This document shows, piece after piece, positions 1-64,000 of a stretch of DNA of 64,000 bases. The notes beneath the pieces were generated by a model. The model made no database searches. It saw only the letters and a list, made by a program, of their open reading frames with translations, and was not told the DNA's origin. The position numbers and the translations under genes are program-made. The stretch's first letter is position 1. Each line of letters begins with the position of its first letter. The stretch is from positions 20,218-84,217 of the forward strand of contig JAGGUP010000029.1 in NCBI GenBank assembly GCA_021158405.1, given 5' to 3'. This DNA comes from Bacteroidales bacterium. Lineage in GTDB: Bacteria > Bacteroidota > Bacteroidia > Bacteroidales > UBA12170.

Positions 1-657
1 AACATAAGATTTTAATTTAAACCCCTTTGCCAGTTCAATAAGACGATTTAAATCGTGCATCCCCGACAATGTTGGCTCTGTTACCATCAATGCTACATCA
101 ACTCCTGTTAGTGTAGAAATTACGGGGCAACCAATGCCCGGAGGGCCATCAATTAAAACCGTTTCAATTTCTTGTTCTTTTGCCTTTTTATTGGCAATAT
201 CACGAATCTTAGTAACCAGTTTTCCGGAATTATCCTCACCTATTCCCAATTTTGCATGTATCATTGGTCCGAAACGTGTTTCTGATTCAAACCAACGGCT
301 ATCCATATTTTCTACCATTTTTATGGCATCAACAGGGCAAGCAATTTCGCAGAGCTTACATCCATCGCAAGAGAATTCCGAAATCGTAGTTTGTCCATCA
401 ACAAGACTAATAGCATCAAATCGACATAATTCCTCGCAAATCCCACAATTTGTACAAACTTCAGGATCTAATACCGCTATTTTACCGCCTTCATATTCGT
501 GACTCTCAAGGATTGTTGGTTGGGTAATCAGAAATAAATCGGCAGCATCAACATCGCAATCTACAAGAATTTTATTTTGTGCTATAGAAGCAAAAGCAGA
601 GGTAATACTCGTTTTGCCTGTACCACCTTTCCCACTAACTATAACTATTTGCTTCAT
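1..657 (-). CDS. MinD/Mrp-family P-loop ATPase with ferredoxin (4Fe-4S) insert, C-terminally truncated by window edge
   Basis: Reverse-strand translation starts MKQIVIVSGKGGTGKTSITSAF..., deviant Walker A KGGTGKT; CxxCGxCxxxC and CDGCKLCEIACP ferredoxin motifs; not in ORF track because the frame is open through position 1. Overlaps the next gene by 23 bp. Confidence 0.9.
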   Translation of the reverse strand, partial: MKQIVIVSGKGGTGKTSITSAFASIAQNKILVDCDVDAADLFLITQPTILESHEYEGGKIAVLDPEVCTNCGICEELCRFDAISLVDGQTTISEFSCDGCKLCEIACPVDAIKMVENMDSRWFESETRFGPMIHAKLGIGEDNSGKLVTKIRDIANKKAKEQEIETVLIDGPPGIGCPVISTLTGVDVALMVTEPTLSGMHDLNRLIELAKGFKLKSYV

Positions 658-1522
658 CTAAATTCAATTTTACTTTATCGAACAACTTTACATATTTCTC
701 ATAAATAGCAGGAACTTCATCCACCATTATTTTTCCTTCAGAATATATTCTGGCTAAGTTTTTATCAAAAGGGATTTCCATCAATAATTCTATTTTCTCC
801 TCTTTTAGATAATCGTAAATAGCTAAATTGCCTAAACCGGCACGATTGATAACAACGCCAAATTTTCCTTTCATTTTCCGCATTGTTTCAACCATCAATT
901 TCAAATCGTTCAAACCAAAGGGTGTTGGTTCAGTAACTAAAATAGTATAATCAACATCTTTGATAGTTTCCATAACGGGACAAGATGTCCCTGGAGGCGC
1001 ATCAATAATCCGAAGTGCATTTTCATCAGTCGATTTCAACGTTTTTCCAATCACCGGAACGGCTATGGCAGAACCTATTTCGATTTTTCCTTCTACCAAC
1101 TCATTACCATTCTCTAAAGAATAAACATTTACTTCACCTAATTTCTTATCTTTTTCAACAATTACATCAGGCTGATTACAAACATAAGTACAAGCACCAC
1201 AACCGTGACATAAATCTTCGAGTACGGCAATATGAGAAATGGATTTGACAAAAAGAATAGCATTATAGGCACAAGCCGAAGCACAGTCGCCACAATACAC
1301 ACATTTATCCGAATCAATTACCGGAATCTTAATATTTACATCACTAACTGAATGAAGCTCACCTTTTGTAAATAAGTTAATATTAGGCTCTTCAACATCG
1401 CAATCGACCAGTTGAATTTTTTGATCCAATTGCTTTTGAAGAGTATAAAACAAATTAAGCGAAACGGTGGTTTTTCCAGTTCCACCCTTTCCACTAGCAA
1501 TAGCAATTTTATAAGTCATCAT
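635..1522 (-). CDS. MinD/Mrp-family P-loop ATPase with ferredoxin insert
   Basis: MTYKIAIASGKGGTGKTTVSLN, CVYCGDCASACAYNAI and CHGCGACTYVCNQPDVI motifs. Confidence 0.9.
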   Translation of the reverse strand: MMTYKIAIASGKGGTGKTTVSLNLFYTLQKQLDQKIQLVDCDVEEPNINLFTKGELHSVSDVNIKIPVIDSDKCVYCGDCASACAYNAILFVKSISHIAVLEDLCHGCGACTYVCNQPDVIVEKDKKLGEVNVYSLENGNELVEGKIEIGSAIAVPVIGKTLKSTDENALRIIDAPPGTSCPVMETIKDVDYTILVTEPTPFGLNDLKLMVETMRKMKGKFGVVINRAGLGNLAIYDYLKEEKIELLMEIPFDKNLARIYSEGKIMVDEVPAIYEKYVKLFDKVKLNLDEANSYS

Positions 1523-1861
1523 TTAATGATCGCAATAATTAGCCCCTTTTTCAAGGCGATTATGTACTAAATCAACGGCTAAATCAGCAGCTGGCTTCAA
1601 AGCAACACCTACAAAAACATTGATATTATTATTTAAAAATAATTGAATAGCACGTTCACCCATTCCACCGGATACAATATCAGTGGCACCCAAATTAGCT
1701 AACCAAGCAGGAAGAACACCCACGTCGTGTGGTGGAGGAACCAGCATTTCTTCTTTTACAATTTTATCACCATCCATCTCGATGAGAGCAAATAATTTGG
1801 CGTGACCAAAATGGCCTGTCATAATTCCATTTTCAACGGGAACTGCAACTTTACGTTTCAT
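1523..1861 (-). CDS. NifX/NifB-type dinitrogenase iron-molybdenum cofactor-binding family protein
   Basis: MKRKVAVPVENGIMTGHFGHAKLFALIEMD...GGMGERAIQLFLNNNINVFVGV is typical of the NifX/ORP fold. Confidence 0.85.
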   Translation of the reverse strand: MKRKVAVPVENGIMTGHFGHAKLFALIEMDGDKIVKEEMLVPPPHDVGVLPAWLANLGATDIVSGGMGERAIQLFLNNNINVFVGVALKPAADLAVDLVHNRLEKGANYCDH

Positions 1862-1899
1862 ATTACTTTGATTTAATTAATTATATATACTAATTTGTG

Positions 1900-2214
1900 T
1901 TAACTATTTTCCAATAAAATTTCTTCTACTGTTTTTACTTCGTTGGAATACAAAAGCATTTCTATACCCATGCCTTCCAAAGCTGCTTTTGCTTTAGGTC
2001 CAAAATCGGAAGAAAGCAATTTATTTACTCCTAAATTTACAACTAGTTCAGCTGCTTTTGGACCCGCGCCACCTTGCGCATCTTTTGCTTCATTTTCATA
2101 AAAACTAAATTCTTTATTTTCAGTATCATAAACGGCGAAGAATGCACCACGTCCAAAACGCGGATCCATTTTTGAAGCTTTATTGTTTTCTAAAGATGTA
2201 ATAGCAATTTTCAT
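1900..2214 (-). CDS. NifX/NifB-type dinitrogenase iron-molybdenum cofactor-binding family protein
   Basis: MKIAITSLENNKASKMDPRFGRGAFFAVYDTE... Confidence 0.85.
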   Translation of the reverse strand: MKIAITSLENNKASKMDPRFGRGAFFAVYDTENKEFSFYENEAKDAQGGAGPKAAELVVNLGVNKLLSSDFGPKAKAALEGMGIEMLLYSNEVKTVEEILLENS

Positions 2215-2216
2215 AA

Positions 2217-2840
2217 TTAAGTTTTATTTTTTTGTTGATTTTTAATAAAATTTATATTGTTATGTTCTGCAGAATTTTCGCGCACAAAATGTACCTGACA
2301 ATTTCTACAAATTAATGATTTACATGGAACACCAACCTGATGTTTTTCTCTAAAACCACAAGCCGGACAAACACAGTAACCCAACTGACCCATAGCATTT
2401 CGCTGAACTTTAGGAATAATATTCTTTTCATGCAAAGTTCCATTTATATGCTCAATATCAGTAGATTGACATACAGGACAATTTTTTCCTTTATTATGAA
2501 CAGTTTCCCTAAAAGTAGTATCGCAACTTAAACATCTGTACCATTCGTGTTCAAATTTCACATGACCGCCTGCAACATGTAGGATTTTATTTTCTACTAA
2601 AGCCATTGCCATTTTCCTTCGAGCAACATCATAAATACGAGTAAAAGTTGGACGCGAAACATTCATTTCACGCGCAGCTTCCTCTTGTGAAAAGCTTTCA
2701 TAATCGGCCAAACGCAAGGATTCGTACTCCTCAAATAACAACTGGACTCCCTTATCTTCATCTAAATTAACACGTAAAGGACGGAATCCGTATCCTACAG
2801 GAGGCTTTTGTAATCTTCTTTGTCGTTTTGGTCTTGGCAT
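2217..2840 (-). CDS. DUF134 (UPF0251) predicted DNA-binding protein with C-terminal zinc ribbons
   Basis: MPRPKRQRRLQKPPVGYGFRP... DUF134 N-terminal signature; HTH SQEEAAREMNVSRPTFTRIYDVARRKMA; CxxC pairs in the C-terminus. Confidence 0.88.
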   Translation of the reverse strand: MPRPKRQRRLQKPPVGYGFRPLRVNLDEDKGVQLLFEEYESLRLADYESFSQEEAAREMNVSRPTFTRIYDVARRKMAMALVENKILHVAGGHVKFEHEWYRCLSCDTTFRETVHNKGKNCPVCQSTDIEHINGTLHEKNIIPKVQRNAMGQLGYCVCPACGFREKHQVGVPCKSLICRNCQVHFVRENSAEHNNINFIKNQQKNKT

Positions 2841-2876
2841 AACTTTAAGAATCTATTATCTTAAAAGATTCATCGG

Positions 2877-2908
2877 CAAAAATAATGAACATATGTTCAT
2901 TAACCAAA
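2877..2908 (-). promoter_or_regulatory. Bacteroidota-type promoter (TTTG-N20-TATTTTTG) with embedded palindromic operator
   Basis: Minus strand reads TTTG GTTAATGAACATATGTTCAT TATTTTTG; palindrome TAATGAACATATGTTCATTA occupies 2883-2902. Confidence 0.6.
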
Positions 2909-2953
2909 TTTCAGAGCTTTTTTTTAGAAAAAAATCAGAATACAAAAAAACCT

Positions 2954-4945
2954 TTAGACTCTTTCTTTTATCAAGCCTTTGGTATAAGCGAATAAAAGTT
3001 TTTTAAGATCAATCACTTGTTCTTTTATATCCGTTCCAATATCGGTATCAGCCACCCGCTTTCGCGTAGCATTTGTTTCCACTATCTGACGAGAAGAAAC
3101 GATATCTAAATTATTTTTAACTGCTTCTTCAATCGATGTGAAATGCTTATGTTCAACCAAAACCAATCCATAAGAATTATAAATCAACGTATAGCCTGAT
3201 AATCCGGTAACTTTCTGATAAGGAATAGACATCCCTCCATCAATCACAAACAATTTTCCATTAGCTTTAATTGGACTTTCGCCTTTTCGTGCTTTCACAG
3301 GAACATGTCCATTAATGATATGAGAAGTTTTCGGATCAATACCAAAATCTTCGAATATCCTGTTACAGGTTTCTTCCTCATCTCTGTATTTATAATATGG
3401 ATTCCGTTTTTCAAAGTGAGTAGATTCATCTGCTATAAAATAGCGCTCAAATGTTGTCATGCGATGTTTACCAAATAAAGGAGAATTAGGGCCTGTCCAC
3501 AAATACCACATATAAGCTTTATCCCTTGGATCAGCATCAGCACGGTGGCAAGTAAAATAGGCTCTTCTTGCAATAATATCCAGTTTATCGAGAAGCGCTT
3601 TTCCTTTGTATGTTTTATTATTAATAGTCATTTCATAAAAGGATCCATCCTCATTCATAGGGATACTTCCATGATACATCAGATTAGAATTGTAGGTCAA
3701 ATACATGCTTCCCTTTGCATAAAGCACTTCAATATGTTTTTGCAACAAATTGCTTTTTAAAAAGGATAATTGCAAACGATTCATTAGCTCATCTTCCGCT
3801 TTTGTCAGTTTAAAAGGATCTTTAGGATCAATGGTTGGAAAATAAGTATCCAATAGAGCATATTCCTTTCCCTCTATGATAATCGTTCCTTTTTCATAAT
3901 CAATTTTATCCAGCAATAAGCGATCTTCCACTTCAAATTGAGGGTTCGATATGATAATTTGAGCCTCTAATTTGAATTGAATAATAGAAATAGCCTTATG
4001 CATCTGCTTAATCAATTCGATACTCTTTCCATTTTTATCCCCATTTTCTTTAGGTGTAAAAACTTCGGCGGGATCTTCTCCATAATACTCCATGGCAAAA
4101 GTGGCCAATGGCAGTAAATTTATTCCATACGCATCCTCGATAGTGTCCAGATTGATATAACGGGCACTAATTCTAAGTACAGTCGCTATCAGCGCTTTAC
4201 AACCCGCAGCAGCTCCCATCCAAATAATATCATGATTTCCCCATTGAATATCAACAGCATGATGATTCTGCAACACATCCATCACCTTTTCCGCAGAAGG
4301 CCCTCTATCATAAATGTCGCCAATAATATGCAAACGATCAATCATTAAACGCTGAATAAAATGTGATATCTCAATTACAAATTCTTTTGCCCTGTCAATT
4401 TCAATAATTGTGCGAATAATTCCGTTGTAATATTCATGCTTCTCCGGACCGCTTTCATAAAGTAACTCATCAATTATATAGGCATAAGCGAGAGGCATCG
4501 CTTTACGCACTTTCGATCGTGTATATTTATAGGAAACCTTACGCGCAATCATGGACAAGCGCTGCAAAGTAATCATATACCATTCATGCAAATCCTCAAT
4601 ATTCTCATCCTGAAGAATCATTTCCATCTTTTCTTCCGGATAATAAATAAGAGTCGCCAGAGCATCTTTTTCGCTTTTACGCACACTCAAACCAAATATA
4701 TCTTCAATTTTTCGTCGAACCACACCTGATGCATTTCGAAGAACATGAGTAAAGGTTTCATACTCACCATGTATATCCGTCAGAAAATGTTCTGTACTTT
4801 TTGGAAGGCGCATAATAGCTTCCAAATTAATAATTTCCATACTTGCTTTTTGAATACTTGGAAATCGATCAGCCAATAATTCCAAATAGCGTTTCTCCTT
4901 AAGGAGTTCTACTGGTGTAAACTCATTATTTGATGTTGTAATCAT
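2954..4945 (-). CDS. fbp: fructose-1,6-bisphosphatase class III
   Basis: 663 aa; GDIYDRGPSAEKVMD and WGNHDIIWMGAAAG phosphoesterase motifs; class III length. Confidence 0.93.
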   Translation of the reverse strand: MITTSNNEFTPVELLKEKRYLELLADRFPSIQKASMEIINLEAIMRLPKSTEHFLTDIHGEYETFTHVLRNASGVVRRKIEDIFGLSVRKSEKDALATLIYYPEEKMEMILQDENIEDLHEWYMITLQRLSMIARKVSYKYTRSKVRKAMPLAYAYIIDELLYESGPEKHEYYNGIIRTIIEIDRAKEFVIEISHFIQRLMIDRLHIIGDIYDRGPSAEKVMDVLQNHHAVDIQWGNHDIIWMGAAAGCKALIATVLRISARYINLDTIEDAYGINLLPLATFAMEYYGEDPAEVFTPKENGDKNGKSIELIKQMHKAISIIQFKLEAQIIISNPQFEVEDRLLLDKIDYEKGTIIIEGKEYALLDTYFPTIDPKDPFKLTKAEDELMNRLQLSFLKSNLLQKHIEVLYAKGSMYLTYNSNLMYHGSIPMNEDGSFYEMTINNKTYKGKALLDKLDIIARRAYFTCHRADADPRDKAYMWYLWTGPNSPLFGKHRMTTFERYFIADESTHFEKRNPYYKYRDEEETCNRIFEDFGIDPKTSHIINGHVPVKARKGESPIKANGKLFVIDGGMSIPYQKVTGLSGYTLIYNSYGLVLVEHKHFTSIEEAVKNNLDIVSSRQIVETNATRKRVADTDIGTDIKEQVIDLKKLLFAYTKGLIKERV

Positions 4946-5061
4946 TGTGCGATATTAAAAAGTGAATGATTATTAAGCATTATCCATAAGAGATTGAATA
5001 AAAAATAATGATTATCTTTACAAAGATGATAATTTCTGTTCTCAATACCAAATAAAATATT

Positions 5062-5757
5062 ATGAATATTCAAACTAAAAGCTTATTTAAACAGCTGATT
5101 AATAAAGGAATACTTAAACAAAAAGTATATGCAAATACTGTGGAGTCCTTTCAACTTTTCAAACAAGAAGTTTTAAAGTTGGCCGAAGCCTACGTAAGTA
5201 ATTCGACAGAAAATAAAGTTGTCTTTGAATTCAGAGATCGTGGAGAATTTGAATTTGAAGTGAAATTTGCCGGTGATATTTTAGTTTTTCTTATGCACAC
5301 CAATGTATTTGAGATCCCCCGACAATACGCGCTTATGCGAACATCCTATATCAAACAGGATAAAAACCGTACCTATTGCGGAATTATTAATATCTATAAT
5401 TTCCTGGCAGATTCGTTTAAATACGCAAGAGAAAACGATTTGGGTTATTTGATTGGGCGCATATTTATTAATCATGAGAAGCATTTTCTTATTGAGGGCA
5501 AAAAAGAAATCGGAATGATCTACAATAATTTTGAACAATCCATACTCAATACAGAATCTGCTCACGAAATTGTAACTTCTGCCATCGAATACACCATCAA
5601 TTTTGATTTACTTATTCCACCCTTTGAAACTGTTAAAATGGTCAGTGTTTTTGATATACAAAAACATACACAAAGTCTTTCTATGCGAACAGCCAAACGA
5701 TTAGGCTATAAATTCCAAGCCGATGAAAAGAAAATAGAAGGACATCATAAGGATTGA
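5062..5757 (+). CDS. conserved hypothetical protein
   Basis: 231 aa ORF without competing long ORF; no family recognised. Confidence 0.75.
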   Translation: MNIQTKSLFKQLINKGILKQKVYANTVESFQLFKQEVLKLAEAYVSNSTENKVVFEFRDRGEFEFEVKFAGDILVFLMHTNVFEIPRQYALMRTSYIKQDKNRTYCGIINIYNFLADSFKYARENDLGYLIGRIFINHEKHFLIEGKKEIGMIYNNFEQSILNTESAHEIVTSAIEYTINFDLLIPPFETVKMVSVFDIQKHTQSLSMRTAKRLGYKFQADEKKIEGHHKD

Positions 5758-5769
5758 TTAAAAATAAAA

Positions 5770-5795
5770 CAGGTCTTCCGCTAGAAAGACCTGCA
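5770..5795. terminator. hairpin CAGGTCTT/AAGACCTG, with T-tract on the minus strand (serves the gene at 5965-6246)
   Basis: 8-bp perfect stem, minus-strand TTTTATTTTT tail. Confidence 0.6.
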
Positions 5796-5964
5796 ATAAT
5801 CTATATGAGATAAATTTGTAAAACCGTTTAATTAGAAGCCAAAAACGTGCCGCAGAACACAAGTATCTATTATTTAGTTATTTACTAAATAATATCAACT
5901 CTTTTTGTTAAAATAATGTTCATTTTCATATAAGAATGTTCAAAAACGAACAGCATATTTAGCC

Positions 5965-6246
5965 CTATCTATATAAACAACGATAAGAAGTATCACCCTC
6001 TACTTTTACTTTGAATTTTACGTCTTTCTCTACAATAAAAGTTTCGAATTCACCATACACTTTCCACTCTGTCTGACCGGGCAATTGCACACTCATTTTT
6101 CCACTTGTCACTGTCATATATTCAACAGTTGAAGTTCCAAATTCATATTCACCGGCTGCCATCACACCAATCGTAGCATCGCCACCTTTTGTTTTAAATG
6201 CAATAGACATAACCTGTCCATCAAAATATTCATTTGTTTTAAACAT
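5965..6246 (-). CDS. ppnP: pyrimidine/purine nucleoside phosphorylase (DUF1255, PpnP-like)
   Basis: 93 aa cupin MFKTNEYFDGQVMSIAF...GVMAAGEYEFGTSTVEYMTVTSGKMSVQLPG...W. Confidence 0.88.
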   Translation of the reverse strand: MFKTNEYFDGQVMSIAFKTKGGDATIGVMAAGEYEFGTSTVEYMTVTSGKMSVQLPGQTEWKVYGEFETFIVEKDVKFKVKVEGDTSYRCLYR

Positions 6247-6313
6247 ATTTATGAGTTTTTATTTCCGGTAAAATTAAAAATTTAGACTGAAGTAGTAACG
6301 TTAAAAATTTGAA

Positions 6314-6321
6314 TATATTTG
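6314..6321 (+). promoter_or_regulatory. -7 box TATATTTG (Bacteroidota TAnnTTTG) upstream of the lysC leader
   Basis: Consensus match; predicted TSS only a few nt before ATG 6331. Confidence 0.5.
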
Positions 6322-6330
6322 CAGCCGATA

Positions 6331-6399
6331 ATGAAAATAAATAAAAAATATAATAAACAGAAGAAAATCCTATCGGGTGGGCAGGCTTTGTTATATTAA
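6331..6399 (+). CDS. putative Lys-rich attenuator leader peptide MKINKKYNKQKKILSGGQALLY
   Basis: Short ORF between promoter and intrinsic terminator upstream of lysC; 6 Lys in the first 12 codons. Confidence 0.5.
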   Translation: MKINKKYNKQKKILSGGQALLY

Positions 6400-6416
6400 A
6401 ATATAAAGAATCAAAT

Positions 6417-6452
6417 AAAAAAGCCCAGTCGAATCCGATTGGGCTTTTTTTT
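6417..6452 (+). terminator. intrinsic terminator/attenuator upstream of lysC
   Basis: AAGCCCAGTCG-AATC-CGATTGGGCTT stem followed by T8. Confidence 0.85.
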
Positions 6453-6468
6453 ATTAAATGATAATTAA

Positions 6469-7788
6469 ATGATAATTAAAAAATTTGGGGGTACTTCTGT
6501 TGGTGATGCTAAGCGCATGAAAAATTTGATTGAGCTAATTCAATCAGAAGAAACAACTATCGTGGTTTTATCTGCAGTTAGTGGAACAACAAATAAGTTG
6601 GTTGCAATTGCAGAAAGTTTATACCGACAAGATAAACCCGATGCTTGTAATCAAATTAAGGCATTGAAAAGTGAGTATTTAATGTTAGCAGATGAACTTT
6701 TTGAAACTCCCAATAAAAACGAAGAAGGTAAAAAACTAATTGAAGCACATATTGGTTATTTAAAGGGATTTACAGAGCGCATTTTTACAATCCTTCAGGA
6801 AAAAGCCTTATTGGCTCAGGGCGAATTGCTTTCAACCGCACTCTTCCAGCTATTATTAGAAGAAAAAAATATTCCTTCTGCCCTATTGCCAGCTTTAGAA
6901 TTTATGAGAATCGATAAAAATCTCGATCCGGATGAATATTATATCCAACAAAACTTAAATCGCATATTAAAAAAACACAGCAACACTAAGCTATTTATCA
7001 CTCAGGGTTATATTTGCAGAAATGCTTATGGCGAAATTGATAACCTAAAACGTGGCGGCAGCGATTATACCGCTTCGCTTATTGGACAAGCCGTACAAGC
7101 TGACAAAATTCAAATATGGACCGATATTGATGGTTTGCATAATAACGATCCCCGATTTGTAAACAATACAAATCCAGTTGCAGAATTATCTTTTGAAGAA
7201 GCTGCCGAATTGGCTTATTTTGGCGCAAAAATATTACATCCTTCCAGTATTCTTCCAGCAAGACAAGCTCATATTCCTGTACGTTTAAAGAATAGTTTAC
7301 GCCCGAAAAGACCAGGTACCATCATACAAAATACAAAAGATAAAGCTGGAATAAAAGCCATAGCTGCCAAGGACAATATTACCATCGTACGTATAAAATC
7401 AGACCGGATGCTTTTTGCTTACGGTTTTCTAAGAAAGATTTTTGAGATTTTCGAAATCTACAAAACACCCATCGATATGATTACCACATCAGAAGTAGCC
7501 GTTTCGATGAGCATTGATGACACAAGCAATTTAGAAGCAATATTAACGGATTTAAAAAAATTCGGTCAAACCGAAATTGAACCTGATCAGGTAATTATTG
7601 CTTTAGTTGGTTATATCCCCACTTCCGGAAATGGATATGCCTCTCAAATATTCGATGCTCTTCTTGATATTCCAATTAAAATGATTTCGTATGGAGCCAG
7701 TAATCATAATATCACTTTATTAATAGATAAAAACGATAAGATAATGGCATTAAATACATTACATCAAAAACTTTACTCAAATCTATAA
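6469..7788 (+). CDS. lysC: aspartate kinase
   Basis: MIIKKFGGTSVGDAKRM...; GGSDYTASLIG; ACT-like C-terminus. Confidence 0.93.
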   Translation: MIIKKFGGTSVGDAKRMKNLIELIQSEETTIVVLSAVSGTTNKLVAIAESLYRQDKPDACNQIKALKSEYLMLADELFETPNKNEEGKKLIEAHIGYLKGFTERIFTILQEKALLAQGELLSTALFQLLLEEKNIPSALLPALEFMRIDKNLDPDEYYIQQNLNRILKKHSNTKLFITQGYICRNAYGEIDNLKRGGSDYTASLIGQAVQADKIQIWTDIDGLHNNDPRFVNNTNPVAELSFEEAAELAYFGAKILHPSSILPARQAHIPVRLKNSLRPKRPGTIIQNTKDKAGIKAIAAKDNITIVRIKSDRMLFAYGFLRKIFEIFEIYKTPIDMITTSEVAVSMSIDDTSNLEAILTDLKKFGQTEIEPDQVIIALVGYIPTSGNGYASQIFDALLDIPIKMISYGASNHNITLLIDKNDKIMALNTLHQKLYSNL

Positions 7789-7790
7789 GC

Positions 7791-8927
7791 ATGGCCATCG
7801 ATTATACAACTATAAAAACGCCTGCCTATCTCTACGATTTGGGACTTTTGCAACAAACGCTTAATTTTGTTAAAAAAGAAGCGGATGCCTTTGATTATCA
7901 TGTTCATTACGCTTTAAAAGCGAACAATAATCCAAAAATATTGGAGCTCATATCCGAGAAAGGATTTGGTGCCGATTGTGTTAGCGGGAATGAAGTTGAA
8001 GAAGCTTTAAAACGTGGTTTCAAAAAAGAAGAGATTGCTTTTGCCGGTGTAGGAAAAACCGACGATGAAATTAATTTTGCTCTAGAAAACGATATTTTTA
8101 GTTTCAACTGCGAATCACTCCCTGAAATAGAAGTGATCAACGAATTGGCTTTCAAAAAACAAAAAATTGCTCCCCTAGCCTTGCGTATAAATCCAAATGT
8201 AGATGCCAATACGCACAAATATATTACAACTGGTTTAGATGAAAATAAATTCGGTATTAGTTTGTGGGAACTCGAATCTATTCTAGACAGAATGAAAGCG
8301 ATGAAAAATGTCCAACTCAAAGGGTTGCATTTTCATATAGGCTCTCAAATTACCGATCTTGATACATTTAAAAATTTGTGTAACCGCATAAATCAAATTC
8401 AAGAGCAATTTTATGCGCGACAAATCATTGTGGAACATATCAATGTTGGTGGAGGATTGGGAATTAATTATCATCAACCCGACGAAGAGCCTATGTCTAA
8501 TTTTAAGAGCTATTTTAAGATTTTCAACGATTTTCTCGAGTTACGTCCAATGCAACAACTTCATTTTGAATTGGGACGATCTATTGTTGGACAAATGGGT
8601 AGTTTGCTAAGTAAAGTGATTTATGTAAAAAAAGCCAGCGCGAAAAGCTTCTTGATTATTGATGCTGCAATGACCGATCTAATTAGACCCTCATTGTATC
8701 AGGCTTTTCATAAAATTGAAAACCTGAGCTCAAATGGAGAAGATCAAGAGAAATATGATGTCGTTGGGCCGGTTTGTGAATCGTCGGATATTTTTGCAAA
8801 ATCAGTTACTTTGCCCTCTAGTAAAAGAGGTGATTATATATTAATCAGATCAGCAGGTGCTTACGGCCAAGTAATGGCATCGAATTACAATATGCGTGAT
8901 AATGCGCAGGTGGTTTTCATTGGTTAG
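7791..8927 (+). CDS. lysA: diaminopimelate decarboxylase
   Basis: PLP decarboxylase: HYALKANNNPKIL, HFHIGSQ, ELGRSIVG, GPVCESSDIF motifs; 2-nt gap to lysC. Confidence 0.9.
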   Translation: MAIDYTTIKTPAYLYDLGLLQQTLNFVKKEADAFDYHVHYALKANNNPKILELISEKGFGADCVSGNEVEEALKRGFKKEEIAFAGVGKTDDEINFALENDIFSFNCESLPEIEVINELAFKKQKIAPLALRINPNVDANTHKYITTGLDENKFGISLWELESILDRMKAMKNVQLKGLHFHIGSQITDLDTFKNLCNRINQIQEQFYARQIIVEHINVGGGLGINYHQPDEEPMSNFKSYFKIFNDFLELRPMQQLHFELGRSIVGQMGSLLSKVIYVKKASAKSFLIIDAAMTDLIRPSLYQAFHKIENLSSNGEDQEKYDVVGPVCESSDIFAKSVTLPSSKRGDYILIRSAGAYGQVMASNYNMRDNAQVVFIG

Positions 8928-8934
8928 GAGAGAA

Positions 8935-8971
8935 TTAGCCCTACGAGGGTTTAAAACTCTCGTAGGGCTAA
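8935..8971. terminator. bidirectional palindrome TTAGCCCTACGAG-G-GTTTAAAAC-T-CTCGTAGGGCTAA between convergent genes
   Basis: 13-bp perfect arms. Confidence 0.7.
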
Positions 8972-9000
8972 GGCACAAGGATATCGGGATCTGGAAAATA

Positions 9001-10191
9001 TTACATTTTTCGCTTGTCACCTTTTTTAAGTAATTCCGATAAGACCCTTCCCGGATCTTTGTAACGGTTACTCAACATCATAGCAGCAATAACATAAGGT
9101 TTATAACCAGCTTCTTTATACGTTTCTATTCGGTATTTTTCAAAAACATCAGCACTTACTTCTCCTCTTTCACAAGAAATTCCAGAAATATCAGCAGGAA
9201 GGCAATGCATATACAATGCCGACCCGTTTTTAGTCAATTTCATTTTCTCAGCATCGGCTTCCCAATTCATAAATTTAGCATTGTTCAGTAGCGCTTTTTG
9301 CTCCAAAGTTTTCAATCCCTCACTATCGTTAGCACGCAATAATTCAGTACGTTGACCCATAACGGCATAAGGCGCCCAACTTTTCGGATAAACAATATCG
9401 GCATTCTTAAAAGCTTTGTCCATACTGTTCACTACTTTAAAACTACCACCTGTTTCTTTCGCTTGTCTGGCAGCGGTTTCCATAACTTCAGGAATCAAAC
9501 CATAACCTTCGGGGTAAGCCAATTCCACCTCCATTCCAAAACGTGTTAACAAACCAATTATTCCTTGTGGTACACTTAAAGGTTTTCCATAACTGGGAGA
9601 ATATGCCCAAGTCATGGCCAATTTTTTTCCTTTCAAAGCCTCGAGAGATCCAAAGTATTGTTTTAAATGAGCCAAATCAGCCATCGATTGAGTAGGATGA
9701 TCAATATCGCATTGCAAATTGATAATTCCTGGACGTTGAGGCAAAACACCTTGTGCAAAACCATCATCCAAAGCAGCTCCAACTTCGCGCATATATTTGT
9801 TTCCTGCGCCCAAATACATATCGTCACGAATACCAATGATATCAGATAAAAAGGAAATCATATTGACCGTTTCACGAATAGTTTCACCATGGGCAATCTG
9901 TGATTTCCCTTCTTCTAAATCCTGCAAGGCCAGGCCCAATAGATTAGCTGCAGAAGTGAATGAGAAACGAGTTCTGGTTGAATTGTCCCGAAACTGCGAA
10001 ATAGCCAAGCCCGTTTTAAAAACATCGGTAGCAATATTATGGCTTCGCAAACTTTTTAAGGCTTCGACAATATCCAAGACTTGTTCCAAATCAGCCATCG
10101 ACTTCTCCCAAGTCAATAAAAAATCAGTATTAAAAAGGTGATCGGTATCGCGTGAAACGATATTATTTATTAATCTCTGTAAATTCTCCAT
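9001..10191 (-). CDS. ygeW: knotted carbamoyltransferase, YgeW-like
   Basis: FRDNSTRTRFSF carbamoyl-phosphate motif variant, MHCLPADISGISCERGEV; adjacent to YgeY-like hydrolase. Confidence 0.82.
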   Translation of the reverse strand: MENLQRLINNIVSRDTDHLFNTDFLLTWEKSMADLEQVLDIVEALKSLRSHNIATDVFKTGLAISQFRDNSTRTRFSFTSAANLLGLALQDLEEGKSQIAHGETIRETVNMISFLSDIIGIRDDMYLGAGNKYMREVGAALDDGFAQGVLPQRPGIINLQCDIDHPTQSMADLAHLKQYFGSLEALKGKKLAMTWAYSPSYGKPLSVPQGIIGLLTRFGMEVELAYPEGYGLIPEVMETAARQAKETGGSFKVVNSMDKAFKNADIVYPKSWAPYAVMGQRTELLRANDSEGLKTLEQKALLNNAKFMNWEADAEKMKLTKNGSALYMHCLPADISGISCERGEVSADVFEKYRIETYKEAGYKPYVIAAMMLSNRYKDPGRVLSELLKKGDKRKM

Positions 10192-10216
10192 AAGTACAAA
10201 ATTTGCAATTAATCAA

Positions 10217-11410
10217 TTATTTTTCAATAAGATAGGCATAAAGCGCATAGAATGCGGAGGCTTTTACCAAATCATCAACAGGCACTTTTTCGTTTGGAGC
10301 GTGAGCCATCACTTCGTTTCCGGGACCAAACCCAATCATCGGAACTTTATAATATCCATTGATAGTTACTCCATTGGTAGAAAAAGTCCACTTATCTACA
10401 ATTGGTTTTTTATCAAATAAATCTTCAAATGCTTTTACTCCTGTTTGAACTACATTAGAATCTTCTTCCATTTTCCAGGTTGGAAAATATTTTTCCATGC
10501 CATATTTCAATCCTGTATAAGCGGTTTCTTCATAATGCAAAACTTCGACAGTTGCATCCAGATCTTTCACTATAGCCTCAATCTCTGCAACAGCCGATTC
10601 TTTTGTTTCTCCCCATGTCAATCTACGATCGAGATGAATACGAGCAAAATCCGAAACGGCACAAAGTGAAGGACTTCCTGATTTTATCTCAGAAATGGTA
10701 ATACTTCCTCTACCTAAAAATGGATCAAAAGCCAAATTCTCATTCAGTTTTTCAATTTCTAGCGCTGCGCGCGAAGCATTGTAAATAGCATTTATTCCTC
10801 TTTCAGGCGCAGAACCGTGAGACGATAAGCCTTTAAAGCTAACTGCAATTTCCATTCTTCCACGATGTCCGCGATAAATATTCAAATTAGTCGGTTCCGT
10901 ACTGATGGCAAAATCGGGATGAATGCCTTCTTCTTCGTAGAGATATTTCCAGCACAAACCGTCACAATCTTCTTCCATAACGGTTCCTGTAAAATAGATT
11001 GTCCAATCACGATCGAAACCTAATTCTTTCAAAATCCTACCTGTTGTTACAAAAGCAGCAGGACCTCCTTCTTGATCAACGGTTCCACGTCCGAAGACAT
11101 AGCCGTCTTTAACTTCGCCTGAAAGCGGATCAAAATCCCAGTTATCTATATTTCCAAAATCGACGGTATCCATATGACCATCAATAGCTAAAATATTTTT
11201 TCCTGATCCAATTCTCCCAATTACGTTGCCAAGACCATCAATTCGAACTTCGTCAAAGCCAGCCTCTTCCATCTGTCTTTTTAGTTCCAACATCACTTCT
11301 TTCTCTCCTAAACTAATCGATTTTATTTTGACCATTTTGGCCAAATTATTGGCCGTATAGTCACGGTATTTATCGGCTAATTCATTGATTTTTTGTCTTA
11401 ATCTTTCCAT
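10217..11410 (-). CDS. ygeY: M20-family metallohydrolase, YgeY-like
   Basis: IDGHMDTVDFGN, GRGTVDQEGGPAAFVT, EEDCDGLCWKYLYEE. Confidence 0.85.
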   Translation of the reverse strand: MERLRQKINELADKYRDYTANNLAKMVKIKSISLGEKEVMLELKRQMEEAGFDEVRIDGLGNVIGRIGSGKNILAIDGHMDTVDFGNIDNWDFDPLSGEVKDGYVFGRGTVDQEGGPAAFVTTGRILKELGFDRDWTIYFTGTVMEEDCDGLCWKYLYEEEGIHPDFAISTEPTNLNIYRGHRGRMEIAVSFKGLSSHGSAPERGINAIYNASRAALEIEKLNENLAFDPFLGRGSITISEIKSGSPSLCAVSDFARIHLDRRLTWGETKESAVAEIEAIVKDLDATVEVLHYEETAYTGLKYGMEKYFPTWKMEEDSNVVQTGVKAFEDLFDKKPIVDKWTFSTNGVTINGYYKVPMIGFGPGNEVMAHAPNEKVPVDDLVKASAFYALYAYLIEK

Positions 11411-11518
11411 TCTCTAAATTTTCCCCAAATGTACGAAAACTGCTGAATTTTCTATTATTTGGGTAATGCTCATTTTCTAAAAAACCATTTATCTTTGTTC
11501 TAAATAAAACAAATTATT

Positions 11519-12322
11519 ATGGAAAACCTATGGAATGAATATTCCTCCTTAATTGTTGAATATGGTACTGGATTAATTTATGCATTACTGATTCTTCTTA
11601 TTGGCTTATGGATAGTAAATTTAATAACAAAATCAGCTAAAAAATTAATGCTTAAAGGCGCTTTGGACATTTCACTTGTTCCATTCCTTACATCACTTAT
11701 AAACATCGGGTTAAAAATTATGGTTGTCATTTCTACATTGGGAATGTTAGGTATTGAAATGACTTCTTTTATTGCACTTCTTGGTGCTGCCGGCCTTGCT
11801 GTTGGTATGGCTTTGAGTGGGACTTTACAGAATTTTGCTGGAGGAGTAATGATTTTGATTTTCAAACCTTTTAAAGCAGGCGATTTTATCGATGCTCAAG
11901 GACATATGGGTGTTGTCAAGGAAATTCAGATTTTCAATACTATTCTTACAACAGGAGATAATAAAACGATTATTATTCCTAATGGAGGTCTTTCAACTGG
12001 AGCAATGGTTAATTTCTCAACACAATCTACACGCCGTGTTGATTGGACTTTTGGAATTGGATATGGCGATGATGCAGACAAAGCAAAAAAAGTTTTACGT
12101 ACTCTATTAGATGCCGACAAACGTGTTTTACAAGATCCAGAACCTTTTATTGCGCTCAGCGAATTGGCAGACATCTCTGTGAATTTTGTCGTACGTGCTT
12201 GGGTTAATGCAAGTGATTATTGGGGTGTTTACTTTGCCATGAATGAGAATGTTTATAAAACTTTCGAGAAAGAAGGTTTGAATATTCCTTACCCACAAAT
12301 GGATGTGCATTTAGATAAATAG
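11519..12322 (+). CDS. MscS-family small-conductance mechanosensitive channel
   Basis: GAAGLAVGMALSGTLQNFAGGVMILIFKPFKAGDFI signature. Confidence 0.93.
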   Translation: MENLWNEYSSLIVEYGTGLIYALLILLIGLWIVNLITKSAKKLMLKGALDISLVPFLTSLINIGLKIMVVISTLGMLGIEMTSFIALLGAAGLAVGMALSGTLQNFAGGVMILIFKPFKAGDFIDAQGHMGVVKEIQIFNTILTTGDNKTIIIPNGGLSTGAMVNFSTQSTRRVDWTFGIGYGDDADKAKKVLRTLLDADKRVLQDPEPFIALSELADISVNFVVRAWVNASDYWGVYFAMNENVYKTFEKEGLNIPYPQMDVHLDK

Positions 12323-12373
12323 ACTTAAAAATTTTAAGATAAAAACCGGCTTAGGCGCAAATTTAATCTGGTT

Positions 12374-13348
12374 TTATTTTTTACGCTCACAGGTATAATT
12401 TACCAGCTTAATCATTGCAGTTTGATATTCACTTTCTGGAAACTCCTTTAAAATTTCTAATGCTTTATCGCGATAAGCATACATCTGCTTTTCAGCATAT
12501 TCTATTCCTCCACTTGCATTAACTTGATCAACTAAAGCAGAAACTTTCTCTGGATTATTATAATATTTTTTCACTACCGTGATAGCTTTCCGCCGCTCAG
12601 AAGCTGATAAATTATTTAGCATATAGATCAATGGCAGAGTCATTTTTTGCTCTTTAATATCAATGCCCTGTGGTTTCCCGATAGCATTAGTTTTTTGAAA
12701 ATCAAAAATATCATCTTTGATTTGAAAAGCAATGCCCACATATTCTCCAAACTGTTTCATTTTCTCTATTATTTCATCTTCGGCATTAACCGAAGCCGCT
12801 CCGGCAGCACAACATGATGAAATTAAAGTAGCTGTTTTCTTACGGATAATTTCAAAATAAATCTCTTCCTTTATATCTAATCTTCGTGCTTTTTCAATTT
12901 GCAAAAGTTCTCCTTCTGCCATTTCACGAGTGGCTTCAGATACAATTTCCAAAACTTCATGATCCTTTGCGGCTAATGATAAAGATAATCCCTTCGATAA
13001 AAGAAAATCACCGACTAAAACAGCTACTTTATTTTTCCATAGAGCATTAATCGAAAACAGACTTCTTCTTTTTTCTGCCTCATCCACCACATCGTCATGC
13101 ACTAAAGTAGCGGTATGCAACAATTCGATCAGGCTTGCAGCCCGAGCAGTAGCTCCATTGGATTTTCCACAGATATGCGCACTTAAAAACACAAACATCG
13201 GGCGCATTCGCTTGCCTTTCTGCTTATGGATATATCTTAAAACGATGTCGAGCAATGGAATTTTTGAATCCATGGCCGTTTTAAAAACCTTTTGAAAGCT
13301 TTTCAAATCCTTATTTAAAAGCTGCTCTATTTCTTTGATTGCATCCAT
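12374..13348 (-). CDS. polyprenyl diphosphate synthase
   Basis: LLHTATLVHDDVVDEAEKRR (FARM-like DDxxD) and QIKDDIFDF (SARM). Confidence 0.9.
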   Translation of the reverse strand: MDAIKEIEQLLNKDLKSFQKVFKTAMDSKIPLLDIVLRYIHKQKGKRMRPMFVFLSAHICGKSNGATARAASLIELLHTATLVHDDVVDEAEKRRSLFSINALWKNKVAVLVGDFLLSKGLSLSLAAKDHEVLEIVSEATREMAEGELLQIEKARRLDIKEEIYFEIIRKKTATLISSCCAAGAASVNAEDEIIEKMKQFGEYVGIAFQIKDDIFDFQKTNAIGKPQGIDIKEQKMTLPLIYMLNNLSASERRKAITVVKKYYNNPEKVSALVDQVNASGGIEYAEKQMYAYRDKALEILKEFPESEYQTAMIKLVNYTCERKK

Positions 13349-13437
13349 ATTCGTTTCAAAATTAAAAATAAAGCCGATACTTTACCGTTTTAAGTTCTAT
13401 TCTCTTACATTTTCCTTTATTTTGCAAAAAAATTGCA

Positions 13438-14214
13438 ATGGGAGGATTTTTATTCGATGATATTATCTTTGGCCCGGTAAAAAGCCGTCGGCTCGGTGTT
13501 TCTTTGGGTGTTAATTTATTGCCAACCAATTATAAATTTTGCACTTTTAATTGTATCTATTGCGAATGTGGATGGACAAAAACTGCCACAAAAAAGATTG
13601 AATTACCTACTCGGAAAGAAATTCAAGAGCGATTGGAATCGGTTTTTATTCAGAGAAAAAACGATTCTCAACCGATAGATTCCATCACTTTTGCCGGAAA
13701 TGGTGAGCCCACCTTACATCCTGTTTTTGTTGATGTGATTGATGATACTATACGCTTACGAGATCTCTATTTTCCAAACGCAAAAATTACCGTTTTATCC
13801 AATGCTTCATTAATCCATAACACCAAAATTATTGAAGCCCTATTAAACGTGGACAAAAATATCTTGAAATTGGATGCCGGATTTGAAGAAACATTCCAAA
13901 AAATAAATCAACCCAAAGGCAATTTAAAATTGAGTCAAGTGCTTGATTATTTGAAGAAGTTTAACGGAAAACTTATTATCCAAACACTATTTGTGCAAGG
14001 GTATAACCAACATAATGGAATTGATAATACTACCGATGTTGAAGTAAAGGCCTGGATGAAATTAATAAAAGAGATTAATCCTCAGAGTGTTATGCTTTAT
14101 CCAATTGAAAGAGAAACACCCGAAAATAGTATCCGAAAAGTGGACTCTCTGACATTGAATAAGATAGCAAAACAAGTTCAAGCAGCCGGATTTAAAACAG
14201 AAGTTTTTTCTTAA
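13438..14214 (+). CDS. radical SAM protein
   Basis: FCTFNCIYCECG (CxxxCxxC) and FAGNGEPTLHP motifs. Confidence 0.88.
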   Translation: MGGFLFDDIIFGPVKSRRLGVSLGVNLLPTNYKFCTFNCIYCECGWTKTATKKIELPTRKEIQERLESVFIQRKNDSQPIDSITFAGNGEPTLHPVFVDVIDDTIRLRDLYFPNAKITVLSNASLIHNTKIIEALLNVDKNILKLDAGFEETFQKINQPKGNLKLSQVLDYLKKFNGKLIIQTLFVQGYNQHNGIDNTTDVEVKAWMKLIKEINPQSVMLYPIERETPENSIRKVDSLTLNKIAKQVQAAGFKTEVFS

Positions 14215-14261
14215 ACAAGCCATTTCCCTCATACATTTTAGTACTTTTGCAACAATATTCA

Positions 14262-14335
14262 CAGTAGGGGTGCCTTAATATAACGGGCTGAGAACACACT
14301 CTTTGAACCTGAGCGGGTAATGCCGATTAGGAAAA
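14262..14335 (+). ncRNA. TPP riboswitch (THI box)
   Basis: GGGGTGCC...GGGCTGAGA...CTTTGAACCTGAgcGGGTAATGCCgattAGGAAA, the canonical THI-box core. Confidence 0.95.
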
Positions 14336-14395
14336 AAAGATTTCAAATTTAAAGTTTTCACTCTATTGATTTTTAATTTATAAAAAAGTCAAAAG

Positions 14396-16840
14396 ATGTT
14401 TAAAAAAATTATTTTACTAAGCTTGATGAGCCTTCCGATGCTTCTATTTGCTCAATTTCAGATTCAGGGAAAAGTAAGCGACAAAAATACCGCCGAAAAC
14501 CTTGAAGGTGCAAGCATACAACTTGTTGGCACATCCATATTCGCGATTAGCAATGTAGATGGTGATTTTATATTTAACACCGTTCCACACGGGATTTACA
14601 TGCTTAAAGTGAGCTATTTAGGCTACACTTCTTTTGAGCAAACATTTAATCTCAAAGAAAACAAAACCTTTATTGTCCAATTAGACCCAAGAATGGTTTT
14701 AAGTGAGGAAATCATAGTATCCGCTTTGCGCGTGTCCGAAACTTCACCCGCAACTTATTCCGAGCTCAACAAAAAAGACATCCAAGAACGAAATCAAGGG
14801 AAAGGTCTTCCTTTTATTTTAAACACCAGTCCATCTATAGTAGTAACTTCTGATGCAGGTGCTGGATTTGGATATACAAATTTCAGTATTCGCGGAACCG
14901 ATATGACACGTATTAATGTGACCATAAATGGAATTCCTATGAATGATCCGGAATCGCATAGTGTTTATTTTGTCGATTTACCCGATTTAGCCACTTCGCT
15001 CGATAATATTCAAATCCAGCGCGGTGTTGGTACTTCATCAAATGGAGCCGCCGCTTTTGGAGCAAGTGTCAACTTGCAAACAAAACACCTCAATCAAAAT
15101 CCTTATGCCAGCTTGCAATCTTCTGCAGGTTCTTACAATACCTTCCGTAATTCTGTGAGTTTTGGAACTGGTTTATTGAAAAACAAGATGGCTTTTGATG
15201 TACGACTGTCAAAAATTAGCTCCGATGGTTTTATCGACAGATCGAATGCCGAGCTAAAATCGCTTTACTTTTCCGGTGGCTATTATGGCAAAAATGACAT
15301 TTTGAAATTTACGCTCTTGAGTGGAACCGAAGAAACTTACCAAGCCTGGAATGGAATTCCTAAAGTGAAATTGAATAATGATATGGAAGGTATGCTCGAT
15401 TTAGCTTCAGATAATTGGTGGAATACAGAAACAACCAATAATTTACTCAATTCAAATTCAAGAACTTACAATTATTACACCTACGATAATGAGGTTGATA
15501 ATTATCAGCAAGATTATTATCAATTGCATTATTCTCACTTTTTCAATTCAGAATTGCAATTGAGCACCGCTCTATTTTACACACGTGGAAAAGGCTATTA
15601 TGAGCAGTTTAAAGCCGATCGTAAATTTGAAGATTATCTTTTTGAAGAAATCATTATTGGCGGAGAAACAATTAATCGAACAGATTTGATTCAACGCAAA
15701 TGGCTCGACAACCATTTTTATGGTTTAACTGCTGCCTTGACGTATCAAACGGATAAAATGGAAAGTGTTTTAGGAGGAGCATTAACACAGTATAATGGCG
15801 ATCATTTTGGAGAAGTTATTTGGGCAGAATACGCTGGGGACAATGCTATTCGTAGTCCTTGGTATTTGAATAACGGATTAAAAACCGATGGGAATATTTA
15901 TGCGAAAACAAATTATAATCTGAGTGAGAAACTCATTGCTTATCTCGATTTGCAATACCGTTTTATTCATTATACCATTGAAGGCACACACGATGATTTA
16001 CGTGATATTTCTCAAACACATAATTTTAGCTTTTTCAATCCTAAAGCAGGATTATTTTATCAAATCAATACTAAAAACAAGGTCTATGCCTCATTTGCCA
16101 TTGCCAACCGTGAGCCTAGCAGAGGAAATTACCGTGATGCAGATATTGATTATCAACCAAAGTCCGAACGTTTAAACGATTTTGAATTGGGTTATCACTA
16201 CATCAGTACACGATTTTCGGCTTCGGCAAATCTGTATTATATGAATTATAAAGATCAACTTGTGGCCACGGGTAAAATCAATAATGTTGGCGATGCGATA
16301 ATGACGAATGTAGCTAAAAGTTACCGCGCGGGAATAGAATTTTCGGGAGCATTAAAAATAAATGCAAAACTGGATTGGGCAGCAAACTTTACTTTTAGTC
16401 AAAACAAAATTCTAGATTTTATTCAATACATCGATGATTGGGACAATTGGAATCAGAAAGCTATTGAATTGGGAACAACGGATATTTTACTTTCACCCGA
16501 TCAAATTGGATCTTCAACAATTAGCTATCGTCCAATCAAAAACTTTAGCATCAGCCTTATCTCAAAATATGTTGGCCAACAATATATCGACAATACCAGC
16601 AACGAATACAACAGCATCGATCCTTATTTTGTAAACGATTTAAGTCTCTCATACGAGATCAACCCAAAGGCTTTCAAAAGCATAGAACTAAATCTTTTGG
16701 TAAGTAATATCTTTAGCGAAGAGTATGAAACCTATGGCTGGGCTTATAATTACATTTATAACAGTCAGCAAAAAGTTATGGATGGCTATTTCCCAATGGC
16801 TCCAATTAACTTTTTAGCTGGAGTTAATATCAATTTCTAA
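14396..16840 (+). CDS. TonB-dependent outer-membrane receptor, probably for thiamine or precursors
   Basis: Signal peptide, carboxypeptidase-like N-domain, plug motif SIRGTDMTRINVTINGIPMNDPESHSVYFVDLPD; preceded by TPP riboswitch. Confidence 0.9.
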   Translation: MFKKIILLSLMSLPMLLFAQFQIQGKVSDKNTAENLEGASIQLVGTSIFAISNVDGDFIFNTVPHGIYMLKVSYLGYTSFEQTFNLKENKTFIVQLDPRMVLSEEIIVSALRVSETSPATYSELNKKDIQERNQGKGLPFILNTSPSIVVTSDAGAGFGYTNFSIRGTDMTRINVTINGIPMNDPESHSVYFVDLPDLATSLDNIQIQRGVGTSSNGAAAFGASVNLQTKHLNQNPYASLQSSAGSYNTFRNSVSFGTGLLKNKMAFDVRLSKISSDGFIDRSNAELKSLYFSGGYYGKNDILKFTLLSGTEETYQAWNGIPKVKLNNDMEGMLDLASDNWWNTETTNNLLNSNSRTYNYYTYDNEVDNYQQDYYQLHYSHFFNSELQLSTALFYTRGKGYYEQFKADRKFEDYLFEEIIIGGETINRTDLIQRKWLDNHFYGLTAALTYQTDKMESVLGGALTQYNGDHFGEVIWAEYAGDNAIRSPWYLNNGLKTDGNIYAKTNYNLSEKLIAYLDLQYRFIHYTIEGTHDDLRDISQTHNFSFFNPKAGLFYQINTKNKVYASFAIANREPSRGNYRDADIDYQPKSERLNDFELGYHYISTRFSASANLYYMNYKDQLVATGKINNVGDAIMTNVAKSYRAGIEFSGALKINAKLDWAANFTFSQNKILDFIQYIDDWDNWNQKAIELGTTDILLSPDQIGSSTISYRPIKNFSISLISKYVGQQYIDNTSNEYNSIDPYFVNDLSLSYEINPKAFKSIELNLLVSNIFSEEYETYGWAYNYIYNSQQKVMDGYFPMAPINFLAGVNINF

Positions 16841-16856
16841 GCTCATTTATAGAAAC

Positions 16857-16895
16857 AAAAAAGAGGCAACAAAGTATGCTTAGCCTCTTTTTTTA
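16857..16895 (+). terminator. intrinsic terminator after TonB receptor
   Basis: AAAAGAGGC...GCCTCTTTTTTT. Confidence 0.8.
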
Positions 16896-16993
16896 GTTTT
16901 TGTTGAAATTAAAATACTTGATAACTGTCAATTTGACTACGACTCAAAGCTTTGGCAAAAAATTTGAGAAACAACAAACGATTTAACGAGAAT

Positions 16994-17023
16994 AATATCA
17001 AATAAGTATATCTATTTGATATT
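16994..17023. promoter_or_regulatory. inverted repeat AATATCAAATA-N8-TATTTGATATT upstream of grpE
   Basis: 11-bp perfect arms, ~40-65 bp upstream of a TATATTTG -7 box. Confidence 0.45.
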
Positions 17024-17060
17024 GTGATTATTATAATTATTTAAATAAAATAGAAAAAGA

Positions 17061-17068
17061 TATATTTG
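17061..17068 (+). promoter_or_regulatory. -7 box TATATTTG of grpE-dnaJ
   Basis: TAnnTTTG consensus. Confidence 0.5.
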
Positions 17069-17132
17069 CATTTAGCCGACAATTTTTCGGCCAAGCGCAT
17101 AAAAGTACTGACAAAAACACCGTTTTTAAGAT

Positions 17133-17732
17133 ATGACAAAGCAAACAAAAAAGAGCAAAAAAGAGGATACTGCTTTACCAGAAGAAGAGCTTAAAAAAGT
17201 AGAAAACGAACAAGTTAAAGAAATTGTGGAAGAGGAGGATACGGAGACTAGTGTGGAAGAGGAAGAAATTCCACCTTGCGAGATAGATATTGAACAATTA
17301 GAAGCCACCATAGCAGATTTGAAAGATAAGCATCTACGCCTTTTTTCAGAATTTGACAATTACCGTAAACGAACAACGAAAGAGCGAATTGAATTATTCA
17401 AAACAGCTTCATCGGAAATGATTATTGAGTTGCTTAGCATACTTGATGATTTTGATAGAGCAGAAAAATCGTTTGAAACAGCTACCGATATTGAAGCTGT
17501 AAAACAAGGCTTTGTGCTTATCCATTCAAAACTTCAAAATCTTCTTGCAAAAAAAGGTTTAGAAAATATGGATTCGTTAGGAAAAAAATTTAATACCGAT
17601 TTTCACGAAGCGATTACTGAAATACCTGCGCCAACGAAAAAACTTAAATCAAAAGTTGTTGATGTGGTAGAAAAAGGGTATTTATTAAACGGCAAAGTTC
17701 TTCGTTTTGCTAAAGTGGTTGTAGGCAAATAA
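17133..17732 (+). CDS. grpE: nucleotide exchange factor GrpE
   Basis: [36 protein letters not shown]...[13 protein letters not shown]. Confidence 0.92.
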
Positions 17733-17746
17733 GTCAAAAAAAAAGA

Positions 17747-18889
17747 ATGAGCAAAAGAGATTTTTACGATATTTTAGGTGTAGACAAAAACGCATCAGAA
17801 GCTGAGCTAAAAAAGGCTTATCGCAAGGTTGCAATCAAATATCACCCTGATAAAAACCCAGATGATGCTAGTGCGGAAGAAAAGTTTAAAGAAGCCGCAG
17901 AAGCATATGATGTCTTAAGCAACCCACAAAAAAAACAGCGCTACGATCAATATGGTCATGCAGGTGTTGGAGGAGCTGCCGGAGGTAGTGGCTTTGGTGG
18001 TGGAGGTATGAACATGGATGATATCTTCAGCCATTTCGGCGATATTTTCGGAGGTGGTTTTGGAGGTGGTTTTGGAGGTGGCAGAAGCCGTCGAAGTGTA
18101 AACCGAGGTTCTAACCTTAGAATAAAAGTCAAGCTAACACTCGAAGAAATTGTAAAAGGAGCCGATAAAAAAGTTAAAGTAACTAAATATGTCGCTTGTA
18201 ATACTTGTAGAGGAACCGGCGCTGAAAGTGGAGGTACACAGACTTGTACTACTTGTCATGGCACTGGTCAGGTGACACGTATAGTAAACAGTTTTCTCGG
18301 TCAAATGCAAACTACAACTACTTGTCCGCAATGTGGTGGCGAAGGTCAATTAATCAAAAATAAATGTAAAAGCTGTCATGGAAACGGCATTGTGAAAGGC
18401 GAAGAAGTAATTTCTTTGTCAATTCCTGCTGGAGTTTCTGAAGGCATGCAATTATCCGTTTCAGGCAAAGGAAATGCCGCTGCCCGAGGTGGAGTTCCGG
18501 GTGATTTAATTGTGGCAATTGAAGAGATTCCACATCCAGATCTCGTTCGTGATGGCAGTAATTTATTACACGATCATTTTATTAGTTTCCCAAATGCAGC
18601 TTTAGGCTGTACTATTGATGTTCCAACGGTTGAAGGTTTTGCTAAAGTAAAAGTTGAATCTGGAACACAACCCGGAAAAGTACTTCGCTTAAAAGGCAAG
18701 GGTTTACCCGATGTAAATTCATATGGTCGTGGCGACTTGCTCGTGACTATAAATGCCTGGGTTCCAAAAAAGCTTAATCCTGCTGAACGTGAAATGTTAA
18801 ACAAAATGAATCAATCACCTAATTTTCGACCCAATCCTGACGGAAACGAAAAAGGGTTCTTTAATCGGATGCGAGATTATTTCAGGTAA
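17747..18889 (+). CDS. dnaJ: chaperone DnaJ
   Basis: J-domain [10 protein letters not shown]-rich region, four CxxCxGxG-type zinc repeats. Confidence 0.96.
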
Positions 18890-18907
18890 AAGATTCAAAA
18901 TTCATAT

Positions 18908-18943
18908 AAAAGCCAAAACATTCATTGTGTTTTGGCTTTTTTT
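18908..18943 (+). terminator. intrinsic terminator after dnaJ
   Basis: AAAAGCCAAAACA/TGTTTTGGCTTTT plus T-tract. Confidence 0.85.
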
Positions 18944-19062
18944 GTAATTTGCAACAGATTAACAAAACCAAATGATGAAATAGCTATTAAGAAATCACCT
19001 ATTGACATAAATATTTTCTTAAAGGCTGTTCCATTTATCATTTAAAAACAAATCATACACCT

Positions 19063-20571
19063 ATGAAAAACTATTTCCCTCTCCTATTTATTGCCTTTTT
19101 GAGCTTCACAATAACAGTAAATGCTCAACAAAAAATAAACACTAAGAAATTAGATAAACAACTAGAACAGTCTTTCCAGAATTTTGAATTGAACGGGCTT
19201 TCTGTACTTATTTTAAAAGATGGCGAACTTCTCTTCGACAAGAATTACGGAACTCGTGATTTGAAAAATCCGATAACTTCCAATTCTTTATACAATATTG
19301 CTTCTGTAACAAAAGCTTTTACAGGAGCTTGTATGGCAAAACTAGTCAACGAGAAAAAAATAAAATGGGAGGATTTGGTGATTGATTATCTCCCCGATTT
19401 CAAATTAGCCGATCCCTATATCACTACGCATTTAACAATTGCCGATTTGTTAACACATCGAAGTGGAATGGGAACTTTTTACGGCGATCTACTTTGGTAC
19501 GAAACAGAACGTAGCAATAAGGATATTCTTTATCGAATGAGGTATCTGCCTGTTACCAATCGCTTTCGCGATCAATTTGGTTATCAAAACAATATGTATA
19601 TCGTAGCTGCTGAAATCTTAGAAAAAGTGACTGGTCAGGACTGGGAAAGCTATGTTTCTGAAAATATTTTGATTCCTCTTGGAATGCTAAATACACGAAC
19701 TTCAGGAAATAAAATAGGAGAAAATCAAGAGCTGGCTCATCCAATCATTAACCATAAAGTGGTTGACATTACCATGAAAAAACCTCATGCTGCTGCCAGT
19801 TTTTTTACCTCAACTTCTGAATTGAGCCACTGGGCAGAAATGTTACTTAACCAAGGAATTTATAAAGGCGATACCATATTAAATCCTGCTGTCGTTGAAG
19901 ATATGATGTCTGGAAGAACTCTTCGTCCGGTGACTGGTTTAAAAAAGATGGCAGGAGCAAATTTTAATACTTATGCTTTGGGTTGGTCAGTTTGGGATTT
20001 TCACGGAATTCGTATTCTGGAACACGGTGGTGGTATGCCGGGATATATATCAAATTTGACATTAATTCCTGAATATAATATGGCATTTATCATACTAACC
20101 AATACGTTGAGCAGTTTCCCTTCTGCCCTTGAATACCACTTATTGGCTGAATTGATGGATGATAAATCAAGAGATTGGCTCGATCTTTTCATGGGATTTA
20201 AAACGCGTGGCGAAGCACAAGAAAAAGCCGAAGAGCAACAACGACTTGCTTCCAGAATAGAAGGAACACATCCACGTTTGGAATTGAAAAAATATATTGG
20301 TACTTACGAGGATAAAATGTACGGAAAGGCTGAGATTACTTTAGTTAATGAAAAACTGCATTTGGTATTTCTTCCCGCAAAACATCTTTTTTATTCAGAT
20401 ATGGAGCATTGGAACAACGATACTTTTAAAATAAAATTTGCAGATGAATTTTTACCTGCCGGCTATATCATCTTCGATTTTGATTCGTGGAATAAAATTT
20501 TAGGATTTAAGATAGATTTAAAAAGTAGTGATTTCCATTTCTTTAACCTCGACTTTAAGAAATTGGATTAA
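19063..20571 (+). CDS. serine hydrolase (class C beta-lactamase-related)
   Basis: Signal peptide; SVTKAFTG (SxxK), YQN, HGGGMPGY motifs. Confidence 0.88.
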   Translation: MKNYFPLLFIAFLSFTITVNAQQKINTKKLDKQLEQSFQNFELNGLSVLILKDGELLFDKNYGTRDLKNPITSNSLYNIASVTKAFTGACMAKLVNEKKIKWEDLVIDYLPDFKLADPYITTHLTIADLLTHRSGMGTFYGDLLWYETERSNKDILYRMRYLPVTNRFRDQFGYQNNMYIVAAEILEKVTGQDWESYVSENILIPLGMLNTRTSGNKIGENQELAHPIINHKVVDITMKKPHAAASFFTSTSELSHWAEMLLNQGIYKGDTILNPAVVEDMMSGRTLRPVTGLKKMAGANFNTYALGWSVWDFHGIRILEHGGGMPGYISNLTLIPEYNMAFIILTNTLSSFPSALEYHLLAELMDDKSRDWLDLFMGFKTRGEAQEKAEEQQRLASRIEGTHPRLELKKYIGTYEDKMYGKAEITLVNEKLHLVFLPAKHLFYSDMEHWNNDTFKIKFADEFLPAGYIIFDFDSWNKILGFKIDLKSSDFHFFNLDFKKLD

Positions 20572-20600
20572 GGGATTAATAATCTGAAAATCAAACTGTC

Positions 20601-20633
20601 AACCCTGTCAGGTTTTAGAAACCTGACAGGGTT
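20601..20633. terminator. palindrome AACCCTGTCAGGTTT-TAG-AAACCTGACAGGGTT between convergent genes
   Basis: 15-bp perfect stem. Confidence 0.75.
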
Positions 20634-20651
20634 TTCCAGAGCTTATCCACA

Positions 20652-23087
20652 TTATAAAGGCATGGCTAGCGTAAACTTATAAGCCACATTCTCTTGAAAA
20701 CTATCAAAGCTATAGGGGCCGTATCGATACATTGCTCCTACACCTACATTAAACAATTGTAGTTTGATTAAATTATTAATCATTAAACCACTTTCGAAAT
20801 AACCTTCTTCCATTGTTTTAAAGTCAATATTTTGATGATATTTGGGATGTTTCAACCAACCAAATCCAATATTTGTTCCTATTTCAAATTCCGGCTTAAA
20901 CTTTTTTCCTCTAAATAATAATGACCCAAAATTATGAGAAATAAAAAGTGATATATACCTGTCTGACAGAAATTCGTTGGCTCGCATAGTCCCGAAACTT
21001 CCTGGTGCAAAAAGCGCAAAAGGTCTGTAAGTTCCTCCACCAGAATGAAGTGTGGCATACGGAACATCACCTAATACCAAACCTGCTTTTAAACTTATAT
21101 TTGTTTGGCCTAAGTATTTAATATAAAATGATTTTCGCATTTGAAAATCCATTTTTTTAAAGTCAAAACATCCTCCTAAAATACCTGAAAAACCTTGCGA
21201 ATAATTAAACCAGAACACGGGATATTTAGTCCCCATAGAAATGAGTATCCGACCATTATTAAAGTATTTTTCTTTATAGGCAAAGCGAAAACGAAGCTTT
21301 ATCTCTGTCAATTGAAAATCTGTTATAGGAACTATATCTACTGGACGCTGAAAATAATATTCTCCAAGATTGTTAATTTTTCCATGGCTAAAACCAGCAT
21401 ATGACTGAAGATAATTAAACATACGTCCACTTAAACCCGCTTCTTCTCGAACGGTATAATTCATTCGGTTTATAAAAAACTCTTGAAAAGCGAGCGGATC
21501 AAACAATGAGCTTTCATCCTGAAAAAAACTAACGCCTCCGCTCTCCATATTATCAGAAAGATAGGAAACATATGCTTTTATTTCTTTTGGCTTATAGATT
21601 TCAGTAGTAGTCTTGATACCAATTTTAGATATTTTGTCTTTCAAACTATAAGCATAATAACCTCCAACGGCGAAATCTTTAGAAAAGCGTTTATTCGTTT
21701 GCATTCCAATCCCAAACCAAAATCCTTCAAACGAATTGAAACCCATAAAACGATTCAAAAACAAATCGACTTTACCCAATCCGATTTTTCCGGTTAATAA
21801 GGTTTCCAGTTCTTTTAGCGTTTTATCGAACTCGGCTTCTTTTCCGATGCTATCCATGAATTTATAGGTTTCTTTATCGCGTAGGCTTAAACTATCTCTT
21901 CGAAATGAATTCCATTGCTCCTCGTTACGGTAACCTGCATTTGGGTCTACTTCTATTTCCATATAGGAAAAGGCTTTTTTAACCAAATCCGTGTTCAATT
22001 CAATATCACGTATATAGGTTTTTCCAATACCCAGCAAACGAGATTGTTGTCCACCTGAACTCACGCTTAAAGAAGCAAAAGTAATCGTGGTATTCAACTG
22101 AACTGGAAACCAATGAATACCATCCACCAAATCATATTTTTGCTGAATTTGAATTGTAATTCCTTGATTCTCCTTGGCCGGCTCAGCTTTCACATTTACA
22201 ATAGCCCATTTATTTGTACTAATATGAACAATACCTTGCATACCTTCAAAATTCGTGTTTCTATTTGGCCGAAAAGAAATAGTGTAAACAGTATCTGCAG
22301 ACCCGGAATACAAAGTATCTTCCAATTGAAAATAATACTTATTCAAACTTCCTTTACTTATCGGATTGATGTATTTTTTCCCAACTATCTGAATAATTTC
22401 ATCATAAAAAGATGTCGATTGTATTTGCGATACCAAATAAATAATTATCGGATCTTTTAGGCCGGAAACCTTGGTAGCAATAACTCGTTCATTGCTTTTG
22501 TCAGGAGCAAGAAACTTTTTCTCGACCACAGTTTCCATTAAAAAAACATCTTTATTCTTGAAAAAATCATTCAGGGCTTTAACCGAATCATTTTTAATAG
22601 AAACACTATCAAGTGCATATGAAGTTGTATCAACGGACACTACCATCTTATCATAAGTAGTATATGTAAATGAAGCTAATTTCTTAGGATTGTTTTTGTC
22701 CCGATTTCTAATCGCATTTAATATTATTCTATGAGCTGGATTTGGCCCTGGAAATACTTCATATTCTGCTAAATTATATTTTATAGATTTAACAAAAATC
22801 GTTTTTGGACCTTTTAAATTACGCGTTAAAATATATCGGGTTTCATATCCTAAGTATGAAAATCGAATGCTGTCAATCCGGCTAGGCAACACAATAGAGA
22901 ATTTTCCATCAATATCGGTTGTTGTACCGAAATGTCCATCGTCAGAAATTAAATTTACAAAAGCAAGTGCTTCTTTTGTTTTTTCATCTTGAACCAAGCC
23001 TGAATATTTGATTCCCTGACCAAAAAGCCCAACACTAAAAATAAGTAGAAAACTTAAAATTATTATACGAAGATAAACTTTAACCAT
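20652..23087 (-). CDS. DUF5686 / carboxypeptidase-like regulatory domain outer-membrane protein
   Basis: Signal peptide, carboxypeptidase-like N-domain GLVQDEKTKEALAFVNLISDDGHFGTTTDIDGKFSIVLP, long beta-barrel-like C-terminus. Confidence 0.8.
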   Translation of the reverse strand: MVKVYLRIIILSFLLIFSVGLFGQGIKYSGLVQDEKTKEALAFVNLISDDGHFGTTTDIDGKFSIVLPSRIDSIRFSYLGYETRYILTRNLKGPKTIFVKSIKYNLAEYEVFPGPNPAHRIILNAIRNRDKNNPKKLASFTYTTYDKMVVSVDTTSYALDSVSIKNDSVKALNDFFKNKDVFLMETVVEKKFLAPDKSNERVIATKVSGLKDPIIIYLVSQIQSTSFYDEIIQIVGKKYINPISKGSLNKYYFQLEDTLYSGSADTVYTISFRPNRNTNFEGMQGIVHISTNKWAIVNVKAEPAKENQGITIQIQQKYDLVDGIHWFPVQLNTTITFASLSVSSGGQQSRLLGIGKTYIRDIELNTDLVKKAFSYMEIEVDPNAGYRNEEQWNSFRRDSLSLRDKETYKFMDSIGKEAEFDKTLKELETLLTGKIGLGKVDLFLNRFMGFNSFEGFWFGIGMQTNKRFSKDFAVGGYYAYSLKDKISKIGIKTTTEIYKPKEIKAYVSYLSDNMESGGVSFFQDESSLFDPLAFQEFFINRMNYTVREEAGLSGRMFNYLQSYAGFSHGKINNLGEYYFQRPVDIVPITDFQLTEIKLRFRFAYKEKYFNNGRILISMGTKYPVFWFNYSQGFSGILGGCFDFKKMDFQMRKSFYIKYLGQTNISLKAGLVLGDVPYATLHSGGGTYRPFALFAPGSFGTMRANEFLSDRYISLFISHNFGSLLFRGKKFKPEFEIGTNIGFGWLKHPKYHQNIDFKTMEEGYFESGLMINNLIKLQLFNVGVGAMYRYGPYSFDSFQENVAYKFTLAMPL

Positions 23088-23126
23088 ACTAGTATTTAAT
23101 GACGTATATTCGATGCCTTTATTACA

Positions 23127-23330
23127 TCAACCTCCACTTATTAAATGAAGAATTAAAACATTATCTCCATCTTTAGCAAAAGCCATGCCCCTATTTTCTT
23201 TTTTTATAAGTTCTCCATTTATCTTGGTAACTAATAATTTAAAAGTAAAATTCTTTTGTTGAATAATATCGCTAATACTTAGGGTATCTGCATTGAAATT
23301 TACTGGCCGATTATTGAGTATTATCTTCAT
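23127..23330 (-). CDS. thiS: ThiS/MoaD-like sulfur carrier protein
   Basis: MKIILNNRPVNFNADTLSISDIIQQK...DNVLILHLISGG with C-terminal GG; start trimmed from the ORF-track start to the internal ATG beyond the upstream stop. Confidence 0.75.
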   Translation of the reverse strand: MKIILNNRPVNFNADTLSISDIIQQKNFTFKLLVTKINGELIKKENRGMAFAKDGDNVLILHLISGG

Positions 23331-23340
23331 TCCGAAAGTT

Positions 23341-24027
23341 TTAAAAAAATACTTTTTTTGCAAAAGGACTAAAATAACGCGTCCCTAAATTTGCTCTAAT
23401 AACATCTAGAACTCGCTGATCATTAGGTTCATAAATAGAGCCAAAAATCATTTCCACATTCCTATACTTTTTCATATCGGGATGCATAATTGCCGAAGGG
23501 CCTAGGATATAAATCGGAGCATGTTCTGCACTATTCTCAACAAGTTCCATAAAGCTTTGATTGAACATACTTGTTGCAGTTAAAATAATGGCATCTGCAT
23601 TCCTAATATATTGCATCTGATCCTTCATTTCTTGCAAGATATCTTCATCCTCACGCTTATCAAAAATAAAAAGCGGAATATTCGCTTTTTGAAAACGCTT
23701 TACGACCGGCCTGAAATTACCCACCATCACAATATTGGAAAATCGGGTAAAATCAACGGCTTCAAATATATCCTTTTCTTCATTATAATCTTGGTCATAA
23801 TTGAGTAAGGCATTATAATAAGCATTTAGAAATATCCGATGTTCAGCATTTTCTAAATCAATTTCTTTTGGAATTTCAGCTTTAACAGTTTCGCCCAAAG
23901 TGGCACAAAGGCCAATATTTCCGTTCTCAAACAGAACAGCTACATATCTTGCTCCACATACAAAATCTTTTACTAAAGAAGAATCGAAGGCGTATTTTTG
24001 GTAATAATGAGTTATTGGATCTAGCAT
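23341..24027 (-). CDS. DUF364-like (putative heavy-metal chelation) Rossmann-like protein
   Basis: MVGNFRPVVKRF...LFIFDKRE...DAIILTATSMFNQSFMELVE...IYILGPSAIMHPDM pattern. Confidence 0.65.
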   Translation of the reverse strand: MLDPITHYYQKYAFDSSLVKDFVCGARYVAVLFENGNIGLCATLGETVKAEIPKEIDLENAEHRIFLNAYYNALLNYDQDYNEEKDIFEAVDFTRFSNIVMVGNFRPVVKRFQKANIPLFIFDKREDEDILQEMKDQMQYIRNADAIILTATSMFNQSFMELVENSAEHAPIYILGPSAIMHPDMKKYRNVEMIFGSIYEPNDQRVLDVIRANLGTRYFSPFAKKVFF

Positions 24028-24075
24028 ATTGAGTGCAAAATTAAGAAGAATAGCAAGAGCAATCTAATGCTGGAC

Positions 24076-24543
24076 CTATTCAATATTCAGTTTCCTATTA
24101 AAACCTTCTTCGAGTGACAAGAAAGTCTCTGTACCAGTAACTTCCAAAACAGACTGTATCCGATAAACTAAAATCCGTTTTAAATCTTCATTATTCCGAG
24201 CATAAATCTTGAGCATATAAGAATATTTTCCCGTAATGGAATGACACTCTACCACTTCCGGTATTTCAACTATTTTCTGAAAAACTTCTTGGTGGGTTTT
24301 CTCGGAAGTTAAATTAACTTGTATTCCTACAAATGCCAATGTATGGTAACCCAGTATTTTAGGTGATAAATTAAATTGAGAGCCCTTTAAAAGTCCCCCT
24401 TCAAACATTTTCTGAACCCTTTGGTGCACAGCCGATCCCGTTACTCCACATTGACGAGCCACCTCAACAAAAGGCATACGAGCATCTGCACGTAAAAGGC
24501 GTAAAATACGCTTATCTAAAATATCCAAATGAAAGTTTTCCAT
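24076..24543 (-). CDS. Lrp/AsnC family transcriptional regulator
   Basis: LDILDKRILRLLRADARMPFVEVARQCGVTGSAVHQRVQKM. Confidence 0.93.
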   Translation of the reverse strand: MENFHLDILDKRILRLLRADARMPFVEVARQCGVTGSAVHQRVQKMFEGGLLKGSQFNLSPKILGYHTLAFVGIQVNLTSEKTHQEVFQKIVEIPEVVECHSITGKYSYMLKIYARNNEDLKRILVYRIQSVLEVTGTETFLSLEEGFNRKLNIE

Positions 24544-24666
24544 AGAATTAAATACAATATTATTTACATTATTTTAATATTTCATCAAATTTACTTTTAA
24601 TTTTAAACAAATAAATATATTCTACTATAAATTTATTATTTTTCTTGCATAGATAACTTTCAGTAT

Positions 24667-24674
24667 TTAATTTT
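24667..24674 (+). promoter_or_regulatory. -7 box TAATTTTG
   Basis: TAnnTTTG consensus upstream of the Cys/Met lyase gene. Confidence 0.4.
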
Positions 24675-24715
24675 GTAAAGATATAAATCAGCTATTCATA
24701 TTAAAAACAATATTT

Positions 24716-25915
24716 ATGAACACGAAAAAAATTGATCCAGCAAGTAATATCCAGGCCTTAAAGCAATTTGGAGAATTTGGAGGTGTAAATCCATCCATAA
24801 CTGATTCGGCAACTTTTACATTTATGACTGCAAAAAGCATGTTAGACACCTTTCATGGCGAAGCCGAAGGTTGTTTTTTGTATGCACGTCATTGGAATCC
24901 AAGTAATAAATATTTGGCCGATGCTCTTGCTGCTATGGAGGGAACCGAAGCAGCATGGGTAACCGGTTCCGGTATGGCTGCTATTACTACAGTATTCTTA
25001 CAACTCTGTAATGCAGGCGACCATATTGTAAGTAGCATGACCACTTACGGAGGCACTTTTGCTTTTCTAAATAACTATTTACCCAAATTTAATATTGATG
25101 TTACTTTTGTTGATACCACAGATTTGGAAGCCGTAAAAAAAGCAATCAGACCTAATACAAAATTGGTCTATACCGAAACCATGTCAAATCCACTATTGCA
25201 AATTTCAGATATTCCAGCCTTGTCCGAAATTACAAAACAACATGGCATTCAACTTGTTGTGGATAATACTTTTACGCCAATGATTTTCGCTCCCTATTTG
25301 ATGGGTGCTGATATTGTGGTGTACTCTATGACTAAATATATTAATGGAAAAAACGATGCCGTAGCAGGCGCAATCTGTGCTTCTAACCAATTTATTCTCG
25401 ATATTAGCGATGTAAACAAGGGTACAGCAATGTTATTAGGGCCTGTACTTGATCCTTTACGGTCTTCCAATATTTTAAAAAATATGTACACTTTACATAT
25501 TCGCATGAAACAACACAGCAAAAATGCACTCTATCTTGCTGAACGCTTTGAAGAAATTGGTTTGAAATACAATTATCCCGGTATGCCCAACCATCCTCAA
25601 CATGAATTAATGAAAAGCCTGATGAACGAAGAATTTGGGTTTGGAGGAATGATTGCCATTGATATGGAAACCGCTGAAAGAGCAACCCAACTTATGGAAT
25701 CGATGCAATTAAAAAACGTAGGCTATCATGCGGTTAGTCTGGGCTATTTTAGAACTTTATTTAGCAATTCAGGAAAAAGCACATCTTCAGAAGTCCCCGT
25801 AGATATACAAAAAACGATGGGAATGTCTCCGGGTTTGGTACGCTTTTCCGTTGGATTAGATAACGATATTGAGGCTAGCTATAAATTGATAAAAGAGAGT
25901 TTGGACGAATTATAA
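24716..25915 (+). CDS. PLP-dependent Cys/Met metabolism lyase (methionine gamma-lyase/cystathionine gamma-synthase family)
   Basis: EGTEAAWVTGSGMAAI, VYTETMSNPLLQ, VVYSMTKYINGKNDAVAG lysine motif. Confidence 0.9.
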   Translation: MNTKKIDPASNIQALKQFGEFGGVNPSITDSATFTFMTAKSMLDTFHGEAEGCFLYARHWNPSNKYLADALAAMEGTEAAWVTGSGMAAITTVFLQLCNAGDHIVSSMTTYGGTFAFLNNYLPKFNIDVTFVDTTDLEAVKKAIRPNTKLVYTETMSNPLLQISDIPALSEITKQHGIQLVVDNTFTPMIFAPYLMGADIVVYSMTKYINGKNDAVAGAICASNQFILDISDVNKGTAMLLGPVLDPLRSSNILKNMYTLHIRMKQHSKNALYLAERFEEIGLKYNYPGMPNHPQHELMKSLMNEEFGFGGMIAIDMETAERATQLMESMQLKNVGYHAVSLGYFRTLFSNSGKSTSSEVPVDIQKTMGMSPGLVRFSVGLDNDIEASYKLIKESLDEL

Positions 25916-25940
25916 CTTATCTATTTTAACATAATTACCC

Positions 25941-25973
25941 AAAATAGCGGCAACTTAGGTTGCCGCTATTTTT
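25941..25973. terminator. bidirectional terminator AAAATAGCGGCAAC-TTAG-GTTGCCGCTATTTT
   Basis: 14-bp perfect stem between convergent genes. Confidence 0.85.
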
Positions 25974-26017
25974 ATGTTTATTATACCTGCTATCCTAAAA
26001 AAAATTGATTTTGTGTC

Positions 26018-26186
26018 AATGAACTTGTTTAAAGTCAAACAGCAAAACTGCGAGCGAACCCTTGGTGCCATTGACTTCAGCTATTTTTGATTCCGTAGCT
26101 AAGGCTATGCAATAAAAAATGAGATTCGTCACTGGACACCAATGGTTTACTCTCGAAATCACTCTTTAACTTTAAACAAGTTCAAT
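26018..26186. repeat. ~165-bp imperfect palindrome with 16-bp perfect terminal inverted repeats (MITE-like or long RNA hairpin)
   Basis: TGAACTTGTTTAAAGT (26020-26035) vs ACTTTAAACAAGTTCA (26169-26184); inner arms pair CGAG/CTCG, TTGGTG/CACCAA, TGAC/GTCA, ATTTTT/AAAAAT, TAGC/GCTA. Confidence 0.7.
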
Positions 26187-26212
26187 TCATAAAAAGTTGG
26201 GATACCCAAATT

Positions 26213-26241
26213 AAAAAAGCCAATCAACGATCGGCTTTTTT
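26213..26241 (-). terminator. terminator of gcvP
   Basis: AAAAAAGCC...GGCTTTTTT. Confidence 0.6.
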
Positions 26242-26269
26242 AATATTAAGGATTTGACTCTCTAAGAAT

Positions 26270-29134
26270 CTAGTCTTCGTAATCTTCCACAGGAGCACAA
26301 GTACAAAATAAATTCCGATCGCCATAAGCATCATCCACTTTACTAACTGGAGGCCAGTATTTATCTTCTTTTGACCAAGAGCAAGGAAAAGCGGCTTGCA
26401 TCCTGGAATAAGGATAATTCCATTCGTCCGAAGCAATTAAATCAGCGGTATGCGGGGCATTAAGGATTAAATTATTGATTTTGTCGGCGCTTCCATTTTC
26501 GATAGCACGAATTTCTTCACGAATTTGGTGCATGGCATCAACAAATCGATTTAACTCCGATAAAGGCTCACTTTCGCTTGGTTCAACCATCAAGGTACCA
26601 TGAACAGGAAAATCAACTGTAGGAGCATGAAAACCATAATCCATCAATCGTTTGGCAATATCAATTGATTGAATACCTGTAGTATGATGAATTTCTTTAC
26701 AATCTAAAATCATTTCGTGTGCCACACGATCGTTATTGCCTGTGTACAAAACAGGATAATCGACCTTGAGAACATCTTTCAAATAATTGGCATTTAGAAT
26801 TGCCATTTTCGTTGCGTTTGTCAATCCTTCACCACCTAATAATTTAATATAAGCATAGGAAATTGGTAGGATACTTGCCGATCCAAATGCCGCTGAAGAG
26901 ACAGCCGGAATAGCTTTTTCGCCACCCGCTTTAACAACAGGGCTTCCGGGTAAAAATTGCACTAAATGTTCAGCAACACCAATTGGGCCAACACCGGGAC
27001 CACCTCCTCCGTGAGGAATAGCAAATGTTTTATGTAAATTAAGATGGCAAACATCAGCACCAATATATCCTGGATTAGTTAATCCAACCTGAGCATTCAT
27101 GTTGGCGCCGTCCATATACACCTGACCACCATTTTGATGAATAATATCCATAATTTCTAAAACAGAAGCTTCGAATACGCCGTGAGTTGATGGATAAGTG
27201 ATCATCAAAGCACCCAATTTATCTTTATTGGCTTCAGCTTTGCTTCTTAAATCGTCCATATCGATTTCGCCCTTTGCATTAGCTTTCACAACAATTACGT
27301 TAAAGCCTGCCATTACAGCACTTGCTGGATTGGTACCATGAGCCGAGGATGGAATTAAACAAACATTACGATTAAAATCGCCACGGTTGCGATGGTAAGC
27401 ACGGATTACTAGCAGGCCTGCATATTCTCCACTAGCACCGGAAATGGGCTGAAAAGACATGGCAGAAAAACCGGTAATCTCGCATAAATCACTTTCTAAA
27501 TCAGTAATTAATTCTTGGTAACCTTCGGCTTGGTAATAAGGAACAAAAGGATGCAAGGAACCAAATTCAGGCCAGCTTAAGGAAAATAAACTTACAGCAG
27601 GATTCAGTTTCATGGTGCATGATCCTAGCGGAGTCATCGCACGATTGAGTGCCAAATCTTTTATCTCTAATTTTTTCAAATAGCGCATCATTTCCGTTTC
27701 GGAATGATAACTATTAAAAACAGGATGGGTAAGAAAATCGGTTCTTCGTTGGAAAGCCTCAGGAATAATACTCTCCATAATTTCTTCATCCATGGCAATG
27801 GATTTGTTATCTTCCACTAGCATAGCAAAGACTTCAAGGATATCATTTAAATCGTCAAGGCTGGTGGTTTCATCGAGACTAATTCCAATAGCATTTTCAA
27901 AATAGCGGAAATTCAACTCTCTTTGCTCGGCAAATTTGCGAAGAGCAGCAATATCCTCAACACCCTGAATGTAAAGTGTATCGAAATAAACCTGATTGGC
28001 TTGAGTAAAGCCTAAACTCTCTAATCCAATTTCTAAAGCTACAGCGTTCTGATGAATATCAGAAGCGATTAATTTTAAACCTTCCGGACCATGATAAACG
28101 GCATACATAGCAGACATAGAGGCTAGCAATGCTTGAGCTGTACAAATATTTGAAGTTGCTTTTTCGCGTTTAATATGTTGTTCACGTGTTTGCAAAGCCA
28201 TACGTAAAGCAGAATTTCCTTGAGCATCCTTAGAAACACCTATAATACGACCTGGCATGTTTCGTTTATATTTCTCTGTAGCGGCAAGAAATCCAGCATG
28301 AGGTCCACCATATCCCATAGGCAAACCAAAGCGTTGCGAAGACCCAACAACCACATCGGCGCCCCAAGTTCCAGGAGGCGTCAAAAGAACAAGGCTCATC
28401 AAATCGGCGGCAACGGTAAGCACACCATTTTTGGCATGAACAGATTCAGCAAAACTTGAGTAATCTATAACTTTACCTCTATTATTAGGGTACTGCACAA
28501 CAGCACCAAAAAAATCATCCGTAAATTCAAAGGACTGAAAATCGCCATAAACCAGTTTAATACCAAGCGGATTGGAACGGGTTTCGAGAACGGCTTTTGT
28601 TTGTGGAAAAATTTCGTTATCGACAAAATAACGAACAATTCCAGCTTTTGCCATCGCTCTTGGACGAGCATTAAAAGACATCAGCATAGCCTCTGCAGCA
28701 GAAGTTCCTTCATCGAGCAAAGAACAATTAGAAAGCGGCATAGCCGATAAATCAGAAACCATAGTTTGAAAATTTAGCAAAGCTTCTAATCTTCCTTGTG
28801 AAATTTCGGCTTGATAGGGGGTATAGGAAGTATACCATCCTGGATTTTCAAGTACATTACGTTGAATTACGGCAGGTAAAATCGTATTATAATAACCCAT
28901 ACCAATATAGGTCTTGAATAATTTATTTTTTGCTCCTAATTCTTTTAGATGCTGAATATATTCATATTCATTCATTCCCTCAGGTAAATTGAGTGGTGCA
29001 TCTAAACGCAAACTTTCAGGTAGGGTCTGATCGATCAATTCGTCCAAAGAATCGGCATTAACCTTATTCAACATCAGATCTATTTCACTGGCTCTAGGAC
29101 CAATATGTCTAGCTTCAAAATTATTGGTTATCAT
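26270..29134 (-). CDS. gcvP: glycine dehydrogenase (aminomethyl-transferring), single-chain P protein
   Basis: 954 aa; NLHKTFAIPHGGGGPGVGPIGV, FQPISGASGEYAGL. Confidence 0.96.
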   Translation of the reverse strand: MITNNFEARHIGPRASEIDLMLNKVNADSLDELIDQTLPESLRLDAPLNLPEGMNEYEYIQHLKELGAKNKLFKTYIGMGYYNTILPAVIQRNVLENPGWYTSYTPYQAEISQGRLEALLNFQTMVSDLSAMPLSNCSLLDEGTSAAEAMLMSFNARPRAMAKAGIVRYFVDNEIFPQTKAVLETRSNPLGIKLVYGDFQSFEFTDDFFGAVVQYPNNRGKVIDYSSFAESVHAKNGVLTVAADLMSLVLLTPPGTWGADVVVGSSQRFGLPMGYGGPHAGFLAATEKYKRNMPGRIIGVSKDAQGNSALRMALQTREQHIKREKATSNICTAQALLASMSAMYAVYHGPEGLKLIASDIHQNAVALEIGLESLGFTQANQVYFDTLYIQGVEDIAALRKFAEQRELNFRYFENAIGISLDETTSLDDLNDILEVFAMLVEDNKSIAMDEEIMESIIPEAFQRRTDFLTHPVFNSYHSETEMMRYLKKLEIKDLALNRAMTPLGSCTMKLNPAVSLFSLSWPEFGSLHPFVPYYQAEGYQELITDLESDLCEITGFSAMSFQPISGASGEYAGLLVIRAYHRNRGDFNRNVCLIPSSAHGTNPASAVMAGFNVIVVKANAKGEIDMDDLRSKAEANKDKLGALMITYPSTHGVFEASVLEIMDIIHQNGGQVYMDGANMNAQVGLTNPGYIGADVCHLNLHKTFAIPHGGGGPGVGPIGVAEHLVQFLPGSPVVKAGGEKAIPAVSSAAFGSASILPISYAYIKLLGGEGLTNATKMAILNANYLKDVLKVDYPVLYTGNNDRVAHEMILDCKEIHHTTGIQSIDIAKRLMDYGFHAPTVDFPVHGTLMVEPSESEPLSELNRFVDAMHQIREEIRAIENGSADKINNLILNAPHTADLIASDEWNYPYSRMQAAFPCSWSKEDKYWPPVSKVDDAYGDRNLFCTCAPVEDYED

Positions 29135-29345
29135 CTTTATAAACTTAATAGATTAATAAGTGTCTGTTTTTAAAAATTGTGGTGCAAAGGTATAAATCTT
29201 TCAGAGAAAAAAAGTTTAATGACAGCAAAATATGAAACGCAAAATCTTGTTTAGCTTGATTCAATTATACATTCTATATCATACTGATTATTTGCATTTT
29301 ATCATTCATTATTGCCGATAGTAATCCTTACTATAAATACTAAAA

Positions 29346-29376
29346 AAGGGCGACTTAAATAAAGCCGCCCTTCAAT
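29346..29376 (-). terminator. terminator of pyrophosphatase gene
   Basis: AAGGGCG...CCGCCCTT hairpin with minus-strand T-tract. Confidence 0.65.
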
Positions 29377-29392
29377 ATAAATTTAAATACAA

Positions 29393-31828
29393 TTATCCAT
29401 TAATACGCATTTTATAGAATGAACGATATACGAAATAAAGGGCTACCGCTAAAAACACAAGACCTACATAAGGTGCAATGTTTCTGAAATGTTCGGAGAT
29501 AGCAATTTCCATAGCAAGTAAGCCGAAAAGAGTTGTAAACTTAATCACCGGATTCAGGGCAACAGAAGAGGTATCTTTATAAGGATCACCAACAGTATCG
29601 CCTACAACAGCTGCGGCATGAAGATCGGTTCCTTTTTCGCCCATATCGACTTCAATTACTTTTTTAGCATTATCCCAAGCACCACCTGCATTTGCCATAA
29701 AAATGGCTTGATACAATCCAAAGAAAGCGATGGACAACAAATAGCCAATAAATAAAGCAACAGGCATAGAATGAGCCATTATATCCGCTTGGCTCATTCC
29801 TTTTACAAGACCTACCGGAGCGGCAAGAAAAGCAAATGCAAGAGCAAAAGAAAAGAGAGCAATAAAAATATTCCACATTCCTTTTTGAGCATATAAAGTA
29901 CAAATTTGAACAACTTCTTTTGACTTTTCGATATCGGCTTTTTTCTCGGCACCAAGTTCTAAATTAATGTTATGTTTGATGTAATTGGTAGCACGAGCAG
30001 CACCTGTAGTAACTGCTTGAATAGATGCACCTGTAAACCAATAAATAACAGCTCCTCCAAGAAGGAAACCAAGTATGGTATACGGATTTAATACATTTAA
30101 TACCAATTCGGGTTGAATACCTAATGTACGCTCAATAACAAGAATAAGAGAGAAAATCATAGTAGTGGCTCCAACAACAGCAGTTCCAATTAATACTGGT
30201 TTTGCAGTAGCTTTAAAAGTATTACCTGCACCATCATTGGCTTCAAGAAAATATTTTGATCGCTCAAAATCAGGAGTAAAACCAAAATCTCTTTCAATCT
30301 CTGGAATTACTTCCTTTTTATTTTCTTCAATAAGCGAAAGCTCGTAAATGGATTGTGCATTATCAGTAACCGGACCATAACTATCAACAGCGATAGTAAT
30401 AGGGCCCATACCCAAGAATCCAAAAGCAACCAATCCAAAAGCAAAGATAGAAGGATAGATCATGATTTCACCTAAGCCAAAAGTACTAGCATAGTATCCA
30501 ATAAACATAAGTAAGAAAAAGACCATTCCTTGCCAAAAGGCACTGAAATTACCAGCAACTAATCCGGAAAGAATATTTAAAGATGCACCACCCTGTTTTG
30601 AAGCTTCAACTACTTCGCTAACATGTGTGGATTTGGGACTAGTAAAAAGCTTAGTAAACTCAGGAATCAAAGCGGCACCTAGAGTACCAGCACTGATAAT
30701 CACAGATAATGGAATCCAAAGATTATTGGGCATATCACCTAACGTTAAATAGCTGGCTGCAAAAGTAACAAGTATAGAAAGAATTGAAGCTATCCAAACT
30801 AATGAAGTTAATGGTTTCTCAAAATCAATATCTTTAGCATTACTATATTTTGATTTTGTAATGGCTGAGTTAATCCAAAAGGCAACAACAGAAGTAATCA
30901 CCATTAGAATACGCATTACAAATATCCAAGTCAGTAAGTCAACTTGATTAGCCTCAAAAGCAGTACCTTTTGTAACAGCTAAAACAATAAATGAGATAAG
31001 AGCTACACCGGTAACGCCATAAGTTTCAAAACCATCGGCAGTAGGGCCAACACTATCACCTGCATTATCACCAACACAGTCAGCAATAGTTCCAGGATTA
31101 CGGGGATCGTCTTCGCCAATTTTAAAAATTACTTTCATCATGTCGGATCCCACATCGGCAATTTTTGTAAAAATACCACCTGCAATTCTCAATACAGAAG
31201 CACCTAAAGATTCACCAATAGCAAAGCCAATAAAACTTGCTCCGGCATATTCACCAGGAACAAACATTAAGATGATAAGCATCATAGTAAGTTCTAATGA
31301 AATAAGAACAACACCGATACTCATACCTGCATTGATTGGAATCTGATGCAATTTTAAAGGCTTCTTTTCCAATGAAGCGAATGCCATACGCGAATTTGCA
31401 TAGGTATTCATTCTAATTCCAAACCAAGCTACACTATACGAACCTAGTATACCAAGAACAGTCCAGCCCAGAATCATTAGAACTCCTCCAAAACCAAAAG
31501 CACCTTCCGATAACCATCCAAAATAAAAGGCTACTACAGCACCAATAAAGAAGAATAAAATGGCAAGGAATTTACCTTGTTGAATCAAGTAGGTTTTACT
31601 AGTTTGATAGATAACATCGGCTACATCAAGCATAGACTTATGTGCTCTAATTTTTTTTACTTTCAAAAATTGGTAAAGCCCAAACAGAAAGCCAGCAAGA
31701 GTTATTAAAAATCCCCAATAGAGGATTGTTTCTTTAGCCATTCCTTTCGGAATAACCAGATCAGCTTCACTGGCCATGGTAAAAGCTGGCAGTGTTAGTC
31801 CGACAAAAATTGCGAATAGTTTTTTCAT
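29393..31828 (-). CDS. hppA: membrane-bound ion-translocating pyrophosphatase
   Basis: DVGSDMMKVIFKIGEDDPRNPGTIADCVGDNAGD, multiple TM helices, GDTVGDPYKDTS. Confidence 0.95.
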   Translation of the reverse strand: MKKLFAIFVGLTLPAFTMASEADLVIPKGMAKETILYWGFLITLAGFLFGLYQFLKVKKIRAHKSMLDVADVIYQTSKTYLIQQGKFLAILFFFIGAVVAFYFGWLSEGAFGFGGVLMILGWTVLGILGSYSVAWFGIRMNTYANSRMAFASLEKKPLKLHQIPINAGMSIGVVLISLELTMMLIILMFVPGEYAGASFIGFAIGESLGASVLRIAGGIFTKIADVGSDMMKVIFKIGEDDPRNPGTIADCVGDNAGDSVGPTADGFETYGVTGVALISFIVLAVTKGTAFEANQVDLLTWIFVMRILMVITSVVAFWINSAITKSKYSNAKDIDFEKPLTSLVWIASILSILVTFAASYLTLGDMPNNLWIPLSVIISAGTLGAALIPEFTKLFTSPKSTHVSEVVEASKQGGASLNILSGLVAGNFSAFWQGMVFFLLMFIGYYASTFGLGEIMIYPSIFAFGLVAFGFLGMGPITIAVDSYGPVTDNAQSIYELSLIEENKKEVIPEIERDFGFTPDFERSKYFLEANDGAGNTFKATAKPVLIGTAVVGATTMIFSLILVIERTLGIQPELVLNVLNPYTILGFLLGGAVIYWFTGASIQAVTTGAARATNYIKHNINLELGAEKKADIEKSKEVVQICTLYAQKGMWNIFIALFSFALAFAFLAAPVGLVKGMSQADIMAHSMPVALFIGYLLSIAFFGLYQAIFMANAGGAWDNAKKVIEVDMGEKGTDLHAAAVVGDTVGDPYKDTSSVALNPVIKFTTLFGLLAMEIAISEHFRNIAPYVGLVFLAVALYFVYRSFYKMRING

Positions 31829-32339
31829 TTAAAATTTAGATTAGTGATTATTTTTTTCTTTTTAAGAAGAATATGTAATTGGTTTTTAAAAACAGTTGAT
31901 TCGCCGATAAAAATCCGGTTTTTAATAAATAAAAATGATGCACTAAAACCAATCATTTCGTTTTAATTTGCCAACAAAAATAGAAAATAATATACTAATT
32001 CATTATGCATGCAGAATAAATGTTCTACTTTGGAAATGTTTTTCACCGAATATTTTACCATAATATTCTCAAATAATATTTTAGCGATTGATTTTCAACA
32101 TAATATAATATCATTTTAGAATGAAAATAATTTAAATAAAAAAATTCAATCGTTTGAAATTTATCCTATTTAGGTTTTTTTTAAGCGAAAAATAGCCGAT
32201 TTTAATCAAAACCAAGTGGCTCTAATCACCCAAATATCTTTAACTGTAAAACAAAATATCAAAGCTAAAAGAGTATATAATCAAACTTGGCCTTAGCCGT
32301 AAATTTAAAATTAGCTCACATTCATTTATGAAAAACATG

Positions 32340-32347
32340 TACCTTTG
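32340..32347 (+). promoter_or_regulatory. -7 box TACCTTTG
   Basis: TAnnTTTG consensus upstream of DUF151 gene. Confidence 0.4.
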
Positions 32348-32364
32348 TTAGTAGCAAAGAACAT

Positions 32365-32943
32365 ATGCAGAAAATTGAATTAAAAATAGTAGGCTTATCT
32401 TATAGTCATTCACAAAGTAGTGCTTATGCCCTTATCTTGAGCGAAATAAATGGGAATAGGCGTTTACCTATCATTGTTGGGGGATTAGAAGCTCAAGCCA
32501 TTGCCATTGAAGTTGAAAAGTTAAAACCTGCTCGTCCACTTACTCACGACTTATTTAAAACTTTTGCTGAAACTTTTGACATTGAAGTTCTTGAAGTGAT
32601 TATTAATAAATTCGAAGAGGGAATATTTTATTCCATCTTGGTATGTGAAAAAAATGGAGATGTGATTGAAATTGATTCACGTACATCCGACGCCGTTGCC
32701 ATTGCCTTGCGTTTTAATAGTCCTATTTATACCTATGAAAGCATTATGTCAGTTGGGGGTATTATTCTAGATCCTGAAGAAGAATCGATTGAACAAGAAA
32801 AGGAGTCAACACAGGAAGATAATGAGTTTTCGAATATAAGCTTGAGTGATTTAGATGAGCTTTTACTCAAATCTATTGAGCATGAAGATTATGAACGTGC
32901 ATCCGTTATTCGAGATGAAATAAAAAAAAGGGGAAACAATTAA
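32365..32943 (+). CDS. bifunctional nuclease (DUF151/BFN) domain protein with UvrB/UvrC motif
   Basis: LPIIVGGLEAQAIAIEVE...IDSRTSDAVAIALR; C-terminal LLLKSIEHEDYERASVIRDEIKKR. Confidence 0.9.
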   Translation: MQKIELKIVGLSYSHSQSSAYALILSEINGNRRLPIIVGGLEAQAIAIEVEKLKPARPLTHDLFKTFAETFDIEVLEVIINKFEEGIFYSILVCEKNGDVIEIDSRTSDAVAIALRFNSPIYTYESIMSVGGIILDPEEESIEQEKESTQEDNEFSNISLSDLDELLLKSIEHEDYERASVIRDEIKKRGNN

Positions 32944-32961
32944 ACCTCTAAATTAGTCAAC

Positions 32962-32999
32962 AAAAAAGCATCCTTTAACTGAATATAGGATGCTTTTTT
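32962..32999. terminator. terminator AAAAAAGCATCCT...AGGATGCTTTTTT
   Basis: Strong hairpin with A/T flanks; bidirectional. Confidence 0.8.
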
Positions 33000-33020
33000 A
33001 ATTTCAAATCAAGACTCAAC

Positions 33021-34274
33021 TTAATGATGCACTTCGACCAATTTATCTGGATTATGCTTATATTTAAATACAATAGCAAATACAATAGCGACAACTAAAG
33101 AATACGCAGCAAAAGAGAACCAAATTCCTTTCCATAAATACTCTCCGGTATCTGCTTTAAAGAATTTATCAATCATCAAACCACTTAAAGCACTTCCGGC
33201 AATGGCTCCAAATCCATTGGTCATCATCATAAACAGACCTTGAGCACTGGCTCTTATACTTGAATCCGATTCCATCTCAACATACAGAGAACCTGAGATA
33301 TTAAAGAAATCGAAAGCCATTCCATAAACGATGCACGATAAAATAATCATCCAAAGTCCTCCGGCAGGATCTCCAAGACCAAAAAGGCCAAAACGCAATA
33401 CCCAAGCAAACATACTCATAAGCATCACTTTCTTAATACCAAATTTCTTCAAGAAAAAGGGTATCGCAAGTATAAATAAGGTTTCAGACATTTGAGAAAT
33501 CGACATAATAATTGCGGGAAACTTTACGGCAATTAAGTCCTTATAGGCAGGTATTTTCGCGAAATCATGTAAAAAAGTATCCCCATACATATTTGTCAAT
33601 TGCAAAGAAGCACCTAAAAGCATAGAAAATAGAAAAAACAAAGCCATTTTCTTTTGTTTAAATAAAGTAAAGGCTTTCAATCCCATTGATTCTATAAAGT
33701 TTTTCTTTTCAATGTTTTTGTTTATTTCACATTTTGGCAATGTAAAAGAATAAATTCCCAATACCAATGAAGCGCCGGAAGCAATGTAAAATTGAGCCGC
33801 TGAGGTTTCGATTTTTAATAAACTAACAGTCCACATTGCTACAATAAATCCAATAGTCCCAAATACACGAATCGGCGGATATGATTTTACGACATCAAGA
33901 TTTTCTTTTTTCAAAGCCGAATAAGCAACCGCTATGGTGAGTGAAATTGTAGGCATATAAAAAATCATATTAATCAACATCACCCAAAACATAACCGTTG
34001 GAGATTCCACCATTGGCACAGTAAAAAGTATAATTGCGCCCATAATATGAAAGGAGCCTAATAATTTTTCAGCATTTATCCATCTATCGGCAATAATTCC
34101 AGCCAATGCCGGCATAAATAAAGACGCTATTCCCATAGTTGAAAAAATGGCTCCAAACTCAGCTCCAGACCAATGTTTAGTCTGAAACCAATAACCTCCA
34201 ATAGTAATCAACCAAGCACCCCAAATAAAAAACTGGAGAAAATTCATGATTGTAAGTCGTAATTTAATTCCCAT
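33021..34274 (-). CDS. MFS transporter, nucleoside:H+ symporter (NupG-like)
   Basis: Multiple TMs; MNFLQFFIWGAWLITIGGYW; SASAQGLFMMMTNGFGAIAGS-like motif. Confidence 0.85.
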   Translation of the reverse strand: MGIKLRLTIMNFLQFFIWGAWLITIGGYWFQTKHWSGAEFGAIFSTMGIASLFMPALAGIIADRWINAEKLLGSFHIMGAIILFTVPMVESPTVMFWVMLINMIFYMPTISLTIAVAYSALKKENLDVVKSYPPIRVFGTIGFIVAMWTVSLLKIETSAAQFYIASGASLVLGIYSFTLPKCEINKNIEKKNFIESMGLKAFTLFKQKKMALFFLFSMLLGASLQLTNMYGDTFLHDFAKIPAYKDLIAVKFPAIIMSISQMSETLFILAIPFFLKKFGIKKVMLMSMFAWVLRFGLFGLGDPAGGLWMIILSCIVYGMAFDFFNISGSLYVEMESDSSIRASAQGLFMMMTNGFGAIAGSALSGLMIDKFFKADTGEYLWKGIWFSFAAYSLVVAIVFAIVFKYKHNPDKLVEVHH

Positions 34275-34427
34275 AGTCTATGTTGTTATTGATATTAATA
34301 TGTTTAATTTTGAAAAAAATAAAAGCAAATATAAACTAATTTCAAAGAAGTGTAATGCAATTGGTTATCATTACTCAATTTCTTTATGATTTTACTAATG
34401 TTCCAATTTACTTAAATATTTTCCATT

Positions 34428-35222
34428 ATGCAACAGTATCTCGACCTCCTGACCCATGTATTAAATAAGGGCACTAAAAAAGAAGACCGAACAGGAACTG
34501 GCACTATCAGTACTTTTGGACATCAAATGCGTTTTGATTTAGAAAAAGGCTTTCCGATTTTAACAACAAAGAAACTTCATCTTCGCTCTATCATTCACGA
34601 ATTACTTTGGTTTTTGCAAGGGAATACTAATGTGAAATATTTACAAGAAAACAATGTAAGGATATGGAACGAATGGGCTAATGAAGAAGGCGAATTAGGG
34701 CCTATTTACGGATACCAATGGCGTTCTTGGCCAAGCAAGAACGGTGAACATATTGATCAAATCAGCCGAATTATTGATTCGATTAAAAACAACCCCAATT
34801 CCCGCCGACATATTGTTAGTGCTTGGAATGTTGGCGAAATAAAAAATATGGCTCTACCTCCTTGTCATATATTATTTCAATTTTATGTGGCTAATGGAAA
34901 ACTATCTTGTCAACTCTATCAACGAAGCGCTGATATTTTTCTTGGCGTGCCTTTTAACATTGCTTCCTACGCCTTACTTACTATGATGATTGCACAAGTT
35001 ACCGGATTAAAACCCGGGGAATTTGTTCATACTTTAGGAGATGCACATATTTATTTAAATCATATCGATCAAGTAAATTTACAGCTCACGCGAAATACTT
35101 TTGATTTGCCTCAAATGTATATTAATCCTGAAGTAAAATCTATTTTCGATTTTAAGTATGAGGATTTTGAATTGAAAAATTACCAATCTCATCCTTCTAT
35201 AAAAGGAGAAATATCGATATGA
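34428..35222 (+). CDS. thyA: thymidylate synthase
   Basis: [63 protein letters not shown]. Confidence 0.97.
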
Positions 35223-35241
35223 GACCTTTGCAAAAATTATT

Positions 35242-37389
35242 TTACTTCCTACTCGCCTTCAAATCTTCAATTACATGAATTGCTTCGTAGATATAAATAT
35301 CTTTTTCAATAGCCTTGTGCCATTCCTTATTAATTTCTTGCCGTGTTGAATCTGACTGAAAAAACACATTGTCGAGGGTGAGATTTCTTACCTCTATAGG
35401 TAACACTTTTTTGCCGAAATTTTCAAATTTCTTCAATTCTTTTTCTTTGGAAACCTTCATTTCCTCAAATACTTCAAAATTTAAAGGATCAATTGTTTCC
35501 TCATTTTCTTGTTTTACAAGCTTCGCTCTTTCATCAAGCAAATTAAATTGTTCTGATTTTCCTATACGCTCTTTACTATTTTTTTCAATTTCGACATAAT
35601 TAGGAATATAATTATAAGTAGGTGTATAACTTACCGCATTAATTTCGTCCCAAGGCATGGCTGATTCTTCTTCTTTTTCTCCAAAATCGATATAGCTATA
35701 TATATCGGGCAAAATAATTTCAGGAATTACTCCTTTTTTCTGTGTTGCTCCTCCATTGATACGGTAAAATTTTTGCATCGAATATTTTAACGACCCCAAC
35801 TCTTTGTATTGATTATAACGAGCAGGCAATATACGATCCAAATCTGTAAAACGCTGAACAGTTCCTTTTCCATAAGTCGATTTTGTTCCTACAATCACAG
35901 CTCTGCGATAATCTTGCATGGCAGCGGCTAAAATCTCTGAAGCAGAAGCACTGAATGAATTAACCAAAATAACCAGATTTCCGTCAAAATACACTTTAGT
36001 ATCCTTATCACTTAACACTTGAACGTGCCCATTGCCATCTTTCACTTGAACAACCGGACCATTTTGAATAAATAGACCTGCAATATTTACAGCGTCCATA
36101 AGGCTTCCTCCTCCGTTATTCCGCAAATCAAGAATGATATTTTTAATTCCTTCATTGTTTATTTTTTCCACCTCTTTTTTCATGTCATCTGCACTGTTAC
36201 GTCCATTGATATCGTTAAAATTTGAGTAGAAAGAAGGTAAATAGACATAAGCCACTTCCAAACCATTGTCATTCTTATCGGAAATTACTGCCGATTTAGC
36301 ATAAGTTTCTTCACGAATTACCTTGTCGCGAATGATGGGTATATTCAATACACGTCCGTCTGGTTTGCGAATAGTTAATCGAACCTCCGTTCCCTTTGAC
36401 CCACGAATCATTTTAACAGCATCATCCAAGCGCATATCATAAACATCAATCGGATCTTTTGCGCCCTGTCCCACCTTCATAATTAAATCCTCCGCTTTCA
36501 AATCACCTTGTTTCCATGCCGGACTTCCGGGAACCACTTCTACAACTCGTACATAACCATCTTTGGTAGAAAGTGTTGCACCTATTCCTTCTACTGTTCC
36601 CGAAAAACGAATATCGAAATCTTCTTTCAACTTTGGTGGAAAATAACTGGTGTGAGGATCAAAAGTAGCGGTCAATGAATTGATGTAAACACTTATTTTA
36701 TCCGTATTATTTGATTGTTCAATCATACGATGAAACCATTCATCATGGCGTTTAAGAATACTCTTTCTTGCTTCATTTTCGAGTATTGCAAATGATTTTA
36801 CAGTAACCGTATCGCTTTTAGACGCCGCTTTTTTTTGCAGATTCATTGCATTTGCAACTTGACTAATAACCTGATATTTTAGCGCTTGTCGCCAAGAATC
36901 TTTTAATTCAACTAAGGTTTTAGAATAAGGAAGTTTATCCGAATCCAATTCTATCTTTTCGTCTGTAGTATAATCGAAAGGTTTGGCTAAAAGTTCTTTA
37001 TAAATTTGCTGAACTTCTTTATTCCTTTTTTCAACGATTTCCATACTTAAATTAAAGAAATCCAATCTATCGGATGAAAGCTGATCATCCAAATCATAAC
37101 GGTAATTCTTCAGCAAATCAACATCTTCTTGGAGTAAAAATTTCTTAGTTCTGTCGATATTTTGAAGGTACTCATCAAAAAAATCCGCTGAAAGGGAATC
37201 GTCAATTTTACGAGGGCTATAATGAGCACTTTCCAAAGTAGCACGAATAACGCTACTTAATAGTTTATTTTTCTGATTCTCGAATATTTTTTGTTCTGCA
37301 ATTTCAGCTACAGACTGCTGTGCGGACGCAAAAAAAGAAATAGCCCAAAATAATAAGCTAAAGAAATACATAGTGTTTTTAATTCGCAT
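35242..37389 (-). CDS. prc: carboxy-terminal processing (tail-specific) protease, S41 family with PDZ
   Basis: Signal peptide; PDZ; DLRNNGGGSLMDAV; NSFSASASEILAAAMQDYRRA; GKGTVQ. Confidence 0.92.
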   Translation of the reverse strand: MRIKNTMYFFSLLFWAISFFASAQQSVAEIAEQKIFENQKNKLLSSVIRATLESAHYSPRKIDDSLSADFFDEYLQNIDRTKKFLLQEDVDLLKNYRYDLDDQLSSDRLDFFNLSMEIVEKRNKEVQQIYKELLAKPFDYTTDEKIELDSDKLPYSKTLVELKDSWRQALKYQVISQVANAMNLQKKAASKSDTVTVKSFAILENEARKSILKRHDEWFHRMIEQSNNTDKISVYINSLTATFDPHTSYFPPKLKEDFDIRFSGTVEGIGATLSTKDGYVRVVEVVPGSPAWKQGDLKAEDLIMKVGQGAKDPIDVYDMRLDDAVKMIRGSKGTEVRLTIRKPDGRVLNIPIIRDKVIREETYAKSAVISDKNDNGLEVAYVYLPSFYSNFNDINGRNSADDMKKEVEKINNEGIKNIILDLRNNGGGSLMDAVNIAGLFIQNGPVVQVKDGNGHVQVLSDKDTKVYFDGNLVILVNSFSASASEILAAAMQDYRRAVIVGTKSTYGKGTVQRFTDLDRILPARYNQYKELGSLKYSMQKFYRINGGATQKKGVIPEIILPDIYSYIDFGEKEEESAMPWDEINAVSYTPTYNYIPNYVEIEKNSKERIGKSEQFNLLDERAKLVKQENEETIDPLNFEVFEEMKVSKEKELKKFENFGKKVLPIEVRNLTLDNVFFQSDSTRQEINKEWHKAIEKDIYIYEAIHVIEDLKASRK

Positions 37390-37533
37390 AAAAGTTAATA
37401 ATTAAGTTCTGAGAGAAATACTAGTTTCCTCCGTGTCAAAAGTAGAAAATATCTATCAACAGCTCTTTATTTGGCTGTTAATTATTGTTAAGCTCTACAT
37501 GCTTATATTAAACCTTTCGAAACCGAACGGGCA

Positions 37534-37564
37534 TAAAAAAACCCGAAGTTATCGGGCTTTTTTC
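37534..37564 (-). terminator. terminator of gyrB
   Basis: AAAAAACCCGA...TCGGGCTTTTTT. Confidence 0.8.
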
Positions 37565-37566
37565 TA

Positions 37567-39579
<2,013 letters not shown>

Positions 39580-39696
39580 TTAAGAAACGCCTTTAATAAG
39601 CGGTTTTTGTTAACATTTGTTAAGAAATTTACGATTCAATTTTGAAGTAAAAAAACATGTCCATTTCAACTTAAAAACGAAAAAAAACCAGAAAAT

Positions 39697-40807
39697 TTAT
39701 ATCCCCTCTTTTTTACTGACAGAAGAACCAAATTCCATAAGATAGCCTTTAATAAACATTTCCAAATCTCCATCCATTACTGCTTGCACATTGGAAGTCT
39801 CCACTCCTGTTCTTACATCTTTTACAAGCTTATAAGGATGCATCACATAATTACGAATTTGCGAGCCCCATTCAATTTTCTTTTTCTCACTTTCAATAGC
39901 ATCCGCAGCTTCTTGCTTTTTACGAAGCTCAATCTCATACAATTGCGATTTTAGCATTTGCATCGCTTTTTGTCGGTTTTGCCCTTGCGAACGTGTTTCC
40001 TGACATTCAACAATAATTCCTGAAGGTGCATGCTTTAATCGAACGGCGGTTTCTACCTTATTAACATTTTGGCCACCGGGACCACCGGATCGGAATGTAT
40101 CCCAACTGATATCAGCCGGATTCACTTCAATCTGAATATCATCATCAATAACCGGATACGCATAAACAGAGGCAAAGGATGTATGTCTTTTATTGGCCGA
40201 GTCGAAGGGAGAAAGTCGCACCAAACGATGAACTCCATTTTCTCCTTTTAAGTAACCATAAGCATATTCTCCCTCAATCTCAATGCTTACCGATTTTATT
40301 CCAGCAGTTTCGCCTTCCTGATAATCGATGGTTTTTACCTTATAACCTTTTCGCTCGCCATAACGAATATACATGCGCATAAGCATTTCAGCCCAATCCT
40401 GACTTTCTGTTCCACCGGCACCAGGATTTATTTTCACAATGGCCCCAAACTTGTCTTCTTCGCCACTTAGCATATTTATAAACTCCAAAGCCTCAATATG
40501 TTCTATTGCTTCAGCATACTGTTCATTCACTTCCTGTTCGGTTGCTTCTCCTTGTTTAAAAAAATCAAAAAAAACTTCTAAATCAGCCAAAGCACTTTCT
40601 GCTTTTGCAAAATCTTCAACCCATCTTTTTTTGATTTGAATCGCTTTTAATATTTTTTCTGCCAATTGGGAATTATCCCAAAAATCAGGAGATTGCGTCC
40701 TTTCTTCTTCTTCTATTACTTCAATCTTCTTTCGGTCAACGTCAAAGATACCTCCTCAAAGCCTCTACGCGAGCACGTAAAACTTTTAATTCATCTGCTA
40801 TTATCAT
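39697..40807 (-). CDS. prfB: peptide chain release factor 2, +1 programmed frameshift at CTT-TGA-C (40747-40741)
   Basis: Zero frame from ATG 40807: [21 protein letters not shown] then TGA; +1 frame continues [34 protein letters not shown]... to 39697; [10 protein letters not shown] motif; AGG AGG TAT CTT TGA C slippery context. Confidence 0.93.
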
Positions 40808-40832
40808 ATGCTTATAACTTATTTATTGTAAA

Positions 40833-41291
40833 TCAGCTTAATACCTCCCAAATCAATTCGGATTCATATCCTTTAGAATATAAATATTGGGCAATTTTTT
40901 GCTTTTTCTCAAAATCGTTTTTCACTAAAATTTCCTTTTCTTTTTTAAGAATAAGCTTTTGCAAAGTTAAGCGATATTCTTCCTCTTCTATCGTCTCCAA
41001 AGCTTTATTAATTGAGTAACTTGAGATTTGTCTTTTTTTTAGTTCGATTTTAATTTTCAATTTTCCCCATTGTTTCATTCTAAAGCGACCGCTGGCAAAC
41101 TGAATGGCAAATCGTTCTTCTTTTATAAAGTTTTGTTCTATTAACGTGGCTATAACCTCATCCTGTATTTCTTCATCGACCCGCCAATCTCTAAATTTCT
41201 TCTCTAACTCCCACTGACAACGTTCTTGATATGCACAATATTTTTGCGCTTTGCTTAAAACAATATCAAAATCGAATAATTGAGGCCTCAT
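40833..41291 (-). CDS. recX: RecX-family regulatory protein
   Basis: AQKYCAYQERCQWELEKKFRDW...IATLIEQNFIKEERFAIQFASGRFRMKQWGKLKI. Confidence 0.88.
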   Translation of the reverse strand: MRPQLFDFDIVLSKAQKYCAYQERCQWELEKKFRDWRVDEEIQDEVIATLIEQNFIKEERFAIQFASGRFRMKQWGKLKIKIELKKRQISSYSINKALETIEEEEYRLTLQKLILKKEKEILVKNDFEKKQKIAQYLYSKGYESELIWEVLS

Positions 41292-41409
41292 TGCTATTTT
41301 ATTTGATTTTCAAAAGTAAAGATTTCCCCGCAAATACAAGCCTGTCACTTTTTTTTGATTTAACTTCGCATCCACTTAAACATGGAATCATTATCCTCAA
41401 GTTAAATAA

Positions 41410-42519
41410 ATGGCAATCAAAGTATTAGTAATTAGCGATTACAGAAATTATATAACGGCCCGCCCCGAAGCTGAAATTTTCATCGGTCTGGCAAAAATGG
41501 GTTTTCAAATTTATATCATGACCTATAAAGAAGCTGAATTGGTTAAGGAATTTGAAGCTGTCGGCATCAAGGTGATTGATTTTCATCCAAAGAAAAAATT
41601 TGATAAATCCGAAATCCAAAGAATAAGAGAAACACTTATTGAAAAAGAAATCGATATTGTTCATTTATTTAACAATCCGGCAATTGTAAAGGGAATCCGA
41701 GCCTCAAAAGGACTGAAAGTTAAAGTGGTTTTATATCGTGGTTATGCCGGAAATATACATTGGTACGATCCGTTTTCCTATCTGAAATTTTTGCATCCAC
41801 GAGTGGATAAGATTTTTTGCAATTCCATGGGTGTGGAGGAATTTATACAAAAACAATTATTATTTAACAAGAATAAAACGATTACGATTAATAAAGGGCA
41901 TAATTTAAACTGGTATGCTGACTATCCACCCTACGGTATTAAAAAAGAGTTGGGCTTAGCTCCCGACACCTTCCTTTTGATAAATGTAGCCAATAACAGA
42001 CGAATGAAAGGGATTCCCTATTTGCTCAAGGCTATAAATAATTTGCCTAAAGAGTTGCCCATCCATTTACTATTGGTTGGACGCGATATGGATACCAAAG
42101 AAAATCTTCGTATTATTGAAAAAGGAGGAAGCAAAAAGAGAGTACATATCATAGGTTTTCGAAAAAACGTATTGAATATTGTTTCAGCTTGCGATGTATT
42201 TGTTTTGTCATCCATAAAAGGGGAATCAATTACAAAATCGGTTATTGAAGCAATGTCTTTAGGCCTAGCTCCTATCATTAGCGATATTCCTGGAAATAAA
42301 GAATTGGTGATTAATGAGGAAAGCGGGCTTATTACAAGAGCCAAAAAACCAAAAGAATTAAGCAATGCCATTTTAAGGCTTTATGAGAATAAAAGTCTTC
42401 GCGAAGGACTGGGTAGGAATGCGAAAAAACGCATCGATAGCTATTTGAACATAAATCAAACGATCCTTAAAACAAAACAACTTTACGAGGAGCTTGTTGC
42501 TAATAAAAACAGAAGATAA
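41410..42519 (+). CDS. glycosyltransferase family 4/1 (GT-B)
   Basis: LLINVANNRRMKGIPYLLKAI; FVLSSIKGESITKSVIEAMSLGLAPIISDIPGNKELV. Confidence 0.88.
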   Translation: MAIKVLVISDYRNYITARPEAEIFIGLAKMGFQIYIMTYKEAELVKEFEAVGIKVIDFHPKKKFDKSEIQRIRETLIEKEIDIVHLFNNPAIVKGIRASKGLKVKVVLYRGYAGNIHWYDPFSYLKFLHPRVDKIFCNSMGVEEFIQKQLLFNKNKTITINKGHNLNWYADYPPYGIKKELGLAPDTFLLINVANNRRMKGIPYLLKAINNLPKELPIHLLLVGRDMDTKENLRIIEKGGSKKRVHIIGFRKNVLNIVSACDVFVLSSIKGESITKSVIEAMSLGLAPIISDIPGNKELVINEESGLITRAKKPKELSNAILRLYENKSLREGLGRNAKKRIDSYLNINQTILKTKQLYEELVANKNRR

Positions 42520-42536
42520 GAAATTTTGCTAGACTT

Positions 42537-43577
42537 TTATTTATCTGATTTATAGTTGTTTAAAATTGCAATAAATCTTTTTGCGATTTCGATATGATTG
42601 TATTGTTTGGTGATTAATTCAGAAGCATTCTTCCCAATCTCAATAATTTTCGAACGATTCTCACTAAGCAAAAGGATTTGCTCGGCAATCTTCTCGGCAG
42701 AATTATCACATAAAATGATGTTTTCGTTATGCGTAAAAATTTCATTTATACCGGGTGTATCCTTAGAAATTATGCATTTACCCATAGAAGCATAATGAAA
42801 AACCTTATTCGGAACAACAGAATCTGCTTTTAACGAATCGCCAAAAATACCCAGACAAACATCAAATTTATTGAGCAGGCTGTTTAAATCATCATAATTT
42901 TTCCACCCCAACATAGTGATATTCTTAAGATTATACTTCTTAATCAAGTTGAGCGATTTCTTATAATCATAACCCGAACCGATAATATCAAAAACAATAG
43001 TTGTATTCTCTTTTAGTCGATTTGCTACTTCGATAATTTTCGGTATTCCCTGCAGAGGCACAAACGTTCCATAAAATCCAATGTGAAAGAGTTGATCACT
43101 TTTTGCTTTTTGTGCTAACTTATGAAATTGTGAAATATCCACTCCTATTGGCAAAACAGCTATTTTTTTAGCTCCGATTTTAAATTTATTTATAAAATAA
43201 CGCTTATGCTCCAGTGTATCTGCAATTAAAATATCGCATTTTGAAAAAGGGATTTTATCCAAAAAATACTTTATTGGAGCCTTCCAATAATGTTTGTAAT
43301 CAATTGCTTTGGTCAGGTATTTAGAAATGAGCGGATCAAAAACCACCGGTTTTGTACTTATTTTTTTTATAAACCTGACATCCCGATGCCTAAATGGTGG
43401 AATATATATAAAATCGACTTTATTTTGTAATTCAATAAAAGCTTGCTTATTGAAGGATTTACGATTTTTTATCGGAAAAAAAATCACTTCAACATCCTCA
43501 ATCTCATCTAAACCAGCTAGTAATACTCTAACCCGATTGTATTTAAAATCAGTTTTTCCGGTAAAAAGTATTTTCAT
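42537..43577 (-). CDS. glycosyltransferase (GT-B)
   Basis: HIGFYGTFVPLQGIPKIIEVA; VVPNKVFHYASMGKCIISKDTPGINEIF. Confidence 0.85.
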   Translation of the reverse strand: MKILFTGKTDFKYNRVRVLLAGLDEIEDVEVIFFPIKNRKSFNKQAFIELQNKVDFIYIPPFRHRDVRFIKKISTKPVVFDPLISKYLTKAIDYKHYWKAPIKYFLDKIPFSKCDILIADTLEHKRYFINKFKIGAKKIAVLPIGVDISQFHKLAQKAKSDQLFHIGFYGTFVPLQGIPKIIEVANRLKENTTIVFDIIGSGYDYKKSLNLIKKYNLKNITMLGWKNYDDLNSLLNKFDVCLGIFGDSLKADSVVPNKVFHYASMGKCIISKDTPGINEIFTHNENIILCDNSAEKIAEQILLLSENRSKIIEIGKNASELITKQYNHIEIAKRFIAILNNYKSDK

Positions 43578-43852
43578 TAATCAAATTTTGTGTTCAATGA
43601 TAAAATTACTGTTTGCAAAATTAATAGGCAACAAATTTAATAACAGTATTTTATATTCCTTTAGCCTTTTATAAAAGTGTGATTTTATCACATTAAAACC
43701 TCTGCAGCATAAAATAATACTACTGTTGCGAAATGATTCTCCAAATCTAATCATTCGACTAAAGTAAACTGTAATAATTAAAATTCAATCTATTTATTTA
43801 ATATTCTGAGAGCTTTGCAAAATGAAAGTTTTTGATTGGATAAAATCGCTTA

Positions 43853-43860
43853 AATTTGCT
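43853..43860 (+). promoter_or_regulatory. -7 box TAAATTTG
   Basis: TAnnTTTG consensus upstream of nadB. Confidence 0.4.
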
Positions 43861-43899
43861 AAAATAAAACTGTTTCAAAAATAAAGTTATATTTTAAAC

Positions 43900-45468
43900 A
43901 TGCGGAAAAATATTGATTTTTTAGTAGTAGGAAGTGGTATTGCAGGATTAAGTTATGCTTTAAAAGTTGCCGAAGAAGGAAAGGTATTAATTGTTACAAA
44001 GTCGGATGCCGATGATACTGCCACAAAATATGCCCAAGGTGGAATTGCTGCTGTGATGCATACTCCAGATACTTATAACAAGCATATTCAAGACACCATG
44101 ATCGCCGGTGATTATTTGTCAAATGAAAATATTGTTCGAATGACCATAACAGAATCAACCGAACGGGTAAAAGAATTGATTGAGTGGGGAACAAATTTTG
44201 ATAGAAATAAAGACGGAGAATACAATTTAGGTAAGGAAGGCGGACATTCAGAATATCGTGTTTTACATCATAAAGACAGTACTGGATTAGAAATTGAACG
44301 CGCGCTACTTGATAAAGCAGACAAACATCCAAATATCGAAATTTGGCAAAATCATTTTACGATCGACTTGATTACTCCACACCATTTAGGAGAAGAAATA
44401 AAACTGTTCAGTACAAATATTAAATGTTTTGGAGCCTATGTTTTAGAACCAAAAACCGGAATTATTCACACTATTTTAGCCAAGACCACCATGTTAGCAA
44501 CCGGAGGAATTGGGAATCTTTATCTTTCAACCACCAACCCCAAGATAGCTACAGGGGATGGCATTGCAATGGTTTATCGTGCAAAAGGGGTCCTCGAAAA
44601 TATGGAATTTATTCAGTTTCATCCAACATCATTATATAATCCTGGTGAAAAACCTGCCTTTTTAATATCAGAAGCTCTTAGAGGTTTTGGAGGAATCTTG
44701 AAAAACCATTCCGGCAATACCTTTATGGACAAATATGACGAGCGAGGTTCTTTGGCTCCTCGCGATATTGTTGCTCGAGCTATTGATAATGAATTAAAGA
44801 ACAGTGGCGAGGAATGTGTTTACTTAGATTGCAGGCACTTAAATGCAAACAGTCTAATTCTTAATTTTCCAAAAATATATGCCAAATGTTTAAGTACAGG
44901 AATTGATCTTACCAAAGAAATGATTCCTGTTGTTCCAAGTGCTCATTACTCTTGTGGCGGAATAAAAGTGGATGAATGTGGGCGAACTTCAATACAAAAT
45001 TTATATGCTTCCGGCGAATGTTCTTCAACAGGATTACATGGTGCCAATCGATTAGCTTCCAATTCTTTACTTGAATCCATAGTATTCTCTCACAGAGCCA
45101 GTATCGATACCTTAAAAAAACACAAAACACTCCATTACCAATCGAATATTCCGGATTGGAATGCAGAAGGAGTGGTTTTAAATGAAGAAATGATTTTAAT
45201 TACACAGTCGACAAAGGAATTACAAAGTATTATGAGTAATTATGTTGGCATAGTCCGTTCAAATTTGCGTTTAAATCGAGCGCTCGACAGGTTAAATATA
45301 ATTTATAACGAAACCGAAAACCTATATGATATATCAATAATTTCAGTTGAAATTTGTGAATTGCGTAATCTTATTAATGTTGCTGATCTCGTTTTAAAAA
45401 TGGCTTTACAAAGAAAAGAAAGCCGCGGGCTGCATTATTCTATCGACTATCCACCGTTCAAGAAATGA
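43900..45468 (+). CDS. nadB: L-aspartate oxidase
   Basis: FAD motif VVGSGIAGLSYALKVAEEGKVLIVTK; HYSCGGIKVDECGRTSIQNLYASGECSSTGLHGANRLASNSLLES. Confidence 0.93.
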   Translation: MRKNIDFLVVGSGIAGLSYALKVAEEGKVLIVTKSDADDTATKYAQGGIAAVMHTPDTYNKHIQDTMIAGDYLSNENIVRMTITESTERVKELIEWGTNFDRNKDGEYNLGKEGGHSEYRVLHHKDSTGLEIERALLDKADKHPNIEIWQNHFTIDLITPHHLGEEIKLFSTNIKCFGAYVLEPKTGIIHTILAKTTMLATGGIGNLYLSTTNPKIATGDGIAMVYRAKGVLENMEFIQFHPTSLYNPGEKPAFLISEALRGFGGILKNHSGNTFMDKYDERGSLAPRDIVARAIDNELKNSGEECVYLDCRHLNANSLILNFPKIYAKCLSTGIDLTKEMIPVVPSAHYSCGGIKVDECGRTSIQNLYASGECSSTGLHGANRLASNSLLESIVFSHRASIDTLKKHKTLHYQSNIPDWNAEGVVLNEEMILITQSTKELQSIMSNYVGIVRSNLRLNRALDRLNIIYNETENLYDISIISVEICELRNLINVADLVLKMALQRKESRGLHYSIDYPPFKK

Positions 45469-45713
45469 AACCTTTGCAAAACTCATTTTTTGACCCAACT
45501 CTTCGTTACAATCTTCTTCAAAACCCTCATTTACGGAAGTAAACTGCAGTTTTTTATCTGCTTTTGTCTCAATTTGAATCAAAATCTTTCGTCCTGCAAT
45601 GGTTTCAAAATAATTTTCGATTACAAAAAGCAAATTAAAGATTTCCAAATCAATCTATATCAACTAAAGCTGAAAGTAATCTACAGGAAATAACCTAGCT
45701 AAATAAATAGAAA

Positions 45714-47534
45714 TTAATACATCTGAAGTTTATGTAGTTTTTTATAGACGCCACCTTTAATGCTGACCAATTCATCGTGCGTTCCTTGTTCTACAATTTG
45801 TCCGTTATCGAGAACAACTATAAGATCGGAATGCTTAACAGTAGAAAGACGGTGAGCAATAACAATGGAAGTACGGTTCTTCATTAGTTTTATGATTGCC
45901 TCCTGAACCAATTTCTCTGATTCGGTATCGAGTGCCGAAGTGGCTTCGTCAAGAATCAGGATTGGTGGATTTTTTAACACGGCTCGTGCAATACTTAAAC
46001 GTTGACGTTGTCCTCCCGAAAGTTTACCTCCGCCTTCGCCAATATTTGTTTGATATCCACCGGGCGTTTCCATAATAAAATCATGCGCATTTGCTACTTT
46101 AGCAGCAGTGATAACATCCTCAGATTTAGCATCATCCATGCCAAACGCAATATTATTAAAGAACGTATCATTGAACAAAATAGACTGCTGACTTACAATT
46201 CCCATCAATCGTCGTAATGAATTTATTTTTAAGTCTTTGATATTAATGCCGTCTATCATAAGCTCCCCTTCCATTACATCAATAAATCTTGGAAGCAAAT
46301 CAACAAAAGTAGATTTTCCAGAGCCTGAACGTCCTACCATGGCTATAGTTTTTCCTTTTTCAATATTTAGGCTGACATTTTTCAAAACTTTATCTTTATC
46401 ATATCGAAAAGATACATTTTTATAAGCTATCGAGTGATCGAAATTATCTTTTGAAACGGCATTCTCTTTTTCAAAAATTTTAATCTTTGCCTCCAAAATC
46501 TGATCTACTCTGTCGGCGGAAGCCAAACCTTTTAGTATATTAAAATAGGCCGTTGTGATCGATTTCGCAGGATTAATAATTTGAGAAAAAATTGCTAAGT
46601 AAGCAATTAATCCTGAAGAAGTTATATTTCCAGTTCCTTCAAGAGCCATTTTTCCGCCATACCATAAAACAATTACAAGAACCGTAACTCCTAGAAACTC
46701 ACTTAAAGGACTGGCCATCTGCTGCCTACGGAAAACCCTCAAGAGCAAGCGTGTATATTTTTGATTTGTACTTTCAAATTGCTGCTTCATCTTCTTCTCA
46801 GCATTGAAAGCCTTAATAATTCTCAATCCGGCCAATGCTTCCTCCACATTGGATATAATCAAGCCTAACATTGCCTGTCCTTTTAAAGACGTCGATCTAA
46901 GCGTTTTCCCAATCCTTCCAATAAGGAGTCCACTTAAAGGCAACAATACAATAACAAAAAAAGTAAGGTTAGTACTGATGGAGAAAAGCGCAAATAAATA
47001 AACAACGATTAAAATAGGATCGCGCAAAAGCATTTCAATGGATCGAATGATTGAAACTTCAATTTCCTGAACATCTTGTGACATGCGGCTGATAATATCT
47101 CCTTTTCGTTCTTCGGAAAAAAATCCAAGTGGAAGAGCTAGAATTTTATAATACAAATTATTTCTGATATCTCTAACAACACCTGCACGAATGGGCAACA
47201 TAAAATATTTGGTGGAATAATCGAAAACATTCTTAAAAAGAGTGGCGAAAATCACCAATACACTAACAAACATGAGGGCATTTAGCTTTCCTTGCTCCAC
47301 AATAATATTACTCATATAATAATTAAAATTGTGCAAAAAAGAGTTCAAGTTCAGGTCCCAGGCTACAGCTTCTGTAACAAGTTCAGTCTGATCGAAAAGT
47401 AGATTAAGAAATGGGGCTATAAGTGCCAATGTAGATACGGAAAAAATAGCCGTAAGCATCATAAACACAACACTAACCACCAAATTCCATTTGTAAGGAA
47501 TTACATATTTAAATAATCTGAATAATTTCTTCAT
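45714..47534 (-). CDS. ABC transporter, fused permease and ATP-binding (MsbA-like)
   Basis: TM domain; Walker A GRSGSGKS; LSGGQRQRLSIARA; ILDEATSALDTESE. Confidence 0.93.
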   Translation of the reverse strand: MKKLFRLFKYVIPYKWNLVVSVVFMMLTAIFSVSTLALIAPFLNLLFDQTELVTEAVAWDLNLNSFLHNFNYYMSNIIVEQGKLNALMFVSVLVIFATLFKNVFDYSTKYFMLPIRAGVVRDIRNNLYYKILALPLGFFSEERKGDIISRMSQDVQEIEVSIIRSIEMLLRDPILIVVYLFALFSISTNLTFFVIVLLPLSGLLIGRIGKTLRSTSLKGQAMLGLIISNVEEALAGLRIIKAFNAEKKMKQQFESTNQKYTRLLLRVFRRQQMASPLSEFLGVTVLVIVLWYGGKMALEGTGNITSSGLIAYLAIFSQIINPAKSITTAYFNILKGLASADRVDQILEAKIKIFEKENAVSKDNFDHSIAYKNVSFRYDKDKVLKNVSLNIEKGKTIAMVGRSGSGKSTFVDLLPRFIDVMEGELMIDGINIKDLKINSLRRLMGIVSQQSILFNDTFFNNIAFGMDDAKSEDVITAAKVANAHDFIMETPGGYQTNIGEGGGKLSGGQRQRLSIARAVLKNPPILILDEATSALDTESEKLVQEAIIKLMKNRTSIVIAHRLSTVKHSDLIVVLDNGQIVEQGTHDELVSIKGGVYKKLHKLQMY

Positions 47535-47572
47535 TAAATTAATTTCTTTAACTAAGAATGAAAACCTTGAGC

Positions 47573-48925
47573 TTATAAGCTTAAAATGCCGATATAATTA
47601 GAAGGAGTAATCGCTTTCAATTCCATTTTAACTGAATCAGTAACATTTAAATTATCAATAAATACATGAATTGATTCTTTATTCATCTTGACATTTGTCC
47701 GCGTTAGCGATTTTAAAGCTTCATAAGGATTTGGGTATTTTTCCCTACGTAAAATAGTTTGTATACCTTCTGCTACTACGGCCCAATTTTTTTCTAAATC
47801 ATCTGCCAATTTAGCCTCGTTCAAAATCAATTTTCCTAAACCTTTTCGAAGAGATTTATAGGCTAATAAGCTGTGTGCCAATGGAACTCCAAGATTTCTG
47901 GTAACCGTTGAATCTGTTAAATCGCGTTGCAAACGAGAAATAGGAAGCTTTGCTGATAAATGTTCAAAAATAGCATTTGCCAAACCCAGATTTCCTTCTG
48001 AATTTTCAAAATCAATTGGATTTACTTTATGCGGCATGGCCGATGAGCCCACTTCCCCCTTTTTAATTTTCTGCTTGAAATACTCCATAGAGACATACGT
48101 CCAAACATCCCTATTTAAATCGATCAAAATAGTATTTATACGTTTCAAATTATCAAAAAAAGCGGCCATATAATCGTAATGCTCAATCTGAGTGGTTGTT
48201 TGAAGACGGTACAATCCGAGTTTTTCTTTTACAAAACGATTACCAAAATTAACCCAATCTATTGAAGGAAAAGCTACTGCATGGGCATTAAAATTTCCTG
48301 TTGCTCCTCCAAATTTAGCAGCAAAAGGAATACGATCAATCATTTTTAACTGGGCTTCTAAACGCTCCACAAAAACATAAAGTTCTTTTCCTAAGCGAGT
48401 TGGCGATGCTGGTTGCCCATGAGTGCGTGCTAACATAGGGATTTTCTTCCATGATTTTGCGCGCTGCTTTAATTCATAAACAACTAACTTTATCTCTGGC
48501 AAAATTACATTGCTAAACCCTTCTTTCAATGAAAGAGGCGTGGCGGTATTGTTAATATCCTGAGAGGTAAGCCCAAAATGGATAAACTCTTTATAATCAG
48601 ACAATCCTAAACCATCGAATCGCCTTTTAATAAAATACTCAACTGCTTTTACATCGTGATTAGTTGTGCTTTCTATCTCTTTTATTTTCTCCGCATCTTT
48701 TTCAGAAAATTGCAAATAAATTTGTCTTAATTGTTCGAACTGTGCTTTGGTAATATCTTGTAATTGAGGTAGCGGATACTCACATAAAGCAATAAAATAT
48801 TCTATTTCTACCCTAACCCTATAACGTATCAAGCCTTTTTCAGAAAAATAGGTGCTTAAATTCTCATTTTGAGAACGGTAGCGCCCATCGATAGGGCTAA
48901 TAGCATTTAAAGAAGATAAAATCAT
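47573..48925 (-). CDS. purB: adenylosuccinate lyase
   Basis: LNAISPIDGRY, TSQDINNTATPL, GSSAMPHKVNPIDFENSEGN. Confidence 0.95.
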   Translation of the reverse strand: MILSSLNAISPIDGRYRSQNENLSTYFSEKGLIRYRVRVEIEYFIALCEYPLPQLQDITKAQFEQLRQIYLQFSEKDAEKIKEIESTTNHDVKAVEYFIKRRFDGLGLSDYKEFIHFGLTSQDINNTATPLSLKEGFSNVILPEIKLVVYELKQRAKSWKKIPMLARTHGQPASPTRLGKELYVFVERLEAQLKMIDRIPFAAKFGGATGNFNAHAVAFPSIDWVNFGNRFVKEKLGLYRLQTTTQIEHYDYMAAFFDNLKRINTILIDLNRDVWTYVSMEYFKQKIKKGEVGSSAMPHKVNPIDFENSEGNLGLANAIFEHLSAKLPISRLQRDLTDSTVTRNLGVPLAHSLLAYKSLRKGLGKLILNEAKLADDLEKNWAVVAEGIQTILRREKYPNPYEALKSLTRTNVKMNKESIHVFIDNLNVTDSVKMELKAITPSNYIGILSL

Positions 48926-49062
48926 GTCTTACAATTTGTGGCAAAATTACAAAAGATTGCAAGATAAATACCTCTCTAAAAAAGATAAAACAAAAATTTG
49001 CGTATCCATTTATGAAATAAATATATTAAAATTCATATTTTTGACGAATAAAAAAAATAAAT

Positions 49063-50715
49063 ATGATTAAAGAAAACCTTCTCGAATATTTTGAGAAAAG
49101 TATAAACCTCAATTGGGATAAAAAAGCACTATCCGATTATAATGGTAAAACTTTTTTGTATAAAGATGTAGCAGAAAAAATAGCTATTTATCATATTTTA
49201 TTCGAAAAAGCAGGGATCAAAAAAGGCGATAAAATAGCATTAATCGGGAAAAACTCAACATCTTGGGCTTTAAACTTTATTGCAGTTATCGGTTATGGAG
49301 CTATTGCTGTTCCTATCCTACCCGATTTTACACCTAAAGATTTATACAATATTGTAGAACATTCTGATTCGAAACTGTTGTTTATCTCTGACTTTATTTG
49401 GCCCAAAGTAGATGCTAAAGGATTTAAAAGCATACAAGCCATTTTTTCGCTGGAATCATTAAAACTTCTAGCCAAAAATACAGGCAATCATCAACAAATT
49501 CTTGATGAATTAGAAAATGATTTTAAGTCTAAATATCCAAATGGATTGAAAGAAAACGATTTTCAGTTGGCTAAAGTAAGTAACGATAAGCTGGCAGAAA
49601 TAAGTTATACATCCGGAACTACTGGATTTTCGAAAGGCGTAATGCTTAATCATAACACATTGGCCGCAAATATTCGATATGCCAGAAATAATATGCCTTT
49701 AAAAGCCGGTGATAATATTCTATCGTTCTTACCCTTAGGACATTCTTATGGTTTGGCTTTTGAATTACTTTTCCCTTTTTCTAAAGGATGCCATATCACA
49801 TTTCTAACAAAAACACCTGCGCCAAATGTAATAATGAATGCCTTTAGTGAAATAAAACCGGATTTGATTCTATCAGTACCTTTAATTATTGAAAAGATAT
49901 TTAAAAACAACGTGGTTCCGCAAATTAGCAAGCCGCTAATGAAAATACTTTTAAAGATTCCCGGATTAAACAATTTGATTTACAAAAAAATATTAGCTGC
50001 TCTAACTGAGACATTTGGAGGAAAATTTAAAGAATTGGTCATCGGAGGAGCTCCCTTTTGCCCAAGAGCAGAAGCTTTTTTCAAGAAAATAGGCTTTCCA
50101 TTTGCAATAGGATATGGTACAACTGAGTGTGGGCCTTTGGTTTCTTATGCTTCTTGGACTGATTTCAGAGCAGGCTCTTGTGGTAAACCAATTGATACTA
50201 TAGAGGTTAAAATCGATTCTGCAGATCCAATAAACATTATTGGAGAGATTTTGATTAAGGGTGAAAATGTAATGAATGGCTATTATAAAAATGAAGAAGC
50301 AACTAAAAACAGCTTTACTGAAGATGGGTGGTTAAAATCAGGCGATCTAGGTCAGCTTGATAAAGACGGATATATTTACATTAAAGGTCGCAATAAAAAT
50401 ATGCTTTTAGGACCTTCGGGACAAAATATTTATCCTGAAGAGATTGAAAGCAAGCTAGCAGATTTGCCATATGTTATGGAATCCTTAGTGATTATGAGAA
50501 ACCAGAAGCTTACGGCTCTTATTTATCCTAATCTAGAAAAAGCAAAACTGGATAAGGTAAGTGCGGAAGCTTTAGAGAAAATAATTAAAGGACACCGAAA
50601 AGAGGTGAATAAACATTCGCCAACATTCTTGCATATTGCAGAGATTGAAGTGCGTGAAAAAGAATTTGAGAAAACACCTAAACAGAGTATCAAAAGGTAT
50701 TTATACCAAGAATAG
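49063..50715 (+). CDS. AMP-binding long-chain acyl-CoA synthetase
   Basis: ISYTSGTTGFSKGVMLNH; GYGTTECGPLVSY; SGDLGQLDKDGYIYIKGR. Confidence 0.92.
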   Translation: MIKENLLEYFEKSINLNWDKKALSDYNGKTFLYKDVAEKIAIYHILFEKAGIKKGDKIALIGKNSTSWALNFIAVIGYGAIAVPILPDFTPKDLYNIVEHSDSKLLFISDFIWPKVDAKGFKSIQAIFSLESLKLLAKNTGNHQQILDELENDFKSKYPNGLKENDFQLAKVSNDKLAEISYTSGTTGFSKGVMLNHNTLAANIRYARNNMPLKAGDNILSFLPLGHSYGLAFELLFPFSKGCHITFLTKTPAPNVIMNAFSEIKPDLILSVPLIIEKIFKNNVVPQISKPLMKILLKIPGLNNLIYKKILAALTETFGGKFKELVIGGAPFCPRAEAFFKKIGFPFAIGYGTTECGPLVSYASWTDFRAGSCGKPIDTIEVKIDSADPINIIGEILIKGENVMNGYYKNEEATKNSFTEDGWLKSGDLGQLDKDGYIYIKGRNKNMLLGPSGQNIYPEEIESKLADLPYVMESLVIMRNQKLTALIYPNLEKAKLDKVSAEALEKIIKGHRKEVNKHSPTFLHIAEIEVREKEFEKTPKQSIKRYLYQE

Positions 50716-50733
50716 ACTTTGAAAATTTAGAAT

Positions 50734-50771
50734 AAAAAAAAGCTGCTTCAATAAACAAAGCAGCTTTTTTT
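50734..50771. terminator. bidirectional terminator AAAAAAAGCTGCTT...AAGCAGCTTTTTTT
   Basis: Perfect hairpin between convergent genes. Confidence 0.85.
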
Positions 50772-50772
50772 A

Positions 50773-51087
50773 TTAGGCTTGAGCAGTCGGCGCGCCCATC
50801 GTAAAAGGAATTCCGCCATCGCCTTTCGACTCTTTAATAGGGCCATTCATAGCTTCAAACTTTTTAATGTTTTCAGCCAAAGCCTTATAGAGCCTTTTCG
50901 CATGTTCAGGTGTTAAAATAATTCGGGATTTTACCTTTGCTTTCGGTACTCCAGGCATCATTTTAACAAAATCAATAACGAATTCGGCATGTGAATGCGT
51001 AATGATTGCCAAGTTGGAATAAATTCCTTCCGCAATTTCATCACTAAGTTCAATATTAACTTTATTCTCTTTTAATGGATCTGCCAT
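50773..51087 (-). CDS. DUF3467-family protein
   Basis: NKVNIELSDEIAEGIYSNLAIITHSHAEFVIDFVKMMPGVPKAKVKSRIILTPEHAKRLYKAL. Confidence 0.88.
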   Translation of the reverse strand: MADPLKENKVNIELSDEIAEGIYSNLAIITHSHAEFVIDFVKMMPGVPKAKVKSRIILTPEHAKRLYKALAENIKKFEAMNGPIKESKGDGGIPFTMGAPTAQA

Positions 51088-51098
51088 GTTCTCAATAT

Positions 51099-54000
51099 TT
51101 AAATTTGCTCTGTAAGTTCTTCACGAGAATCAATCAAAGACTGATATTCTTCTTTTGATCCAACAATTAAGTTTTCGTATTCGCGTAAACCCGTTCCTGC
51201 AGGAATTAAGTGACCTACAATTACATTTTCTTTCAATCCTTTTAACGAATCACGTTTAGCATTGATAGCTGCATTTGTTAATACTTTCGTTGTTTCCTGA
51301 AAAGAAGCAGCAGAAATAAAGCTCTTCGTTTGTAGAGATGCTCTAGTAATTCCCTGTAAAATCTGACGACCTGTAGCAGGCTGAGCTTCACGCGCAACAA
51401 TGAGTGCTTTATCTTTACGTTTCAATACCGAATTTTCATCACGAAGTTTACGAGCTGTAATCATTTGACCAGAAACATAATTTTCAGAATCACCTGGTTC
51501 TTCAACTACTTTCTGTCCAAAAACACCATCGTTTTCTTCTAAGAAATCCACCCGATTAATCAACTCATTTTCTAAGAATTTAGTGTCTCCCGGATCATCA
51601 ATCTCTACTTTACGCATCATTTGACGAACGATAGTTTCAAAATGCTTATCATTGATTTTTACACCTTGTAAGCGATAAACTTCCTGAACTTCATTAACAA
51701 TATATTCCTGAACTTTCATAGGACCTTTAATAGCCAAGATATCTGCTGGAGTCATAGCTCCGTCTGATAATCTTGTTCCTGCTTTTACAAAGTCGTTTTC
51801 CTGAGCCAAGATTTGCTTAGAAGTAGAAATCAGGTATTTTTTCTCTTCACCTGTTTTCGAAGTAATAATTACTTCACGGTTACCTCTTTTCAATTTCTTA
51901 CCAAATGAAACAACACCGTCAATCTCTGCCACTTTTGCAGGATCGGAAGGATTACGTGCTTCAAACAATTCTGTTACTCTTGGAAGACCACCCGTGATAT
52001 CCCCAGCATGTCCCGTAGCACGTGGAATTTTAACAAGAATATCACCTGCTTTAATGTTTTTCTTATCGTCAACAATAATGTGAGCACCCACAGGAATATC
52101 GTAACTCTTCACTATTTCACCCTTTGAATTCAAAATATGAATGATCGGATTCATTGATTTAGAACGATTCTCGATGATTACTTTATCATGATATCCTGTT
52201 TGTTCATCTGATTCCACACGGTAAGTAACACCTTGCTCGATATTATCAAATGAAACTTTACCTTTCACCTCAGAAAGAACAACGGCATTATAAGGATCCC
52301 AATCACAAATAATATCTTCCGCTGAAACTACATCTCCATTTTTAAAATACAGATTTGCTCCATAAGGAATATTAGCAGACGACAATGCAATTCCGGATCC
52401 TTCATCAACAACCTTCATTTCAGCAGAACGTCCAATAACAATTTGATATTTTTTACCTTCTTTATCTTCGTAATCAACAGTACGAAGTTCTTCAATATTT
52501 AATTTTCCTACATATTTAGCTTCAATACGTGAAGATATTGCAATATTTGAAGCGGTACCCCCGACGTGGAAAGTACGTAATGTTAACTGAGTACCAGGCT
52601 CTCCAATAGATTGAGCCGCAATAACACCTACAGCTTCCCCTTTTTGAACCATTCGGCCAGAAGCCAAATTTCTACCATAACACTTAGCACAAACACCTTT
52701 CTTGCTTTCACATGTCAATACAGATCTAATTTCAACTGCTTCAATTGGAGAATCCTCAATTAATTGAGCTAACTCCTCATTAATTTCTTGTCCGCTACCT
52801 ATAATTAATTCCTTTGTACGTGGATGATAAATATCGTGTAAAGAAACACGACCCAAAATACGATCGAATAGAGATTCAACCACTTCTTCATTTTTCTTTA
52901 AAGCTGTAGCTGTTAAACCACGAAGTGTACCGCAATCTTCTTCCGAAATAATAACATCCTGAGCAACATCCACCAAACGACGAGTTAAATAACCGGCATC
53001 GGCAGTTTTAAGAGCTGTATCGGCCAAACCTTTACGAGCACCGTGTGTTGAAATAAAGTATTCAAGAACGGAAAGACCTTCTTTAAAGTTAGAAAGAATT
53101 GGATTCTCGATAATTTCACCTCCAGAAGCACCTGATTTTTGTGGCTTCGCCATCAAACCTCGCATACCTGATAACTGCCGAATCTGTTCTTTCGATCCAC
53201 GAGCTCCAGAATCAAGCATCATATAAACGGGGTTAAACCCTTGTCTATCGGTGGAAATCTCATTCATCAAAGTATGAGTAAGATGCGAGTTGGTATGTGT
53301 CCAAATATCAATAATCTGATTGTAACGCTCTGTATTGGTAATGAATCCCATGTTGTAGTTATTCACTACTTCATCTACTTCTATATTTGCCTCTTCTATT
53401 AAAGTTTTTTTAGCTTCAGGAATAACAACATCACCCAAGTTAAAAGATAAACCTCCCGTGAAAGCCATATTAAATCCCATAGATTTAATATCATCAAGGA
53501 AAGCCGCTGTTTTAGCAGTCCCAACCACTTTTAATACGTCGCTGATAATATCTCTTAAAGAACGTTTTGTCAACAATTCGTTTACATATTTATATCCTTC
53601 AGGAACAACCTGATTAAATAATACACGACCAACTGTTGTTTCAACAGTATGATTTACAGCTTCACCATCAACCATATCATCTACTTTAACATAGATAACG
53701 GCATGTAAGTCAACTGCTTTTTCATTGTAGGCAATGATAACTTCCTCTGGACCATAAAATTTAAATCCCTCACCTTTAGTAGGATGAGATTCAATACTTT
53801 TACGTGCTTTGGTCATGTAATACAGACCTAAAACCATATCCTGAGAAGGAACTGTAATTGGCGCTCCATTAGCTGGATTTAAGATATTGTGAGAAGCCAG
53901 CATTAACATTTGGGCTTCAAGCACAGCCGCATTTCCTAATGGTACGTGAACAGCCATCTGGTCACCGTCAAAGTCGGCGTTAAATCCAGTACAAGCTAAA

Positions 54001-55406
54001 GGGTGAAGCTGCATAGCTTTACCTTCAATCAATTTTGGTTGAAAAGCTTGGATTCCCAGACGGTGTAGAGTTGGTGCACGGTTAAGTAAAACCGGATGTC
54101 CTTTTAAAATATTCTCTAAAATATCCCATACGACAGGATCTTTACGGTCGACAATTTTTTTAGCTGATTTAACCGTTTTAACAATGCCGCGTTCCATTAA
54201 TTTGCGTATAATGAATGGCTTAAACAATTCCGAAGCCATACCTTTTGGTAAGCCCATTTCATTAAGCTTAAGATTTGGACCTACAACAATTACAGAACGA
54301 CCTGAATAATCTACACGTTTACCTAAGAGGTTTTGACGGAATCGACCTTGCTTTCCTTTTAAACTATCGCTTAGCGATTTTAAAGGACGGTTACCATCAG
54401 TCTTTACAGCATTTGCTTTTCTCGAATTATCAAATAAGGAATCAACAGCTTCCTGAAGCATACGTTTTTCGTTACGCATAATTACATCAGGTGCTTTTAT
54501 CTCGATCAATCGCTTTAAACGATTGTTACGAATAATAACTCTACGGTATAAATCGTTCAAATCGGAAGTTGCAAAACGGCCTCCATCGAGAGGCACTAAT
54601 GGGCGCAATTCCGGTGGAATTACAGGAACCACTTTCACAATCATCCATTCCGGACGGTTTTCAATTCTGCTCTGTGCATCGCGGAAAGATTCGTACACTT
54701 GAAGACGCTTTAAAGCATCCAGTTTACGTTGTTGCGATGTTTCGGTATTGGCTTTATGACGCAGTTCGTAAGAAACTTTATCTAAATCCAAATTCGCTAA
54801 CAAATCATAAAGGGCTTCTGCACCCATTTTCGCAACAAATTTTTCCGGATCAGTATCATCAAGATGCTGTTGTTCAACTGGAAGTGTATCAAGAACATCA
54901 AAATATTCTTCTTCCGTTAAGAAATCCAACCTTTGCAAGGGCTCCCCCTCAGCATTTTTTGCAGTACCAGGATTAATTACAACATAACGTTCGTAATAAA
55001 TAATGGTATCCAGCTTTTTGGATTGAAGACCTAATAAAGCGCCAATTTTATTTGGCAATGAACGGAAAAACCAAATGTGAGAAACAGGAACAACCAATTT
55101 GATATGTCCCATTCTTTCACGTCTAACTTTCTTTTCTGTAACTTCCACTCCACATCGGTCGCAAATGATTCCTTTGTATCGAATTCTTTTGTATTTACCA
55201 CAATGGCATTCATAATCTTTTACAGGCCCAAATATTCTCTCACAGAACAAACCATCGCGCTCAGGCTTGTAAGTTCTATAATTGATGGTTTCGGGTTTTA
55301 GCACTTCCCCACTCGATTGCTCTAGAATCTGCTCTGGAGAGGCTAAACTTATCGTAATATTTGAAAAGCTGTTTTGTGTAAGATTTGTATCTCTTCTAAA
55401 AGCCAT
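51099..55406 (-). CDS. rpoC: DNA-directed RNA polymerase subunit beta'
   Basis: 1435 aa; [16 protein letters not shown]; zinc-binding [23 protein letters not shown]. Confidence 0.98.
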
Positions 55407-55427
55407 AAATCAAATTTTATAAATTGT

Positions 55428-55455
55428 AAAAAAGTTTCCCGATTTCTCGGGAAAC
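55428..55455 (-). terminator. terminator-like hairpin in rpoB-rpoC spacer
   Basis: Minus strand GTTTCCCGA-GAAA-TCGGGAAAC followed by TTTTTT. Confidence 0.75.
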
Positions 55456-55465
55456 CAATATATTA

Positions 55466-58400
55466 TTAATCAAAAGTGATGTTCAAACCTAGACCCTTCA
55501 ATTCGTGCACTAACACATTGAAAGATTCAGGAATTCCAGGTTTTGGCATAGGATCACCTTTTACAATAGCTTCATAAGCTTTTGCACGACCCACCACATC
55601 ATCCGATTTAACGGTTAGAACTTCCTGAAGAATATTTGCGGCTCCAAATGCTTCAAGAGCCCAAACTTCCATCTCTCCAAAACGCTGACCACCAAACTGG
55701 GCTTTACCGCCAAGAGGTTGTTGCGTAATTAATGAGTATGGACCAATGGAACGAGCATGCATCTTATCATCCACCATATGATGTAACTTAATCATATAAA
55801 TATACCCTACTGTTGCAGGTTGATCGAAACGCTCTCCTGTTCCTCCATCGTGCAGATAAACACGACCATTTTCAGGCAAACCTGCTTCACGCATATAATC
55901 ATTGATTTGATCAAGTGATGCACCATCAAAAATTGGAGTGGCAAATTTTTTGCCCAATTTAATTCCAGCCCAACCTAAAACTGTTTCATAAATTTGACCC
56001 AAGTTCATCCGTGAAGGCACACCCAATGGATTAAGCACGATATCAACTGGAGTTCCATCTGCCAAGAAAGGCATATCTTCTTCCCGAACAATTCGAGAAA
56101 TAATACCTTTATTACCATGCCGACCCGCCATTTTATCTCCTACTTTTAATTTACGTTTTTTAGCAACATAAACTTTAGCCATTTTCACAATACCCGTTGG
56201 CAGTTCATCGCCAATAGTTACTTGAACTTTTTTACGATTTCGATCTCCGAGTCTTTCTTTATATTTTAGAGAATAATTATTAATTACATCATTAATCAGC
56301 CCATTTTTAACAGCATCTGTTGTCCATCCATTAGGATTAATAGTCAAGAAATCAAGACCTGTTAATAATTTCTGCGTAAATTTGGTTTTTTTCGGAATAT
56401 GAACTTCGTTATAACCGTCGTAAACTCCTTGAGATGTTTTACCGCTAACCAAAACAGTTAATTTATCAACTAATTTCGATCTCAATTCAGCTACATCTTT
56501 ATTAAAATCATCATCAAGTGATTGAAGTAATTCTTTATCTTTTCCTTTAACACGACGATCTTTCATTGTTCTGGTGAATAATTTCTTATCCACAACAACT
56601 CCAATTAATGAAGGAGGTGCTTTTAAAGACGCATCTTTCACATCACCTGCTTTATCACCAAAGATAGCACGTAATAATTTTTCTTCTGGTGTTGGATCAC
56701 TTTCTCCTTTTGGAGTAATCTTACCAATTAATATATCGTTAGCACTAATTTCTGCACCAATACGAATAATGCCGTTTTCGTCCAAATCTTTAGTTGCCTC
56801 AGTACTTATATTAGGAATATCGCTTGTTAATTCTTCCAGACCACGTTTTGTTTCACGAACGTCTAAAGAAAATTCTTCGATATGAATAGAGGTGAAGATA
56901 TCTTCTTTAACTACTTTTTCAGAAATTACAATAGCATCCTCAAAATTATACCCTTTCCAAGGCATAAAGGCAACCATTAAATTTCTTCCTAAAGCAAGTT
57001 CACCAGCTTTTGTACCATAACCTTCACAAAGCACTTGACCTTTTACGACTTTATCACCTTTGCGAACAATCGGACGAAGGTTAACAATTGTATTTTGGTT
57101 GGTTCTTAAGAATTTTGATAACTTATAAGTTTTCAAATCATCGTCGAAACTTACCAATTGCTCATTATAATCGCGCGAATAACGGATAGTAATTTTCTGA
57201 GCATCAACATATTCAACAACACCATCACCTTCGGCATTTATTAAAACACGACTATCGCGAGCAACAGTACCTTCAATTCCGGTACCAACAACTGGCGCTT
57301 CGGTATTTAACAACGGAACTGCTTGACGCATCATATTCGATCCCATCAAAGCACGGTTTGCATCGTCGTGTTCCAAAAAGGGAATTAAAGAAGCTGCAAT
57401 AGATGCAATCTGATTAGGAGCACTATCAATTAAATCAATTTTTTCCTTATCAATTATTGGATAATCGGCCAGAGAACGAGCTTTTACTTTAGCATTAATA
57501 AACATGCCATCATCTTCCATAAGAGTGGTAGCCTGACAAATAATCTTGTTTTCTTCTTCTTCAGCGCTTAAATAAATAGGTTTAGAATTTATTTTCGCTT
57601 GTCCTTTATCCACCTCTAAATAAGGAGTTTCGATAAAGCCTAATTTATTGATCTTAGCATAAACGCAAAGAGAAGAAATAAGTCCAATATTTGGACCTTC
57701 AGGTGTTTCAATAGTACACAAACGACCATAGTGCGTATAGTGAACATCTCGAACCTCAAAGCCAGCTCTCTCACGAGATAAACCTCCCGGACCTAAAGCA
57801 GATACACGACGTTTATGTGTTATCTCAGACAAAGGATTAGTCTGATCCATAAACTGTGATAACTGATTGGTTCCAAAAAAGGAGTTAATTACGGAAGATA
57901 ATGTTTTCGCATTGATTAAATCAGTAGGAGTAAACACCTCATTATCACGCACATTCATACGTTCACGAATGGTACGCGCCATACGAGATAAACCTACACC
58001 AAATTGTTGATAAAGTTGTTCTCCTACAGTTCTAATCCGGCGATTACTAAGGTGATCTATATCATCTACATCAGCTTTAGCATTAACTAACTTAATTAGA
58101 TGTTTTATAATAAAAATAATATCTTCTTTCGTCAAAACTCTTACATCCAGACTCGTATTTTGATTGAGTTTTTTGTTGATACGATAACGTCCAACTTCAC
58201 CTAAATCGTAACGAGAATCTGAGAAGAACAATTTGTCGATAATACCACGAGCCGTTTCCTCATCGGGTGGCTCAGCATTACGTAATTGGCGATAGATATA
58301 TTCTACAGCCTCTTTTTCGTTATTTGCTGTATCCTTGTTAAGAGTATTGAAGATAATAGCAAAATCTTTACTGCTTACATCATCGCGATGTAAGAATATA

Positions 58401-59272
58401 GTTTTTATGCCGGCATCCACAATTAGATCGATATGCTCTTTTTCTAACTCTACTTCTCTCTCGATTAGCACATCGGTTCTTTCAATAGATACAACTTCTC
58501 CGGTATCTTCGTCCACAAAATCTTCGATCCACTTGCGCACTACACGAGCTGCTAACTTACGGCCAATAACTTTTTTCAAACCGGTTTTGGAAACTTTAAC
58601 CTCTTGAGCCAGGTCAAATATTTCCAGAATATCTTTATCACTTTCAAAACCAATGGCTCTTAAAAGTGTTGTTACAGGAAGTTTTTTCTTCCTATCGATG
58701 TAAGCATACATCACATTATTAATATCCGTAGAGAATTCCATCCAAGAGCCCTTGAAAGGAATAATTCTTGCAGAATACAATTGAGTACCATTTGCATGAC
58801 GATGTTGTCCGAAGAAAACACCTGGTGAACGATGCAACTGAGATACAATTACACGTTCTGCACCATTGACAATGAAAGTACCTTTAGGAGTCATATAAGG
58901 AATCATTCCTAAATAGACATCCTGAATAATAGTTTCAAAATCCTCATGATCAGGATCGGTACAATAAAGCTTTAATTTGGCCTTTAAGGGGACATTATAT
59001 GTTAAGCCTCTATAGACACACTCATCCATGGAGTATCTAGGGGGGTCAACAAAATAATCTAGGAATTCTAGAACGAAATTATTTCTTGCATCTGTAATGG
59101 GAAAGTTCTCGCTAAATACTTTGAACAATCCTTCGTGGCTACGGTTTTCCGGATTAGTCTCCAATTGAAAAAATTCCTGGAAGGATTTTAATTGGATATC
59201 AAGAAAATCGGGGTAGTCAACATGTATTTTTGACGACGCAAAACTGATTCTATCAGAAATTATATTTGCCAA
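55466..59272 (-). CDS. rpoB: DNA-directed RNA polymerase subunit beta
   Basis: 1268 aa; [52 protein letters not shown]. Confidence 0.98.
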
Positions 59273-59331
59273 GGTTTAAAATTTTTAAGGTTAAATTAAC
59301 TGACGAAAAAAGACGACCGAATAATACGACG

Positions 59332-59370
59332 AAAAATAGACACCTCAGGTGCTAACCAGCTGTATCTATT
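59332..59370 (-). promoter_or_regulatory. possible attenuator hairpin in rplL-rpoB spacer
   Basis: Minus strand AATAGATAC...GTGTCTATT then T-tract; 137-nt spacer. Confidence 0.4.
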
Positions 59371-59409
59371 CTCCGTCAATGACTTAAGTAGTTTGACCTA
59401 CTAAAAGTC

Positions 59410-59781
59410 TTATTTGATTTCTACTTCAGCTCCAGCCTCTTCTAAAGATGCTTTAAGGGCTTCAGCTTCGTCTTTTGATACACCTTCTTTTAATGGAGCA
59501 GGTGCACTGTCAACTAATCCCTTAGCTTCTTTAAGTCCTAAACTAGTTAATTCTTTAACTAATTTAACCACTGCTAATTTTGAAGAACCAGCTGCTTTCA
59601 AGATAACATCAAAAGATGTTTGCACTTCCTCGATGACATCAGCAGGACCAGCCACTGCAACTGCAGCTGCAGCAGCAGCAGGCTCGATACCATATTCTTC
59701 TTTCAAAATTCCAGCTAATTCATTTACTTCTTTAACAGTTAAATTAACCAATTGTTCTGCAAAAGCTTTTAAATCTGCCAT
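59410..59781 (-). CDS. rplL: 50S ribosomal protein L7/L12
   Basis: [54 protein letters not shown]. Confidence 0.98.
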
Positions 59782-59839
59782 TTTCTATTGTATTTAAATT
59801 GTTTTCTAAAAATTATTTATTAAAATTATACTGTCCAAT

Positions 59840-60361
59840 CTATGCGGAGCGTTCCGACAAAGTTTTAACCACACCTGAAAGAATATTTCCACCCGATTGA
59901 AGGGCTGAAATAACATTCTTGGCAGGAGATTGTAACAATCCGATAAGTTCGCCAATAAGTTCGTCTTTCGACTTGATACTGACTAACATATCTAATTCAT
60001 TGTCTCCAATATAGATAGACTCTTCTACATAAGCACCTTTAAAGATAGGTTTATCACTTTTCTTTCTGAATTCTTTTATCATTTTTGCTGGAGCATTTCC
60101 AACATCAGAAAACATAAGTGAAGTTCCTCCTTTTAAAACCTTAAATAAAGGTTCAAAGTCCTTATTAGATTTCTCCATTGCTTTTTTAAGTAAGGAGTTT
60201 TTTACTACAACCAATTTAATTCCCTTATTAAAAGCTAAACGTCTAAGATTGCTTGTAGATTCAGCATCCAATCCAGAAATATCCGTTAAATAGACATGTG
60301 GATTATTAGAGAGCTTTTCTTCTAATGAACTAATTAATTGGCTTTTTTCTTCTTTCTTCAT
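59840..60361 (-). CDS. rplJ: 50S ribosomal protein L10
   Basis: LRRLAFNKGIKLVVVKNSLLKKA; position between rplA and rplL. Confidence 0.96.
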   Translation of the reverse strand: MKKEEKSQLISSLEEKLSNNPHVYLTDISGLDAESTSNLRRLAFNKGIKLVVVKNSLLKKAMEKSNKDFEPLFKVLKGGTSLMFSDVGNAPAKMIKEFRKKSDKPIFKGAYVEESIYIGDNELDMLVSIKSKDELIGELIGLLQSPAKNVISALQSGGNILSGVVKTLSERSA

Positions 60362-60406
60362 ACTATAAATCTCCTTTATAGGTTTTACCGAATTCGATAA
60401 CGATTG

Positions 60407-61102
60407 TTATGAGGTAATAGATTTAGGATCCACTTGAATTCCCGGGCTCATAGTACTAGACAAGTAAATGCTTTTCACATAGGTACCTTTCGAAGATGAA
60501 GGTTTCATTCGGACAATTGTTTGAATCAACTCCGAAGCATTATCTTCAATCTTATCAGCATCAAAAGATACTTTTGCTACACCAGCATGTATAATACCAA
60601 ACTTATCAACTCTAAAGTCGATTTTACCAGCCTTGACTTCCTGAACAGCTTTACCAACTTCCATAGTCACCGTACCGGTTTTAGGATTTGGCATTAAGCC
60701 TCTAGGACCAAGAATTCTACCTAATGCACCAACTTTTGGCATCACACTAGGCATTGTAATCACCACATCGATATCCGTCCAACCGCTTTTAATCTTGGCA
60801 ACGTATTCGTCTAATCCAACATAATCAGCTCCGGCTGCCTTAGCTTCTTCTTCTTTGTCTGGTGTACACAAAACCAAAACACGAACTGTTTTACCAGTTC
60901 CGTGAGGTAATGCAACCGTTCCACGCACCATTTGGTTTGCTTTCCGGGGGTCAACACCTAAGCGAATGTCAACATCAACAGAAGCATCAAACTTTGCCGT
61001 TGTAATTTCTTTTACAAGACTAGCTGCTTCTGCTAAAGAATAAACCTTCTCACGATCAAGTTTCGCTAAAGCCTCTTTTCTTTTCTTTGTGATTTTACCC
61101 AT
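60407..61102 (-). CDS. rplA: 50S ribosomal protein L1
   Basis: [26 protein letters not shown]. Confidence 0.98.
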
Positions 61103-61143
61103 TTTTATTTAATTTTAAAATGTTCAATACCGAACGAACGATA

Positions 61144-61590
61144 TTAGTTTACGGCAAATGGACTCTTACCACTAACCTTTACACCCATACTGCGAGCAGT
61201 ACCAGCAACCATACGCATTGCAGATTCAATTTCGAAGGCATTCATGTCAACCATTTTACCTTCAGCAATTGCACGAATCTGATCCCAACTAATAGAGGCT
61301 ACTTTTACGCGGTTAGGTTCGGGTGAACCCTTCTTAATTTTAGTAACTTCCATAATTTGTACAGCAACAGGAGGAGTTTTGAGAATAAATTCAAACGATT
61401 TATCCTTAAACACAGTAATAATAACCGGAATAACTTTTCCAGCCATTTCTTGTGTCCGCGAATTAAATTGCTTACAAAACTCCATAATATTCACCCCTTT
61501 TGAACCTAATGCAGGTCCAACGGGTGGTGATGGGTTAGCAGCACCTCCTTTAATTTGCAACTTTATTAATCCACTGATTTCTTTAGCCAT
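61144..61590 (-). CDS. rplK: 50S ribosomal protein L11
   Basis: [38 protein letters not shown]. Confidence 0.98.
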
Positions 61591-61633
61591 CTTAAAGTAG
61601 ATTTTCTATATTGATTAAAAAATATATTGATTC

Positions 61634-62179
61634 TTATTCCTTAGCAACTTGCATAAACCCAAGTTCAAGCGGCGTTTTTCTACCGAAAATCTTCACCATC
61701 ACTTTAAGTTTTCTTTTCTCTTCATTAATTTCCTCAATAACTCCAGCAAAACTGTTAAAGGGACCATCGATCACCGTAACTGTTTCACCTACAATAAAAG
61801 GAACACTAAATTCTTCACCTTGTTCACCAAGCTCATCCACTTTACCTAAGATTCTCTTAACTTCAGCAGGACGTATGGGATCGGGATTACCTTTAGTTCC
61901 CAAAAAGCCTATCACATTTGGTATGCCTTTGATCATGTGTTGAATCTCCCCTACTAAGGAAGTAACTTCGATTAAAACATAACCAGGAAAGAAATTCCGT
62001 TCTTTAACGATCTTTTTTCCACTGCGTACCTGATATACTTTTTCTGTTGGGATAAGTATTTGCGAAATGTTATCCTGGATGTTAAGACGGCGTATTTCAC
62101 TCTCCATATATTCTTTCACCTTCTTTTCCTTACCGCTAACGGCCCGTACTACATACCATTTTTTCACTGTCTCACTCAT
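61634..62179 (-). CDS. nusG: transcription termination/antitermination protein NusG
   Basis: [64 protein letters not shown]. Confidence 0.96.
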
Positions 62180-62239
62180 ACTTAATTAAATCAAAAAAAT
62201 AAGAAATAATATCAACGAAATTATTATTGATAATAATGC

Positions 62240-62431
62240 TTAGTTTAAAAGCTTATAAAACGTGTTTAATATGTTCTCAAAGCTAATATCCATCAAAAAA
62301 ACCACCAAGGCGATTATTAGGGAAGCAATGGATACAACAATTGCACTATTTTGGAGTTCATTCCAAGTAGGCCACGAAACCTTATTTACTAGTTCGTCAT
62401 AAGATTCTTTTGAATATTTAATTATGCCCAT
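62240..62431 (-). CDS. secE: preprotein translocase subunit SecE
   Basis: MGIIKYSKESYDELVNKVSWPTWNELQNSAIVV; start trimmed to the internal Met because the longer ORF start abuts the tRNA. Confidence 0.9.
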   Translation of the reverse strand: MGIIKYSKESYDELVNKVSWPTWNELQNSAIVVSIASLIIALVVFLMDISFENILNTFYKLLN

Positions 62432-62455
62432 TTGTATATGTATTAAATTTATTAG

Positions 62456-62528
62456 CACGGGTGGTAGGACTCGAACCCACGACTCCTGGTTTTGGAGACC
62501 AGAGCTCTACCAACTGAGCTACACCCGT
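62456..62528 (-). tRNA. tRNA-Trp (CCA)
   Basis: Cloverleaf ACGGGTG...CTGGTCTCCAAAACCAG...GGTTCGAGTCC...CACCCGT. Confidence 0.95.
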
Positions 62529-62612
62529 ATCTGATTTATTTGATATGGCTAGCAAGAGCACTTAAAAGCACTCTTACTATATATCAAACTTAATCTCACT
62601 TTTTTAAACAGC

Positions 62613-63803
62613 TTAGTCTTGTACCATTTCTGTCACCTGACCAGCACCAACTGTTCTACCACCTTCACGGATAGCAAAACGTAAGCCTTGGTTCATTGCA
62701 ATAGCTTGAATCAAGCGAACCTCAACTGTAAGGTTATCGCCTGGTAAAACCATTTCAATACCTTCTGGAAGCATAATTTCGCCAGTAACGTCTGTTGTTC
62801 TAAAATAGAACTGAGGACGATATTTGTTATGGAATGGAGTATGACGTCCACCTTCTTCTTTCTTAAGGATATAAACTTCAGCCTTAAAGTGATCGTGGGG
62901 AGTAACACTGCCTGGCTTGCAAATAACCATTCCACGGCGGATTTGATCTTTGTCAATACCACGTAATAATAAACCTGCATTATCGCCGGCCATACCTTGA
63001 TCCAAAATTTTACGAAACATTTCAACACCGGTAACAACTGATTTTAATTTCTCAGCACCCATGCCGATAATATCAACAGGATCACTTGTGTTGATAACCC
63101 CTGTTTCAATTCTTCCTGTTGCAACAGTACCACGACCTGTGATTGAGAATACATCCTCGATTGGCATCAAGAATGGTTTATCTTTATCACGTTCTGGTAA
63201 TGGAATCCATGTGTCACAAGCTTCCATCAATTCATAAATCTTTTCAACCCATTTAGCTTCTCCATTCAACGCACCTAGAGCAGATCCTTGGATAACTGGA
63301 GTATTATCACCATCGAATTTATAGAAATCCAATAATTCTCTGATTTCCATCTCAACGAGTTCTAACAATTCCTCATCATCAACCATATCTACTTTATTCA
63401 TGAATACAACCAAACGTGGAACACCAACCTGACGAGCCAATAGGATGTGTTCACGAGTTTGAGGCATAGGTCCGTCAGTTGCAGCAACTACGATAATAGC
63501 ACCATCCATTTGAGCAGCACCAGTAACCATGTTCTTTACATAATCCGCGTGACCTGGACAGTCAACGTGTGCATAGTGACGAGTATCTGTATTATACTCA
63601 ACATGAGCCGTATTAATTGTAATACCTCTTTCTCTTTCTTCAGGAGCATTATCAATAGAATCGAAAGATTTTACTTCCGCAAATCCTTTAACTGCCAAAC
63701 AAGTAGTAATAGCAGCTGTTAATGTTGTTTTCCCGTGGTCAACGTGACCAATTGTACCAATGTTCACGTGAGCTTTTGACCTGTCAAATTTTTCTTTAGC
63801 CAT
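62613..63803 (-). CDS. tuf: elongation factor Tu
   Basis: [32 protein letters not shown]. Confidence 0.99.
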
Positions 63804-63854
63804 ATCAAAAAAAATAATTATTAATGAAATTAAATTTATAAGTTTCTAAAATTG

Positions 63855-63926
63855 AGCCAATGACGAGAGTCGGACTCGTGACCTCTTCCTTACCAAGGAA
63901 GCGCTCTACCACTGAGCTACATCGGC
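63855..63926 (-). tRNA. tRNA-Thr (GGT)
   Basis: Cloverleaf GCCGATG...CTTCCTTGGTAAGGAAG...CATTGGC. Confidence 0.95.
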
Positions 63927-63933
63927 TGAATTG

Positions 63934-64000
63934 AGCGGGAGACGAGGCTCGAACTCGCCACCTAAAGCTTGGAAGGCTTTCGCTCTACCAAATGAGCTAC
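63934..64000 (-). tRNA. tRNA-Gly (TCC), 5' end cut by window edge
   Basis: ...GTAGCTCATTTGGTAGAGC, AAAGCCTTCCAAGCTTT anticodon arm, GAGTTCGAGCCTC T arm. Confidence 0.93.

Follow-up and report, generated by a model that had tools for sequence, protein, structure and literature searches.

To our knowledge, lysine is not normally counted among the amino acids that are sensed by leader-peptide attenuation, and lysC is known for its riboswitch. The classical systems, for which we took the enterobacterial attenuators trpL, hisL, thrL, leuL, ilvL and pheL as the comparison (RF00513, RF00514, RF00506, RF00512, RF01859), combine a short ORF in which codons for the regulated amino acid abound with alternative 1:2, 2:3 and 3:4 pairings and a terminator in front of a biosynthetic operon. 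For Flavobacterium psychrophilum, hints of leader-peptide attenuation upstream of amino-acid operons have been reported, as have structured elements in the 5' regions of hisG and pheA, and lysine is unmentioned in the main text of that study (PMC9723704). In S. meliloti, the leader ORF SEP5 contains Thr and Lys codons, and a role in controlling the Thr/Lys pathway was suggested for it in a report that also describes trpL of this bacterium as a leaderless attenuator ORF (PMC10117765). A lysine attenuator before lysC found no description in the open literature that we searched; two comparative-genomics studies, Vitreschak 2004 and Lopatovskaya 2010, might contain one. Here, we analyze a leader in front of lysC-lysA that, judged from its sequence and that of its relatives, is very probably a ribosome-mediated (classical) transcription attenuator sensing charged tRNA-Lys and controlling this operon.

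The lysC leader and its conservation within the genus

The window, meaning the whole analyzed stretch of 64,000 nucleotides, is part of a 2.9 Mb draft genome from the order Bacteroidales (G000:C69:20218-84217). On the forward strand it carries lysC (6469-7788), encoding a lysine-sensitive AK3-like aspartate kinase, followed by lysA (7791-8927), encoding diaminopimelate decarboxylase. The lysC product matches NCBIfam TIGR00657 above cut-off, and its best full-length profile match, NF006570, is below cut-off (406 vs 455 bits), while lysA is assigned by TIGR01048 (399 bits, cut-off 298). The same order, lysC and then a lysA-like gene, was found in 12/12 loci whose downstream genes were inspected. 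Lysine, the amino acid made by this operon, is also the one in which the leader ORF is rich.

The earlier note had described a -7 box, a Lys-rich ORF, a GGCTTT/AAAGCC pairing and a hairpin with a T8 run upstream of lysC-lysA, and all of these are present. The predicted Bacteroidota-type -7 promoter element, TATATTTG (6314-6321, forward strand), is invariant within the genus and ends 9 nt before the ATG of the leader ORF, so that the transcript is predicted to be nearly leaderless. An exact TAnnTTTG ending 8-27 nt before the leader ATG was detected in 16 of 21 lysC leaders. The leader ORF itself (lysL; 6331-6399, forward strand), MKINKKYNKQKKILSGGQALLY, begins in A-rich DNA and comprises 22 codons with Lys at codons 2, 5, 6, 9, 11 and 12, i.e. 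six Lys within the first twelve codons; its stop codon lies at 6397-6399. It is followed by a strong intrinsic terminator on the same strand (6417-6452), composed of a hairpin of -20.0 kcal/mol taken alone and the T8 run, which was absent from the output of a simple consensus scan for terminators. Because the upstream neighbour (5965-6246, reverse strand) is divergent from lysC, this terminator is not that of an upstream gene and can be assigned only to the lysC transcript. The neighbour resembles the pyrimidine/purine nucleoside phosphorylase PpnP (NF007875, 93.7 bits, below the cut-off of 143).

Relatives were found by a lysC search, and five further members of the genus (genomes G003, G005, G006, G007 and G010; lysC 77-85% identical) showed the same layout of -7 box, leader ORF, strong terminator and lysC-lysA. 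Their leader ORFs (MKKMIKHSKHMKAIGNNRGLL, MIKMKKYNKQKKHVLM, MIKMKKYNKQKYAVLGCRTLLC, MKKTKKYNKQKKDKTICRALLF and MKKMKKYNKQKKDKTICRALLF) remain Lys-rich. Conservation of the ORF and its Lys codons, on which the earlier note had staked its interpretation, is thus found in the genus together with terminator and antiterminator, and analogues exist in other families. The short ORF between predicted promoter and terminator is kept as a reading frame across the genus, with pairwise differences of 8/26/34 at codon positions 1/2/3 in codons 2-12 and of 39/39/37 in codons 13-18.

Within the same genus, no such leader was found upstream of a more distant lysC copy (G009, 59% identical) or of other aspartokinase and thrA-type genes (L193-L196). 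A K-rich stretch before the G009 lysC (L011) was rejected as a leader, since it represents the C-terminus of a long ORF, and a second match of the leader within the same assembly (G000:C63, L003) was discarded as fortuitous, since it falls on an A-rich stretch before a different gene.

Alternative pairings and the proposed mechanism

The minimum-energy fold of the leader reaches -30.6 kcal/mol (z = -4.16 vs dinucleotide shuffles). The terminator, formed by segments 3 and 4, is paired in 72/72 cells (100%) over the six sequences of the genus, three pairs show compensatory changes on both sides, and its covariation score was matched in 2/500 shuffles. Segment 3, AAAAAAGCCCAGTCG (6417-6431, forward strand), is both the 5' arm of the terminator and the 3' arm of the antiterminator, in which it pairs with 6379-6389 (GGGCAGGCTTT) of segment 2 (6379-6397, forward strand). 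The antiterminator pairs in the window are GGCTTT (6384-6389) with AAAGCC (6420-6425) plus TGGGC with GCCCA, and the duplex between the ORF end and the terminator 5' arm has an energy of -14.6 compared to -8.3 ± 2.0 in shuffles (p = 0.010; for G005, p = 0.004). Across 15 non-redundant lysC leaders, this pairing yielded a Fisher p of 4e-6.

Within the genus, the antiterminator pairing is kept though its sequence differs between species (G005, GATCAGGCTTT/AAAGCCTGATC; G006, CCGGaCTTTG/CAAAGcCCGG; G003, AACCGtgGTTT/AAACgcCCGGTT; G007 and G010, CCGGGC/GCCCGG). In the genus alignment, 81.8% of the cells of 6379-6389 with segment 3 are paired vs at most 57.6% when slid, and three pairs changed on both sides; the control by alignment shuffling is not decisive (63/500), as the alignment comprises just six sequences and several of them use slightly different registers.

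In addition to the pairings of the earlier note, a candidate protector hairpin is formed by segment 1, AATATAATAAA (6347-6357, forward strand), which overlaps leader codons 6-9, and 6387-6397 of segment 2. This hairpin is part of the minimum-energy fold in the window and lies within that fold in 4/5 species, and it is 90.5% paired vs at most 53% when slid, with one-sided changes only. Its core, AUAACAA/UUGUUAU, is paired in 6/6 genus sequences and shows G-U changes only. Protector pairing would also account for the retention of TTGTTAT in G005, whose ORF stops before this sequence. The attenuation geometry is as described earlier, and adding the candidate protector hairpin extends it to the complete classical four-segment layout of 1:2, 2:3 and 3:4 pairings.

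According to the proposed mechanism, transcription would begin within a few nucleotides upstream of the leader ATG and be coupled to translation of the leader ORF. With enough lysine, the ribosome would reach the stop codon and cover segment 2, leaving uncovered segment 3, whose first base lies 17 bases downstream; the 3:4 terminator would then form and transcription would stop before lysC. When lysine is short, the ribosome would stall at the Lys codons and disrupt segment 1. Three of the Lys codons (9, 11 and 12) are located within this segment or directly behind it, and given the footprint that ribosomes usually have, one held at these codons would break the 1:2 pairing and free segment 2. 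The latter could then form the antiterminator together with segment 3, and the polymerase would continue into lysC-lysA. If the leader is not translated, 1:2 would form, leading to the terminator by default.

Lysine enrichment and alternative explanations

The caution of the earlier note that AAA codons may occur by chance holds for a single A-rich ORF, whose Lys codons are weak evidence alone; they become significant once relatives and the leaders of hisG are taken into account. Bacteroidota initiate translation without Shine-Dalgarno sequences and favour A-rich start regions, and the leader ORF does begin in A-rich DNA. The Lys codons of a translation-dependent attenuator could therefore merely reflect its initiation region, and the element would then respond to the overall rate of translation or to an amino acid other than lysine. 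We consider this explanation unlikely in view of the codon content of the leaders. Among 22 non-redundant terminator-bearing lysC loci, Lys accounts for 17.7% of the leader ORFs, compared to 11.1 ± 2.2% after dinucleotide shuffling (3/400). For all 33 lysC loci, 0/400 shuffles reached the observed Lys content. Lys codons are also found late in the ORF in three leaders (L132, L143, L019). In the same 22 leaders, Met amounts to 5.7% vs 2.4% in shuffles (2/400), an enrichment that underlies the reading of several amino acids discussed below and was computed across lysC leaders as a whole; Thr shows no enrichment over the whole set.

As a control, the identical pipeline was applied to 32 hisG loci of the same order (including L209, L211, L212 and L309-L336). 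Terminators were detected in 26/32, and the leader ORFs, which share the layout of the lysC leaders, contain 23.6% His vs 4.3% in shuffles (z 16.6), whereas Lys is at only 4.5% and not enriched. The difference in Lys between lysC and hisG leaders is highly significant (Fisher p = 1.4e-9). His leaders are also present in two genomes of the genus to which the window belongs (MNYTNLHHHHLHTCTQASWK, MYLSQLHHHHFHTGPQASRK). In two other families, leuA (L213, L214) is preceded by Leu/Ile-rich leader ORFs with terminators (MNKTIIILSIILLA, MNALTTNILLLGIIILLRKSVGSEFSV). The order thus appears to use classical attenuation with a signal that follows the amino acid, which answers the objection of an A-rich start. 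Based on these sequences, classical His attenuation appears to be widely used by Bacteroidales, and the results for hisG point to classical attenuation as a main mode of amino-acid control throughout this order.

In other phyla, lysC is a classic target of the lysine riboswitch, and the combination of terminator and antiterminator is a riboswitch feature as well. That a ligand-binding RNA, be it the lysine riboswitch or some other, controls the terminator and the ORF is incidental is nevertheless very improbable: only about 85 nt, mostly coding and A-rich, precede the terminator, where a complex aptamer would not fit, and within the genus the peptide is conserved while the RNA outside the core is not. 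A search of the leader revealed no Rfam family at cut-off, including the lysine riboswitch, the T-box and the leader families. For the lysine riboswitch (RF00168), no covariance-model match was obtained at the gathering score or at E up to 5, nor was there one for the T-box (RF00230), and Thr_leader (RF00506) scored 28.8 bits, below its gathering score of 55.

Least probable of all is that ORF and terminator constitute a stand-alone small RNA or small-protein gene, with lysC under its own promoter: such terminators are frequent at small-RNA ends and terminated attenuator products can act in trans, as reported for S. meliloti peTrpL (PMC7298713), but the 16 bases between T-run and lysC start leave no room for a separate promoter, a conserved alternative antiterminator would be superfluous for a plain small RNA, and the position before lysC is kept within the genus.

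Leaders in other lineages and comparison with known systems

The distribution of candidate lysine attenuators was followed in the upstream regions of 80 named Bacteroidota lysC loci, about 100 loci of the order and 88 mostly from other orders of the class. In about eight groups of family rank, most of them within Bacteroidales, differing arrangements of a Lys-rich leader and a terminator lie upstream of lysC. These include Labilibaculum (MTHFFTYKKLYKRNKRS, MMAIALKYKKHYKRNKRF), one Vicingaceae genome (MMNNKSIKKSKKPSRICDGLRIL), f19 (MKGLKNIVKIKQVKRIKPVYKRM, MMKTKTYKMKVKKVNIQLP), f50 (MKMQLKKSNRRFKKFCL) and Bacteroidales UBA1797/fen (MKKQINRLMCYIKYLDFRS and relatives), as well as f25 and f80. One of the carriers, Labilibaculum manganireducens (L040), is a cultured species. 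The leaders of different families share no sequence, and the distance from stop codon to terminator is mostly 15-45 nt. In the Labilibaculum leaders, the test of duplex energy against shuffles revealed no antiterminator.

Most of the inspected lysC genes of the phylum have no such leader (Bacteroides, Parabacteroides, Mucilaginibacter, Pontibacter and others), and among the 88 loci mostly from other orders of the class, terminator-like hairpins were found in 8 and a convincing Lys leader in none. The terminators before Pontibacter lysC (L067, L076, L091) were excluded, as they look like those of the upstream gene and the apparent small ORF is just the end of a longer reading frame. The earlier suggestion of a lineage-specific control is therefore borne out, but the lineage is wide and patchy, with several Bacteroidales families and one Vicingaceae genome, and does not comprise all Bacteroidota.

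Further leader types were observed before lysC. Four terminator-bearing leaders contain few or no Lys codons (L073, L075, L101, L156); L073, L075 and L101 are Met-rich or Ile/Arg-rich, and in the first two, pairing to the terminator arm is nonetheless seen. In L023, L175, L180 and L181, the leader ORFs are longer, have a high content of Met and Lys and also contain Thr, and antiterminator and terminator arms change together in L175 (CTGCAGGC/GCCTGCAG) and L181 (CTGTAGGC/GCCTACAG). Seven loci (L059, L063, L066, L070, L249, L263, L287) share a conserved short peptide of the MKFNFQIKCKCKWLSCH type with Lys at alternate positions, which in L059, L063, L066 and L070 is followed by a GAGAGCTACGGTCTCTC-type hairpin without T-run. 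These MKFNFQIKCKCKWLSCH-type leaders are possibly another kind of Lys leader that does not terminate transcription.

If the lysC leader is indeed a lysine attenuator, the pathway can be read via charged tRNA instead of free lysine, and unlike leader versions stand before the same gene in different lineages. It would also provide a ready reporter for attenuation in Bacteroidota, where translation starts without Shine-Dalgarno sequences and, in this case, almost without a 5' leader. More tentatively, lysC-lysA leader attenuators might have a lineage-dependent codon make-up, with Lys in the genus of the window and Lys, Met and Thr in f25 and f80 (L023, L180, L175, L181); if so, a single f25/f80-type leader would simultaneously sense several end products of aspartate metabolism in this pathway.

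The mechanism seems to be that of known classical leader-peptide attenuation, and its lysine specificity seems to be undescribed. The Bacteroidales hisG (His-rich) and leuA (Leu/Ile-rich) leaders are laid out alike, with a promoter followed by a short ORF, a terminator and the gene, and their ORF end likewise pairs with the terminator arm, but they concern another amino acid and another operon. SEP5 differs in belonging to an alphaproteobacterium, in its six Thr and three Lys codons and in its position before an aspartate dehydrogenase gene, and the passage on it mentions no alternative folds (PMC10117765). The lysine riboswitch (RF00168) likewise controls lysC of other bacteria by a terminator, but does so with a large aptamer that binds free lysine. 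In comparison to the enterobacterial attenuators, the lysC leader carries codons for lysine, not for Trp, His, Thr, Leu, Ile, Val or Phe, has no sequence similarity to them (Rfam) and is nearly leaderless behind a Bacteroidota -7 box; what it has in common with them is the short ORF with many codons for the regulated amino acid, the alternative 2:3 and 3:4 pairings, to which the candidate 1:2 hairpin may be added, and the terminator before a biosynthetic operon.
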